DNA from: Acidimicrobiaceae bacterium
GTDB lineage: Bacteria > Actinomycetota > Acidimicrobiia > Acidimicrobiales > RAAP-2
Reading direction: 5' to 3'
Assembly (NCBI GenBank): GCA_003158855.1
Contig: PMLJ01000016.1
Location: 1 to 47,083, forward strand
DNA: 47,083 nt
The first letter of the stretch is position 1. Every line of letters starts with the position of its first letter. Both the position numbers and the translations under genes were made by a program. The notes beneath the pieces were generated by a model, which made no database searches, was not told where the DNA came from, and saw only the letters and a program-made list of their open reading frames with translations. Positions 1-47,083 of this stretch are shown here, one piece after another.

Positions 1-534
1 ATCACCCAGTCCGCACCGCTAACGGGCAGCACGACAGTGGGCACGTCGGGCGCCTTCACCGACCAGCTTGGCGTCACCGGCAGCACCGGCACCGTTGCCT
101 TCACCGCGACGGGAGGCGACATGACGCACCTTCTGGTCAGCGGTCTCGGCGTGATCACGACGTCGGCCACGCTGGCGGTGGGCAGTTACACGTTTTCGGG
201 CACCGACAGCGACTCGTTCGGCGACGCCGGTGCATGGAGTTACACCCTCAGTGTCGCCGCGTCGGCCATCACCCAGTCCGCACCGCTAACGGGCAGCACG
301 ACAGTGGGCACGTCGGGCGCCTTCACCGTCCATCTCGGCGTCACCGCTAATCATGGTGCCGTTGCCTTCACCGCGACGGGAGGCGACATGACGCACCTTC
401 TCGTCAGCGGTCCCGGCGTGATCACGACGTCGGCCACGTTGGCGGCGGGCACCTACACCATCTCGGGCACCGACAGCGACACCAGCGGGGACACCGGTAC
501 GTGGAGCTACACCCTCACCATCCCACCACAGTCT
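1..534 (+). repeat. 267-bp coding tandem repeat (two near-identical units)
   Basis: Bases 1-60 are identical to 268-327, and most of the remainder of the unit also matches (for example the ATGACGCACCTTCT segment near 121 and 388). The period is 267 bp, or 89 codons, so copy number can change without breaking the frame. A third, diverged unit follows to about 810. Being nearly identical at DNA level, the units are a likely site of recombination or assembly collapse. Confidence 0.85.
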
Positions 535-1890
535 TCTACGACGGGTGGCACGATCAAGCAAACATCCTCCACCTCGGGCGTTACTACAACGGGAGCATCA
601 GCATCCTTCGTCATTGGCCCCATTGTTGTCGATGGCGCCGTTGGGTCTGTGACCTACGCCACGACGTCTTCGAGCGCGGGCCTGAACGTGAGCAAGGATG
701 GCGTGATCACGACGTCTGGCGCGTTGGCGAAGGGTTCCTACACCGTCTCGGGCACCGACGGCGATGCCAGTGGCGACACCGGCGCCTGGACGTACACGCT
801 GACGGTCAACGCCTCGCTCTATGTCGTGACGTTCAACGCCAACGGCGGCTCGGGCACGATGGCGGCCGAGAGTGGAAGCTCTCCGACGGCTTTGGCGCTC
901 AACGCATTCGCGCGCTCCGGATACGCGTTCGTTCAGTGGAACACCGCCGCGAACGGTTCCGGATCGAACTACGCGGACGGCTCAACCTTCCCCTTCAGCG
1001 CGTCGATCGCTCTTTACGCCCAGTGGAAGGTCGAGAAGAAGGGAACGAAACCAGCGTTTCACGTCGTCACCTTTAGGGCCAACGGCGGCTCGGGCACGAT
1101 GGCTCCGGAAAGGGAAAAGTCTCCGCGCACCTTGACGTTCAATCGATTCACGCGCTACGGTTCCAACTTCACTGGATGGAACACCGCCGCGAACGGCTCC
1201 GGATCGGACTATCTCAACGGCACCATCTTCCCCTTCAGCACGTCGGTTACCCTCTACGCGCAGTGGACGTCTAGAGCGACGTATGTCGTGACATTCAACG
1301 CCAACGGTGGGAGGGGCCGGATGGCGGCAGAAGGTGAGAAATACCCGACCGCGTTGAGGCCCAATGCGTTCAAGCGCGCCGGTTACACCTTCATCCGGTG
1401 GAACACTGCCGCAAAGGGGTCGGGATCGAACTACACGAACGGCGCCGTCTTCCCCTTCAGCGCGTCGGTTACCCTCTACGCGCAGTGGAAGGCCCGCAAA
1501 GTGGTCGTGATTCCGGCGATCAACGCTGTAGCCCGCCTGGGCCCGTTTGCCGTCAAGTCCTCGGCTCTTTCGGCGGCATTAGATGCGCAGATCGTCAGCC
1601 TCGCGAGGCAGATCAAGACCAACAGGGATACACGAATAGCGCTGGTCGGTTACGGTGACACCCTTTCGGCAGCGAATCAACTGAACGAGTCGGCGTGGGC
1701 GGCGAACTTCACGTTGAGCCTGCAGCGCGCCAGTGCGGTCGAGGCGTACCTCAGGGTGCAACTGAGAACCCTCGGCGTGAAGCGGTACACAATCGTCGCG
1801 ACCGGACACGGGACGGCCAACCCAACGGCTTCGGGTCAGACAACGGCCGAGAAAGCCAAGGACGGCCGCGTCATCGCGACCATCACCTAG
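1..1890 (+). CDS. Cell-surface repeat protein with InlB-type repeats and OmpA-like C-terminus (5' partial)
   Basis: The frame is open from base 1, and the repeat that begins at base 1 recurs at 268, so the gene starts outside the window. Seen: two near-identical 89-residue units (1-267 and 268-534), a diverged third unit (about 535-810), three Listeria/Bacteroides-type InlB B repeats (about 820-1026, 1057-1266, 1282-1488; each has VVTF.ANGG, WNTAA.GSGS.Y and TLYAQW-like ends), then about 130 residues resembling an OmpA-like domain (QRASAVEAYL, ATGHGTANP, DGRVIATI). InlB repeats are extracellular stalk modules in other proteins; OmpA-like domains often bind peptidoglycan. A cell-wall-anchored adhesin or envelope protein is an inference. 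The signal peptide would lie upstream. The stop is TAG at 1888-1890. Confidence 0.8.
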   Translation: MTQSAPLTGSTTVGTSGAFTDQLGVTGSTGTVAFTATGGDMTHLLVSGLGVITTSATLAVGSYTFSGTDSDSFGDAGAWSYTLSVAASAITQSAPLTGSTTVGTSGAFTVHLGVTANHGAVAFTATGGDMTHLLVSGPGVITTSATLAAGTYTISGTDSDTSGDTGTWSYTLTIPPQSSTTGGTIKQTSSTSGVTTTGASASFVIGPIVVDGAVGSVTYATTSSSAGLNVSKDGVITTSGALAKGSYTVSGTDGDASGDTGAWTYTLTVNASLYVVTFNANGGSGTMAAESGSSPTALALNAFARSGYAFVQWNTAANGSGSNYADGSTFPFSASIALYAQWKVEKKGTKPAFHVVTFRANGGSGTMAPEREKSPRTLTFNRFTRYGSNFTGWNTAANGSGSDYLNGTIFPFSTSVTLYAQWTSRATYVVTFNANGGRGRMAAEGEKYPTALRPNAFKRAGYTFIRWNTAAKGSGSNYTNGAVFPFSASVTLYAQWKARKVVVIPAINAVARLGPFAVKSSALSAALDAQIVSLARQIKTNRDTRIALVGYGDTLSAANQLNESAWAANFTLSLQRASAVEAYLRVQLRTLGVKRYTIVATGHGTANPTASGQTTAEKAKDGRVIATIT

Positions 1891-2008
1891 GCCGACCGTT
1901 GCACGGTTCGCTGTCGTGCGGGGAGTGTCAACCGGGAGGCTGATTCCTCATCCAAGTCCGTAGCGGGATGCCTGACGCGCGGCCAACCGTGCCCCCACGA
2001 ATACCACG

Positions 2009-2818
2009 TCAACCAGGGGCGTGGGCGAGGACCGTGAACGTCAGGGGAATCCGGGGTCGCCCTTCGGGGATGAAGTAGCGATGCGATCCGTCACTCTCCA
2101 ACCACGGGAACTGCTGAAATACGGTCCAGTCGTGCTCAACGAGGGAGTCGAGCACGAGGCCTCTCGAGATCAACGATTCGACTACCGCTCCCATCGGGTG
2201 GATCCATTCGTAGGTCTCGGTGGACGTGAGCTTCGCGCCGTCGGTGTAGGTGGTGTCGTAGTCGCCGACGATGGGTTGATCGGGCCGCGTGAAGTAGCTG
2301 TAGGCGACTTGCTCGCCTTCGTCATCGAGGGTGGCGCTGAACGGGTGGACGTCGTGCAGGTACAGCCGGCCCCCCGGGTTCAGCAGTCTCGCCACCACTT
2401 CGCCCCACGCGGCCACGTCCGGGAGCCAGCACAGCGCGCCGAGGCTGACGTAGACCACGTCGAATCGGTGGTCGGAGAGTGCCGCCGGGGCGTCGTAGAC
2501 GTCCGAACACACGAAGGTGGAACTCTCGGAGAGACCCGCTCTTTGGGCGAGCAAGGTTGCTTCTCTGATCGCAGCGGGTGAGAAGTCGAGTCCGGTGACC
2601 ATTGCTCCGACTCTCGCCCAGCGCAGAGTGTCCATTCCGAAATGGCACTGCAGGTGCACGAGGGTCTTGCCCGCCACGTCACCGAGCACGGCGAGCTCCT
2701 CTGGCGGGGGCCCCGGAGCATCAGCCAGCCATCCATCTACGTCGTAGAACTCAGACTCGGTGTGAATGGCGACGCGGTCGTCCCAGTTCAAGCGGTTGGC
2801 GGCAAGTCGTGGATCCAT
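2009..2818 (-). CDS. Class I SAM-dependent methyltransferase
   Basis: 269 residues with a Rossmann methyltransferase core: motif I region LVHLQCHFGMDTLRWAR, then VTGLDFSPAAI (acidic residue for the SAM ribose), FVCSDVYDAP (adenine-side Asp), and FDVVYVSLGALCWLPD with LLNPGGRLYLHDVHP (motifs IV and V). The N-terminal part, with NWDDRVAIHTESEFYDVDGW, is typical of an actinobacterial family of uncharacterised small-molecule methyltransferases; the substrate cannot be read from sequence. The C-terminal half is rich in aromatic residues (HDWTVFQQFPWL) and probably forms the acceptor pocket. It stands alone, transcribed toward the surface-protein gene, with 118 bp between the two stops. Confidence 0.85.
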   Translation of the reverse strand: MDPRLAANRLNWDDRVAIHTESEFYDVDGWLADAPGPPPEELAVLGDVAGKTLVHLQCHFGMDTLRWARVGAMVTGLDFSPAAIREATLLAQRAGLSESSTFVCSDVYDAPAALSDHRFDVVYVSLGALCWLPDVAAWGEVVARLLNPGGRLYLHDVHPFSATLDDEGEQVAYSYFTRPDQPIVGDYDTTYTDGAKLTSTETYEWIHPMGAVVESLISRGLVLDSLVEHDWTVFQQFPWLESDGSHRYFIPEGRPRIPLTFTVLAHAPG

Positions 2819-3171
2819 CCGGGCAGACTACTTCGCAGGGCTTTCCAGGACTCCTCGTCGTGGAGCGTCGGCCATCTCATTCGCTCATTTCGACTGTCCA
2901 ACTTCCGGCGGTGTTCATTGGGCTTCGCTCAACTCGACTGCCGGCTCCATCAGGGGCGGAGTAGCAATGGGAGCGCGGAGCGACCGTACACTCTGTTGAT
3001 GGCCACCGACGAAGTCGACTGTTGCGACGTCGACGCGGACTCATCTGGAGAACTCAACGGTCCTCTCAGTCTCGAGCCAGCGTTCCAGGGGTATGCGCAA
3101 CGCCCTGATGCCGATGAGGTAGCCGGGGAACTTCGGCAAGGACGGCACCCGGGGCCTACGGGAGCATCGCT
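2819..3171. other. Intergenic stretch with a possible 58-codon ORF
   Basis: No recognisable gene. A plus-strand frame from ATG 3001 to TGA 3175 (58 codons) overlaps the HAD start by four bases (ATGA), as a coupled leader ORF would. It has no clear ribosome site and no family resemblance, so I do not call it a gene. Promoters for the divergent methyltransferase and HAD genes should lie here, but I see no convincing -35/-10 pair. Confidence 0.3.
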
Positions 3172-3780
3172 ATGACGCGCTGGATTCTGGTCGACTACGG
3201 CGAGGTGATCTCGGTGCCCCAGTCAACCGAGACCATCGTGGAACTGGCGAGCCTCGCCGGCCAAGAGCCAGACGAGTTTCGCGAACGGTACTGGAGATTC
3301 CGCCTGCCCTATGATCTCGGCCAGTCAGATGATGCTTACTGGTCAGAGGTCCTTGACCGCGACCTCTCCACTGAGACTGATCTTGTGGAGGAAATGGTTC
3401 GAGTGGATGTCGCTGGGTGGATGACACTCAATCCGCAGACGCTTCCCACGCTCCTCGAGTTCGCGAATGAAGCGGATGCCCGGCTCGCGTTGCTCTCGAA
3501 CGCCCCCGAGTCGCTCGCGATCGCGATCGACGCGAGCGGGTGGTCGAGCAACTTTGTTCGCCGCTTCTTCAGTTGTCGCCTGGAACTCGCCAAACCCAAC
3601 ATTGAGGTGTTCGAAGCGGTACTCGGAGAACTTGGCGCGGCGCCGCAGTCCGTGCTGTTCATCGACGATCGAACCGAGAACACGCAGGCGGCCGCGACGC
3701 TCGGGATACAAACCGCACGGTTCACGTCGGTCGAGGAACTGGCGCATCTGCTCGACGATTGGGAATCAGAGATGCGCTGA
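3172..3780 (+). CDS. HAD-superfamily hydrolase (YihX-like subgroup)
   Basis: 202 residues. HAD motifs in order: motif I VDYGEV near residue 8 (nucleophile Asp present), motif II LLSNAPES, motif III Lys in LELAKPNIEVFE, and motif IV VLFIDDRTEN. The second motif-I acid of the usual DxD is Gly here (D-Y-G). YihX-type phosphatases and epoxide-hydrolase-like relatives also deviate at this place, so catalysis may differ from a classical phosphatase. A helical cap (about residues 15-85) fits subclass IA. The start ATG has a GGGAG ribosome site seven bases upstream. Small sugar phosphates are typical substrates in the family; the actual substrate is unknown. Confidence 0.8.
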   Translation: MTRWILVDYGEVISVPQSTETIVELASLAGQEPDEFRERYWRFRLPYDLGQSDDAYWSEVLDRDLSTETDLVEEMVRVDVAGWMTLNPQTLPTLLEFANEADARLALLSNAPESLAIAIDASGWSSNFVRRFFSCRLELAKPNIEVFEAVLGELGAAPQSVLFIDDRTENTQAAATLGIQTARFTSVEELAHLLDDWESEMR

Positions 3781-3906
3781 AGCAGGGGACAAGCGCTTCT
3801 CCGTGGCCTGTCGACAGCAACACATCGGGCGAAGGGCCACCCCAGGCCAGCGTGGGACCCTCTTCAATCTTCGTCTGGTTGCAACCTGACGCGGTGCAAT
3901 TCGCGA

Positions 3907-4104
3907 CTACTTGTGGCTCTTCGCCGCGCTCTTGATCTTCTTGCCGGCGTCCTTCACGTTCTCCTTGGCAGCCCTTAGGTCCGCCTTGACTTCGTCGGAC
4001 ACACCTTTAGCCTCCAGCGCGCGCCCAACAGCCTTGCCGGCGACCTGCTCAGCCTTGCCCTTCAGCTTCAGCGCTTCGTTGCTGGCCTTCTCTTTCGCTC
4101 CCAT
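3907..4104 (-). CDS. CsbD-like stress-response protein
   Basis: A 65-residue Lys/Ala-rich, highly charged protein without hydrophobic segments. It carries the CsbD pattern: an N-terminal stretch with ALKLKGKAEQVAGKAVG, then alternating EVKADLRAAKENVKDAGKKIK. CsbD proteins are small, probably disordered proteins induced by general stress in many bacteria; their molecular function is unknown. The start ATG at 4104 is preceded on its strand by GAAGGAGACGGGAC, a good ribosome site. It appears monocistronic. Confidence 0.85.
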   Translation of the reverse strand: MGAKEKASNEALKLKGKAEQVAGKAVGRALEAKGVSDEVKADLRAAKENVKDAGKKIKSAAKSHK

Positions 4105-4631
4105 GTCCCGTCTCCTTCTTCTGGAATCTGGATTGCTTGTCGATCACGTTGCCGGTCACCGTTCGAAAGGGTCGCCAGCGCAACGCAAACGCCACTACGA
4201 TTCGGACGTTACGGTGTTCCTCGGACTCTCAACAGTGCCGAAAGTCCCTTTCCCCACCTATCAATTCGCAGAGGGGGATGATGCGATCCAGATGCGGGCG
4301 AGATCTTTCACGATGGGACACGTCAGCCAGATTCGCAATGTTCGCGAGCAGCCCCATTCGGTCGCGAAGCGCGATGGGGGATCGAGGGCGTTTGCGATGT
4401 TCTCACGGTGGTTCGCGAAACAACGGTGAGACGGCGTCGCCGGCGTCTCTGATGTTCGTCGACGGAACCAGGCGCGAGAGCGCGAAGATCACGCTGAAGA
4501 GGCCGGAGATCTCGCTCGCGGCACCTAGGGCCCCATGGAATTGCGCCGTTTGGTTGAGGAGAAGAAGGGACGGCGTCGCAGGTCGAGTGATCGCAAATCG
4601 ACGAGCCAGAGCTACCGGGGGCTCGTGACCT
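4105..4631. other. 527-bp gap upstream of cobQ; possibly decayed coding DNA
   Basis: No intact gene. On the minus strand around 4430-4555 a short frame reads like part of a hydrophobic protein (LGAASEISGLFSVIFALSRL), but stops interrupt the frame toward 4270 and I recognise no family. I looked for a cobalamin riboswitch ahead of cobQ and saw no B12-box-like segment. Promoters for the divergent CsbD-like and cobQ genes presumably lie here. Confidence 0.35.
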
Positions 4632-6080
4632 TTGGAAGAGTCACAGAAGTTAACATCGGTGCCTGTGTCCGGGCCACCTCGTCAGTTTCGACCTCTCATG
4701 ATCGTGGGCTGCACGTCTTCGGCTGGCAAGAGTCTGGTGGTCACCGGGCTTTGCCGTTGGTTCGAGCGTCAAGGTGTGGACGTGGCGCCGTTCAAAGCGC
4801 AGAATATGTCCAACAATGCTCGAGTAGTGCACGGCGGTGAAATCGGACTCGCGCAGTGGCTGCAGTCACTCGCTGCGAGAAAGGAACCGACGACGGAGAT
4901 GAACCCGGTTCTCTTGAAGCCGGAGGCCGATACTCGCAGTCAGGTTGTCGTCAACGGTCAAGTGCGGCACGATCTGACGGCGATGGCGTGGCAGGATCGC
5001 GGCGATTCCCTGTGGGCGCCGATGCATGAGGCATTTGATTCATTGGTGCAGAAGCATGAGCTGATCGTGATCGAAGGCGCCGGCAGTCCCGCGGAGATCA
5101 ATCTTCAAGACCTTGTCAATAACCGAATGATGGAGCATGCGGACGCGTCAGCGCTCCTGGTTGCGGATATTGACAGGGGCGGTGCTTTCGCCCATCTGTA
5201 TGGAACCTGGTCGCTGGTCCCCGAGTCAACACGTTCTCGAATGGGTGCGTACGTGTTGAACAAGTTCCGAGGTGACGCCGCGCTGCTCGAACCAGGTCCT
5301 TCCATGTTGCAAGAAATGACTGGCATGCAACTTGCGGGCGTGCTGCCAATGCTTCACCACAGCCTCCCGGATGAAGAGGGGGCGACCCTAAGAGCGACTC
5401 CGTACCGAGGCAACACCGTGGTGGGGATAGTTCGTTATCCGTTCTCGTCAAACCTTGACGAGTTCCACTTGCTCCCGTACGCGACGAAAGTGCGCTGGGT
5501 AACGGAAGCCTCGGATGTGGATGGCTGTGATCTCATCATTCTTCCTGGTTCAAAGCACGTTGCCGCCGACATGGCGTGGATGCGTTCTCGGGGGCTCGAC
5601 GACGCTCTCTCGAGCAGAGCCGCCGATGGGGGGCGCATCATTGGTGTTTGCGGCGGTTGCATGATGTTGGGGGAAGAAGTGCTTGACGAAGAAGGAGTTG
5701 AGGGCGCGACGTCTGGACTGGGGCTACTGCCCATCAAGACCATCATTGATCCGGTGAAGATCACCAGGTGCGATGAGATTCGGATTCCGATACTCCCCGG
5801 CGGTTTCAGTGGGTTGAGCGGAATTGCCACCTCAGGCTACGAAATCCGAAATGGCCGAGTTATCGACGGTGGGTGCAGACTAGGTCCACGCTTCTGGGGT
5901 TTGGATTCGATCGTCGCCACCACTGTCCACGGATTGTTTGAAGACCCGACAGTTCTGGAGGCACTCTTCGGGACTCGGCCGGATCTCGTCCTTGAAAGGA
6001 CATTCGATGAACTGGCTGACACAATTGAAGAGAATCTTGACACCGAACTCTTGTGGGAGATGGTGAGCAAGAAGATCTAG
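4632..6080 (+). CDS. cobQ: Cobyric acid synthase (adenosylcobyric acid a,c,d... amidase CobQ/CbiP)
   Basis: This enzyme uses glutamine and ATP to amidate carboxyl side chains b, d, e and g of adenosylcobyrinic acid a,c-diamide in cobalamin synthesis. Seen: a dethiobiotin-synthetase-like ATPase half with P-loop GCTSSAGKS, then FKAQNMSNNARVV and EGAGSPAEINL; and a class I glutamine amidotransferase half with nucleophile Cys340 in GVCGGCMMLGEE and His433 in TTVHGLFEDP. The usual length is about 480-500 residues; 482 here. The start is uncertain: TTG 4632 has GGGGGC upstream, with in-frame GTG 4659, GTG 4665 and ATG 4698 as alternatives, the last giving the family's usual short N-terminus. No other cobalamin gene is in the window, so it may serve salvage or act with genes elsewhere. 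Confidence 0.92.
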   Translation: MEESQKLTSVPVSGPPRQFRPLMIVGCTSSAGKSLVVTGLCRWFERQGVDVAPFKAQNMSNNARVVHGGEIGLAQWLQSLAARKEPTTEMNPVLLKPEADTRSQVVVNGQVRHDLTAMAWQDRGDSLWAPMHEAFDSLVQKHELIVIEGAGSPAEINLQDLVNNRMMEHADASALLVADIDRGGAFAHLYGTWSLVPESTRSRMGAYVLNKFRGDAALLEPGPSMLQEMTGMQLAGVLPMLHHSLPDEEGATLRATPYRGNTVVGIVRYPFSSNLDEFHLLPYATKVRWVTEASDVDGCDLIILPGSKHVAADMAWMRSRGLDDALSSRAADGGRIIGVCGGCMMLGEEVLDEEGVEGATSGLGLLPIKTIIDPVKITRCDEIRIPILPGGFSGLSGIATSGYEIRNGRVIDGGCRLGPRFWGLDSIVATTVHGLFEDPTVLEALFGTRPDLVLERTFDELADTIEENLDTELLWEMVSKKI

Positions 6081-6310
6081 AAGCCATTGGCTTGGTCGCG
6101 CCACTCCCTTGGCGTCCACGTTTGGATCGGAGCGCCATTAGCAATGGCAACAAATTCGAAAGGGAGCCCGGAGGCGAAAGCCAAACTGCTACTCGTACTC
6201 CATACTGGGAGGACCACTGAGTGTCCAACGTATCTTTCGAGGGCCAGAATCGTGTGGTGTTGTGCCAATGTCGGCTCGAACGTGCTGAACTCTTTCGGCA
6301 CCGCAGTCAT
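6077..6310 (-). CDS. Possible small hypothetical protein
   Basis: A 77-codon frame convergent with cobQ, overlapping its last four bases. The composition is protein-like (SVVLPVWSTSSSLAFASGLPFEFVAIANG, mixed polar and hydrophobic), unlike the Arg/Ser-rich antisense frames around it. There is no ribosome site before the ATG and no family I recognise. It may be a remnant of a longer gene. Confidence 0.3.
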   Translation of the reverse strand: MTAVPKEFSTFEPTLAQHHTILALERYVGHSVVLPVWSTSSSLAFASGLPFEFVAIANGAPIQTWTPREWRDQANGF

Positions 6311-6910
6311 CGCGTCAATCGCCCGGGTTTCCTGGAGGACGCTGAAACCGACGCGAATTCATCGACGCGACCGTAGGTCGTCGAACTGCGTGCGGAGCCC
6401 AAACGGCGAGGGTCCGGGACTCGGCCGCCCGCTCGGGTGAAGAGATTCGTGGAGCCAGGGTTACCTCATCCCAGCGCCTTGACGATCCAGCCTCCCGCAG
6501 CATTCATAGGGCTGAGGCCCGCCGGATCGCCCAACACGGTTAGGGAATATGTGCTGCGCGTAGTCTCGGCCCGGTTGGACCGAGGCGTGCACAGGCGTCC
6601 AAGACTGAGATTGCGCTGGCGATCTACGCAGGAGTTGGAGGGCCGAATCCTTCCGATGTCGTGAGCGCTATCGCCGGCGTACTGCAGGTTGCGCTTCCAG
6701 GCTGCGCCGGCGGGATCCGTCAGACTTCGATCCGGAGGTCCTGGACGGCCAACAGGATGACTCCTGGTCGATGGCGAAGAGGCCTGACTGCCCGCGTTTT
6801 GTATGAAGTCCCAGCGCCAGCATGCCCAACTCGCAGTGCTAGAACTATTCTGACTCATTGGCCAGGAGTGCCGGAGTCGACAGCACGAATGCTTGCTCGG
6901 GGGGGCCAAC
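6311..6910. other. 600-bp stretch without recognisable genes
   Basis: Only short, low-quality frames occur on either strand. The stretch ends in a G-run (about 6899-6905) that serves as ribosome site for the MBL gene. It probably holds that gene's promoter together with decayed DNA. Confidence 0.35.
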
Positions 6911-7747
6911 ATGACGTACGCACCGGTTGCACCAACGATCCATGTACCACCGACTCGGATCGCGAAGGACACCTTCGTGGTTCACCAGGTGCAAGAAGCG
7001 CTAGGGCAACCGCTGTTCATCTACTTGAATTCGATGGTCATCCTCGGCAAGGAGCCGGTGATCGTCGACACCGGCTCGCCGGCGAATCGCACGCAGTGGC
7101 TGGAGGACGTGTTCTCCATTGTCGAGCCGAAGGACGTCCGGTGGATCTTCATATCCCATGAAGACGTCGATCACACTGGAAATCTCGACGAGGCACTGTC
7201 GGCGTGTCCGAACGCGCAGCTTGTATGTAACTGGGCGATGGTCGAACGTCACACGAACTGTCTTGATTTCCCGCTTGACCGATGCCGTTGGGTGGCGGAT
7301 GGAGAGACGTTCGATGTCGGGGATCGGACGTTGCACGCGCTGCGACCGCCGGTGTTCGACTCGCCCACCACACGGGGTCTGTTCGATCCCTTGACAGGCG
7401 TGTACTGGGGAGTCGACACCTTCGCAACACCGCTGCCCGATCCGCACGCGGGAATTGCCGACCTTGATCCGGAGTTCTGGGCTGACGGCCTCGCCCTCTT
7501 CGCCTTGGGCGCCGTGAGCCCGTGGCTCTCGATGGTCGACACAAAGAAGTACGGCACGTTCGTTGACCGCACTCAGAGTCTCGACATTGCAACGATTGCC
7601 TCATGCCATAGTCCGGTGATCGAAGGTCCCTACATCGACCAGGCATTCAATCGGGTCCGCGAACTGCCGTCACTCGACCCCCTGGTGCTGCCAGATCAGT
7701 CGGTGCTCGATCAGATCATCGCAGCAACGTCGCAACCGCTGGTCTGA
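6911..7747 (+). CDS. MBL-fold metallohydrolase, ODP/flavodiiron-like type
   Basis: 278 residues from ATG 6911, chosen because a run of G lies six bases upstream; an in-frame TTG at 6893 is the alternative. Metallo-beta-lactamase features: a strand pair with MVILGKEPVIVDTGSP, the metal motif SHEDVDHTGN, Asp in YWGVDTFAT, and a late His in IASCHSPVIEG. The metal motif is H-x-D-x-D-H rather than H-x-H-x-D-H. This resembles the flavodiiron/ODP branch (H-x-E-x-D-H), which binds di-iron in oxygen or nitric oxide reductases or sensors. No flavodoxin domain is attached. Substrate and partner are unknown. Confidence 0.8.
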   Translation: MTYAPVAPTIHVPPTRIAKDTFVVHQVQEALGQPLFIYLNSMVILGKEPVIVDTGSPANRTQWLEDVFSIVEPKDVRWIFISHEDVDHTGNLDEALSACPNAQLVCNWAMVERHTNCLDFPLDRCRWVADGETFDVGDRTLHALRPPVFDSPTTRGLFDPLTGVYWGVDTFATPLPDPHAGIADLDPEFWADGLALFALGAVSPWLSMVDTKKYGTFVDRTQSLDIATIASCHSPVIEGPYIDQAFNRVRELPSLDPLVLPDQSVLDQIIAATSQPLV

Positions 7748-8142
7748 AGCGGTCCCGCTTCACCAGTGCCGTAGGTCGGCGCCCGACGGCCGCCACGACC
7801 GTGCCGGTGGGGACCCGGCATCTGGACGGCTTTGCGCTCGACGACGCGTGGCATCGCGCCCAGCGCAGTCGCTTGGTGCTCGGGGTTCGAACAACGTGCC
7901 CTGCTCGGGTTGACGGGCGGAAGCAAGAAGTCCGCTCCAGCGGGATCAGCGATGCGTTTCTGACAACGAGTGGAGGTAAGGGGATTCAAACCCCTCACCC
8001 CTGCATTCCACGACACGGACGAACTGAACGACGTGATTTGCGTGGAGACGATGCCGCGGCTCCAGAGCGGTTCTCGCGAATGACGGTCGTTCAGTTTCTG
8101 ATTCCTTTCGTTCGCGCAACCGAGTGGGATTGGTCCAGCGGG
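7748..8142. other. Intergenic region carrying the distal tRNA-Ala remnant
   Basis: No gene recognised. The region contains the diverged tRNA-Ala 3' fragment (7970-8011, listed separately). An isolated T-loop-like GGGGTTCGAAC at about 7881-7892 lacks any surrounding tRNA fold. Confidence 0.4.
7970..8011 (-). repeat. Diverged tRNA-Ala 3' fragment (ancestral att remnant)
   Basis: On the minus strand this matches the 3' half of the tRNA-Ala at 26495-26567: acceptor TACCTCC plus A, a five-pair T stem, a T loop, and about ten further bases including CCCCT and GCAT. Differences are scattered, with one 1-base gap. The T stem is AGGGG/CCCCT rather than CGGGG/CCCCG, so pairing is kept, but the T loop has lost the invariant C56 (TTTGAAT). 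No 5' tRNA half is present. It lies in the same orientation as the other two copies and marks the far end of the array. Confidence 0.75.
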
Positions 8143-9261
8143 TCAGCCCCACACTTCGTGGGCCGTCTCCACGACGAGGCGGAGCTTGGCGACCTCTTCG
8201 CTGAAGGTGAGACTGTTGCCTTCCACCGTCGAAGAGAAACCGCACTGGGGAGAGAGGCAAAGCTGATCGAGGGGGACGTACTGACTGGCCTCCTCGATAC
8301 GTCGCTTGAGCTGGTCCTTCGATTCGAGGGTGCCCCGCTTGGTGGTGACGAGCCCAAGGACCACCATCTTGCCCTTTGGCACGAAGCGCAGAGGCTCGAA
8401 ACCACCTGAACGGTCGTCATCGTATTCGAGGAAGAACCCGTCTACGTCAAGCTCGCTGAAGAGCGCTTCGGCCACGAAGTCGTAGCCGCCTTCGGCCGCC
8501 CAATAGGACTGGAAGTTGCCTCGGCACGAGTGCGTGGTCACCGCCATGCCGTCTGGCCGCGACGCGAGCGCGGCGTTCAGTTGCCGTATATAGCGCAGGT
8601 GCTGATGTTCGGCGTCTTCACCTCGCTCGGCGATCATCTGGCGTTGTGCGGGATCGTTGAGATAGGCGAGCGAGGTGTCGTCGAGTTGGAGGTAGGTGCA
8701 GCCCAACTCACCCAGACGGCGGATCTCCTCGGCGTAGGCGGCGCTCAAGTCGCTCCAGAACTCCTCCACGTCTGGGTAGACCGCGGGGTCGATGGCGGCC
8801 GCCCCTCCACGGTAGTGCACCATGCTCGGAGAGGGGATGGTGAGCTTGGGGATCGCCGTCGTCACCGTGGACTTCAAGAACTTGAAGGCGTCGGCGAAGA
8901 TCGTTTCGTCGATGCTCACGCGGTCGCTCACCTTCAATGCCGCCGACGTGAACGAAGTCGTGCCCTCACTGTTCTTGAAGGCAACCTGCAGTTGCTCGTC
9001 GGTACTGGTGATCCCTCCGAGTTGATAGATGAAGTCCATATGCCATGAGGTGCGGCGAAACTCGCCGTCGGTGGCGGCTTGGAAGCCAAGTTCCTCCTGG
9101 AGGGCGACGACATCGCGAATGGCACGGTCCTCGACCTGGCGAAGGGCGTCCGCATTCATCTGCCCCTCGGCGAAGGCTCGCCGGGCCGTGAGTAACTCCG
9201 GCGGGCGAAGGAGACTGCCGACATGGTCGGCTCGAAACGGTGGAGTTAGTCGCTGGCTCAT
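8143..9261 (-). CDS. MetE-like methyltransferase (cobalamin-independent methionine synthase family, YxjG/YxjH type)
   Basis: 372 residues from ATG 9261; an in-frame GTG at 9276 is an alternative, and neither has a strong ribosome site. It matches the single-domain relatives of the MetE C-terminal barrel: N-terminal FRADHVGSLLRPPELL, TDGEFRR.SWH, LQLDDTSLAYL, and the zinc-site parts HSCRGN (His and Cys) and SPQCGFSS (Cys). Full MetE has about 750 residues, so this is the half-length form, which transfers methyl groups between thiols or from small donors. The real substrate is uncertain. It is the first gene of the older island segment and reads toward the att remnant. Confidence 0.87.
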   Translation of the reverse strand: MSQRLTPPFRADHVGSLLRPPELLTARRAFAEGQMNADALRQVEDRAIRDVVALQEELGFQAATDGEFRRTSWHMDFIYQLGGITSTDEQLQVAFKNSEGTTSFTSAALKVSDRVSIDETIFADAFKFLKSTVTTAIPKLTIPSPSMVHYRGGAAAIDPAVYPDVEEFWSDLSAAYAEEIRRLGELGCTYLQLDDTSLAYLNDPAQRQMIAERGEDAEHQHLRYIRQLNAALASRPDGMAVTTHSCRGNFQSYWAAEGGYDFVAEALFSELDVDGFFLEYDDDRSGGFEPLRFVPKGKMVVLGLVTTKRGTLESKDQLKRRIEEASQYVPLDQLCLSPQCGFSSTVEGNSLTFSEEVAKLRLVVETAHEVWG

Positions 9262-9767
9262 GGCACGACAGTACACTTTCTCGTGCTGAGTCCGCAGGGT
9301 TCCGGCTGCGCTTCAATGCATCGTCAAGTTCCCTGCGTGCGACTCCGACGAAGGATCGTTCGCTGGCGCCCTCTCTCGTGCCTCCGCGATTCACTTGGTC
9401 GGTCGGGGAATCCAAACGACAACAATCTTCGCCAATCCTTGAAGCTGAGAGATGTTCATCTGGAGTCACCGGCCATCACCAGTGCGACCCCGTACCGTCG
9501 GAGCGTCGCTGCGATGAGTAACAGCCCCTTCTGGTTCTTCCTTGCTCGGTGCCGGGCCCAGCCCGCAAGTGCGACGAAGGTCGTGGGAGCCGAGCAATCT
9601 GCAGTGTCGCGTGGCGGAGCCCAAGTGATGCTCACGAGCGTGTCCGATCGGTGGGGATGTCTCGAAGCGGAGATCCGTGAACACGACGTCACGGTCCCGA
9701 GGGAACATCTGGGTGAGGAGTTCGAGCGTGAGGGAACCAATGCCGTCATCATCGCCGAGTGGGCGGG
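9262..9767. other. 506-bp stretch, possibly a decayed gene
   Basis: No intact gene recognised. On the minus strand, upstream of 9708, a frame reads GIGSLTLELLTQMFPRDRDV and then continues sensibly only if a frame change is allowed (LVSITWAPPRDTADCSAPTT in the next frame), which suggests a frameshifted gene of unknown family. The plus-strand frame 9283-9771 has a poorer composition. Confidence 0.3.
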
Positions 9768-10040
9768 CTAGACCGTCTTGGTGATTGTCAAATGTGCAGC
9801 GCCAATGACGCCGCTCGATCGCATGGCCTCCGCTAGACCAGGATTCGAAGCGAACGATTGTGCCGCTTCTACCGTCTCAAAGAAGTGCAGCACCAGGACC
9901 GACGTCATGTCTTCAGGCGAGCAGTAGACCTCGTCACGACTGACGCCATTCTCACGACGAAAGGAGGCGGCGGCGTCGTAGGCGGTCCTCCAGTGGTCGT
10001 AACTTGTTACGTTTGCTTTGACGATTAGGACTGCTGGCAT
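9768..10040 (-). CDS. Small ferredoxin-like (ABM/Dabb-type) alpha+beta barrel protein
   Basis: 90 residues from ATG 10040, chosen for the GGAGACGTC ribosome site directly upstream; a longer frame starts at 10085. The pattern is that of dimeric alpha+beta barrel proteins: beta strand PAVLIVKANV, a helix with YDHWRTAYDAA, strand SVLVLHFF followed by ETVEAAQSFASNPGLAEAM, and a final strand AAHLTITKTV. Relatives include antibiotic-biosynthesis monooxygenases and stress-responsive barrel proteins. No catalytic residue can be assigned, so function is open. The gene is divergent from the acetamidase gene. Confidence 0.7.
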   Translation of the reverse strand: MPAVLIVKANVTSYDHWRTAYDAAASFRRENGVSRDEVYCSPEDMTSVLVLHFFETVEAAQSFASNPGLAEAMRSSGVIGAAHLTITKTV

Positions 10041-10234
10041 GACGTCTCCACTGCTTGGAAGCTGATTGAATCCGAAGCGTATCACCGGGCCTTGGACGAG
10101 CGGCAGAAGTCCTCGACCAATACTCCGGGTGCCTCGCCACGAAGTTGCCCCGATTCACGAATAGGGGTCATTGTGCCAGTAGCCGCGTCTGTATTCTTCC
10201 TTACTAATCCCAGAAGACAGCTATTGGAGTCAAC

Positions 10235-11278
10235 ATGAGCAGTGACGGCACCGCGCCAGTACTCAAGTACGACATGGACCACGAAGGCGACGTGAGTCGT
10301 TTGGTCTATACCTTCGGTGGAGTCGAAGCCCGCGCGTCGATCAGGCCGGGCACCGTTCTTGACACCAGCAGTCTCGACTGCTTTGCCGGAAAGATTCACT
10401 CCGAACACGACCACGTGAGTGAAGTCTGTGATCCGCGCTACCTCAACCCCCAAACGGGACCCTTCTTTGTGGAGGGTGCAATGCCTGGGGACGTCTTGGC
10501 CGTTCACTTTGCCAAGATCGAACCTCGAAGCACGACCGGCTTTTCAACCACTGTTCCCCTTTTCGGTGCCCTGACCGCGAATGGTTTTACCCAAATGCTT
10601 CACGCCGCACTTCCCGAGATGACTTGGAGATACGACATTGACACGGAAAACCGGACGGTTCGCTACGAGGCTCGCGAGTCCGAAGCAATGTACACACTGC
10701 CCCTTGACGCAATGCACGGAACGGTGGGAGTGGCACCGGCCCTAAATGAGGCCCGTTCCGCACTAACTCCCGGTGATTGGGGCGGGAACATGGACACCCC
10801 GGAGATGCGTGCCGGGGTCACGTGCTATCTCGGCGTCAATGTTGAAGGGGCACTCTTCAGTTTCGGAGATGGTCACGCTCGTCAGGGCGAGGGTGAGACG
10901 TGCGGTGTCGCCGTGGAAACGGCGATGGACACTGTCATGGTAATTGACCTCATCAAGAACGCTCCACCTGTTCTCTGGCCCCGAATTGAAAGCGACACAG
11001 AGATCATGACCACAGGTTCAACAAAGCCACTCGAAGATGCCTTTCGAATCAGCCACGCCCAGATGGTTCACTGGGTCGCCGAACTGACTGATCTCTCGGT
11101 GATGGACTCGTATCAGTTTGTGTCCCAGGCGGTCGAGACGCCAGTTGCCAACGTGGTGGATACGAACTACACGATGGTGGCCAAGATCAAGAAGTCGTAC
11201 CTACCTGGCATAAACCCAATGAATGGCATTCACCAACACCTCAAAGCCATTGGTCAGGCGTATCTCGCGACTCGGTAG
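10235..11278 (+). CDS. Acetamidase/formamidase family protein
   Basis: 347 residues with the family's conserved blocks: GTVLDTSSLDCF, NPQTGPFFVEGAMPGDVLAV, the long middle beta region, MHGTVGVAP, GDWGGNMD and LFSFGDGHARQGEGE (GDxHAxxGDGE-type). Family members hydrolyse formamide or short aliphatic amides to ammonia and a carboxylate in the cytoplasm. Length is slightly below fungal formamidases and close to bacterial acetamidases. Neighbours give no amide-uptake system, so the substrate is unknown. Spacing to the ABM-like gene (194 bp, divergent) leaves room for two promoters. Confidence 0.88.
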   Translation: MSSDGTAPVLKYDMDHEGDVSRLVYTFGGVEARASIRPGTVLDTSSLDCFAGKIHSEHDHVSEVCDPRYLNPQTGPFFVEGAMPGDVLAVHFAKIEPRSTTGFSTTVPLFGALTANGFTQMLHAALPEMTWRYDIDTENRTVRYEARESEAMYTLPLDAMHGTVGVAPALNEARSALTPGDWGGNMDTPEMRAGVTCYLGVNVEGALFSFGDGHARQGEGETCGVAVETAMDTVMVIDLIKNAPPVLWPRIESDTEIMTTGSTKPLEDAFRISHAQMVHWVAELTDLSVMDSYQFVSQAVETPVANVVDTNYTMVAKIKKSYLPGINPMNGIHQHLKAIGQAYLATR

Positions 11279-11606
11279 TGGGCCGCGCTTCGAAGGGTCG
11301 CACGGTACCTGCGGCGGCGACTGGCTTGGGCGACGAGGACAAACGGGGTGACGTCGATCGAGGCGTCCAGAGCCAAGGGGCCGAGACAACCCGCGCCGAT
11401 CATCAAGGGGACCGCCTCTTGGTCACGACCCGAATCTGGGTTGTGGGGTAGCTGATTGCACTTTCCAAAGATGGGGAGGTGGCTTCCACGTCCGCCTGAC
11501 TGGCGCAAACGTGTCTGCCTCCGAATTGGTTGACTCGGTGACCTGTCCCACCGCTTTGTCACCCAATTGTGGTGGCTGGCAAGCCTTGGATGAAAGGCAT
11601 TCCACC
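11279..11606. other. 328-bp gap without recognisable genes
   Basis: Nothing convincing on either strand. It lies directly left of a transposase fragment and may be remnant insertion-sequence DNA, but I found no terminal inverted repeats. Confidence 0.3.
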
Positions 11607-11700
11607 ATGTCACGACCATTCCCAGCGGAGTTCCGACTGAGCGTTGTTGCTCTCGTTCGCCTTCGGGCACGCGTGCATCGAGGGCCAGCGGCACTGTCAC
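11607..11700 (+). pseudogene. IS3-type transposase OrfA N-terminal remnant
   Basis: From ATG 11607 the frame reads MSRPFPAEFRLSVVALVR, which matches the typical opening of IS3-family OrfA helix-turn-helix proteins (pattern M-S-R-P-F-P-x-E-F-R...V-V-A). Similarity stops after about 20-30 codons and the rest of OrfA and OrfB is absent. A weak call, because the preserved part is short. Confidence 0.45.
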
Positions 11701-11746
11701 CACACGGTTCGTCGTGTCTCTCAACTGCACGTGGGATGATTGGCGC

Positions 11747-12679
11747 ATGGAACTTCGGATATTCAGCGAACCGCAGCAAGGAGCCACGTACGACGAGATA
11801 CTCGCCTTGGCGCTTGCGGCAGAGGAGGGAGGCTTTGGGGCCTTCTTTCGATCGGATCACTATCTCAAGATGGGCGCGGTGACCGGTTTGCCCGGGCCTA
11901 CCGACGCGTGGATCACCCTCGCTGGATTGGCGCGCGATACCAATCGGATTCGCCTCGGCACGCTGCTGACCGCCGCGACCTTTCGTCACCCCGGTCCGCT
12001 CGCGATTTCCGTTGCCGAAGTGGACGCGATGAGTGGAGGGCGCGTAGAACTCGGCCTCGGAGCGGGCTGGTACGAAGAAGAGCACGCTGCGTACGGCATT
12101 CCCTTCCCCTCACTTGGCGAGCGCTTCGAGAGGTTGGAGGAGCAGTTCGCCATCATCACGGGTCTGTGGGCCACGGACGTCGGTGCCACCTTTGACTTCC
12201 AGGGCAAGCACTACTCGCTGTCAGACTGCCCGGCGCTTCCCAAGCCGGTCCAGGCGCCGCGACCTCCCATCATCGTCGGTGGCCACGGCCGCAGGATCAC
12301 GCCGCGCCTCGCCGCCGCATTCGCGGACGAGTTCAACGTTCCCTTCGCCCCGTATGAGACTTGCAGGTCTCAATACAGCCTCGTCGATGAGGCGTGCGAA
12401 GCGATTCACCGGGACCCCGAGTCCATCGTCCGCTCGGCTGCACTCGTCATCTGCTGCGGTCGCGATGAGGCGGAGGTCGCGCGACGGGCGTCCAACATCG
12501 GGCGCGACGTCGACGAACTGTCAGAACAGGGGCTGGCTGGCACGCCCGCGCAGGTGGTGGACAAGATTCTCCACTTCGGCGAACTCGGTATCTCGCGGCT
12601 GTATCTCCAAGTCCTCGAAATGAGGGACCTGGATCACGTTCGCCTAATCGCCGCAGAGGTTTTGCCCGCAGTCAAGTAG
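11747..12679 (+). CDS. LLM-class F420-dependent oxidoreductase
   Basis: 310 residues from ATG 11747; the frame is open upstream to 11714 but the family begins at MELRIFSEPQ. Luciferase-like monooxygenase barrel: FFRSDHYLKMG near residue 40, RIRLGTLLTAATFRHPG, LAISVAEVDAMSGGRVELGLGAGW (cofactor-side signature), PPIIVGGHGRR, and a C-terminal GTPAQVVDKILHFGELGISRLYLQ. Actinobacterial members with the EPQ(Q)GATYDEILA opening use coenzyme F420H2 rather than FMN. The substrate is unknown. It lies inside the older island segment, followed by a truncated SDR gene. Confidence 0.88.
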   Translation: MELRIFSEPQQGATYDEILALALAAEEGGFGAFFRSDHYLKMGAVTGLPGPTDAWITLAGLARDTNRIRLGTLLTAATFRHPGPLAISVAEVDAMSGGRVELGLGAGWYEEEHAAYGIPFPSLGERFERLEEQFAIITGLWATDVGATFDFQGKHYSLSDCPALPKPVQAPRPPIIVGGHGRRITPRLAAAFADEFNVPFAPYETCRSQYSLVDEACEAIHRDPESIVRSAALVICCGRDEAEVARRASNIGRDVDELSEQGLAGTPAQVVDKILHFGELGISRLYLQVLEMRDLDHVRLIAAEVLPAVK

Positions 12680-12709
12680 CGCCCCGCGTATCGAGGGATC
12701 GCGAGATTA

Positions 12710-12865
12710 ATGCTGCCCGCTCGAGTGCGCATCACCAGCCACCGAGGTCGATTGTGCGAGCCCGATGACATCACCGACGCCGTGGTTCTCCTAGCCGGAC
12801 CCGGCCGATGGGTCAATGGCAAGGTTCCCTATGCCGATTGCTGCAGAACGGCGGGCAGGGGAAGC
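12710..12865 (+). pseudogene. C-terminal remnant of a short-chain dehydrogenase
   Basis: In frame from 12710 the translation GRLCEPDDITDAVVLLAGPG then RWVNGKVPYADC matches the C-terminal part of classical SDRs (RLGEPEDIA.AVLFLAG...WVNGQ...DGG). The nucleotide-binding and catalytic parts are missing and the final Gly-Gly has become Cys-Arg. The frame runs on into the tRNA repeat. Its 3' end was probably altered when an element integrated next to it. Confidence 0.65.
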
Positions 12866-12881
12866 CATTACCGTGTGAATT

Positions 12882-12926
12882 GTGGAGGTACGGGGATTCG
12901 AACCCCGGACCCCTTGCATGCCATGC
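12882..12926 (-). repeat. 45-bp exact tRNA-Ala 3' repeat (att site, left end of younger island)
   Basis: Bases 12882-12926 are identical to 26494-26538, in direct orientation. The repeat covers tRNA nucleotides 30-73 (anticodon loop, 3' anticodon strand, variable loop, T arm, acceptor 3' strand and discriminator) plus one base. The 5' half of the tRNA is absent, so it cannot function as a tRNA. This is the form of an attachment site left by tyrosine recombinases that use tRNA genes. Confidence 0.9.
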
Positions 12927-12933
12927 CATTCCG

Positions 12934-13007
12934 TTGGGTTCAGGTGTGTTCACTGCAGTTCAACGAGCCCCATTTTGCAAGGCCTTTGGTTCAGGCGCGT
13001 TCACCGC
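12934..13007 (+). repeat. Pair of 23-bp direct repeats just inside the att site
   Basis: 12934-12956 and 12985-13007 match at 19 of 23 positions (TTnGGTTCAGGnGnGTTCAC core) and are 51 bp apart. An AGTTCAA heptamer follows each (12957 and 13018). They lie 8 bp and 59 bp from the 45-bp repeat, on the island side, where arm-type sites for a tyrosine integrase would be expected. The function is inferred. Confidence 0.5.
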
Positions 13008-13059
13008 GAATCACAGCAGTTCAAAATATTTGCTGACGGAAACGCTGACACTCTGACCT

Positions 13060-13359
13060 GTGAGGATTCTTATGGCTCAACCTCCGCGTATAAAGGCTTG
13101 TTGGAACTACACGGGTGGCACGATAGACAGCCTCAACTCAATGAGCTCTTGCGCTTGGGTGAGTGGGACGCGATGACCGATCTCATCAGCGACGACGTCC
13201 TTGACGCCTTTTTGTGTTGTGGCGCCCGCGGGCGAAGTCGCTCGTCGCGTCGCTGATCGCTTTGGCGACGTTAGTGATCGCTTCTCGATCTACTCGACCG
13301 AACACATTGACCGCGCTGATGTTCGAACTATCGTCGACGCACTGCGCGTTATTCCATAA
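13060..13359 (+). pseudogene. Truncated, frameshifted F420-dependent LLM oxidoreductase
   Basis: The C-terminal part of an LLM-class oxidoreductase is readable: YGSTSAYKGLLELHGWHD, then NELLRLGEWDAMTDLISDD and VLDAF; after a one-base shift in the T-run near 13210 it continues VVAPAGEVARRVADRFGD, then FSIYSTEHIDR and ends ALRVIP before TAA 13357-13359. Roughly the first two thirds of the family length (about 330 residues) is missing. It is unrelated in detail to the intact LLM gene at 11747. Confidence 0.75.
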
Positions 13360-13371
13360 CGCAACGCCGCT

Positions 13372-14163
13372 TTAGAGCGTTAACAGCCCGCCGTCCACCG
13401 GAAGATACACACCCGTGATGTACGACGCGGCGTCGCTGGCGAGAAACACCACCGTGGCCGCACACTCGTCGACGAGACCAAGACGACCAAGAGGTACTCG
13501 CCGCTCGACGACACCTTGTAAGAAGTCATCGTCAATGACGTCAGTCATTTCGCTCGGGAAATAACCCGGCGCGATTGCGTTGACCCGAATACCCTTTCGC
13601 CCACCCCACTGCTGAGCCAAGTCGTGGGTTAAACCGATCACTGCCGCCTTGCTCGAGGTGTAGGCGGCCTGAGGGAGTCCCATCGACGTCACGGCGAGGA
13701 CGCTACTGAGGTTGATGATGCTCGAGCCCGGCGCCATGAACTTCGCGCAAGCTTGGGCCATCCAGTATGAACCCATGAGGTTCGTCTCAATGACGCTTCG
13801 AAACTCGTCGGGCGTCTCGCGACTGGCCGGCACCGAGGTTCCCACGCCCGCGCAGTTCACGAGGATGTCGAGCCGGCCAAAGTGACTCTTCGCCGCTTCA
13901 GCCAACGCCTGACAGTCTTCGGGTTTGCTGACGTCGGTCTTGACCGCAATTGCCTCGCCCGACGTCTTCTCAATTCGTTCGCGGACCTCTTCAAGTCGGT
14001 CGAGGCGACGGCCTCCGAGAGTTACTTTTGCACCCGCTTGAGCAAGTGCCTCGGCGAAGGCGACGCCTAGTCCCGACGACGCTCCGGTGACTACCGCTAC
14101 CTTTTCATTCAGTGAGAATTTGTCCAACACGTTCACTGGGCTTCTATCCATATCTCGTCTCAT
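13372..14163 (-). CDS. Short-chain dehydrogenase/reductase (classical SDR)
   Basis: 263 residues, NAD(P)-dependent alcohol/ketone oxidoreductase of the classical SDR family. Cofactor motif TGASSGLG near residue 27, LVNCAG at the strand-4 position, catalytic Ser in LSSVLAV, and YTSSK (Tyr-x-x-x-Lys). The acidic/basic pattern GGRRLDRLEE after strand 2 suggests NADP(H) preference. The C-terminus carries FLASDAASYITGVYLPVDGG. It is the last gene of the minus-strand trio APH - acyl-CoA dehydrogenase - SDR, with 106 bp before it. In the Lva-type scheme such an SDR would interconvert keto- and hydroxyacyl-CoA; here that is inference. Confidence 0.9.
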   Translation of the reverse strand: MRRDMDRSPVNVLDKFSLNEKVAVVTGASSGLGVAFAEALAQAGAKVTLGGRRLDRLEEVRERIEKTSGEAIAVKTDVSKPEDCQALAEAAKSHFGRLDILVNCAGVGTSVPASRETPDEFRSVIETNLMGSYWMAQACAKFMAPGSSIINLSSVLAVTSMGLPQAAYTSSKAAVIGLTHDLAQQWGGRKGIRVNAIAPGYFPSEMTDVIDDDFLQGVVERRVPLGRLGLVDECAATVVFLASDAASYITGVYLPVDGGLLTL

Positions 14164-14269
14164 TTGAGGTTGACGATGCGATCATCGTTGGGCATACTTG
14201 CTTCTTACAGCTCACGTTACTTTTGTGACAATGGTTGCCACGCAAGCATCTTCGATGAATCAAGTCGAA

Positions 14270-15487
14270 TCACCTCTTCGGGGGAACGGACGTACTAGGT
14301 GCTCTTCTGAGTTCTTCTTTCGCGATCGAACGTCTATGAACGGCATCCGGTCCGTCAACAATTCTTAGACAGCGAGCCCACGCGTAGAAGTATGCGAGGG
14401 GAGTATCACCGCTGACGCCAGCCGCGCCGAAGACCTCGATTGCTCGATCAATGACTCTGGTCGCCATGTTGGGTGCGGCCACCTTAATTGCGGCAATTTC
14501 GGCGCGTGCGCCCTTGGCTCCAACGTGGTCGATGAGCCACGCGGTCTTGTAGACGAGCAAGCGAGTCTGGTCAATCTCGATGCGCGAGTCGGCGATTAGG
14601 TCTAGGACGTTCGCGTTCTCCGAGAGGTGTTTCCCAAAAGCGACACGTTCCTTTGCGCGATCTACCATGAGCCCGAGAGCTCGCTCCGCCATCCCGACAG
14701 CACGCATTGCATGGTGGATCCGTCCCGGCCCCAACCGAGCTTGGGCGATCTTAAAGCCGTCCCCCTCTGTCGCTAGGATGTTTCCGACCGGCACTCGTAC
14801 ATTGCGAAAGACGATCTCAGAGTGGCCGTGCTGGTCCTGGTAGCCAAAGATCGGCAGGTGCCGTTCGATAGTGAGACCTGGTGTGCCGCGCGGAACAAGC
14901 ACCATGGACTGCTGGCGGTGCGGCTCCGCGTCTGGATTCGTTTTACCCATAACAATGAAGACCTTGCAGCGCGCGTCTGCGGCACCGCTGATCCACCATT
15001 TTCGGCCGTTGATCGCATACTGGTCTCCTTCGCGGACTATCTGAGTCGCGATGTTCGCGGCGTCGGAAGACGCAACGTCAGGCTCGGTCATCGCGAACGC
15101 TGAACGGATCTCGCCTGCGAGTAATGGTTCAAGCCACCGTGATTTCTGTTCGGAGGATCCAAACAATTGAAGTGTCTCCATGTTTCCGCTATCTGGAGCC
15201 TGGCAGTTGATCGACTCGGGAGCGATCACGGGGGACCATCCCGAGATCTCCGCAACTCGCGCGTATTCGACATTCGTCAAGCCCGAAACTTCGGGCAGGA
15301 AGAGATTCCAGAGGCCCCGCTTCTTCGCTGACTCCTTCAGTCTTTCAATTACGGGCGGATATGCGTGGGGGTCATTGTTCGTCCTCCACCTCTCGTACTC
15401 TGTTTCGGCGGGAATGACTTCCTCGTGCATGAACTCTGCCATTTTGAGAGATACTTCTTCCGACTTGGGTGAATGTTCAAAGTCCAT
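14270..15487 (-). CDS. Acyl-CoA dehydrogenase, ACAD10/11-like
   Basis: 405 residues, FAD flavoprotein of the acyl-CoA dehydrogenase family. Seen: FAMTEPDVASSDA (FAD/substrate loop), KWWISGAADARC, GYQDQHGHSEIVF, RERVAFGKHL-type motif (ERVAFGKHLSE), EVFGAAGVSGDTPLAY, and the C-terminal RIVDGPDAVHRRSIAKEEL, where Asp stands near the catalytic acid of ACAD10/11-type enzymes. Its ATG overlaps the end of the upstream APH-type kinase by 11 bp, so the two are translationally coupled. In animal ACAD10/11 these two domains are fused and act on phosphorylated 4-hydroxyacyl-CoA; that pairing is the best clue to function. Confidence 0.92.
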   Translation of the reverse strand: MDFEHSPKSEEVSLKMAEFMHEEVIPAETEYERWRTNNDPHAYPPVIERLKESAKKRGLWNLFLPEVSGLTNVEYARVAEISGWSPVIAPESINCQAPDSGNMETLQLFGSSEQKSRWLEPLLAGEIRSAFAMTEPDVASSDAANIATQIVREGDQYAINGRKWWISGAADARCKVFIVMGKTNPDAEPHRQQSMVLVPRGTPGLTIERHLPIFGYQDQHGHSEIVFRNVRVPVGNILATEGDGFKIAQARLGPGRIHHAMRAVGMAERALGLMVDRAKERVAFGKHLSENANVLDLIADSRIEIDQTRLLVYKTAWLIDHVGAKGARAEIAAIKVAAPNMATRVIDRAIEVFGAAGVSGDTPLAYFYAWARCLRIVDGPDAVHRRSIAKEELRRAPSTSVPPKR

Positions 15488-16523
15488 CGGTTCGTCCTTT
15501 CCGCATGATCTTTTCTAGGCCCTCCTCGGCAATCACTCTGACTTCATCGTCAAGGTTTCCAAACTCCTGTCCCGCCATCGCATTGTTAGCTACGCGGGCG
15601 AGGACTCCCTGTGTAATTACCGCGAACTTGAAGCGGGCGAACGCTTCATAGAACCACAAGTCTTCTAGGCGGAGTCCAGACGCACTGGCGTATCGATTCG
15701 CGAGATGGGTTCTACTTGGAAAACCGGGCGACGCTGTTGGTGAGGGTATAAGCGTCAGTCGATGATCTCCTGGCTCTCGCCAGTAGAACAGTGTCAACGC
15801 CAAGTCAATCATCGGGTCCCCAAGGGATGAAAGTTCCCAATCGAGAACAGCATTCATCCGTGAGGTGTTCTCGATGGACATGACACAGTTGTCAAGTCGG
15901 TAGTCTCCGTGGACGATGGACGAACGCGACGATTTGGGCATCAACCTCTTCAACTGAACTGATAATTCATCTATCGCAACGACTTCCTTTGTCTTGGATT
16001 TCCCCCATTGAACGCCCCATCGGTTTATTTGTCTTTCGAGATAGCCGTCGGCCTTTCCAAAGTCACGAAGACCAATTGATGTGGGATCCACGCTGTGGAT
16101 CTCGGCAAGGACGTCGATGAGAGTGTTGGCGAGAGCAAGTTTCTCATCCGGTAATTCGGCGTATCCGTAAGGTAACTCTTCACGAATGACATAACCATCG
16201 ACCCTCTCCATGATGTAAAAGGGAAAGCCCAGAATGCCGTCGCTCGCATCGAGATACAGCACTTTGGCGACGGGAATCGAAGTGCTCGCCAGTGCTCGTT
16301 GGATTCGCGCTTCCCTTGGCATGTCATGCGCGCTCGGCAAGAGCTTCCCGTTCGGGGGTCTTCGGAGAATCACTATTCCGGCCCCGCTAGATATCTCGAA
16401 GGTGAGATTTGACTTGCCTCCGGCGATGAGCTGTGCGTCAAGGTTGAGCCAGCGTTGATCATTCATCACGTTGCTCAATAGGGGGCCCAACGAATCCAGA
16501 TTCACGAGCTCAGGGATATTCAC
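15477..16523 (-). CDS. APH-type kinase, ACAD10/11 N-terminal-like (candidate 4-hydroxyacyl-CoA kinase)
   Basis: 348 residues from GTG 16523. Protein-kinase-like fold of the aminoglycoside phosphotransferase family: IAGGKSNLTF (glycine-rich loop region), VILRRPPNGKLLPSAHDMPRE, FYIMERVDGYVI hinge, catalytic loop VHGDYRLDN, and metal-binding LDWELSSLGDPMIDLAL. The RRPP...HDM.RE pattern marks the ACAD10/11/LvaA branch, which phosphorylates the hydroxyl of hydroxyacyl-CoA, rather than antibiotic kinases. The start overlaps (GTGA) the end of a short upstream frame whose role is unclear. First gene of the divergent operon controlled from 16524-16750. A second member of the same family is at 32080-33120. 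Confidence 0.88.
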   Translation of the reverse strand: MNIPELVNLDSLGPLLSNVMNDQRWLNLDAQLIAGGKSNLTFEISSGAGIVILRRPPNGKLLPSAHDMPREARIQRALASTSIPVAKVLYLDASDGILGFPFYIMERVDGYVIREELPYGYAELPDEKLALANTLIDVLAEIHSVDPTSIGLRDFGKADGYLERQINRWGVQWGKSKTKEVVAIDELSVQLKRLMPKSSRSSIVHGDYRLDNCVMSIENTSRMNAVLDWELSSLGDPMIDLALTLFYWREPGDHRLTLIPSPTASPGFPSRTHLANRYASASGLRLEDLWFYEAFARFKFAVITQGVLARVANNAMAGQEFGNLDDEVRVIAEEGLEKIMRKGRTDGL

Positions 16524-16631
16524 GGTTGGGCGAAGCGCAAGTTGCGCTCAAACATGTATCGACCTTCACCGGTGATGGGGGGCGAGAAGTACCCCATTTT
16601 GTGGTTATTGAAGAACACCCTCAATTCAGGT

Positions 16632-16715
16632 GAGCGAACGCTCGGTCGGTTCGAAATTTGCATGGTAGCGGATGAGTATATTGCACTTGACAGCGAACCG
16701 GGCGCTCGGTAGGTT
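16632..16715. promoter_or_regulatory. Divergent promoter region with two putative TetR operators
   Basis: The 13-mer AACCnACCGAGCG (minus-strand reading) occurs at 16639-16651 and 16703-16715. The first is joined to a perfect-arm palindrome GAGCGAACGCTC (16632-16643), the second lies in ACCGGGCGCTCGGT (16697-16710, one mispair). The second site overlaps a good promoter for the TetR gene: TTGACA (16687-16692), 17-bp spacer, TAGGTT (16710-16715). Binding there would block tetR transcription; the first site could control the APH operon. Operator identity is inferred from symmetry and position. Confidence 0.65.
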
Positions 16716-16750
16716 ATTGTCTGCACATGTCATCCGGGGGGATTGAATCA

Positions 16751-17392
16751 ATGAATGATGCGTTATCTAGCGAAGCCGACGTGTCGTCCGCCGCGGGAAT
16801 CCCGACCTCGGAGCGGATTCTCTCAACATCGGCGGCGCTGTTTCGCGAGAAGGGGTACGCGAGCAGCACTACTCGCGAACTCGCTGAGTTGCTCGGGATA
16901 CGTAAAGCCTCTCTCTACCATCACATCGAGACAAAAGAGGAAATTCTCTACCAGATCTGCATCGCGAGTTTGACACGCATCATCGATGAGATTTCGAAGT
17001 CGATTCCCGCGGTCGTCTCGCAAGACGATCTGCGGACGATGATCCGAAGTCACGTCGCCGAGATAGTGGGCACGCGGGACTTTCACGCGGTGATGCTGAC
17101 CGAAATGAGGGGGCTGACCCCCGATCACCTCGTCGAGGTCGTGGCACTTCGGGACCGATACGAAGAGCTCATTCGAGATGTGGTGAGCCAGAGTCAAGCC
17201 CTCGGCATTCTGAGAGACGATTTCGCGGCGAAATACCTCATGCTGTGCCTGTTGAACCTCTTGAACTGGACGATCTTTTGGTTTAAGCCGGGCGGCGATC
17301 TCGACGCCGAGGAGTTAGGAGACTTGCTCGCCAGTGTCTTCCTCGAGGGCGCGAGTCAGATGTCGACGCTGGGACCGGAGAGAGGGTTGTGA
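16751..17392 (+). CDS. TetR/AcrR-family transcriptional regulator
   Basis: 213 residues from ATG 16751, preferred because GGGGGGA lies eight bases upstream; ATG 16727 in the same frame would leave almost no leader behind the TAGGTT -10 box. N-terminal TetR helix-turn-helix: ERILSTSAALFREKGYASS then TTRELAELLGIRKASLYHH. The ligand domain is about 150 residues with TetR_C-type helices of the kind found in fatty-acid and acyl-CoA responsive regulators (MLTEMRGLTPDHLVEVVALRDRYE). It is divergent from the kinase/dehydrogenase operon and 112 bp ahead of the monooxygenase gene, so it probably represses both sides and itself. The inducer is probably a CoA thioester (inference). Confidence 0.9.
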   Translation: MNDALSSEADVSSAAGIPTSERILSTSAALFREKGYASSTTRELAELLGIRKASLYHHIETKEEILYQICIASLTRIIDEISKSIPAVVSQDDLRTMIRSHVAEIVGTRDFHAVMLTEMRGLTPDHLVEVVALRDRYEELIRDVVSQSQALGILRDDFAAKYLMLCLLNLLNWTIFWFKPGGDLDAEELGDLLASVFLEGASQMSTLGPERGL

Positions 17393-17504
17393 ATCAGGTG
17401 AGTCAACAGTGCAGTTCGTTAGAGAACCCGAGGTCGGTGGCGACAGCCGCGCGGCCATTCGGTAGAGGAAGATTCGATGCAACGTTCAAGACTATGGAGG
17501 GATC

Positions 17505-19298
17505 ATGACTGAAACAGTGCTGCAAAGTGAGGGTTCGTCCGTGGACGTTGATGAAGTCTTCGGCGACTGGTTCGCACGATTTACGACGGCGTTGGAGAGT
17601 TCCGACATTGCAGCTCTCTCCAACCTGATCGCCCCCGATGGTTGGTGGCGCGACCTGTTGGCCCTGACGTGGAACCTGACCACTCGCCACGGCACGGACG
17701 CCATCGAGCCCATGTTGAAAGAGGCGCTCGGAAATGTGTTGGTCACCGCCGTGGAGATCGATCGCGAGATCGCCCCGCGCCTCCTCCAACCCTCGGACGA
17801 CCTCACCTGGATTGAAGGATTCTTTACCTTCGAAACGCCGATTGTGACGGGGCGCGGCGTGGTGCGACTCGTTCCCGGCGACGGAGAGTGGCGGGCCTGG
17901 ACCGTACTAACAGCCGTGGACGACCTAAAGGGTTACGAGCGTGCGCTCGGCAGTCGTCGTCCCGAGCACCCCAGCCGCGATGTGGGTTCGCATGTAGAGG
18001 ACACCCGGAAGAACTGGAGCGAGCAGAGGACCGCGAAGGTCGCCTTCGAGTCCTCGCAGCCCGACGTGGTCGTCATCGGCGCCGGTCAGGGAGGACTCGC
18101 GGTTGCCGCGAACCTCGGTTTGTTGGGCGTCGACACGCTGGTGCTCGAGAAGAACGAGCGAGTTGGTGACAGTTGGCGCAAGCGCTATCGCTCGCTCGTC
18201 CTGCACGACCCCGTGTGGGCCGACCACCTGCCGTACCTCCCGTTTCCAGCGTCGTGGCCGATCTACACCGCCAAGGACAAGATCGCGGACTGGCTGGAGT
18301 TCTACGCCTCAGCAATGGAGCTCAATGTCTGGACGAGCACCGAACTTCTCTCCAGTACCTACGACCAGGCAACGTCGTCGTGGACCATTCAAGTGCGAAC
18401 CGAGCAGGGAGAGCGTGAACTTCGTCCCAAGCACGTCATCCTCTCCACCGGAGCAGCCGGTGAGCCAAATATTCCAGAGGTCGCGGGAGCCAACGACTTT
18501 CAGGGCGAGATCTACCACTCGAGTCGCCACCAGTCCGGTGGTGCGTGGAATGGCCGCAAGGCCGTCGTGGTCGGCGCGTGCAACAGTGGCCACGACATCG
18601 CGCAGGATCTGTACGAGTCAGGCGCTGAGGTCACGCTCATTCAGCGCTCATCGACGTACATCATGTCCCAGAAGTACGGCATTCCAATCATCTTCGGCGG
18701 GTTGTACTTCGAGGGCGGGTTGCCAACGCACTACGCCGACCTGTTGAGCAGTGCGTACCCGTGGCCGGTCGTGGAGGACTTTGGCGTTGGGCAAACCAAG
18801 GCGATCGCCGAACTGGATAAGGAGTTGCTCGATCGACTTGAAGCGGTTGGCTTCAAACTCAACTACGGACCCAACAACGGAGGGCTGATGCCCTACGCGC
18901 TTCGCAACGGTGGCGGGTACTACATCAACGTTGGCGCGTCGGAACTAATCGCTGACGGGAAAATTGCCGTTGCTCAAGGCAGCGGCGTAGCGAAGTTCAC
19001 GCCTACGGGGATCGAGCTCGACGACGGCCGAACCATTGAGGCAGATTTGGTCGTGCTGGCGACGGGGTATTCGAACATGCGTGAGACCGCTCGTCGCCTC
19101 TTCGGCGATGTCGTCGCTGATCGTTGCGAGCCCGTGCTCGGCGTGGGCGAGGACCACGAGTTGGGGGCGTTGTGGAAAGAGACCGGACAACCGGGGTTCT
19201 GGTTCATGGGTGGTCCACTCGCCTGGGTTCGGATCTATTCGAAATATCTCGCATTGCAGATCAAGGGGGAGCTTGTCGGGCTACGACACCGCGACTAA
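17505..19298 (+). CDS. Flavin-containing monooxygenase with N-terminal NTF2/SnoaL-like domain
   Basis: 597 residues. Residues 1-150 resemble an NTF2/SnoaL cone (FTTALESSDIAALSNLIAPD then GWWRDLLAL). The rest is a class B flavoprotein monooxygenase: FAD site GAGQGGLAVA from Gly192, FMO fingerprint FQGEIYHSSRH (Phe332, His338), NADPH site GACNSGHDIA from Gly357, and the LATGY motif near the end. Such enzymes oxygenate with NADPH and O2, giving Baeyer-Villiger, N- or S-oxidation, or YUCCA-type decarboxylation. The fingerprint is closer to FMO/YUCCA than to classical Baeyer-Villiger enzymes. Start ATG with GGAGG upstream. Context (importer, dehydrogenases, CoA ligase) suggests oxidation of an imported ketone or alcohol-derived substrate. 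Confidence 0.88.
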   Translation: MTETVLQSEGSSVDVDEVFGDWFARFTTALESSDIAALSNLIAPDGWWRDLLALTWNLTTRHGTDAIEPMLKEALGNVLVTAVEIDREIAPRLLQPSDDLTWIEGFFTFETPIVTGRGVVRLVPGDGEWRAWTVLTAVDDLKGYERALGSRRPEHPSRDVGSHVEDTRKNWSEQRTAKVAFESSQPDVVVIGAGQGGLAVAANLGLLGVDTLVLEKNERVGDSWRKRYRSLVLHDPVWADHLPYLPFPASWPIYTAKDKIADWLEFYASAMELNVWTSTELLSSTYDQATSSWTIQVRTEQGERELRPKHVILSTGAAGEPNIPEVAGANDFQGEIYHSSRHQSGGAWNGRKAVVVGACNSGHDIAQDLYESGAEVTLIQRSSTYIMSQKYGIPIIFGGLYFEGGLPTHYADLLSSAYPWPVVEDFGVGQTKAIAELDKELLDRLEAVGFKLNYGPNNGGLMPYALRNGGGYYINVGASELIADGKIAVAQGSGVAKFTPTGIELDDGRTIEADLVVLATGYSNMRETARRLFGDVVADRCEPVLGVGEDHELGALWKETGQPGFWFMGGPLAWVRIYSKYLALQIKGELVGLRHRD

Positions 19299-19429
19299 CC
19301 GTTTGTTACTTCCGGGGGAAAGGCGGGCGTTGGTTAGTTGCATTTGAAGTAAAGGGACGTGTTGTTTCTCGTCCACGTTGCACAGGTAAGTCATAGAGGT
19401 TTCATAACAACATGGGGGGAATATCGGTA

Positions 19430-20638
19430 ATGAGTACTACACAAGGAAAAAGGGTTGTCATCGGGCGACCGAGTCGAGGCGGCTGGATCAGCCTCGGCTT
19501 GGCGTCAGCCATGGCGCTCGCGGTGCCGCTGTTTGGCACCGGGATTGCCGGCGCTGATCAGGCTGCCGCGCATGCCACCTCGAGCGCGAAGGGGAGCGTT
19601 TATTTCATGATCCCCGACACGACGCCGAGTCGCTACATTGAACAAGACGGTCCCGACTTTGTCGCCGCGATCAAGGCGCTGGCGCCAGGCATCGTGGTGA
19701 AGACCGTCAACGCGGGTGGGAACCAAACTACGCAGCAGACCCAGGCGGAGGCGGCAATCGCTGCGGGCGCCAAGGCGCTCGTCGTCGTGGCCGCCGACCC
19801 GCCGTTGAGTGGCGGACTGTTGGCCTACGCAAAGAAGGAAAAGGTGCCGGTCATCGGGTACGAAAACGTACCCGAGGATGGTCCGATGTACGCGCAGGTT
19901 GAGTTCAACCCAGAAGAAGCGGGAGTGCTCCAGGGCAAGTACTTCTCGCAGGAGGTCACCTCGGGAGCGCTCGGGAAGTATCCCGTCACGCTCGCGCGCA
20001 TCTACGGCAACAACGGCGACGTCTACAACACGCAGATGCTGATGGGTCAAAACAAGTACGTCGACCCGCTGGTGAAATCGGGCAAGGTGAAGGTCGTCTG
20101 CCAGGCCTACACGCCGAACTGGGCTGAAACCTCCGCCGTCACCGAGATGGCACAGTGCCTGTCGTCCACGAACAACAAGGTGCGAGCCGTGTTGAGCGTC
20201 TATGACGGTACGACCCAAGGTGCCATCGTGGCATTGGGCAACGACCACCTGACGGCTGGTTCCGGTGCGAAGGATGTCGCAGTCTTCGGTGGTCAGAACC
20301 CCACCACGATTGGTCTGGACTACGTGCTCACGGGTAACCAAGAGGACGACGTCATCAAGCCCTTCATTTACGAGGCGCAAGCGGCCGCCAAGCTGGCCGT
20401 CGCCGCGGTTGAAGGCAAGGCGCCGCCGGCGAGCATGATTAACGCCAAGGTGGATGCTGGTAACAAGAATGAAGTGCCGACGGACTTCCTCAATGAGGCC
20501 TACGTGACCGCCGGAACCAACGCGGCTGCGGAGATCAATAAGTATGTCGTTCAGACGAAGACCTTCACCTGGGCGCAGATCTGCGTCGGTTCGGTGACGT
20601 CGTCGGCTGGCTGCAAGAAGTACGACGCGAAGGGATAG
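19430..20638 (+). CDS. Sugar-type ABC transporter substrate-binding protein
   Basis: 402 residues from ATG 19430, which has GGGGGGA nine bases upstream; ATG 19412 is in frame but its own codon abuts that G-run. Signal peptide: basic GRPSRGGW, hydrophobic LGLASAMALAVPLFGTGIAG, cleavage probably near AGADQA; no lipobox Cys. The mature part is a periplasmic-binding-protein class I fold as in ribose/xylose receptors (VYFMIPDTTPSRYIEQD, QAEAAIAAGAKALVVVAADP, VLSVYDGTTQGAIVAL). Sugar type is not readable. It forms an operon with the ATPase (9 bp) and permease. The family also binds non-sugar polyols and cyclic compounds. Confidence 0.9.
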   Translation: MSTTQGKRVVIGRPSRGGWISLGLASAMALAVPLFGTGIAGADQAAAHATSSAKGSVYFMIPDTTPSRYIEQDGPDFVAAIKALAPGIVVKTVNAGGNQTTQQTQAEAAIAAGAKALVVVAADPPLSGGLLAYAKKEKVPVIGYENVPEDGPMYAQVEFNPEEAGVLQGKYFSQEVTSGALGKYPVTLARIYGNNGDVYNTQMLMGQNKYVDPLVKSGKVKVVCQAYTPNWAETSAVTEMAQCLSSTNNKVRAVLSVYDGTTQGAIVALGNDHLTAGSGAKDVAVFGGQNPTTIGLDYVLTGNQEDDVIKPFIYEAQAAAKLAVAAVEGKAPPASMINAKVDAGNKNEVPTDFLNEAYVTAGTNAAAEINKYVVQTKTFTWAQICVGSVTSSAGCKKYDAKG

Positions 20639-20647
20639 GAACACCCG

Positions 20648-21394
20648 ATGACAACAACGCTGAAGGTGACCGACATCAGTAAGCACTACGCCGGTGTATG
20701 GGCGCTTGAGTCGGTCACCTTCAGTGTGCCGTCGGGGAAGGTGGTCGCCCTCGTCGGCGAGAACGGTGCGGGCAAGAGCACCTTCGTGAAGATACTCGCC
20801 GGGGTGCAACAGCCAGATTCGGGGACAATAGAGATTGGCGGTTCGGTGAGGACGATTGACTCGCCGGTGATCGCCGCCGCGCTCGGCATCCAGGTCGTGT
20901 ATCAGGACCTCGCGTTGTGCGACGAGCTCGACATCGTCCAAAATATGTTTCTGGGACACGAGCGCACCCGAAGTAGGTGGTGGCTGCGACATCTCAAACG
21001 CCAAGAGATGGAACACGCCGCAGCCGAAGCGCTCGGTCGGTTTTCCAAGCGGGAGTGGATCCTCTCGCGCAAAGTACGCCAGCTCTCGGGCGGCCAACGC
21101 CAGGCCCTCGCCATCTGTCGCGCGATGCTGGAGGATCCCAGCATTCTCATCCTTGACGAACCAACGGCTGCACTCGGGGTAGCCGAGACGAAGGAAGTCA
21201 TCGATCTCATCAAAGAGTTAAGAGCGAAGGGGAAAACGGTCATCATGGTCTCACACGACCTGCACGAGGTGCGCGAGATCGCGGACCACACGGTGGTCTT
21301 TCGCCACGGCGTGGTAGCCGCTGAGTGGGACCGGGGCGAGTACAGCGGTGACGACCTGGTGGCAGCGATCACGGGGTCGAGGCAGGCGTCATGA
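20648..21394 (+). CDS. ABC transporter ATP-binding protein (carbohydrate type, single domain)
   Basis: 248 residues, cytoplasmic ATPase that powers the importer. Walker A GENGAGKST (from Gly37), Q-loop in VYQDLALCDELDI, signature LSGGQRQ, Walker B ILILDEPTAALG, and switch His in VSHDLHE. Ribose/xylose systems mostly have a double-length ATPase of about 500 residues; this is the single-domain form known from fructose-type (FrcA-like) systems, so it presumably works as a homodimer. The stop overlaps the permease start (ATGA). Confidence 0.93.
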   Translation: MTTTLKVTDISKHYAGVWALESVTFSVPSGKVVALVGENGAGKSTFVKILAGVQQPDSGTIEIGGSVRTIDSPVIAAALGIQVVYQDLALCDELDIVQNMFLGHERTRSRWWLRHLKRQEMEHAAAEALGRFSKREWILSRKVRQLSGGQRQALAICRAMLEDPSILILDEPTAALGVAETKEVIDLIKELRAKGKTVIMVSHDLHEVREIADHTVVFRHGVVAAEWDRGEYSGDDLVAAITGSRQAS

Positions 21395-22617
21395 GCATTC
21401 TCGAAGGAAAGGTCGCCCGCCCGGGCGACGACCAACTACTCCCGCGCTCCCCTGAACGTCGGGGGAGAAGTCGCATCGCACAACTCGGCGATGCCATGAA
21501 AGTCCATCGTCTAGCGACCGTCACGGTCGCCATCGTGATCGTCTTTATTGCCTTCCAGATTGCGAACAGCACGTTCTTAGGCGTCGAGAACCTGTGGAAT
21601 ATGTCGGTGCAGATCGTTCCCGTGGGGCTACTCGCCCTCGGTTTGGTGTTCGTGCTGTTGGTCGGAGAGATCGACCTCTCAAGCGCAGCGCTGAGTGGTG
21701 TCGCCGCGACCATTGCAGCGCGTATGGCCATCAACGGTGGGGAACCGCTGGTCGTCGCCGTCATCGTCGCCGTCGTGGTGGCCGTCGCCTTCACCAGTCT
21801 TGAGGCCTTGATTATTGTTGCCGGCGTTCCATCGCTCATCGTGACCCTGGGCGGAATGATCGCGCTAGGCGGAGCGCTCTTGGTGGCCCTACCCTCGTCG
21901 TTTGAGGTCAATACTGCGGGCACGACACTCGGCAATGTCGGAAACTTCGCCTTCGCCCCCTACGCGGGATGGATCATCGGTGCCCTCGTGGCGTTGTGCT
22001 GCGTAGCGCTGCTGATTGGCGCGGAGCGGACGGGTAATCCCGGGCGACTTCCCATCCGACGGCTCGTATGGCTCGCCGCGAAATGTGTAGCGGCGCTGGC
22101 CGTCGTCGCGGTGGTCGTCGAGGAGTTGAATCGAGGCGGCGGGTTTCCGTTGCCGCTGTTGATTCTCATGGTGTTGCTCGTCGCGGCGAACTGGTTTCTG
22201 CGTTCGACGTCCTACGGTGTCCATCTGTACGCCGTCGGAGGAAACCGCGACGCCGCGCGAAGGGCGGGCGTGCGGGTTCGATCGTTCGTCTTCTTGTCCT
22301 TCGCGGTGCTCGGCGTGTGCTCGGCGCTGTCGGGTCTCATCAGTGCGGCATACGTCGGAGGCGTGTCCGCAGCGTCGGGACCCAGTTCGCTTGTGCTCGA
22401 CGCCATTGCTGCCGTCGTTATCGGTGGGGTCAGCCTCTCTGGAGGGAAGGGCTCCGCCTGGGCTGCCCTGGTGGGCGCGATTCTGATCGGATCGATCGCC
22501 GATGGCGTGGTGTTGCTGGGGCTGGCCACCCAGGTCCAGGACTTCGTCACCGCTGGCATGTTGGTTCTCGCCGTGAGCATCGACTCCTTCTCCTTCAAGG
22601 CGCTGTTCCGTCGTTGA
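21391..22617 (+). CDS. ABC transporter permease (carbohydrate type, BPD_transp_2)
   Basis: 408 residues of integral membrane protein with about ten hydrophobic segments, first at TVTVAIVIVFIAFQIANSTF and last near SIADGVVLLGLATQV. Family motifs: the permease block GIRVRSF/GVRVRSFVFLSFAVLG and IAAVVIGGVSLSGGKGS. This is the RbsC/XylH/FrcB type. The N-terminal 30 residues are charged and cytoplasmic. It follows the ATPase by an ATGA overlap and completes a three-gene importer. Confidence 0.92.
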   Translation: MSILEGKVARPGDDQLLPRSPERRGRSRIAQLGDAMKVHRLATVTVAIVIVFIAFQIANSTFLGVENLWNMSVQIVPVGLLALGLVFVLLVGEIDLSSAALSGVAATIAARMAINGGEPLVVAVIVAVVVAVAFTSLEALIIVAGVPSLIVTLGGMIALGGALLVALPSSFEVNTAGTTLGNVGNFAFAPYAGWIIGALVALCCVALLIGAERTGNPGRLPIRRLVWLAAKCVAALAVVAVVVEELNRGGGFPLPLLILMVLLVAANWFLRSTSYGVHLYAVGGNRDAARRAGVRVRSFVFLSFAVLGVCSALSGLISAAYVGGVSAASGPSSLVLDAIAAVVIGGVSLSGGKGSAWAALVGAILIGSIADGVVLLGLATQVQDFVTAGMLVLAVSIDSFSFKALFRR

Positions 22618-22718
22618 GCGAGTAGTGAAAGTGGCCGACGCGCTCGGTGCCGGCAATGCCGGTGTACGGGTGAACTTTCAGTCAGATGTGTGAGTACACA
22701 AGAAGGGATGGAGATCTG

Positions 22719-23552
22719 ATGGACAGAGTGAAGGGCAAGGTGGCTCTCGTGACCGGGGCGGCGCGCGGTCAAGGGCGAAGTCACTGCGTCAGGTTGGCGT
22801 CTGAAGGCGCCGACATCATCGCCATTGACAACTGTGCCGATGTCGCAGGGGTCGCCTACGCGGGCGCCACCAAGGCCGATCTCGAAGAGACCGTGCAGCT
22901 GGTTGAGGCGCTCGGCGGACGAGTGGTGTCGCGCGTCACCGATGTGCGCGACTACGACGCGCTGACGAACGCAGTTGCCGAGGGTGTCGCGGAATTCGGT
23001 GGGCTCGACATCGTGTGCGCTAACGCCGGAATCATCACGCAGCCGACGCCGACGCTCCTCATGGACGAGAGCGACTGGCGGGTTGTGATCGACATCAATC
23101 TGACGGGAGTCTGGTTGACATGCAAGGCGGCCGTTCCTTATGTTGCCGAGAGCGGGCGAGGTGGATCGGTGATCTTGATCAGCTCGCTGGCCGGACTTCG
23201 GGGTCACCCCAACATCGCCAATTACGTGGCCGCCAAGCACGGACTTGTGGGGTTGACGCGGACGCTCGCGCTCGAACTCGCGCCCCAGATGATCCGCGTC
23301 AACAGCATCCACCCCACGCAGGTCGATACACCCATGATCATGAACGGCGCCACGAAGAAGCTCTTCGTCCCGGACAAGGAGAACCCCAGCGATGATGAGT
23401 TTGCCAACGCGTCACAGCAGTCCCAAGCCATGCCCATCCCGTGGGTCGAACCGATCGACGTCAGCAACGCAGTTGTGTTCCTCGCCTCTGACGAAGCACG
23501 CTTCATCACCGGCGTGGCGCTGCCCATTGACGGCGGTGCGCTCATCAAATAG
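22719..23552 (+). CDS. Mycofactocin-type short-chain dehydrogenase
   Basis: 277 residues from ATG 22719, chosen for the GGAG seven bases upstream; the frame extends to 22686. SDR motifs: VTGAARGQGRSHCVRLASEG, DVRDYDAL, CANAGI, catalytic Ser in LISSLAG, and YVAAK. GARGQGRSH and the insert HPTQVDTPMIMNGATKKLF are hallmarks of the mycofactocin-coupled SDR subgroup, whose bound nicotinamide is recycled through the redox peptide mycofactocin. The biosynthesis genes are not in the window and would have to lie elsewhere. Typical substrates are secondary alcohols. The C-terminus is FITGVALPIDGGAL. Co-oriented with the importer and the ligase. Confidence 0.9.
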   Translation: MDRVKGKVALVTGAARGQGRSHCVRLASEGADIIAIDNCADVAGVAYAGATKADLEETVQLVEALGGRVVSRVTDVRDYDALTNAVAEGVAEFGGLDIVCANAGIITQPTPTLLMDESDWRVVIDINLTGVWLTCKAAVPYVAESGRGGSVILISSLAGLRGHPNIANYVAAKHGLVGLTRTLALELAPQMIRVNSIHPTQVDTPMIMNGATKKLFVPDKENPSDDEFANASQQSQAMPIPWVEPIDVSNAVVFLASDEARFITGVALPIDGGALIK

Positions 23553-23582
23553 TCCGAGACTTCACGGAAGGCATAGGATTTC

Positions 23583-25559
23583 ATGACGTCAGGCGCAGCA
23601 CCAGCAGACGACATCACCACGTCGTCGCCTATCTGGACTCCGAAGGAGGCTGACGTCGCGAACTCACAGATCGCACGATTTGGCGAGTACGTGACAGCCA
23701 AGTACGGCGCCAAGACTGCGACGTATCTCGAGCTCTGGGATTGGTCCGTGAACCACATCGATGAGTTCTGGTTGGCGATCTGGGAGTTCTTTGGCATGCG
23801 TTCCGACACCGACTACGACGACGTGCTCAAGGGAACCGTCATGCCCGACATCTACTGGTTCGAGGGGGCAACGCTGAACTACGCCGAGCACGCTCTTCGA
23901 TATTCCGCCGGCCCCGAGGCGGCGTTGATCGCCATTTCTGAGGACGGTTCAACCGCGGCGACCAGTTGGGACGAGCTGCGAGCCGAGGTCGGGGCGCTCG
24001 GACATTGGCTTCGAGCGTCGGGCGTTCAGCGCGGTGACCGAGTCGTGGGCTACTTGCCGAGCGGACGACACGCCGTCGTCGCATTTCTCGCCACGGCCAG
24101 CCTTGGCGCGGTGTGGTCGGCCTGCGGTCAAGACCTCGGGGCGCCGGGCGCTGCGGCACGATTTTCACAACTCGATCCTGTGGTCCTCATTGCCGCCAAC
24201 GGATACCGCTGGAATGGTGAGAGTCACGACCGCAGAGAACAGGTCCGAGAGCTGAGGAAACTGCTGCCGACTGTCCGAGTCACTGTCGCGGTACCTCATC
24301 TCGGGCGTACGCCCGTGGACGACGGCGTCGTCACATGGGAAGAAGCAACGTCCACTCCCGCGGTACCCCGTTTTGAATCTGTTGGTTTCGCTGACCCCCT
24401 CTGGGTTCTCTTCTCCTCAGGAACGACCGGCCCGCCAAAGGGAATCGTTCACGGTCACGGCGGTGTACTCCTAGAGCATCACAAGATGCTCGGACTCCAC
24501 CTCGACCTCAAGGGCTCCGATCCGTTCTTTTGGTACACGAATACGAACTGGATGATGTGGAACGTCGTCGTCTCAGGATTGCTCGTGGGCGCAACCATCG
24601 TCGTCTACGACGGGAGCCCCTCGTACCCGAACGCACAACAGCTCTTCGACCTCGCCGCAGCGCATCGTGTCGAAGTCCTCGGCGTCAGCCCCGGCTACTT
24701 GCTCAACTGTGAGAAGGCGGGCATCGAGCCGGGTCGCGATCTGGACCTGTCCGCACTGCGCGTGCTCGCGTCGACCGGATCACCGCTGCCCGCGTCGTCC
24801 TATCCCTGGGTGCGAGAGCACGTTGGTCGAGAGGTGCAACTTGATTCCACGAGCGGCGGTACCGACGTGGTCAGTGCCTTCGCCGGGAGTGCCCCAACGA
24901 CTCCCGTGTGGGCGGGAGAGGTGTCCGCTCCGATGCTCGGCGTCGCGCTCGAAGCGTGGGATCCAGAGGGGAGAGCGCTCGTCGATGCGGTCGGTGAACT
25001 CGTCATCACGAAGCCGATGCCCTCAATGCCGATCTACTTTTGGAATGATCCGGACTGTTCGCAGTACCGGGACTCGTATTTCGACACGTTTCCTGGTGTG
25101 TGGCGCCAAGGCGACTGGATCACCCAAACCGCCCGGGGGAGTGTCGTCTTCTCGGGTCGTTCTGACTCGACGCTGAATCGCCACGGCGTGCGACTCGGCA
25201 GCGCCGACATCTATGAGGTGGTCGAGAAGCTCCCCGAAATCCGCGAGGCCCTCGTGATCGGCGCCGAGTTTCCCGACGGCGCCTACTGGATGCCGCTCTT
25301 CGTCGTGGTGGAGCCCGGCAATGCCCTCGATGACGCGACTCGAGAACGCATCGTGAGCGCCATCCGCACCGATGCCTCTCCACGTCATGTGCCAGATGAG
25401 ATTTGGGAAGTCCCCGCCATCCCGCACACGCGTACCGGCAAGAAGCTCGAGATCCCGGTGAAGCGAATCCTGCAGGGCGTCGCCGTCGAGCAAGCCACCA
25501 ACCCCGACGCCGTCGACGACATCGACGCTCTTTCGTACTTTGCGAGGTTCTCCCGGTGA
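23583..25559 (+). CDS. Acetoacetate-CoA ligase family (acetoacetyl-CoA synthetase)
   Basis: 658 residues, close to the 650-660 of the family. It adenylates a beta-keto or related short acid and transfers it to CoA. Seen: an ACAS-type N-terminal cap with YLELWDWSVNHIDEFW; AMP-binding loop LFSSGTTGPPKGIVHGHGG; TSGGTDVVSAFAG; hinge region GRSDSTLNRHGVRLGS; and the catalytic-Lys segment HTRTGKKLEIPVKR. ANL enzymes close over the acyl-adenylate with that last Lys. The start ATG lies 30 bp after the SDR stop. As last gene of the operon it fits activation of a keto acid made by the upstream oxidations (inference); the substrate may differ from acetoacetate. Confidence 0.9.
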   Translation: MTSGAAPADDITTSSPIWTPKEADVANSQIARFGEYVTAKYGAKTATYLELWDWSVNHIDEFWLAIWEFFGMRSDTDYDDVLKGTVMPDIYWFEGATLNYAEHALRYSAGPEAALIAISEDGSTAATSWDELRAEVGALGHWLRASGVQRGDRVVGYLPSGRHAVVAFLATASLGAVWSACGQDLGAPGAAARFSQLDPVVLIAANGYRWNGESHDRREQVRELRKLLPTVRVTVAVPHLGRTPVDDGVVTWEEATSTPAVPRFESVGFADPLWVLFSSGTTGPPKGIVHGHGGVLLEHHKMLGLHLDLKGSDPFFWYTNTNWMMWNVVVSGLLVGATIVVYDGSPSYPNAQQLFDLAAAHRVEVLGVSPGYLLNCEKAGIEPGRDLDLSALRVLASTGSPLPASSYPWVREHVGREVQLDSTSGGTDVVSAFAGSAPTTPVWAGEVSAPMLGVALEAWDPEGRALVDAVGELVITKPMPSMPIYFWNDPDCSQYRDSYFDTFPGVWRQGDWITQTARGSVVFSGRSDSTLNRHGVRLGSADIYEVVEKLPEIREALVIGAEFPDGAYWMPLFVVVEPGNALDDATRERIVSAIRTDASPRHVPDEIWEVPAIPHTRTGKKLEIPVKRILQGVAVEQATNPDAVDDIDALSYFARFSR

Positions 25560-25582
25560 GATAAGAGATGATGCAAATGGTC

Positions 25583-25607
25583 CTTGACAACAGGCGAGAA
25601 TGTCAAG
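25583..25607. promoter_or_regulatory. Perfect 7-bp inverted repeat ahead of the Xre remnant
   Basis: CTTGACA (25583-25589) and TGTCAAG (25601-25607) are perfect inverted arms with an 11-bp spacer, 14 bp upstream of the remnant's ATG. The left arm contains a -35-like TTGACA. This is plausible as an autoregulatory operator of the Xre gene. Confidence 0.45.
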
Positions 25608-25620
25608 TGCCTTTTACATC

Positions 25621-25830
25621 ATGAAGAACGAGATCAGAGAGCAGCGCGGTTAGCGAAGAATGTCCCACGTAGAACTTGCGTCTGCCCTCGGCGTCTCGCC
25701 TCAGACAGTCATCGGCATTGGGAGCGGGAAATACTCGCCGTCACTGCCGCTGGCCTTTCGAATTGCGCGGTTCTTCGATCCGCAAGTTGAAAAGTTGTTT
25801 GAACCTAATGAAGAGGAGGCAGGAGTATGA
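25621..25830 (+). pseudogene. Frameshifted Xre-family helix-turn-helix regulator
   Basis: From ATG 25621 the frame reads MKNEIREQRG and hits TAG; in another frame it continues VELASALGVSPQTVIGIGSG then KYSPSLPLAFRIARFF and ends EEEAGV at TGA 25830. Together these give the whole of a 65-70-residue YgzD-like Xre regulator (MKN.IRE.R...S..ELA..LGVS.QT...IE.GKYSPSL.LA..IA..F). One indel near 25650 breaks it. The part from ATG 25660 alone lacks helix 1. In related loci such a gene precedes a small membrane protein. Confidence 0.75.
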
Positions 25831-26000
25831 GCATGAGTCGACGCCCTCGCCGAGCGGCACCATTGGCCGTTGTCATCGCCAGTCCCATCACCGCGGGTGC
25901 CTTGGAGTTTACGATCACCGCACTTCCTGCTCCAGCCGCGATTGGCATGACGCCTGACGGACTGACCTCCGCTAACGCATCGCTCTTGTTTGACGTATAG
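25827..26000 (+). CDS. Small hydrophobic ORF coupled to the Xre remnant
   Basis: 57 codons, start overlapping the remnant's stop (ATGA) behind GAGGAGGCAGGAGT. An N-terminal RRPRR stretch is followed by one hydrophobic segment (APLAVVIASPITAGALEFTI). YgzD-type Xre genes are often followed by a membrane protein of about 130-150 residues; this may be a truncated version of such a partner. No family assigned. Confidence 0.4.
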   Translation: MSMSRRPRRAAPLAVVIASPITAGALEFTITALPAPAAIGMTPDGLTSANASLLFDV

Positions 26001-26463
26001 GCAGGTTCATCACGCTTCTCTCTTCGATCGACTGCTCAAGGGCCCGAAGTCGGCGTGCGCGAAGCGCCGAGCCGGCCGTTCGGGCTCCCTGAGTGATCAT
26101 CAAAATTGCTGAAAACGTGACATTCCGAAATACTTGGATTCTTCGTCAAAGTTCGGTCCCAAAGCGCAGTTTCCGTGTGGCTTCATTTGTATGGTGCATA
26201 ACCGTCGCTTCTTTGCAGGGAGTTCCATGACACATCCGGTAGACATGCGCACAAAAGTCAACTTTGTCGCTGAATTCTCGCATTCCTAGATTGAACTCTG
26301 AGTCCAGTTGAGTCTGCCCGTGAGCGCGGAGCAACGCGAAGGTTCTCGGGCGGGAATCTTCGGCATCTCCCCTGAAGTTCGCCGGTTCAACCACGCTTTC
26401 GCGTTGCTGACATCGTTGATGACAACCGTCGCGGAGGACGAGGAATTGAATCAGATTGGAAAT
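26001..26463. other. Gap at the right end of the island
   Basis: No recognisable gene. A minus-strand frame at 26146-26394 (82 codons, GTG start) has no ribosome site or known family. An integrase would be expected here, next to the tRNA, and none is present. Confidence 0.35.
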
Positions 26464-26487
26464 GGAAAATACCTCTGACGAGGTATT
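26464..26487 (-). terminator. Intrinsic terminator of tRNA-Ala
   Basis: On the minus strand, AATACCTC - GTCA - GAGGTATT (26487 to 26468) forms a perfect 8-bp stem with a 4-base loop, followed by TT and then CC. It lies eight bases beyond the tRNA 3' end. No equivalent hairpin flanks the 12882 copy, so it belongs to the island side of the junction. Confidence 0.7.
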
Positions 26488-26493
26488 ATAATC

Positions 26494-26538
26494 GTGGAGG
26501 TACGGGGATTCGAACCCCGGACCCCTTGCATGCCATGC
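26494..26538 (-). repeat. 45-bp repeat within tRNA-Ala (att site, right end of younger island)
   Basis: Identical to 12882-12926 and in the same orientation; here it forms the 3' part of the intact tRNA. Matching ends at both sides with a base change (26493 C versus 12881 T; 26539 A versus 12927 C). Confidence 0.9.
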
Positions 26539-26567
26539 AAGTGCTCTACCAGCTGAGCTATACCCCC
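26495..26567 (-). tRNA. tRNA-Ala(GGC)
   Basis: 73 nucleotides fold into a full cloverleaf: acceptor GGGGGTA/TACCTCC (one G-T pair), D arm GCTC...GAGC with GG in the loop, anticodon stem CTTGC/GCAAG with loop ATGGCAT (anticodon GGC, reading GCC/GCU), 5-base variable loop, T stem CGGGG/CCCCG with loop TTCGAAT, and discriminator A. The CCA end is not encoded. A promoter and a terminator flank it. The gene is the integration target for the array to its left. Confidence 0.96.
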
Positions 26568-26579
26568 AAAGGCTTCTCG

Positions 26580-26609
26580 ATGCTAGCAGTTACTTGGGGA
26601 AACTCTCAA
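26580..26609 (-). promoter_or_regulatory. Promoter of tRNA-Ala
   Basis: On the minus strand, TTGAGA (26609-26604), an 18-bp spacer and TAGCAT (26585-26580) lie 12 bases before the first tRNA base. Spacing and sequence fit a housekeeping sigma factor. Confidence 0.6.
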
Positions 26610-26612
26610 AAC

Positions 26613-27302
26613 TCAGTCGAGCAGGATATCCGCCAGGCGGCCGCTATGGGAGAGAAACGGGCAATGGTCGCTCTCAATTTCGACAACTTCATCACAGCGC
26701 TGTGAGACCAGCTCTTGAAGCGAGGGGTCGAGCGCCTGGTCATGACGACACAGCACGTAGCGGCTCGGGGCTTCTACTGACGGGGCCGTACGGGCGCTGC
26801 GAAAACTTGCCAGAGTCTGAGTGGAGAGGCGTGAGCATGCCCACTGGCGAAGTTCGGGAGAACTTTCCTGATAGAGGGCGAGCGGGGCGATCTCGAGGTC
26901 GAGCAGCAGCAGTGGCCCCTCGACTCGGATGGCGCTGTCCATCAGGGTGCGAACCCGGACGAGGCGAGCGGTATCGGAGTGGCTCTGACCGATTTCGGGG
27001 ACGGTGGCGGCAATGTAGAACAAGCCCCCGAGATCAGCGACCCGGGGCGCGCTTTCAGTGATGACGGAACCGGCGTAACTGTGGCCGACGAGCACGACTG
27101 GACCATCGACGCCGGCCGCGGCTGCAACCACCACGTCGGCGTCGGCGGTCAGATTGCTGAGCGGGTCGGTCCCGATCCGGCTGCTCGGAAGATCAACGGT
27201 GCGCCAGCGGGCGCCTCGCGCATCGAGGTCCTTGGTGAACTGGTCCCAGCACCAAGCGCCGCCCCATGCGCCGTGCACGAGGATGTATGTGGGTTTCTCC
27301 AT
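26613..27302 (-). CDS. Alpha/beta-hydrolase, esterase type
   Basis: 229 residues, cytoplasmic. Oxyanion-side motif LVHGAWGGAWCWD, nucleophile elbow GHSYAG (Ser), an acidic residue near HDQALD, and catalytic His in SDHCPFLSH. This arrangement, short and lacking a large lid, is that of the EstC/MES-like carboxylesterase group (salicylate-type esterases, hydroxynitrile-lyase relatives). The substrate is unknown. Divergent from leuS with 53 bp between starts; it ends 45 bp from the tRNA, so its 3' end overlaps the tRNA promoter zone. Confidence 0.87.
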   Translation of the reverse strand: MEKPTYILVHGAWGGAWCWDQFTKDLDARGARWRTVDLPSSRIGTDPLSNLTADADVVVAAAAGVDGPVVLVGHSYAGSVITESAPRVADLGGLFYIAATVPEIGQSHSDTARLVRVRTLMDSAIRVEGPLLLLDLEIAPLALYQESSPELRQWACSRLSTQTLASFRSARTAPSVEAPSRYVLCRHDQALDPSLQELVSQRCDEVVEIESDHCPFLSHSGRLADILLD

Positions 27303-27346
27303 TGCGACCTCATTCTTCCAAGAGCGAGGATAGGTCAGCGTTTCCC

Positions 27347-27352
27347 TAGAAT
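27347..27352 (+). promoter_or_regulatory. Candidate -10 box of leuS
   Basis: TAGAAT lies four and seven bases before the two candidate ATG codons (27356, 27359). There is no ribosome site. This spacing suggests a leaderless leuS mRNA starting at the ATG. I see no good -35 element. Confidence 0.45.
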
Positions 27353-27355
27353 GTC

Positions 27356-29827
27356 ATGATGGCCCGCCCTTTTGACGTGACAGCAGTAGAAGCCAAGTGG
27401 CAAACTCGGTGGTTTGATGAGGGCACCTACGAGGTCGACAACGACGATCCCCGCGAGCGATTCTTCGCGCTGTGCATGTATCCGTACCCGTCGGGCGCCG
27501 CCCACATGGGCCACGTGCGCAACTACACCTTCGGGGACCTCGTGGTTCGCTATCAGACCATGCGGGGAAAAGCGGTGCTGTCGCCCATTGGCTTCGACTC
27601 GTTCGGCCTGCCCGCCGAGAACGCCGCCATCAAGGCCGGCAGCCACCCTCGCCCCTTCACCGACGCGCGAATGAAGGAACTGAGCTCGTCGCTCAGCCGC
27701 CTCGGCGCGGTCTACGACCATCGTCGCGAGGTCTTCAGCCACGACCCGGCGTACATGAAGTGGTCCCAGGCGATCTTCCTGGCGTTCTGGAAGGCGGGCC
27801 TCGCGTACCGCGCGGAGGCGCCCGTGAACTGGTGCCCGGGCTGCGCGACGGTGCTCGCCAATGAGCAGGTCCACGCTGATGGGACGTGCGACCGTTCGGG
27901 CGACCTCGTGATCCGAAAGAACCTGGAGCAGTGGTTCTTCCGGATCACCGACTACGCCGAAGAGCTGCTCCACGACCTCGACGACCTCGACTGGCCCGAG
28001 CGCGTGAAGACCATGCAGCGCAACTGGATCGGTCGTTCCGAGGGCGTGGAGTTCGACCTGCCGTTGGCGTTCGACACTCGGCGGGCACTGCGCGTGTTCA
28101 CGACCCGTCCGGACACCGGTTTTGGCGTCACCTACGCGGTGATCGCTCCCGAGCACCCGTTGCTGGAAGAACTGACGACCGACGAGGAACGAGAGCAGGT
28201 GAATGAACTCGTGGCTCGGGCCAAGTCCGCGAGCGAACTCGAGCGCACCGCCTCGTCGGACGCGGGCATCGGACTCGAGAAGCGAGGCGCATTCACCGGC
28301 AGCTTCGTCATCAACCCGTTCACGATGGACCAGGTGCCGGTCTACGTCGCCGACTACGTGCTCGGTACCTACGGCACCGGGGCCATCATGGCCGTTCCCG
28401 CCGAGGACGAGCGCGACTTTGCTTTCGCGACCGCCTACGGGCTGCCGATCGTTCGCACGATCAAGCCGCCCGACGGCTTCGAGGGCGGTGCGTACTCGGG
28501 AGATGGCGTCCACATCAACTCCGGCTTCCTGGACGGGTTCGACGTGCCGACGGCCAAGGCGAAGGCTGCCGAGTACCTCGCCGGGCACGCCAACGGCGTC
28601 ACGAAGGTCAATTACCGCCTGCGCGACTGGCTCGTCTCACGCCAGCGCTTCTGGGGCTGTCCGATCCCGATCGTCTACTGCGACACCCACGGTATCGTCC
28701 CCGTGCCCGAGGACCAGTTGCCGATCGTGGCGCCCGACGACGTGACCATGGACAAGAGCGGCCAGTCGCCGCTCGCCACCCACGAGGGATTCCGCAACAC
28801 CACGTGTCCGGTCTGCGGCGGGCCTGCGCGCCGTGAAGCCGACACCATGGACACCTTCACCGACTCGTCGTGGTACTACCTGCGTTTCGCTGACCCCTTC
28901 ACCCCGGGCGTGGCGTTCGACCCCGTGCAGGCGGCGAAGTGGATGCCGGTCGATCAATACATTGGTGGCATCGAGCACGCGATATTGCACCTGCTCTACG
29001 CGCGCTTCTATCTGAAGGCGTTGGTCGATATAGGCATGGCGCCGGGGCTGCCGCGCGAGCCGTTCCGTCGCCTCTTCACTCAGGGCATGATCCGGCTCGA
29101 CGGCACCAAGATGTCGAAGTCCAAGGGCAACCAGATCGCCCCCGAGAAGTACTACGAAACCGTCGGTGCCGACAGCCTGCGGTTGTTCCACCTGTTCGCT
29201 GGTCCGCCAGCCGACGACGTTGACTGGACCGATCAGACCGAGGAGATCATCGATGGTTGCGCCCGGTTCCTCGACCGTGTCTACCGGTTGAGCGACTACG
29301 ACGAGGTGAATTTCCACGAGACCTCGGACGACGGTGACCTGGAAATTCGTAAGGCCGTGCACCGGGCAATCGCCAACGTGACCGACTGCTTCGAGCGTTG
29401 GGGCTATAACATCGCTGTCGCCGATTTGATGCAGCTCTTCAACACCGTCTCGAAGGCCGCGCGCGCGGATCACGGAATCGAGCGCGCGACGCTCGACGAG
29501 GCGATCGACACGATGGTAAAGCTTCTCGCTCCCATGGCGCCCCACGTCACGGCCGAGATCTGGGAGAGGCGCTTTGCGGATGAGCTCTCGGTGCATCGCC
29601 AGCCCTGGCCCGTTGCGGACCCGGAACTCGTGACGCACGATACCGTCACCATGGTCGTCCAGATAAACGGCAAGGTCCGCTCGCGGATCGAGATCGCTCT
29701 CAACACCAGCGAAGCCGAAGCGGAGGCTCTGGCCCTGAGCGATCGGACCATCGTCGAGGCGTTGGGCGGAGCTGCCGTGAAGCGCGTGGTGGCACGACCG
29801 CCGCGGCTGGTCAACGTCATCGTCTGA
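27356..29827 (+). CDS. leuS: Leucyl-tRNA synthetase
   Basis: 823 residues, class Ia synthetase that charges tRNA-Leu and edits mischarged products. Seen: the HIGH-type motif in YPYPSGAAHMGHVRNYT, a CP1 editing domain with TTRPDTGFGVTYAV and GTGAIMAVPAEDERD, zinc-like Cys pair CPVCGG (and CPGC earlier), KMSKS at residues 585-589, and the C-terminal anticodon region ending with INGKVRSRIE. Length is normal for bacterial LeuRS. ATG 27356 and 27359 are both possible; the second suits a leaderless transcript. First gene of the right-hand core block. Confidence 0.97.
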   Translation: MMARPFDVTAVEAKWQTRWFDEGTYEVDNDDPRERFFALCMYPYPSGAAHMGHVRNYTFGDLVVRYQTMRGKAVLSPIGFDSFGLPAENAAIKAGSHPRPFTDARMKELSSSLSRLGAVYDHRREVFSHDPAYMKWSQAIFLAFWKAGLAYRAEAPVNWCPGCATVLANEQVHADGTCDRSGDLVIRKNLEQWFFRITDYAEELLHDLDDLDWPERVKTMQRNWIGRSEGVEFDLPLAFDTRRALRVFTTRPDTGFGVTYAVIAPEHPLLEELTTDEEREQVNELVARAKSASELERTASSDAGIGLEKRGAFTGSFVINPFTMDQVPVYVADYVLGTYGTGAIMAVPAEDERDFAFATAYGLPIVRTIKPPDGFEGGAYSGDGVHINSGFLDGFDVPTAKAKAAEYLAGHANGVTKVNYRLRDWLVSRQRFWGCPIPIVYCDTHGIVPVPEDQLPIVAPDDVTMDKSGQSPLATHEGFRNTTCPVCGGPARREADTMDTFTDSSWYYLRFADPFTPGVAFDPVQAAKWMPVDQYIGGIEHAILHLLYARFYLKALVDIGMAPGLPREPFRRLFTQGMIRLDGTKMSKSKGNQIAPEKYYETVGADSLRLFHLFAGPPADDVDWTDQTEEIIDGCARFLDRVYRLSDYDEVNFHETSDDGDLEIRKAVHRAIANVTDCFERWGYNIAVADLMQLFNTVSKAARADHGIERATLDEAIDTMVKLLAPMAPHVTAEIWERRFADELSVHRQPWPVADPELVTHDTVTMVVQINGKVRSRIEIALNTSEAEAEALALSDRTIVEALGGAAVKRVVARPPRLVNVIV

Positions 29828-30414
29828 TGGCGCATCGCCCTGCTTCCACGCACCAGACTTCGATTCACGTTGAAGCACCGCGCTTCGACCGCCCCGAAGT
29901 GGAGGTGCGGGCGTCGTCTCGGCGAAAGAAGACCGGCACCGCCCATTGGTCAGGGAGCCGCATCGTCGTGCAGATCCCCGCGCGGCTTCGCGGCCGAGAG
30001 CGCACGGTCTTCGTTGACAACCTCGTCGAGAGGCTGCTCACGCAGCGGCCGCAAAACGCGGCCGGGGACGCATCGCTCGAAGAGCGCGCCCTCGTGCTCG
30101 CCGAGCTCTACAACGACGGGGTCATGGCGAGCTCGGTGCGTTGGGTCAGCAACCAGCGCGCCAGGTGGGCGTCGTGTTCGCCGGCGTCGCGCGAGATTCG
30201 CGTGTCGAGCAGACTTCGCCAGTGCCCCGACTGGGTTATCGACGCGGTGCTCGTGCACGAGCTCGCGCACCTTCAAGAGGCCGACCACTCGCCGGCCTTC
30301 TACGAGATCGCCAATCGCCACCCGCGCCAGGATGAGTGCGGTCAGTTCCTCGATGGCTACGCCCTGGGACTCGGACTGCGGATCGAAGGCGGCGACGTCG
30401 ATACGGCGCCCTAG
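29827..30414 (+). CDS. YgjP/WLM-like zinc metallopeptidase domain protein
   Basis: 195 residues. The C-terminal half carries RARWASCSPASREIRVSSRL and the zinc motif HELAHLQEADHSPAFYEIANR (HExxH, third ligand a downstream His/Glu), as in the M48-related YgjP/DUF45 family. Family members are small soluble zinc proteins; some are reported with nucleotide-phosphatase or DNA-repair-linked roles, so the activity here is open. The ATG overlaps the leuS stop by one base (TGATG), so it is co-translated with leuS. It converges on the SDR gene with 12 bp between stops. Confidence 0.82.
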   Translation: MAHRPASTHQTSIHVEAPRFDRPEVEVRASSRRKKTGTAHWSGSRIVVQIPARLRGRERTVFVDNLVERLLTQRPQNAAGDASLEERALVLAELYNDGVMASSVRWVSNQRARWASCSPASREIRVSSRLRQCPDWVIDAVLVHELAHLQEADHSPAFYEIANRHPRQDECGQFLDGYALGLGLRIEGGDVDTAP

Positions 30415-30426
30415 GCGATTCCTCTA

Positions 30427-31194
30427 CTACTCGAGTCCAAGCTGGGCCTTTATGTCGGGAGGGACGAAGTTGTTCTCGCTCGTCGTCGAGGCCTCGGTGA
30501 GTTCTACCATCTTCGACGCCACCTCCGCGGGGTCTCGCTGGCCGGTCGTGACCAGATCGCCAATGACGCGAAACAACTCGGCTTCGGATCCGTTCAGCGA
30601 CTTGTCGTCGAACCACTCCCACATCGAACTGGCCATTTGGTCGTTGAAGCCGGTCAGGTAGGGTCCGGGGTTGATCAACGTGACGTCGATGCCCAGCGGG
30701 GCCAATTCCGCGCGCATGGCCTTGCCCATCGCCTCGAGGGCGTGCTTGGTCATGGCGTAGGGACCGAACGCCGGTGCCGCGAGGACTCCCGCGATGGACG
30801 ACATGATGATGACCCGTCCGCTCTTGTTGGCGACCATGGACTTCAGCACCGCCTGGGTCACGTTGAGCGTGCCAAAGACGTTCACTTCGAAGAGACGCCG
30901 CAGCCGGTCCATGGGGATATCCGCGATGGGACCGGTTTCGCCGACTCCCGCGTTGTTGATGAGAACGTCGATCTGCCAGTCGAGGGTCTTGTCGACGTCG
31001 CGCGTCGTGATGTCGAGGCGATGGACCTCGAGTTGAGGCGCCTCGTCACGCAACGAGGCCGCCTGCTCGTCGGTCTCGGTGGTGGCGATGACGTGGTGGC
31101 CGCGCTCGCCGAGCGCGAGGGCGGCCAGTTTGCCGAATCCCGAGCCAGCGCCGGTAATCAGGACGCTCTTCTTCCCGGTCGGCGCGTCGGGCAC
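30427..31194 (-). CDS. Short-chain dehydrogenase/reductase
   Basis: 255 residues if started at GTG 31194, which sits five bases after the PAC2 stop; a start at 31254 would add 20 residues and overlap PAC2. SDR motifs: VLITGAGSGFGKLAALALGE, INNAGVGETGPI, catalytic Ser in IMSSIAGV, and YAMTK. The loop after the active site (NPGPYLTGFNDQMASSMWEW) resembles SDRs acting on sterol, retinol or fatty-acyl substrates. The third gene of a minus-strand operon APH - PAC2 - SDR with tight spacing. Substrate not known. Confidence 0.87.
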   Translation of the reverse strand: MPDAPTGKKSVLITGAGSGFGKLAALALGERGHHVIATTETDEQAASLRDEAPQLEVHRLDITTRDVDKTLDWQIDVLINNAGVGETGPIADIPMDRLRRLFEVNVFGTLNVTQAVLKSMVANKSGRVIIMSSIAGVLAAPAFGPYAMTKHALEAMGKAMRAELAPLGIDVTLINPGPYLTGFNDQMASSMWEWFDDKSLNGSEAELFRVIGDLVTTGQRDPAEVASKMVELTEASTTSENNFVPPDIKAQLGLE

Positions 31195-31198
31195 CGCT

Positions 31199-32080
31199 TC
31201 AGCTCGCCTCTCCGCGAAGGAAGCGCTCAAGTTCGGCGGCCAACTGGTCGCCACTCGGCAACTCTTCGCCGAGGGACGTTCCCTCCTCCTCGTCGGCCAC
31301 CTCTTCGAGCTGCTCGACCATGGAGCTGTGTTCAGGGTTATTGGTCACAAGATCGTCAACGCGCTGGCGGGCCTCTTCGGCCGACGCGCGAAGGTGGCTC
31401 GCGTCCAGGGTCAGGCCGGCGATGCGGGCCAGCCCGTCGACCAAGGCCGCCGCAGCCTGGGGATACGGCATCGACGCGACGTAGTGGGGCACGCGCGCCC
31501 AGAGCGTGAGAATATCCATGTCCACTTCGGCGAAGCCGAGTTCGAGGGCGGCGCTGATGCCGGCGGGCAACTCGAGTTCGCCCGACACCGTCCCGACGAG
31601 CGGCAGAAGGTGCGCGCTCGACTCGGGCGCGGTCGCGATGACGCGCACGGGGCGCGTGTGGGGCGTGGGGGCGGGGAAGGCCCCGAGGCCAACGACCAGT
31701 CGGACGTCGAAACGTCCGGCGGCGTCGGTGACGACGTCGACGAAGTCACTCCAGTGGAAGTCCGGCTCGGGTCCGACGAGGAAGATGATGTCCGCGCCGT
31801 CGCCGTCGCGGCCGTAGCGCAGTTGGATCTCGGGCCACGTCAGCTCCGTCGTGACGCCGTTGACGATGCGCGCGATCGGACGCCGGGCCCGCTGGTCGAT
31901 GAAGTACTCGGTGTCGAAGGTGGCGAGTACTTCGGTGTGGATCGAGTTGAGCATCGCCGAGATGGCCGTGCTCGCGCCAAGCCCCGCGTCGATCCAGCCC
32001 TCGAGAGAGATAACCAGGACGGGTTCATTGAGTTCGGGGTCGGCCAGGAAGATTATGCGGTCGTAGATCTCATCGTCCAT
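31199..32080 (-). CDS. PAC2-family protein
   Basis: 293 residues of the PAC2 (proteasome assembly chaperone 2-like) superfamily, common in actinobacteria: N-terminal PVLVISLEGWIDAGLGAST, middle ADIIFLVGPEPDFHW, RLVVGLGAFPAPTPHTRPV, and MDILTLWARVPHYVASMPYP. The C-terminus is acidic (EEVADEEEGTSLGEEL). Archaeal and eukaryotic relatives help proteasome assembly; bacterial ones have no settled role. No proteasome gene is in the window. Its ATG overlaps the APH stop by one base. Confidence 0.9.
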   Translation of the reverse strand: MDDEIYDRIIFLADPELNEPVLVISLEGWIDAGLGASTAISAMLNSIHTEVLATFDTEYFIDQRARRPIARIVNGVTTELTWPEIQLRYGRDGDGADIIFLVGPEPDFHWSDFVDVVTDAAGRFDVRLVVGLGAFPAPTPHTRPVRVIATAPESSAHLLPLVGTVSGELELPAGISAALELGFAEVDMDILTLWARVPHYVASMPYPQAAAALVDGLARIAGLTLDASHLRASAEEARQRVDDLVTNNPEHSSMVEQLEEVADEEEGTSLGEELPSGDQLAAELERFLRGEAS

Positions 32081-33120
32081 CAGCGTCGCTCCAAGGTTTG
32101 CCGGGCGGTTTCGGCCAGCATTGCAATATGTTCCGGAAAGTCAGCGACGCTGCCCTGGTCACCCGCGGTCGCCCCGGCGCTGTAGCGCGCGTAGACGCCT
32201 TGCAGGACGCAGGCCAACTTCCAGTATCCGAATGCTTGATAGTAGGCGACGTGGCTGACATCGAGCGTCGTGTGGCTGGCGTACGCGGCGAGTACCTGGT
32301 CACGGGTGCAGAATCCGGGGGCCGTCGTCGGCGACACCCCGAGCAGCACCTCGCTCGTGTCGGAAGGCTCGGCCCAGTAGCAGAGCAACAGGCCGAGGTC
32401 GGCCATCGGGTCGCCCAACGTGCAGATCTCCCAGTCGAGAATCGCCTTCACCCGGCCTTGCTCATCGAGCACCGCGTTGTCGAGCCGGTAGTCGCCGTGC
32501 ACGATCGACACCCGCTGCTGGGCGGGAATGGACGCCGCGAGTTGGTCGCCCACGGACCCGACGATCCCGTCGTCGTCGACGCCTTGAACGCTCATCTGCT
32601 CGTACTGCGTGCGCCAGCGCCGAAGCTGGCGTTCGATGTAGCCGTCGTGACGGGACAAGTTCGTAAGCCCGGCCTCTTCAATGTCGACGTCGTGCAGTCG
32701 GGCCAAGGTCGCCGCGAGGTTGTCGCCGATTGTTCGCCGAGTCGCGAGGTCAAATGCGGCCTCGGCCTGGCTTCGGTTGCGCAGTATGGCGCCCTCGACG
32801 AACTCCATGATGTAGAAGGGCCGCTCGTTCACCGTCTCGTCGATGCAGATTCCGAGGGGCTTCGCGACGGGGATACCAATGGGGTACAGCGCGGAGATGA
32901 TCGTGTGCTCGCGCACCATGTCGTGGGCGGTCGGAAGGACGTGGCTGGCCGGAGGTCGGCGAAGCGCGTAGGAATGTCCGAGGGCGTCGGTGACTCGGTA
33001 GGTCAGGTTCGAGCGCCCCCCCGCGATCAGTTCAAACGAGAGCGGGGCGACGGCGCCCACGTGCTCTCGCATCCACGCGGTGACGTTCGCATGATTGATT
33101 CCAACACTCTCATTGTCCAT
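32080..33120 (-). CDS. APH-type kinase, ACAD10/11 N-terminal-like
   Basis: 346 residues from ATG 33120. Same family as the island kinase at 15477: IAGGRSNLTYRV, YALRRPPASHVLPTAHDM, FYIMEFVEGAIL, catalytic VHGDYRLDN, LDWEICTLGDPMADLGLLL. No acyl-CoA dehydrogenase is adjacent; instead it heads an operon with PAC2 and an SDR. Probably a hydroxyacyl-CoA or other small-molecule kinase rather than an antibiotic kinase. The frame is also open far upstream, but that part is antisense to the folP2-like gene and not part of the protein. Confidence 0.88.
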   Translation of the reverse strand: MDNESVGINHANVTAWMREHVGAVAPLSFELIAGGRSNLTYRVTDALGHSYALRRPPASHVLPTAHDMVREHTIISALYPIGIPVAKPLGICIDETVNERPFYIMEFVEGAILRNRSQAEAAFDLATRRTIGDNLAATLARLHDVDIEEAGLTNLSRHDGYIERQLRRWRTQYEQMSVQGVDDDGIVGSVGDQLAASIPAQQRVSIVHGDYRLDNAVLDEQGRVKAILDWEICTLGDPMADLGLLLCYWAEPSDTSEVLLGVSPTTAPGFCTRDQVLAAYASHTTLDVSHVAYYQAFGYWKLACVLQGVYARYSAGATAGDQGSVADFPEHIAMLAETARQTLERR

Positions 33121-33285
33121 AATCGCCGAGGCTAACAGTGGTGGGGCACCCTCCCCCTTCACCATCGGCGCCGTTAGGCTGAACGGCGTGAGCAACGCAA
33201 ATAGCAGCCTTCTGGCCAAGTTCACTGCGAGGAACTGTTCGGGTGATCCGTCTATTGGCGACTTCAACGCCCGGCGCCGCGCCCG

Positions 33286-34143
33286 ATGAACGTGGTGCGC
33301 CCGGGCGGGCCACTCCGCCTGACGATGGGGGAGAGGAACTTTGACGTCACGACGCGCGCTCTCGTGATGGGCATCCTCAACCGGACCAAGGACTCCTTCT
33401 ACGAACCCGCGGCGACGTTCGATCTTGACGCGTTGTTCACCCGCGCCGACCAGTTGGTGCGTGACGGGGCGGACCTCTTGGACGTGGGTGGGGTGAAGGC
33501 CGGACCCGGCGACGAGGTCACCGAAGTCGAGGAGCTCGAGCGCGTGGTGCCGGTTGTCGCGCAGCTGAAGAAGCGCTTCGACGTGCCCATCAGCATCGAC
33601 ACGTGGCGGGCCTCGGTGGCGAAGGCCTGCTTCGAGGAGGGTGCCTGCGTGGGAAACGACATCAGCGGCTTCGCCGACCCGGACTATCTCTGCGTCGCCG
33701 CCGACGCGAAGGCGACCGTTGTCGCCACGCATATTCGACTCCGCCCGCGCGTGGCGGACCCGAACCCGCACTACGACGACGTCACTTCGACCGTGTGTCG
33801 GTTTCTGCTCGAGCGTCGCCAGTGGGCGCTCGACGCCGGAGTCACGAGCGACCGGATCATCGTCGACGCCGGGCTCGACCTGGGAAAGACCGCCGGGCAG
33901 TCGCTGCAGCTCCTGCGCGATTCGTCGAGTCTCGCCGGACTCGGCTCGCCGCTGCTGCTCTCGGCGTCGAACAAGACCTTTCTCGGCGTCATGTTCAATC
34001 TGGCGGTGAACGAACGCCGCGAGGCCTCGCTCGCAGCGACCGCGCTCGGGATTGCGGGCGGGTGCCGTATCGTTCGTGTCCATGACGTGGCGGGAACAGT
34101 TCGGGTGCGCGACGCACTGGCCCGGATCCTGGAGGCGGCCTAG
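33286..34143 (+). CDS. Dihydropteroate synthase paralogue, FolP2-like
   Basis: 285 residues, TIM-barrel of the pterin-binding family. Motifs: VMGILNRTKDSFYEPA, DGADLLDVGGVKAGPGDEV, PISIDTWRA, NDISG, LSASNKTFLG and CRIVRVHDVAGT. True DHPS has N-V-T-x-D-S-F-S-D-G-G and E-S-T/S-R-P; here the first is NRTKDSFYEP and the second GGVKAGPG. The same changes mark mycobacterial FolP2, reported not to make dihydropteroate. So a related pterin-binding role is likelier than folate synthesis. Its TAG overlaps the holA GTG by one base. Confidence 0.88.
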   Translation: MNVVRPGGPLRLTMGERNFDVTTRALVMGILNRTKDSFYEPAATFDLDALFTRADQLVRDGADLLDVGGVKAGPGDEVTEVEELERVVPVVAQLKKRFDVPISIDTWRASVAKACFEEGACVGNDISGFADPDYLCVAADAKATVVATHIRLRPRVADPNPHYDDVTSTVCRFLLERRQWALDAGVTSDRIIVDAGLDLGKTAGQSLQLLRDSSSLAGLGSPLLLSASNKTFLGVMFNLAVNERREASLAATALGIAGGCRIVRVHDVAGTVRVRDALARILEAA

Positions 34144-35156
34144 TGTCTAGTTCCTTCGCCGTGGTGGGTACCGACGCCACGATGGTCTACGACGCGCTGC
34201 ACAACGTCGTCGCGAACGCCCTCGGGGACCTCGATCCCTCATTCGCGCTGCAGGACTTCACCGCGAAGGACGTCACGTCGTCGGGGGCCGTGTCGGTCGC
34301 GTCCCAGGTGATGGAGGCCCTCAACACCCCGCCCTTTCTCGTAGAACGCAGGGTGGTAGTCGTGCGAGACGCCCAGTCGCTCGTCGCCGAGGAGGTCGCG
34401 CAGATCCTGCAGTGGATGAACGACCCCGCCCCGGACACGGTGCTGGTGATCGGCGTCGTTGGAACGAAGGCCAACAAGCTCGTGAAGGCCGCCGGCGAAG
34501 TCGTCGAAGTCAATGTCGGGACCCGGTCCCAGGACCGCGTCGCGTTCGTCGAGGCGAAGTTGGCCGAGTACCGAGTCACGATCGATCGCACGACCGCGCA
34601 GCGGATCGCTGACAAGGTGGGCGACGACATCGCCCGCGTTGATTCACTGGCCCGGTCGCTCCAGTCGATCTACGGATCCGCGCCGCTCAACTTCACCCAC
34701 GTGGAGCCCTATCTGGGCGACGCCGGCGACGTGCCCGAATGGGACCTGACCGACGCTATCGACAACGGCGACGCCACCAAGGCGATCGTGGTGGCGCGAA
34801 GGATGCTCGACTCGAAGGGACGCGCCGGCCTCCAGATCGTCAACATGCTGCAGCGCCACTACTTGCGGATGGCCCGACTCGAGGGAAGCGGCGTGCGAGG
34901 TGACGACGAAGCCGCGGCGCTGCTCGGGATCAACCGGTATCCCGCCGGCAAGGCCCTTCGCGTGTCCCAGCGCATCGGGCCCGAGCGCATCACCGCGGCG
35001 GTGCACATGATCGCTAACGCCGACGTCGACCTGAAGGGCGGCGTGAGTTACGGCGGCAGGGACCTCAATACCGACCTCGACGTCACCGAACTGACCGTCA
35101 TTGAGGTGCTGGTCGCCCGGCTCGCGAAGATGACCCAGGGTGCGAGGCGCCGCTAG
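34143..35156 (+). CDS. holA: DNA polymerase III delta subunit
   Basis: 337 residues, clamp-loader delta subunit that opens the beta clamp. Seen: the HolA-type order of an N-terminal RecA-like domain with PFLVERRVVVVRDAQSL, a middle segment DIARVDSLARSLQSIYG, VPEWDLTDAIDNGDATKAIVVARRML, and a C-terminal collar domain with HYLRMARLEG and DVDLKGG. No Walker A, as expected for delta. GTG start shared with the folP2-like stop. In many genomes holA faces rpsT directly; here four kilobases with the lipid cassette lie between them. Confidence 0.9.
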   Translation: MSSSFAVVGTDATMVYDALHNVVANALGDLDPSFALQDFTAKDVTSSGAVSVASQVMEALNTPPFLVERRVVVVRDAQSLVAEEVAQILQWMNDPAPDTVLVIGVVGTKANKLVKAAGEVVEVNVGTRSQDRVAFVEAKLAEYRVTIDRTTAQRIADKVGDDIARVDSLARSLQSIYGSAPLNFTHVEPYLGDAGDVPEWDLTDAIDNGDATKAIVVARRMLDSKGRAGLQIVNMLQRHYLRMARLEGSGVRGDDEAAALLGINRYPAGKALRVSQRIGPERITAAVHMIANADVDLKGGVSYGGRDLNTDLDVTELTVIEVLVARLAKMTQGARRR

Positions 35157-35330
35157 GGGTGTTCGGGCTCTGGTCGGTGCTGGACCGCGCGACGCCGGTG
35201 GCGCCGACTCCGTGTCCGGCGACGCGGTGCGTCATAGGATTCGATTGAACTCGCCAGGGTGCCTGGCCCGTAGAAGGGGTGAGCGGTTCCGATTCGTCGG
35301 TGGCGCTCGCTTTGATTAGAGGCGTGGAGC

Positions 35331-35645
35331 ATGATCGGAATCGACCTGGTGAGCATCGGCGAGTTCCGCCGGGGGCTGGAGATCGGCGGCGCCAATCTTG
35401 CAAGGAGGGCCTTCGCTGAAGCAGCGGTGCCGCACCGGGAAGTGGAGCAGTTGGCGCGCACGTGGGCGGCGAAGGAGGCGGTCCACAAGCCCTCCGACGC
35501 GCCCACCCATCCGCTGAGCGGCGTCATGACTAGCCCGGACGCCCCGGGACTTCTGCTCGCCAGCTTGGATGAGCAACGTCTTGCGGTCTCGCTCTCGCGC
35601 ACGGCCGAGTACGTCGTCGCCCCGGTGATGCGGTTAGAGAAATGA
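35331..35645 (+). CDS. Holo-ACP synthase-like phosphopantetheinyl transferase
   Basis: 104 residues. AcpS signature: N-terminal MIGIDLVSIGEFRRGLE (metal-binding Asp4) and RTWAAKEAVHK (Glu/Lys of the CoA site), and C-terminal AVSLSRTAEYVVAPVM. Usual AcpS is about 120-130 residues, so this is short, with a compressed middle. It overlaps the next gene by ATGA; that gene encodes a protein with an internal carrier domain, the obvious target for this transferase. Whether it is the only AcpS of the cell cannot be seen here. Confidence 0.8.
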   Translation: MIGIDLVSIGEFRRGLEIGGANLARRAFAEAAVPHREVEQLARTWAAKEAVHKPSDAPTHPLSGVMTSPDAPGLLLASLDEQRLAVSLSRTAEYVVAPVMRLEK

Positions 35646-38107
35646 GCCAGCGCACCTTCAGCGACTACGTCGCTGACTTGGACCAGTTCGCCGGGAATCT
35701 GGCCCTGACCAGCAGGTCCTTCCTGAAGATCGAGAGGGTCACCCACCACGAACTGCGCCTGCGCTCGTACCAGACGGCTCACTACCTGAGCGCGTCAGGC
35801 GTGCAGCGCGGCGACCGGGTCATGGTCGTCGCGACCAATTCGCCCGAATGGGTGGAGCTGCTCCTCGGGACCCTGCTGATCGGCGCGGTGCTCGTCCCCG
35901 TTGACGCGAGCAGCTCGGCTGAGGTGACGATGCGCTTCGCCCGAGAGACGTCCCCGAAGATCGTGTTCGCGGGCAGAAACCTCCATCTGGACGGCGCGGA
36001 CTTCGCCACGCATTTCCTGGACGAGCTCGGGGCGCTCGTCGCCGGATCCCCGCGCACCGATCCCGCGTTCCCCCTGGAGCAGGAGTGGCCGGCCGTCATC
36101 GTGTTCACCTCGGGAACCACGGCTGACCCCAAGGGCGTGGTGCTCACCCATGAGAACATCCTCGCCAACGTCGCGGGCATTCTCGCGAGAATCGACGTCG
36201 GACCGGACTGGCGCCTTCTGTCGGTGCTGCCGCTTTCGCACATGTACGAGATGTCCGGCAGCCTTTCGGTCCTGGCGCGTGGCGCCAGCATCTTCTACAT
36301 GCCTCGAGTCACCCCCCGGGCAATCGTGCAGAGTCTGGGGGACTACCAGATCAACGTGATGCTCGCCATCCCGCAGCTTCTCTCGCTCATGCTCGAGCGG
36401 ATCCAACAGACCGTCCAAGAACGAGGGCAAGCCAAGCTGTTCCAGGCAGCGTTGAGGATCGCGGGCCATCTGCCGTTCGCGCTGCGAAGGGTCCTCTTCC
36501 ACAGCGTCCTGTCACAGCTGGGCGGACACCTGCGCATCGTGGTCACCGGCGGCGCGCCCATTCCCATCGACGTCGCGACGACGTGGGAGCGCATGGGCGT
36601 TCTCATGGTGCAGGGCTACGGCCTCACCGAAACGTCGCCGATCCTCAGCGGCAACGGCCTGAACGACCGACGGCTCGACTCGGCGGGCAGGGCGCTCGAC
36701 AATGTGCAGTTGCGCATAGGCGAAGACGGCGAGATCCAGGCGAAGGGCCCCAGCGTCTTTCACGGGTACTGGCACGACGAATCAGCCACCCGCGCCGCGT
36801 TCAGCGAGGACGGCTGGTTCCGCACGGGCGACGTCGGCCGGCTCGAGGATGGCTGGCTGTTCATTCAAGGTCGGCTCAAGTTCGTCGTCGTGCGCAGCAG
36901 CGGCCTGAAGGTCTTTCCCGAGGACGTCGAAGTGGTCGCCGAGAAGGAGCCCCTCATACGCGAAATCTGTATCGTCGGGCTCAGGGACCAAAAGGGGGAG
37001 TCGGTCCTGGCGGTGCTGGTCGCCGACGGGTCGGATCAGGTCGTCAATGACGCCATCGCGCGCATCAACGCCCGGCTCGAGCCCTTTCAGCACATCGATG
37101 ACTGGCGGCGCTGGCCGGAGGGCGATTTCCCTCGCACGCGTCTGCTCAAGGTCGACCGGCGCCAGGTCGAGGAGTGGGCCAACACCGGCGGAGCCGTGGC
37201 GCCGGCGAAGCCAGGTCACTTCGAAGCCGGCGAGGACCCCTTGGTCCACGTCATTCGCCTGAGCCTGGACGATCCGGGCGCGGTGATCAACGACTCGGAC
37301 CGTCTGGCCGACCTCGGTCTCGATTCACTGCGACGGCTCACCGCCATCTCCATGCTCGAGGAGCAGCTGGGAATCTCCATCTCCGATGACGTCATCGCCC
37401 CCGAGACCACCGTCGAGGAACTGCGTCGACTGGCGGGTGAGGGGAGTCCCGCGGAAACTGCGCTCCGCGCTCCGCGCTGGCCCTACTGGCGATGGGTGAG
37501 GTTCGTCGGAAACGGCCTTCGCGAAACGGTGCTGCGAGGTATTGTCCGAATCTGGGTCAGGGTGAGTGTCGAGGGCGTCGAGGGGCTGGCGGACTTCAAG
37601 GGCCCCGCGCTGTTCATCTTCAACCACAGCGATGACTTCGACGGACCGGTCGTCTACCACGCCCTGCCCCGCAAGATCCGGACGCGCCTCGCCGTAGCGA
37701 CCGCCGACGACGTGCTTCGCGACCACAAGTTGCTGGCGCTGCTGGCGCGGGTCTGCTTCGCGGGCTTCAGCTTCGCGCGCAGCGAGCCGTACCTGCCCAG
37801 CCTCGAATACGTGGGTGAGATGGTGGACCGGGGCTGGAACGTGCTGATCTCTCCCGAGGGCCGATTGAGCACCACCGGGCGGCTGCAGCCCTTCAAGTCG
37901 GGCATCGGACTGCTCGCCGTCAGCCTCGGCGTGCCCGTCATCCCCATCAAGACCATCGGCCTCGCCGGCACCGTGCCGCTGCACGCGAAGTGGCCGAAAC
38001 GGCGTAGTCGCGTGACCGTACGGATCGGCCAGCCGATGTGCTTCGGTCCCCGGATGAACTACGACGACGTGACCGAAGCGTTGTATCGAGCCGTAGAAGA
38101 CCTCTAG
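35642..38107 (+). CDS. Acyl-AMP ligase - ACP - PlsC acyltransferase fusion (Aas-like)
   Basis: 821 residues in three parts. Residues 1-520: ANL adenylating domain with IVFTSGTTADPKGVVLTHEN, YGLTETSPIL, GWFRTGDVGRLEDGWL and GRLKFVVVRSSGLKVFPED. Residues about 530-600: acyl-carrier domain, LADLGLDSLRRL, phosphopantetheine Ser562. Residues about 640-821: PlsC-type acyltransferase with NHSDDFDG (His662, H-x4-D) and SPEGRLSTTGRLQPFKSG. It could activate a free fatty acid, load it on its own carrier and pass it to a lysophospholipid or glycerolipid acceptor. E. coli Aas has the same two catalytic domains in reverse order and borrows ACP. Coupled to AcpS upstream and followed by an MFS gene. Confidence 0.9.
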   Translation: MSQRTFSDYVADLDQFAGNLALTSRSFLKIERVTHHELRLRSYQTAHYLSASGVQRGDRVMVVATNSPEWVELLLGTLLIGAVLVPVDASSSAEVTMRFARETSPKIVFAGRNLHLDGADFATHFLDELGALVAGSPRTDPAFPLEQEWPAVIVFTSGTTADPKGVVLTHENILANVAGILARIDVGPDWRLLSVLPLSHMYEMSGSLSVLARGASIFYMPRVTPRAIVQSLGDYQINVMLAIPQLLSLMLERIQQTVQERGQAKLFQAALRIAGHLPFALRRVLFHSVLSQLGGHLRIVVTGGAPIPIDVATTWERMGVLMVQGYGLTETSPILSGNGLNDRRLDSAGRALDNVQLRIGEDGEIQAKGPSVFHGYWHDESATRAAFSEDGWFRTGDVGRLEDGWLFIQGRLKFVVVRSSGLKVFPEDVEVVAEKEPLIREICIVGLRDQKGESVLAVLVADGSDQVVNDAIARINARLEPFQHIDDWRRWPEGDFPRTRLLKVDRRQVEEWANTGGAVAPAKPGHFEAGEDPLVHVIRLSLDDPGAVINDSDRLADLGLDSLRRLTAISMLEEQLGISISDDVIAPETTVEELRRLAGEGSPAETALRAPRWPYWRWVRFVGNGLRETVLRGIVRIWVRVSVEGVEGLADFKGPALFIFNHSDDFDGPVVYHALPRKIRTRLAVATADDVLRDHKLLALLARVCFAGFSFARSEPYLPSLEYVGEMVDRGWNVLISPEGRLSTTGRLQPFKSGIGLLAVSLGVPVIPIKTIGLAGTVPLHAKWPKRRSRVTVRIGQPMCFGPRMNYDDVTEALYRAVEDL

Positions 38108-38177
38108 GCCATGCGCCGCGCTCAACGAACGAGGACGCGACAACATCGGACGATGCGGGTTCGAGGCCGGCGCAACC

Positions 38178-39425
38178 GTGCCTGATCGCGTCGCTTCGGG
38201 CCCGCTTTCGCGAATGAGCGATCGGGTCACGGTGATTCTGTTCCTCGCGGCCCTCGCGGCGGGGTTCGCCGAGTTCGGCGCCACGACGGCGTTGAACGAC
38301 GTGGCGAGCCACTTCGGTCACCTCTCCCAGAGTGGTTCGCTGCGCAGTGCGGTCGGGCTCTCGGGCTCGGCGTTGGGACTCGGGCTCGCGGCGCTGCGTG
38401 TCGCCTCGCTCGGGGCCTTGCCCCTTTCGTCGCTCGCGGACCGGTGGGGTCGCACGAGGGTCCTGCGCCGGACGCTCGTGCTGGGACTGCTCATCACTGC
38501 AGCGGCGTCGTTGAGCCCCGGGTACTGGGTGTTCGTGCTCTGCTTCGCCCTGGCGCGCCCGCTGCTGACGGTCGCGACGACCTTGGTGCAGATCATCACC
38601 GTGGAACTGGCGAGCACGACGCTTCGGATCCAGCGCCTGGCGATCATGGCCGCGGGGGTCGGGATCGGCTCCGGCGTCTCGGCGGTGCTGCACGGGCTCG
38701 TACGCGGGTCCGATTCGTTTCGCTGGCTGTTCGCGCTGGCCGTCGTGCCGGTGCTGCTGATCGTGCCGTTGCTCAAGGCCGTTCCCGAGCCGGTCCAGCG
38801 GACCGACGCGCTCGCGCTGGCCCGGCTGGGCGCGGTGCCGGCGGACTCTCGCGGTCGACTCGGAATCGTCGCCACGGTGGCCTTCACCATCGGGGTGATC
38901 ACCGGGCCCTCGGGCGGATTCACGTTCGTCTACAGCGAGGGCATATTGAAGATGAAGCCGTCAATCGTGGCGACGGTGGTGGTCGCGAGCGGGCTCGCGG
39001 GCTTGGCGGGACTGTTCGCCAGCCGCCGCCTGGCGCGCACCATGGGCCGGCGATGGACCGTGGCGTTCGGCGTGGTGTCGACGGCGGTGGTGTCGACGTA
39101 CGCCTACAGCGGCGGACGCGTTGGTTTCGTGATCGGCTACGTGCTGAGCGTCGGAGCCGGGGGTCTGTTGTCGCCGGCGATGACCGCGATCAGCACCGAG
39201 ATCTTCGCGCACAACTTTCGCGCCACGAGCGCCGGCTGGATCACGGTCGCCGGTGTCGTCGGAGCGGTCTGCGGCCTCGGCCTGTTCGGCTGGGTGGGCG
39301 ACGTCGTGCACACGTCAAGCCAGACCGGACTGCGCCTCCCGGCGATGGTCACCTTCTTGCCCCTGCTGCCAACGCTGCTGCTCTTGACGCGTCTGCCCGA
39401 GAGCCGGGGGATGGAGTTGTCCTAG
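38178..39425 (+). CDS. MFS transporter (candidate lysophospholipid or lipid carrier)
   Basis: 415 residues from GTG 38178, with ATG 38214 as alternative. About 12 hydrophobic segments in two halves; the MFS loop 2-3 motif appears as LPLSSLADRWGRTRVLRR. Other segments include ALGLGLAALRVASLGA, VAFTIGVITGPSGGFTF and the last TFLPLLPTLLLLTRLP. It lies 70 bp after the acyltransferase fusion on the same strand and is followed by a strong terminator, so the three genes form a cassette. E. coli pairs Aas with the MFS flippase LplT; a similar role here is inferred, not shown by sequence identity. Confidence 0.82.
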   Translation: MPDRVASGPLSRMSDRVTVILFLAALAAGFAEFGATTALNDVASHFGHLSQSGSLRSAVGLSGSALGLGLAALRVASLGALPLSSLADRWGRTRVLRRTLVLGLLITAAASLSPGYWVFVLCFALARPLLTVATTLVQIITVELASTTLRIQRLAIMAAGVGIGSGVSAVLHGLVRGSDSFRWLFALAVVPVLLIVPLLKAVPEPVQRTDALALARLGAVPADSRGRLGIVATVAFTIGVITGPSGGFTFVYSEGILKMKPSIVATVVVASGLAGLAGLFASRRLARTMGRRWTVAFGVVSTAVVSTYAYSGGRVGFVIGYVLSVGAGGLLSPAMTAISTEIFAHNFRATSAGWITVAGVVGAVCGLGLFGWVGDVVHTSSQTGLRLPAMVTFLPLLPTLLLLTRLPESRGMELS

Positions 39426-39426
39426 G

Positions 39427-39449
39427 CCCGTGCGCTGGCACGGGTTTCG
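39427..39449 (+). terminator. Intrinsic terminator of the lipid cassette
   Basis: CCCGTGC - GCTG - GCACGGG (39427-39444) is a perfect 7-bp G+C-rich stem with a 4-base loop, followed by TTTCG. It begins two bases after the MFS stop. Confidence 0.8.
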
Positions 39450-39605
39450 TCACTCATCGAGAGTGCCCTGGCGCGATTGGACCGTCCGGGTCACCGCGAC
39501 GCCTCGAGCACTCGACGGCGGGCAGGCGGGTTCGAGGAATGGAGAACCAGGAGAGTCGTGGACGGCGGCGCGCAGAGCGGCTCTCCGACGGGAGGAAACG
39601 CGGAA

Positions 39606-39869
39606 CTAGGCGTCGTTGCGAAGTGAAGCGATCCGCTTCATCAGGCCGCTCTTCTTGTTGGCGGCCTGGTTCTTGTGGATGACGCCCTTGGAGGCGGCCA
39701 TGTCGATGCGCTTGACGGCGGCGCGCAGGGCGGTCTCTTCGTTCTCGGTGCCGACCGAAGAGATGGCGGTCTTGGTGCGGGTACGCAGCTCGGACTTGAC
39801 GGCCTTGTTGCGGTCGCGGTCGACGATGTTCTGCTTGTTGCGCTTAATCTGGCTCTTGATATTTGCCAC
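39606..39869 (-). CDS. rpsT: 30S ribosomal protein S20
   Basis: 87 residues from GTG 39869 (VANIKSQIKRNKQN), with CGAGG seven bases upstream; frames further upstream are not part of S20. A basic helical protein binding 16S rRNA in early 30S assembly. Conserved C-terminal VIHKNQAANKKSGLMKRIASL. Divergent from lepA with 118 bp between starts, a very common arrangement. The usual holA neighbour is displaced by the lipid cassette. Confidence 0.95.
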   Translation of the reverse strand: MANIKSQIKRNKQNIVDRDRNKAVKSELRTRTKTAISSVGTENEETALRAAVKRIDMAASKGVIHKNQAANKKSGLMKRIASLRNDA

Positions 39870-39987
39870 GAAAACCTCGTTATCAGTACGCCGAAACTGT
39901 CCGGCGGGCTGCATAAGGCTAGCAGGAGTACCCGGGCCCTCTCTACTTCGGCTGGGGCGCTGCGCGGACGGGTAGCCTTTCTACACC

Positions 39988-41793
39988 GTGGCAACTCCTT
40001 CAACGACTGTCGATTTCAGCAAAATACGGAATTTTTCCATTATTTCGCACGTCGACCACGGAAAGTCGACGCTCTCGGACCGAATTCTGGAGATAACCGG
40101 TGCCGTGGACCCTCGCCTCATGCGCGCCCAGTATCTCGACTCCATGGACATCGAGCGAGAGCGCGGCATCACCATCAAGGCCCAGAACGTGCGAGTCAAG
40201 TACGACGGGTACATTCTTCAGCTCATCGACACGCCCGGTCACGTCGACTTCGGCTACGAGGTCTCGCGCTCGCTCGCGGCGTGCGAAGGCGCGGTCCTGC
40301 TCGTGGACGCGAGCCAGGGAATCCAGGCCCAGACGCTCGCGAACTGCTACCAGGCGCTCGAGAACAACCTGGAGATCGTGGCGGTGCTCAACAAGATCGA
40401 CCTGCCGGCGGCCGACCCCGAGCGCTGCAAGGAGGAGCTCGAGCGCGTGCTCGGACTTCCCGCCGACGAGATCCTCTCGATTTCCGCGAAGACCGGCGAG
40501 GGGATTCCCGAACTGCTGCACGCGGTGATCGAGAGGATTCCCGCCCCGAAAGGCGACCCCGACGCTGCGCTTCGAGCGCTCATCTTCGATTCGTACTACG
40601 ACCAGTACCGCGGCGTCATCAGCTCGATCCGGATCATCGACGGCACCCTTCGCGACAACGTGAAGATCCGCATGATGCAGGCGGGCGAGAACCACGAGAT
40701 CGAAGAGATCGGCATTCGCACCCCCGACATGATCAGCGTCGGCCAGCTCGGCCCCGGTGAGGTCGGCTTCATCGTCGCGGGCATCAAGGACGTCGCCGGG
40801 GCCCGCTCGGGCGAGACCATCACCGAAGCGGGACGGCCCGCGGCCGAGCCCCTCCACGGCTACAGCGACCCCAAGCCCATGGTCTTTTGCGGTATCTACC
40901 CCATTGACGGCGACGACCTTCCCGACCTTCGCGACGCCCTGGACAAACTGAAACTCAACGACGCCTCGATCACCTACGAGCCCGAATCGAGCCACGCCCT
41001 GGGTTTCGGTTTCCGGTGCGGTTTCCTCGGGCTCTTGCACATGGAGATCGTGCGCGAGCGCCTGGAGCGCGAGTTCAACCTGGACCTCATCGCGACGGCC
41101 CCGTCGGTGGTGTACCGCGCGTACCTGACCGACGGCAGCGAAGTGAAGATCGACAACCCGACGGACCTGCCCGACCCCAGCCGCCTGGACCACATCGACG
41201 AGCCGATGCTCAACATCTCGATCCTCACCCCGGCGGAGTACCTCGGCACCGTGATGGACCTGTGCCAGTCGCGCCGCGCCGAGATGATCAAGATGGACTA
41301 CCTCTCGACCGAGCGCGTCGAGATCCGCTACTCCATTCCGCTCGCCGAGGTGGTCATCGACTTCTTCGACGCGCTGAAGAGCCGGACCAAGGGCTACGCG
41401 AGCCTCGACTACGAGCAGAGCGGCTACATCACGTCGAACCTCGTGCGCGTGGACCTGCTGATCAACCACGAACCCGTCGACGCCTTCTCCACGATCGTGC
41501 ACCGGTCGAACGCCGACTACTACGGAAGGAAGATGGCCGAGCGCCTGAAGGAGCTCATTCCCCGCCAGATGTTCGACGTGCCGATCCAAGCGGCCGTCGG
41601 TGGACGGGTCATCGCGAGAGAGACCGTGAAGGCCCGGCGCAAGGACGTCCTCGCCAAGTGTTACGGCGGCGACATCACCCGAAAGCGCAAGCTGCTCGAG
41701 AAGCAGAAGGAGGGCAAGAAGCGCATGAAGAATCTCGGACGAGTCGAAGTCCCCCAGGAAGCATTCGTCGCCGCATTGAAACTCGAGGACTGA
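39988..41793 (+). CDS. lepA: Elongation factor 4 (LepA)
   Basis: 601 residues, translational GTPase that acts on stalled or mis-translocated ribosomes. G1 [10 protein letters not shown]2 [11 protein letters not shown]3 [12 protein letters not shown]4 NKID, then EF4-specific parts: [38 protein letters not shown], and the C-terminal [20 protein letters not shown]. Length is standard. GTG start; a TAGCCT box ends ten bases upstream and no ribosome site is seen, so the transcript may be leaderless. Confidence 0.97.
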
Positions 41794-41794
41794 C

Positions 41795-42140
41795 TCAGTA
41801 GCCCGTTGCGCCGTCGATGCATTCACGCAGCCGGTCGGCGTGGCCGCAGTGTTGCGCTCCTCGATCATGCGGATGTTGATCGATCGCACGTCGACCTCGC
41901 GCCCGCAACGGAGCACGCGCCATCGTGTCGAGGTCGAGTCCCGGGCAGAGCTCGCGCGAGCGTTGAGGGCGCGACCGACGACAGAGCGAGCCCTTCGATC
42001 GATGGTCCAGCCCACTTCTTGGCCAAGGTGCCGCGGTGGAAGTCGAGCCACGAGCTCACTTGGACCTGCTCGGGCCCCGACGAGACGGGGCTGCGTCGAA
42101 AGGCATCCACACGCGCGATAGGCGAACTCTGGGACGCGAA
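41795..42140 (-). pseudogene. Decayed DinB/DUF664-family protein
   Basis: On the minus strand the N-terminal part reads SSWLDFHRGTLAKKWAGPSI then VAPSTLARALPG (pattern of DUF664: SWLDFHR.TL..K..GL...L....VPPSTL). A middle stretch of roughly 60-80 codons is missing. After frame changes it continues REVDVRSINIRMIEE and, one frame on, HCGHADRLRECIDGATGY before TGA at 41797-41795. The last 18 residues are the highly conserved DUF664 C-terminus. At least two frameshifts and a deletion make it non-functional. Confidence 0.8.
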
Positions 42141-42145
42141 GGACC

Positions 42146-43195
42146 TCAGTCCGGCGGCGGCGTGAGCGCGATCCACCGGCCGTGCGCATGGGCCCAGCCC
42201 CACGAGGCGGGCTCCGCGCCGGCTTCACTCACGACTATCTGCGAGCCGCCCTTTCGTGGCGAATCGGTGGCGCTCGGCGGCGGGTCGAGCCCAGGCACGC
42301 TCTTGGGGTGCTCGAAGTAGATCCAGATCGCCCCCGCCTCGACGTGGCGCATAACCCGCGCGCGGAATTCGCGCTGCTCGGCCGGGGTGAAGTACGCCGC
42401 CACCCACGAATGGAAGATGACGGGTGTCGCGTTTGGCGAGCACGAGGAGACCGCTTCGTCGATCAGTTGGACCGCCGGACCCTTCAGGCGGATCGCGCGC
42501 GGCCACTGCCTCATCTGCTCGAGGATGGAGTGGAAGCGCGCATTTCGATGGGGCTCTTCGGGCCACAGGCACGCTTCGAGCCACCGCACGTCGTCCGGTT
42601 GGTCCGGGTCGAGGGGGTTGAGGTCGATGCCGATCCGTTGATGGACGGTCGGCAGATTTCCGCTTCGGACGGTCCCATTGAGATCGTGAATCACGAGCAC
42701 GCTCGGGTCCGACGGGTCGTGCACGTTCACCCGGTAGAGGTCGGGATAGAGGTTGAGGCCCATCGAGGTTCCGACATCGATCAGATGGATGTCGTCAACG
42801 TCGCGCGCCTTCAACACGCGCAGCACCGCGGCCAGTACCGCGCTGCGCCCGGGCTCGTTGGTCTGAGTCGCGCGGTGGAGCTGGCGTCGAACGAGGTCCG
42901 GCCGTTCCTCGAGCCTCGAAGCGATCCGCGAGGCGAACTCCCCGGGCGCGAGCGCGCCAATCGCGTCGTAGAGCGGCGCGAGGACCGGGTCGCCGCAGAG
43001 AGCCCCGTAATGCAGCGCCGCGAGCACCAGCATCGGATTTCGCTGCTCGGGGCGCGCTTCTTCGAGCAGGGTCCGGCCGATTTCGGCCTCCGAGAGGGCG
43101 TTGACGAGCGCGTCGTAGTAGGGCAGGCGGGCCCGGTCCTCCGCGGAGAGCGACCAGCGATAGGCAGCGGCCGCGTCAAAGGGTTCCTCGTTCAC
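42146..43195 (-). CDS. DUF2332-family protein
   Basis: 349 residues from GTG 43195 (AAGGTG upstream). Hallmarks of DUF2332: YRWSLSAEDRARLPYYDALV, NPMLVLAALHYGAL, IDVGTSMGLNLYPD, GIDLNPLDPDQPDDVRWLEA with CLWPEEPHRNARF, VIFHSWVAAYF and a C-terminal HGRWIAL. IDVGTSMGLNL looks like a SAM-binding glycine loop, so a methyltransferase-like fold is plausible, but no activity is established for the family that I know of. Divergent from hrcA; 83 bp separate the two starts. Confidence 0.87.
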   Translation of the reverse strand: MNEEPFDAAAAYRWSLSAEDRARLPYYDALVNALSEAEIGRTLLEEARPEQRNPMLVLAALHYGALCGDPVLAPLYDAIGALAPGEFASRIASRLEERPDLVRRQLHRATQTNEPGRSAVLAAVLRVLKARDVDDIHLIDVGTSMGLNLYPDLYRVNVHDPSDPSVLVIHDLNGTVRSGNLPTVHQRIGIDLNPLDPDQPDDVRWLEACLWPEEPHRNARFHSILEQMRQWPRAIRLKGPAVQLIDEAVSSCSPNATPVIFHSWVAAYFTPAEQREFRARVMRHVEAGAIWIYFEHPKSVPGLDPPPSATDSPRKGGSQIVVSEAGAEPASWGWAHAHGRWIALTPPPD

Positions 43196-43239
43196 CGGAT
43201 CACCTTATGAGCGAAGGAAGTGCGAAGTACGCCTCCGCG

Positions 43240-43266
43240 TTGGCACTCGGTAGAATTGACTGCTAA
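43240..43266 (+). promoter_or_regulatory. CIRCE operator of hrcA-dnaJ
   Basis: TTGGCACTC - 9 bp - GACTGCTAA fits the CIRCE consensus TTAGCACTC-N9-GAGTGCTAA with one mismatch in each arm. The spacer includes TAGAAT (43251-43256), a good -10 box, and the right arm ends one base before the AAGGAGG ribosome site. HrcA bound here would block its own transcription until heat releases it. Confidence 0.88.
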
Positions 43267-43278
43267 CAAGGAGGAAGC

Positions 43279-44328
43279 ATGGCCCGTCGCGCCGCGAAAA
43301 CATCACCGTCACCGAGTGACCTCGACGCGCGCAAAGCCACCATCCTCGAAGCCGTCGTCGCCGAGCACATCGACACCGCCCAGCCCGTCGGCTCCTCGTC
43401 CGTGGCGCACAGCGCGGACGTCGACGTCTCTCCCGCGACGGTCAGGTCCGAGATGGTGGCGCTCGAACGCGAGGGTTACCTCGCCCAGCCCCACACGTCA
43501 GCGGGCCGCGTGCCCACCGACAAGGGCTACCGCTACTTCGTTGACCACCTGAAGTCGGGGGTCTTGAGCTCCGCCCAGCAGTACCAGGTCCGCGACTTCT
43601 TCGCCAACGTCCGAGGCGAGGTCGAGGACGTGCTCGAAAAGACCTCGACGCTGCTCAGCGAACTGACCAGCTACACCTCGGTCGTCGTCAGCGCGGGCCA
43701 CTCGCACGCCTCGATCCTCAGCGTGCAGCTCGTGAGCCTCGAAGCCCGCCACCAGTTGCTCGTGACAGTGTTCTCGGACGGATCGGTCGTGAAGCACAGC
43801 GTGAACACCACGTTCGACGCGAACTTCGTCGACGTGTCCGAAGCCTCGAGGCAGTTGAACGCCCTGCTCATCGGCACGACGCTTGAGCACCGCGTGCAGG
43901 TACCCTCGCGCTCGGATGGCGTCGCGACGCTCGTCCGGGAGTCGGTCAGCGTGCTGCACGCCGAGCAGCCGACGACCGACGGCGAGCAGGTCTTCATCGG
44001 AGGATCCTCGAAGGTCGCCGAGGTCTTCGTCGGCGTCGAGACCGTGCGCAAGGTCCTCAGCATCCTCGAGCAGGAGCTCCTGGTCGTCACCCTCGTCCAG
44101 GACATCTTGAACCGGGGACTCTCGGTCGCCATTGGCTCCGAGCACGGCTACGAGCCGCTCTCGGCGTGCGCGGTGATCGTCGCCCCGGTGACGATCGACG
44201 GAGCCTCCGCGGGAGCGGTGGGCCTGCTCGGTCCAACCCGCATGAAGTACCGCGAAGCGTTGGCCGCCGCCGGAATGGTTTCTCAGCACCTAGCCCGCCA
44301 CTTTGGCGGAGAGGACGACCTTGCCTAA
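43279..44328 (+). CDS. hrcA: Heat-inducible transcription repressor HrcA
   Basis: 349 residues. Winged helix at the N-terminus: ATILEAVVAEHIDTAQPVGS then VSPATVRSEMVALEREGYL and QPHTSAGRVPTDKGYRYFVD, all diagnostic of HrcA. C-terminal GAF-like part with VIVAPVTIDGASAGAVGLLG and GPTRMKYREALA. The GroEL system normally keeps HrcA active. Start ATG with AAGGAGG upstream, directly behind a CIRCE element. First gene of a tight run hrcA-dnaJ-rsmE-HIT-phoH, a common actinobacterial order. Confidence 0.96.
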   Translation: MARRAAKTSPSPSDLDARKATILEAVVAEHIDTAQPVGSSSVAHSADVDVSPATVRSEMVALEREGYLAQPHTSAGRVPTDKGYRYFVDHLKSGVLSSAQQYQVRDFFANVRGEVEDVLEKTSTLLSELTSYTSVVVSAGHSHASILSVQLVSLEARHQLLVTVFSDGSVVKHSVNTTFDANFVDVSEASRQLNALLIGTTLEHRVQVPSRSDGVATLVRESVSVLHAEQPTTDGEQVFIGGSSKVAEVFVGVETVRKVLSILEQELLVVTLVQDILNRGLSVAIGSEHGYEPLSACAVIVAPVTIDGASAGAVGLLGPTRMKYREALAAAGMVSQHLARHFGGEDDLA

Positions 44329-45424
44329 TACCGATCTCTACGCCGTGCTCGAGGTGGACCGCAACGTCGCGCCCGAGGATCTGAAGAAGGCCTATCGCCG
44401 CCTCGCGCGCCAGTATCACCCCGACGCGAACCCCGGTGACGCCGCCGCCGAGGCGCACTTCAAGGAAGTGTCCCAGGCCTACGAGATCCTTTCGGACCCC
44501 GAGCGCCGCGCGAACTACGATCGCTTCGGCTCCGACGTCGGCGGCGCGGGCAGTCCCTTCGGTGCGGGCTCGGTTCAGGACATCTTCGACATGTTCTTCG
44601 GGGGAATGGGTGGAAGACCCCAGCATCGCCGTGGCCCCCAGCCCGGGCCCGACGCCGAGATCTCGGTGGACATCACCCTCGATGACGCGGCCTTCGGCGC
44701 CAGCCACGAGATCACCGTCACGCTTCCCCAGCGCTGCTCGACCTGCTCCGGATCGGGATGCGCCGAGGGGACGACGCCCACCACGTGCGTCGAGTGCGCC
44801 GGACTCGGAGAGGTCCGCCGGGTTCGAAACTCGATTCTCGGCCAGATGGTCACCGCCATGCCGTGCACGCGCTGCAACGGCATGGGGACGCGCATCGAGT
44901 CACCGTGCACCGACTGTCGAGGCGAGGGACGAAAGAACGAGTCGAGCACGCTCACCATACAGATCCCCGCCGGGGTCGAGGACGGCTCCACCATGCGCCT
45001 GGGCGACCGCGGACCCGCCGGGGTTCGCGGGGGACCCAACGGCCGGCTCTTCGTGCACCTGCGGGTGACTCCCGACGAGCGTTTCGAACGCCACGGCGAC
45101 GACCTGCACCACGAAGCGCACATCGCGTTCAGCCAGGCGGCGCTCGGGGCTGAGATCGAGGTCCCGACGCTTCGAGGGGCATCGAGCATCGAGGTCGAGC
45201 CCGGCAGCGCCAACGGAACCGTCCACCGCATCCGCCACGAGGGCATCGAGCACCTTCACGGTCGCGGTCGCGGTGACCTGTTCGTGCACCTCGTCGTCGA
45301 CGTGCCAACCGAGCTTGACGACACCTCGAGGGACCTTCTTCGCCAACTCGCCGAGCACCGTGGCGAAGCGGTGAAGGAGCACGCGGGCGGACTCTTCTCG
45401 CGCCGTCGAGGCTCGAAGAAGTGA
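44321..45424 (+). CDS. dnaJ: Chaperone DnaJ
   Basis: 367 residues from TTG 44321, chosen because GGAGAGG lies upstream and it gives the normal J-domain start (PNTDLYAVLEV); it overlaps the hrcA end by eight bases. J domain with HPD at residues 33-35, a G/F-rich linker (GGAGSPFGAGSVQDIFDMFF), four zinc repeats CSTCSGSG, CVECAGLG, CTRCNGMG and CTDCRGEG, and the substrate-binding C-terminal domains. DnaJ stimulates the DnaK ATPase. No dnaK/grpE is nearby, so this is the dnaJ2-type copy linked to hrcA. Confidence 0.95.
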   Translation: MPNTDLYAVLEVDRNVAPEDLKKAYRRLARQYHPDANPGDAAAEAHFKEVSQAYEILSDPERRANYDRFGSDVGGAGSPFGAGSVQDIFDMFFGGMGGRPQHRRGPQPGPDAEISVDITLDDAAFGASHEITVTLPQRCSTCSGSGCAEGTTPTTCVECAGLGEVRRVRNSILGQMVTAMPCTRCNGMGTRIESPCTDCRGEGRKNESSTLTIQIPAGVEDGSTMRLGDRGPAGVRGGPNGRLFVHLRVTPDERFERHGDDLHHEAHIAFSQAALGAEIEVPTLRGASSIEVEPGSANGTVHRIRHEGIEHLHGRGRGDLFVHLVVDVPTELDDTSRDLLRQLAEHRGEAVKEHAGGLFSRRRGSKK

Positions 45425-46134
45425 GCTACCTCGAGTGGCCCCGCCGCGTGGCGGCGCTTGGCCAGTTCATGGTCGAGGACCCGGAGCATCCCGCGCTCGA
45501 CCCCAACAATGAGCACCATCTTCGCACCGTGCTTCGCGCGCGAAGCGGCGAGGAGGTCGTCGTGACCGACGGCCGCGGCGCGTGGTCGCTCTGCGAGGTG
45601 AGTGACCACGCGCTCACGAGGGTCACGCCCGTGCACGTCGACCCGGTGACGCCCGAGACGGTGCTGTACCTGGCGCCGTTGAAGGGCGACCGCAGCGAGT
45701 GGGCGGTCGCGAAGGCGACCGAGCTTGGGGTGAGCCGGATCGTTCCGCTGGTGAGCCGTCACCTCGTCGTGAAGTTCAAGGGGGAGACCCGCGACAGGAT
45801 CGTCGCGCGTTGGCGTCGCATCGCGCGCGAATCGTCCGGCCAGTGCCGACGCACCTACGAGATCGTGGTCGATCAGTCGGTGAACGTGGATGACGTCCCC
45901 GCGCACGTCGCGGTCGCGGATTTTTCGGGGAGCCCCGATTGGAGCGGGGTGCGGGCGGTGGCGATCGGCCCCGAGGGCGGCTGGAGCCCCGACGAATGGG
46001 CGCCGGACCGGCATCGCGTGGGGCTCGGCCCGACGGTGCTGCGGGCCGAAACCGCGGGAGTGGTCGCGGCGTCACTGCTGGCCTTCGGCGCTGGTGAGTG
46101 GGGATTTACCCTCAACCATGAGCGCAATGAGTAA
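45421..46134 (+). CDS. rsmE: 16S rRNA (uracil-1498-N3)-methyltransferase
   Basis: 237 residues, SPOUT-class enzyme that methylates U1498 of 16S rRNA with SAM. PUA-like N-terminal part with NNEHHLRTVLRARSGEEV; SPOUT knot with YLAPLKGDRSEWAVAKATEL, AIGPEGGWSPDEW and LGPTVLRAETAGVVA. The start GTG overlaps the dnaJ stop by four bases (GTGA). Normal family length. Confidence 0.95.
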   Translation: MSYLEWPRRVAALGQFMVEDPEHPALDPNNEHHLRTVLRARSGEEVVVTDGRGAWSLCEVSDHALTRVTPVHVDPVTPETVLYLAPLKGDRSEWAVAKATELGVSRIVPLVSRHLVVKFKGETRDRIVARWRRIARESSGQCRRTYEIVVDQSVNVDDVPAHVAVADFSGSPDWSGVRAVAIGPEGGWSPDEWAPDRHRVGLGPTVLRAETAGVVAASLLAFGAGEWGFTLNHERNE

Positions 46135-46149
46135 TGATGAGAGCAACAG

Positions 46150-46494
46150 ATGAGTGAATGCCTTTTTTGCAAAATAGTCGCGGGAGATATTCCGTCGAAG
46201 AAGGTCGCTGAGAGCGACACCGCCTACGCCTTCTACGACATCGAACCCCAGGCCCCCGTCCACGTGCTGGTCGTGCCCAAGAAGCACATCACGAGCGCGG
46301 ACCACATCGCCGACGCCCACGGGGGAGTGGTGGACGACCTGGTCATGCTCGCCCAGCGCGTCAGCGAGATCGAGGGCGTGCGCGAGAGCGGCTACCGGCT
46401 GGTCATGAACGTGGGTGCCGACGCCCAGATGAGTGTTCCCCATCTTCACCTCCACGTCCTTGGCGGAAGGCGATTGGAGTGGCCCCCCGGATGA
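46150..46494 (+). CDS. HIT-family (HINT-type) nucleotide hydrolase
   Basis: 114 residues. Zinc-less HINT pattern: CLFCKIVAGDIPSKKVAESD, VLVVPKKHITS, and the catalytic histidine triad PHLHLHVLGGR. HINT proteins hydrolyse adenosine phosphoramidates and acyl-adenylates. Usually GQSVFHLHLH; here AQMSVPHLHLH. It overlaps the phoH start by ATGA. Conserved position between rsmE and phoH. Confidence 0.93.
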   Translation: MSECLFCKIVAGDIPSKKVAESDTAYAFYDIEPQAPVHVLVVPKKHITSADHIADAHGGVVDDLVMLAQRVSEIEGVRESGYRLVMNVGADAQMSVPHLHLHVLGGRRLEWPPG

Positions 46495-47083
46495 CGTTTG
46501 ATGCCTCGGCCCCGGAGGCCCTGACGGCGACCACCTTGATTACCAACACGCACTTGATGTCGGGCCTGCTCGGTCCGCGCGACGAGCATCTGCGCGTCGT
46601 CGAGCGGTCGTTCCCTCGCTCGAAGATCCGGGTCCAGGGCAACCAGATCTCGGTCGCGGGACCCGACGCCGCCAAGGTGCTGCGCCTCTTCGACGAGCTC
46701 GTCCTGGTGCTCGAGAGCGGCCAGGCGCTCGACCCCGCCAAGATCTCTCGGACCATCGACATGGTGGACGACGACCTGCGCCCCAGCGAGGTACTCAAGC
46801 ACGAGGTGGTGCGCGGCGCCAAGGGCAAGGTGATCCGGCCCTCGACCGCAGGACAGAAGCGCTACACCGACGCCATCGACAACTCGATCATCACCTTCGG
46901 CATCGGACCGGCGGGAACGGGCAAGAGCTACCTGGCGGTGGCGGCCGCCGTGCAGGCGCTGCACCGGCGCCAGGTCCAGCGCATCGTGCTCACCCGTCCG
47001 GCCGTCGAGGCGGGAGAGCACCTGGGCTTCCTGCCCGGCGACTTGATGGCCAAGGTCGATCCCTACCTGCGCCCGCTCTACGA
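46491..47083 (+). CDS. PhoH-like ATPase (3' partial)
   Basis: ATG 46491 overlaps the HIT stop; the window ends at codon 197, so the rest is missing. The N-terminal KH-like part (HLRVVERSFPRSKIRVQGNQ, VLRLFDELVLVLESG) is typical of the long PhoH/PhoL form, followed by VIRPSTAGQKRYTDAI, Walker A GPAGTGKS from Gly139 to Ser146, and VLTRPAVEAGEHLGFLPGD. PhoH proteins are cytoplasmic ATPases linked to RNA metabolism; the next gene in this order is commonly ybeY. Confidence 0.93.
   Translation, partial: MTFDASAPEALTATTLITNTHLMSGLLGPRDEHLRVVERSFPRSKIRVQGNQISVAGPDAAKVLRLFDELVLVLESGQALDPAKISRTIDMVDDDLRPSEVLKHEVVRGAKGKVIRPSTAGQKRYTDAIDNSIITFGIGPAGTGKSYLAVAAAVQALHRRQVQRIVLTRPAVEAGEHLGFLPGDLMAKVDPYLRPLY

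Follow-up and report, generated by a model that had tools for sequence, protein, structure and literature searches.

A ligase-carrier-PlsC cassette with an overlapping AcpS-like gene in Acidimicrobiia and one Saccharibacterium: a candidate module for fatty-acid incorporation

Three genes lying between holA and rpsT in the window (the whole 47,083-nucleotide stretch of Acidimicrobiaceae DNA analysed here) are, on balance, likely to form a fatty-acid incorporation module resembling Aas and ElbD. The ligase domain of the central protein would activate a free fatty acid as acyl-AMP, the acyl group would be loaded onto the protein's own phosphopantetheinylated carrier at Ser562, and the PlsC domain would pass it to a lysophospholipid or lysophosphatidic acid. 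The membrane protein encoded next to it, an MFS transporter in the window and a flippase-like protein of MprF type in other lineages, may carry a lipid substrate across the membrane, both transport and its direction being putative. Ancestrally, a translationally coupled mini-AcpS would have armed the carrier; in the window lineage it appears to be decaying, and the chromosomal AcpS probably took over. As a coupled mini-AcpS would arm the carrier, the module could also be moved into cells that have no carrier system of their own, for example one Saccharibacterium.

The tri-domain protein is of a known kind, with homologues abundant in Acidobacteria. What is new is that a mini-AcpS is coupled to it, that its membrane partner can be exchanged and that the cassette occurs in a Saccharibacterium with no detected fatty-acid synthase. 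Neither a description of this cassette nor a paper on a fused ACP-PlsC-AMP-binding protein was found in the open-licence literature. A module that unites the ligase and carrier with an enzyme to arm the carrier, an acyltransferase and a flippase-like protein is a concrete candidate for cloning.

The tri-domain protein and its slot

The three genes noted in the initial annotation were found by ORF calls and Pfam at 35331-39425, all on the + strand. The AcpS-like ORF (35331-35645, 104 aa), encoding a putative mini phosphopantetheinyl transferase, overlaps by four bases (ATGA) the gene for the 821-aa ligase-carrier-PlsC protein (35642-38107), and the MFS transporter gene follows (38178-39425); the true start of the latter may be the ATG at 38214, since the alignments of several relatives start close by. 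The inverted repeat CCCGTGC/GCACGGG after the MFS gene (39427-39444, + strand) is real, yet it scored no terminator, and terminator matches in the region were at chance level (two found versus 3.4 expected), so the terminator proposed there was not borne out.

The cassette parts holA (34143-35156, + strand) on its left from rpsT (39606-39914, - strand) on its right. The wider neighbourhood includes DHPS and lepA, the latter identified by inspection. In 88 congeneric cases holA and rpsT shared a contig, convergent in every one, and the gap between the model matches of both genes was at most 365 bp in 71; this cassette (3.9 to 4.7 kb) filled it in eight and other inserts (0.85 to 4.8 kb) in nine. 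The eight slot-borne cassettes formed a single clade in the protein tree (100/99), which fits one insertion that was then inherited vertically. Among the other inserts, two (L184 and L185) contain ORFs that on inspection alone look like glycosyltransferases and glycosidases.

Pfam placed an AMP-binding (acyl-AMP ligase) domain at residues 29-377 (35726-36772; 2.8e-67), an AMP-binding C-terminal domain at residues 429-500 (36926-37141; just below cut-off), a PP-binding carrier domain at residues 542-594 (37265-37423; 2.2e-8) and a PlsC acyltransferase domain at residues 641-769 (37562-37948; Pfam Acyltransferase), all on the + strand. The carrier thus lies between ligase and PlsC, as had been proposed, and its serine, the predicted phosphopantetheine site in the motif GLDSL (Ser562, codon 37325-37327, + strand), was kept in every homologue compared, both in a close set of 19 and in a wider set of 41. 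H662 and D667 (H-x4-D) and P738-E739-G740 of the PlsC domain were likewise unchanged in all 41. The predicted model of the whole protein had a pLDDT of 80.6.

The tri-domain protein was found in 20 of 99 genomes of the genus (E ≤ 1e-60), one copy (G007) being a 214-residue piece, in 22 of 172 family genomes (E ≤ 1e-70; three of 21 genera) and in eight of the 395 genomes sampled from the class (E ≤ 1e-75). A scan of named genomes gave 278 confirmed matches, of which the best 80, equal to 79 loci, were taken. These best 80 comprise 28 Acidimicrobiia-type loci (52 to 93% identity), at least 18 of which are also in the genus set, so that genus and scan counts overlap, and 51 acidobacterial-group loci (L133-L183), near full length at 29 to 34% identity (29 to 33% in the scan itself); one of the latter (L163) is labelled Pseudomonadota. 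Pfam scans of three acidobacterial homologues showed all four domains of the window protein, and therefore the ligase-carrier-acyltransferase order is not peculiar to the window genus. An apparent extra N-terminal domain in a 1121-aa ORF (L195) had no Pfam domain before residue 284 and was read as a wrong start.

The proposed resemblance to Aas with reversed domain order was upheld. In a BLASTP search with 17 proteins, both enzymatic halves of the window protein matched E. coli Aas (30% over 286 residues, E = 1e-25, and 29% over 147 residues, E = 5e-9). As in Aas-LplT, an acyl-ACP synthetase-like domain and a PlsC domain are joined in one protein beside an MFS gene. According to PMC11416262, LplT flips and Aas acylates, both roles being established, and Aas has PlsC first (1-203), then the synthetase, and uses a separate holo-ACP; in contrast, the window protein has PlsC at its C-terminal side and adds its own carrier domain.

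ElbD of Myxococcus xanthus, involved in ether lipid biosynthesis, joins acyl ligase, carrier and AGPAT-like acyltransferase in one chain, as described in PMC9131029. The window protein shares this described order, a likeness missed in the initial annotation. The two differ in that ElbD has an N-terminal FAR (reductase) domain and an elb operon, whereas the window protein has neither and is accompanied by an overlapping AcpS-like gene and an MFS neighbour. Isolated ElbD is reported there to show ligase and carrier activity in vitro and no acyltransferase activity.

It is quite unlikely that the window protein is an ElbD-type ether-lipid enzyme, with the loaded acyl group reduced and used for alkyl ether lipids instead of lysolipid re-acylation. 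Besides the shared domain order, such a role would accord with two published statements: outside Myxococcus, nearly every ElbD-like homologue is without a FAR domain (PMC9131029), and elbD homologues have been reported from several phyla, Acidobacteriota, Poribacteria and Actinobacteria among them (PMC9426513, PMC11868695). However, no FAR domain was present in the window protein, whose AMP-binding match begins at residue 29, or in five distant homologues scanned, and the genes around it (DHPS, holA, MFS, rpsT and lepA) include neither the NAD-epimerase nor the HAD gene of the elb operon.

The AcpS-like gene

Across Acidimicrobiia, the AcpS-like gene and the ligase gene recur as a pair with overlapping ends. 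In the genus survey of neighbours, which covered 19 cassettes with a long match, one (G099) was cut by a contig end, leaving 18 assessable for AcpS; the AcpS-like gene lay upstream of the ligase gene in 12 and was absent from six (G036, G062, G068, G087, G089 and G073). Among the best 80 of 278 matches, 27 Acidimicrobiia-type loci could be assessed for a mini-AcpS gene (L125 was cut). It lay upstream in 19, and in all 19 it overlapped the ligase gene, by four bases in 17 and by one base in two.

In relatives the mini-AcpS looks intact. That of locus L106 matched Pfam ACPS over its full length at 47.7 bits and gave a predicted model with a pLDDT of 93.1, for which the top matches in a structural search were AcpS enzymes (5xuk, TM 0.86); from this relative's model, an AcpS fold can be predicted with confidence for the L106 protein. 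The mini form shares the Asp/Glu metal-binding motifs, and on the L106 model the fold, with canonical AcpS but is shorter (103-107 aa compared with up to 129 aa in the same genomes). The difference comes mainly from a gap of 11 residues, along with two lesser gaps and a truncated tail. The gene of the mini form adjoins one fused carrier. The module also offers a natural test of a phosphopantetheinyl transferase whose sole visible substrate is the adjoining fused carrier.

In the window itself, the AcpS-like gene shows several signs of decay. Its Pfam ACPS match covered the N-terminal half alone and barely passed the cut-off of 25, at 25.2 bits; in the search of the whole genome it scored 24.3; eight congeners with an AcpS-like gene matched across almost the whole model at 43 to 55 bits. 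When the window was compared with G029 (equivalent to L127), the relative closest to it, dN/dS for AcpS was 0.94 (37 nonsynonymous and 13 synonymous changes; bootstrap interval 0.53-1.90), and for other genes of the same pair it was 0.26 (DHPS), 0.24 (ligase gene), 0.11 (MFS), 0.07 (holA) and 0.03 (lepA). The AcpS ratio was 0.12 to 0.16, a sign of constraint, in the pairs G028-G090, G028-G015 and G008-G012, and 0.07 and 0.16 in two remoter pairs with dS > 1.5. Fisher tests on rounded counts gave P = 2e-4 versus the ligase gene, 0.006 versus G028-G090 and 1e-5 versus three other pairs pooled. In comparisons with G017 the ratio was 0.46 for the window and 0.34 for G029, and therefore constraint on AcpS has not vanished over the longer time scale. 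With G017 as outgroup, 15 resolvable AcpS changes fell on the window branch versus two on the G029 branch, with 15 more left unassigned.

At the residue level, the window departs at 16 of the 44 AcpS columns conserved in 17 other homologues, G029 at nine and G017 at eight. The Asp, the Glu and the S-x-S-H histidine are taken here to be catalytic residues. Asp5 and Glu49 were kept in all 20 AcpS sequences and the histidine in 17, being Arg in the window, L127 and L105; in the genus set, Arg likewise stands in the window, G029 and G017. An open-licence literature search on AcpS H110 found nothing. The N-terminal half of the gene had a dN/dS of 0.66 and the C-terminal half 1.32. In addition, five sister genomes have no AcpS in the same slot, about 85 to 116 bp separating holA from the ligase gene.

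The AcpS of the window lineage looks to be decaying, a call that depends mainly on one gene pair. Fast adaptation of a still functional AcpS to an altered carrier seems an unlikely alternative: the frame is open, the overlap, Asp5 and Glu49 are retained, the N-terminal half has the lower ratio given above and sister G029 matches the Pfam model over 2-111 at 44.2 bits, but the loss of conserved columns, the ratio of the C-terminal half, the His to Arg change in S-x-S-H and the missing AcpS at the same site in the sister genomes all count against it, as does conservation of the carrier serine.

If the gene is indeed decaying, the carrier would be served from elsewhere. All six congeners without a mini-AcpS nonetheless keep Ser562, and three of them (G036, G068 and G073) have a single phosphopantetheinyl transferase match, of canonical type. 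In such genomes the carrier is therefore probably served by the housekeeping AcpS. The simplest reading is that the chromosomal canonical AcpS of the window genome (G000:C12:65524-65808) probably arms the window carrier while the local gene is being lost. The earlier view that the carrier comes with its activating enzyme thus holds for the built-in carrier; its second half is not supported for the window genome because AcpS there evolves almost unconstrained and is absent from six of 18 assessable congeners with the ligase gene. Similarly, "self-contained" does not describe the window, with its apparently decaying AcpS, and suits the relatives in which the mini-AcpS is found upstream.

The downstream membrane partner

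Within the genus, an MFS gene lay downstream of the ligase gene in 15 of 19 cassettes, and AcpS-like, ligase and MFS genes occurred together in eight of 18. Among the best 80 of 278 matches, the gene downstream of the ligase gene in the 28 Acidimicrobiia-type loci was MFS in 14, an LPG_synthase_TM-type gene in five (L114, L116, L122, L124 and L128), and another gene or a contig end in the remaining nine. Contig ends fell inside the ligase gene in L131 and about 1 kb past it in L119, and only 1.2 to 1.3 kb of flank was available for L120 and L121. Seven of the 28 (same best 80) had neither an MFS nor a flippase-like gene beside the ligase gene in at least 1.1 kb of flank read. All 51 acidobacterial-group loci among these best matches lacked a mini-AcpS, a family MFS or a flippase-like gene in the fetched flank, which was short in some. 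L195 and L196, from other families of the class (38 to 39% identity), also had no mini-AcpS, MFS or flippase-like partner.

The suggestion of an LplT-like transporter was not supported, as no LplT model was among the NCBIfam hits of the window MFS protein and BLASTP gave no match to E. coli LplT (both at E ≤ 1). Weak likeness was seen to aromatic-acid and multidrug families, far under their cut-offs. By sequence, the window MFS protein is best described as a recruited paralogue, distinct from LplT. MFS was considered as an obligate part of the cassette and rejected: of 61 genomes of the genus, 59 have a homologue, and where seven loci outside the cassette were read, the neighbours were different. 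The 15 cassette MFS proteins group together in a single clade (100/99) that also takes in one protein from outside the cassette (G071), and a single capture followed by co-inheritance would fit this tree.

Four of the five flippase-like genes match Pfam LPG_synthase_TM, that of L114 also an NCBIfam flippase-like model; that of L122 was matched only by our own custom-built HMM. The LPG_synthase_TM flippase domain that fills the downstream slot in these five loci (best 80 of 278 matches) resembles that of MprF, but these flippase-like proteins have no synthetase domain, and the type is absent from the window. That the place after the ligase gene is taken by two unrelated membrane proteins indirectly favours a partner with a role in transport.

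It is improbable that the genes make some special acylated product for export by the MFS protein, with PlsC acting on a non-phospholipid acceptor. The weak MFS likenesses described above would suit such a unit, as would the unrelated neighbours of the nearest MFS paralogues in the genus. However, no further tailoring genes were found, the downstream partner in other lineages is of the MprF flippase-like type, and the distant homologue L196 follows a gene with a diacylglycerol-kinase domain.

Counting against the preferred reading of a fatty-acid incorporation module are the loci without a membrane partner, an MFS protein unlike LplT and the reported lack of acyltransferase activity in isolated ElbD.

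The cassette in a Saccharibacterium

One flippase-type locus, L116, belongs to Candidatus Saccharibacteria bog_1338 (genome G552) and has an intact-looking mini-AcpS, ligase-carrier-PlsC and flippase-like gene. The genome comprises 867,802 bases (0.87 Mb) at 42.7% GC, with 43 tRNA lines in ARAGORN output. Its 16S gene matches three target sites of TM7 probes exactly, and likewise two out of four motifs general to 16S. An Rfam search of seven pieces of the genome gave tRNAs alone. A chimeric contig was considered and rejected, since its composition agrees with the rest of G552 (r = 0.95 for the whole contig, 0.80 for the cassette region), compared with 0.71 to 0.94 for control G552 pieces and -0.04 to 0.37 for seven other cassette loci. 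A second locus labelled Candidatus Saccharibacteria (L112) has a composition unlike G552 and was taken as mislabelled. An acyltransferase motif in the gene after the L116 flippase-like gene had no Pfam match and was set aside.

The G552 ligase protein is 56% identical to that of the window and its LepA 52%, although within the genus LepA is much more conserved; this suggests that the cassette reached the Saccharibacterium by horizontal transfer, presumably in that direction. Gene transfer itself is not new in Patescibacteria, since transfer of an acpP gene and a lysophospholipase gene has already been reported (PMC12455944).

Searching the whole of G552 turned up a single match to ACPS (E ≤ 0.001) and a single match to PP-binding (E ≤ 0.01), both within the cassette; in the window genome (G000) and seven others, by comparison, a stronger AcpS match lies apart from the cassette and two or more carriers are present. 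Nothing in G552 was matched at E ≤ 1e-3 by the E. coli proteins FabH, FabD, AcpP, FabF, FabZ, AccA, PlsX and CdsA. At the same threshold Aas found the cassette protein alone; the FabG query hit a single ORF that is probably a general reductase, and IspU was found. Three of five control queries were recovered (DnaE, Frr and RluC) and RnhB and RpmF were missed, RpmF (57 aa) being under the 60-aa ORF limit of the search.

G552 seems unable to make fatty acids and is probably host-dependent. This is the evidence of a single MAG, so completeness and binning remain risks. Its cassette is a candidate module for scavenging fatty acids and lysolipids, which may help explain membrane upkeep in a cell seemingly without fatty-acid synthesis. 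A broader scenario is advanced tentatively, being somewhat doubtful: a portable, self-arming lipid-scavenging cassette of mini-AcpS, ligase-carrier-PlsC and flippase would have arisen in Acidimicrobiia and moved horizontally to a Saccharibacterium with no fatty-acid synthase and no second carrier or phosphopantetheinyl transferase. There it would provide a complete route for using host fatty acids and lysolipids, whereas in cells with their own AcpS the arming enzyme would be redundant and free to decay, as in the window. Many of the named relatives bear peat or permafrost isolate names (bog, palsa).

Saccharibacterial cassette

Genes for a mini-AcpS (a short AcpS-like phosphopantetheinyl transferase, PPTase), a ligase-carrier-PlsC protein and, in the position of the MFS protein, an MprF-type flippase-like protein are found in a Saccharibacteria MAG (L116, PLTT01000015.1 4681-8475). 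All three genes look intact, and they encode the sole carrier and sole PPTase detected in that one MAG. A second locus, L112 (CAJCJA010000040.1), has a record title naming Candidatus Saccharibacteria. This label is probably wrong, as its gene content is the same as that of the Acidimicrobiia congener G068.

MFS gene and PPTases in congeners

The cassette MFS gene is split over two frames in G017 (C5; L034 9040-10250) and G036 (C16; L040 9034-10193), reflecting either a pseudogene or a sequencing error. The genome of G071, from which the ligase gene is absent, carries an MFS gene of the cassette clade (C9, 104549-105772; L084), perhaps left over from a lost cassette.

Several congeners have a third PPTase type, set apart by alignment from both canonical AcpS and mini-AcpS (G009:C99, G028:C58, G015:C57, G062:C44 and others; loci L088, L090, L093 and L098).

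holA-rpsT interval and a distant homologue

The holA-rpsT interval is a recurrent insertion slot, with non-cassette inserts in 9 of 88 contigs; intervals with other inserts were noted in G113, G031 (L184, L185), G020, G003, G111 and G078. By inspection, the inserted ORFs that were read are glycosyltransferase/glycosidase-like, methyltransferase-like and HAD-like.

A tri-domain homologue with 38% identity occurs in another family of the same class (L196, 3236-5128). The gene immediately upstream encodes diacylglycerol-kinase and, weakly, thymidylate-kinase-like domains.
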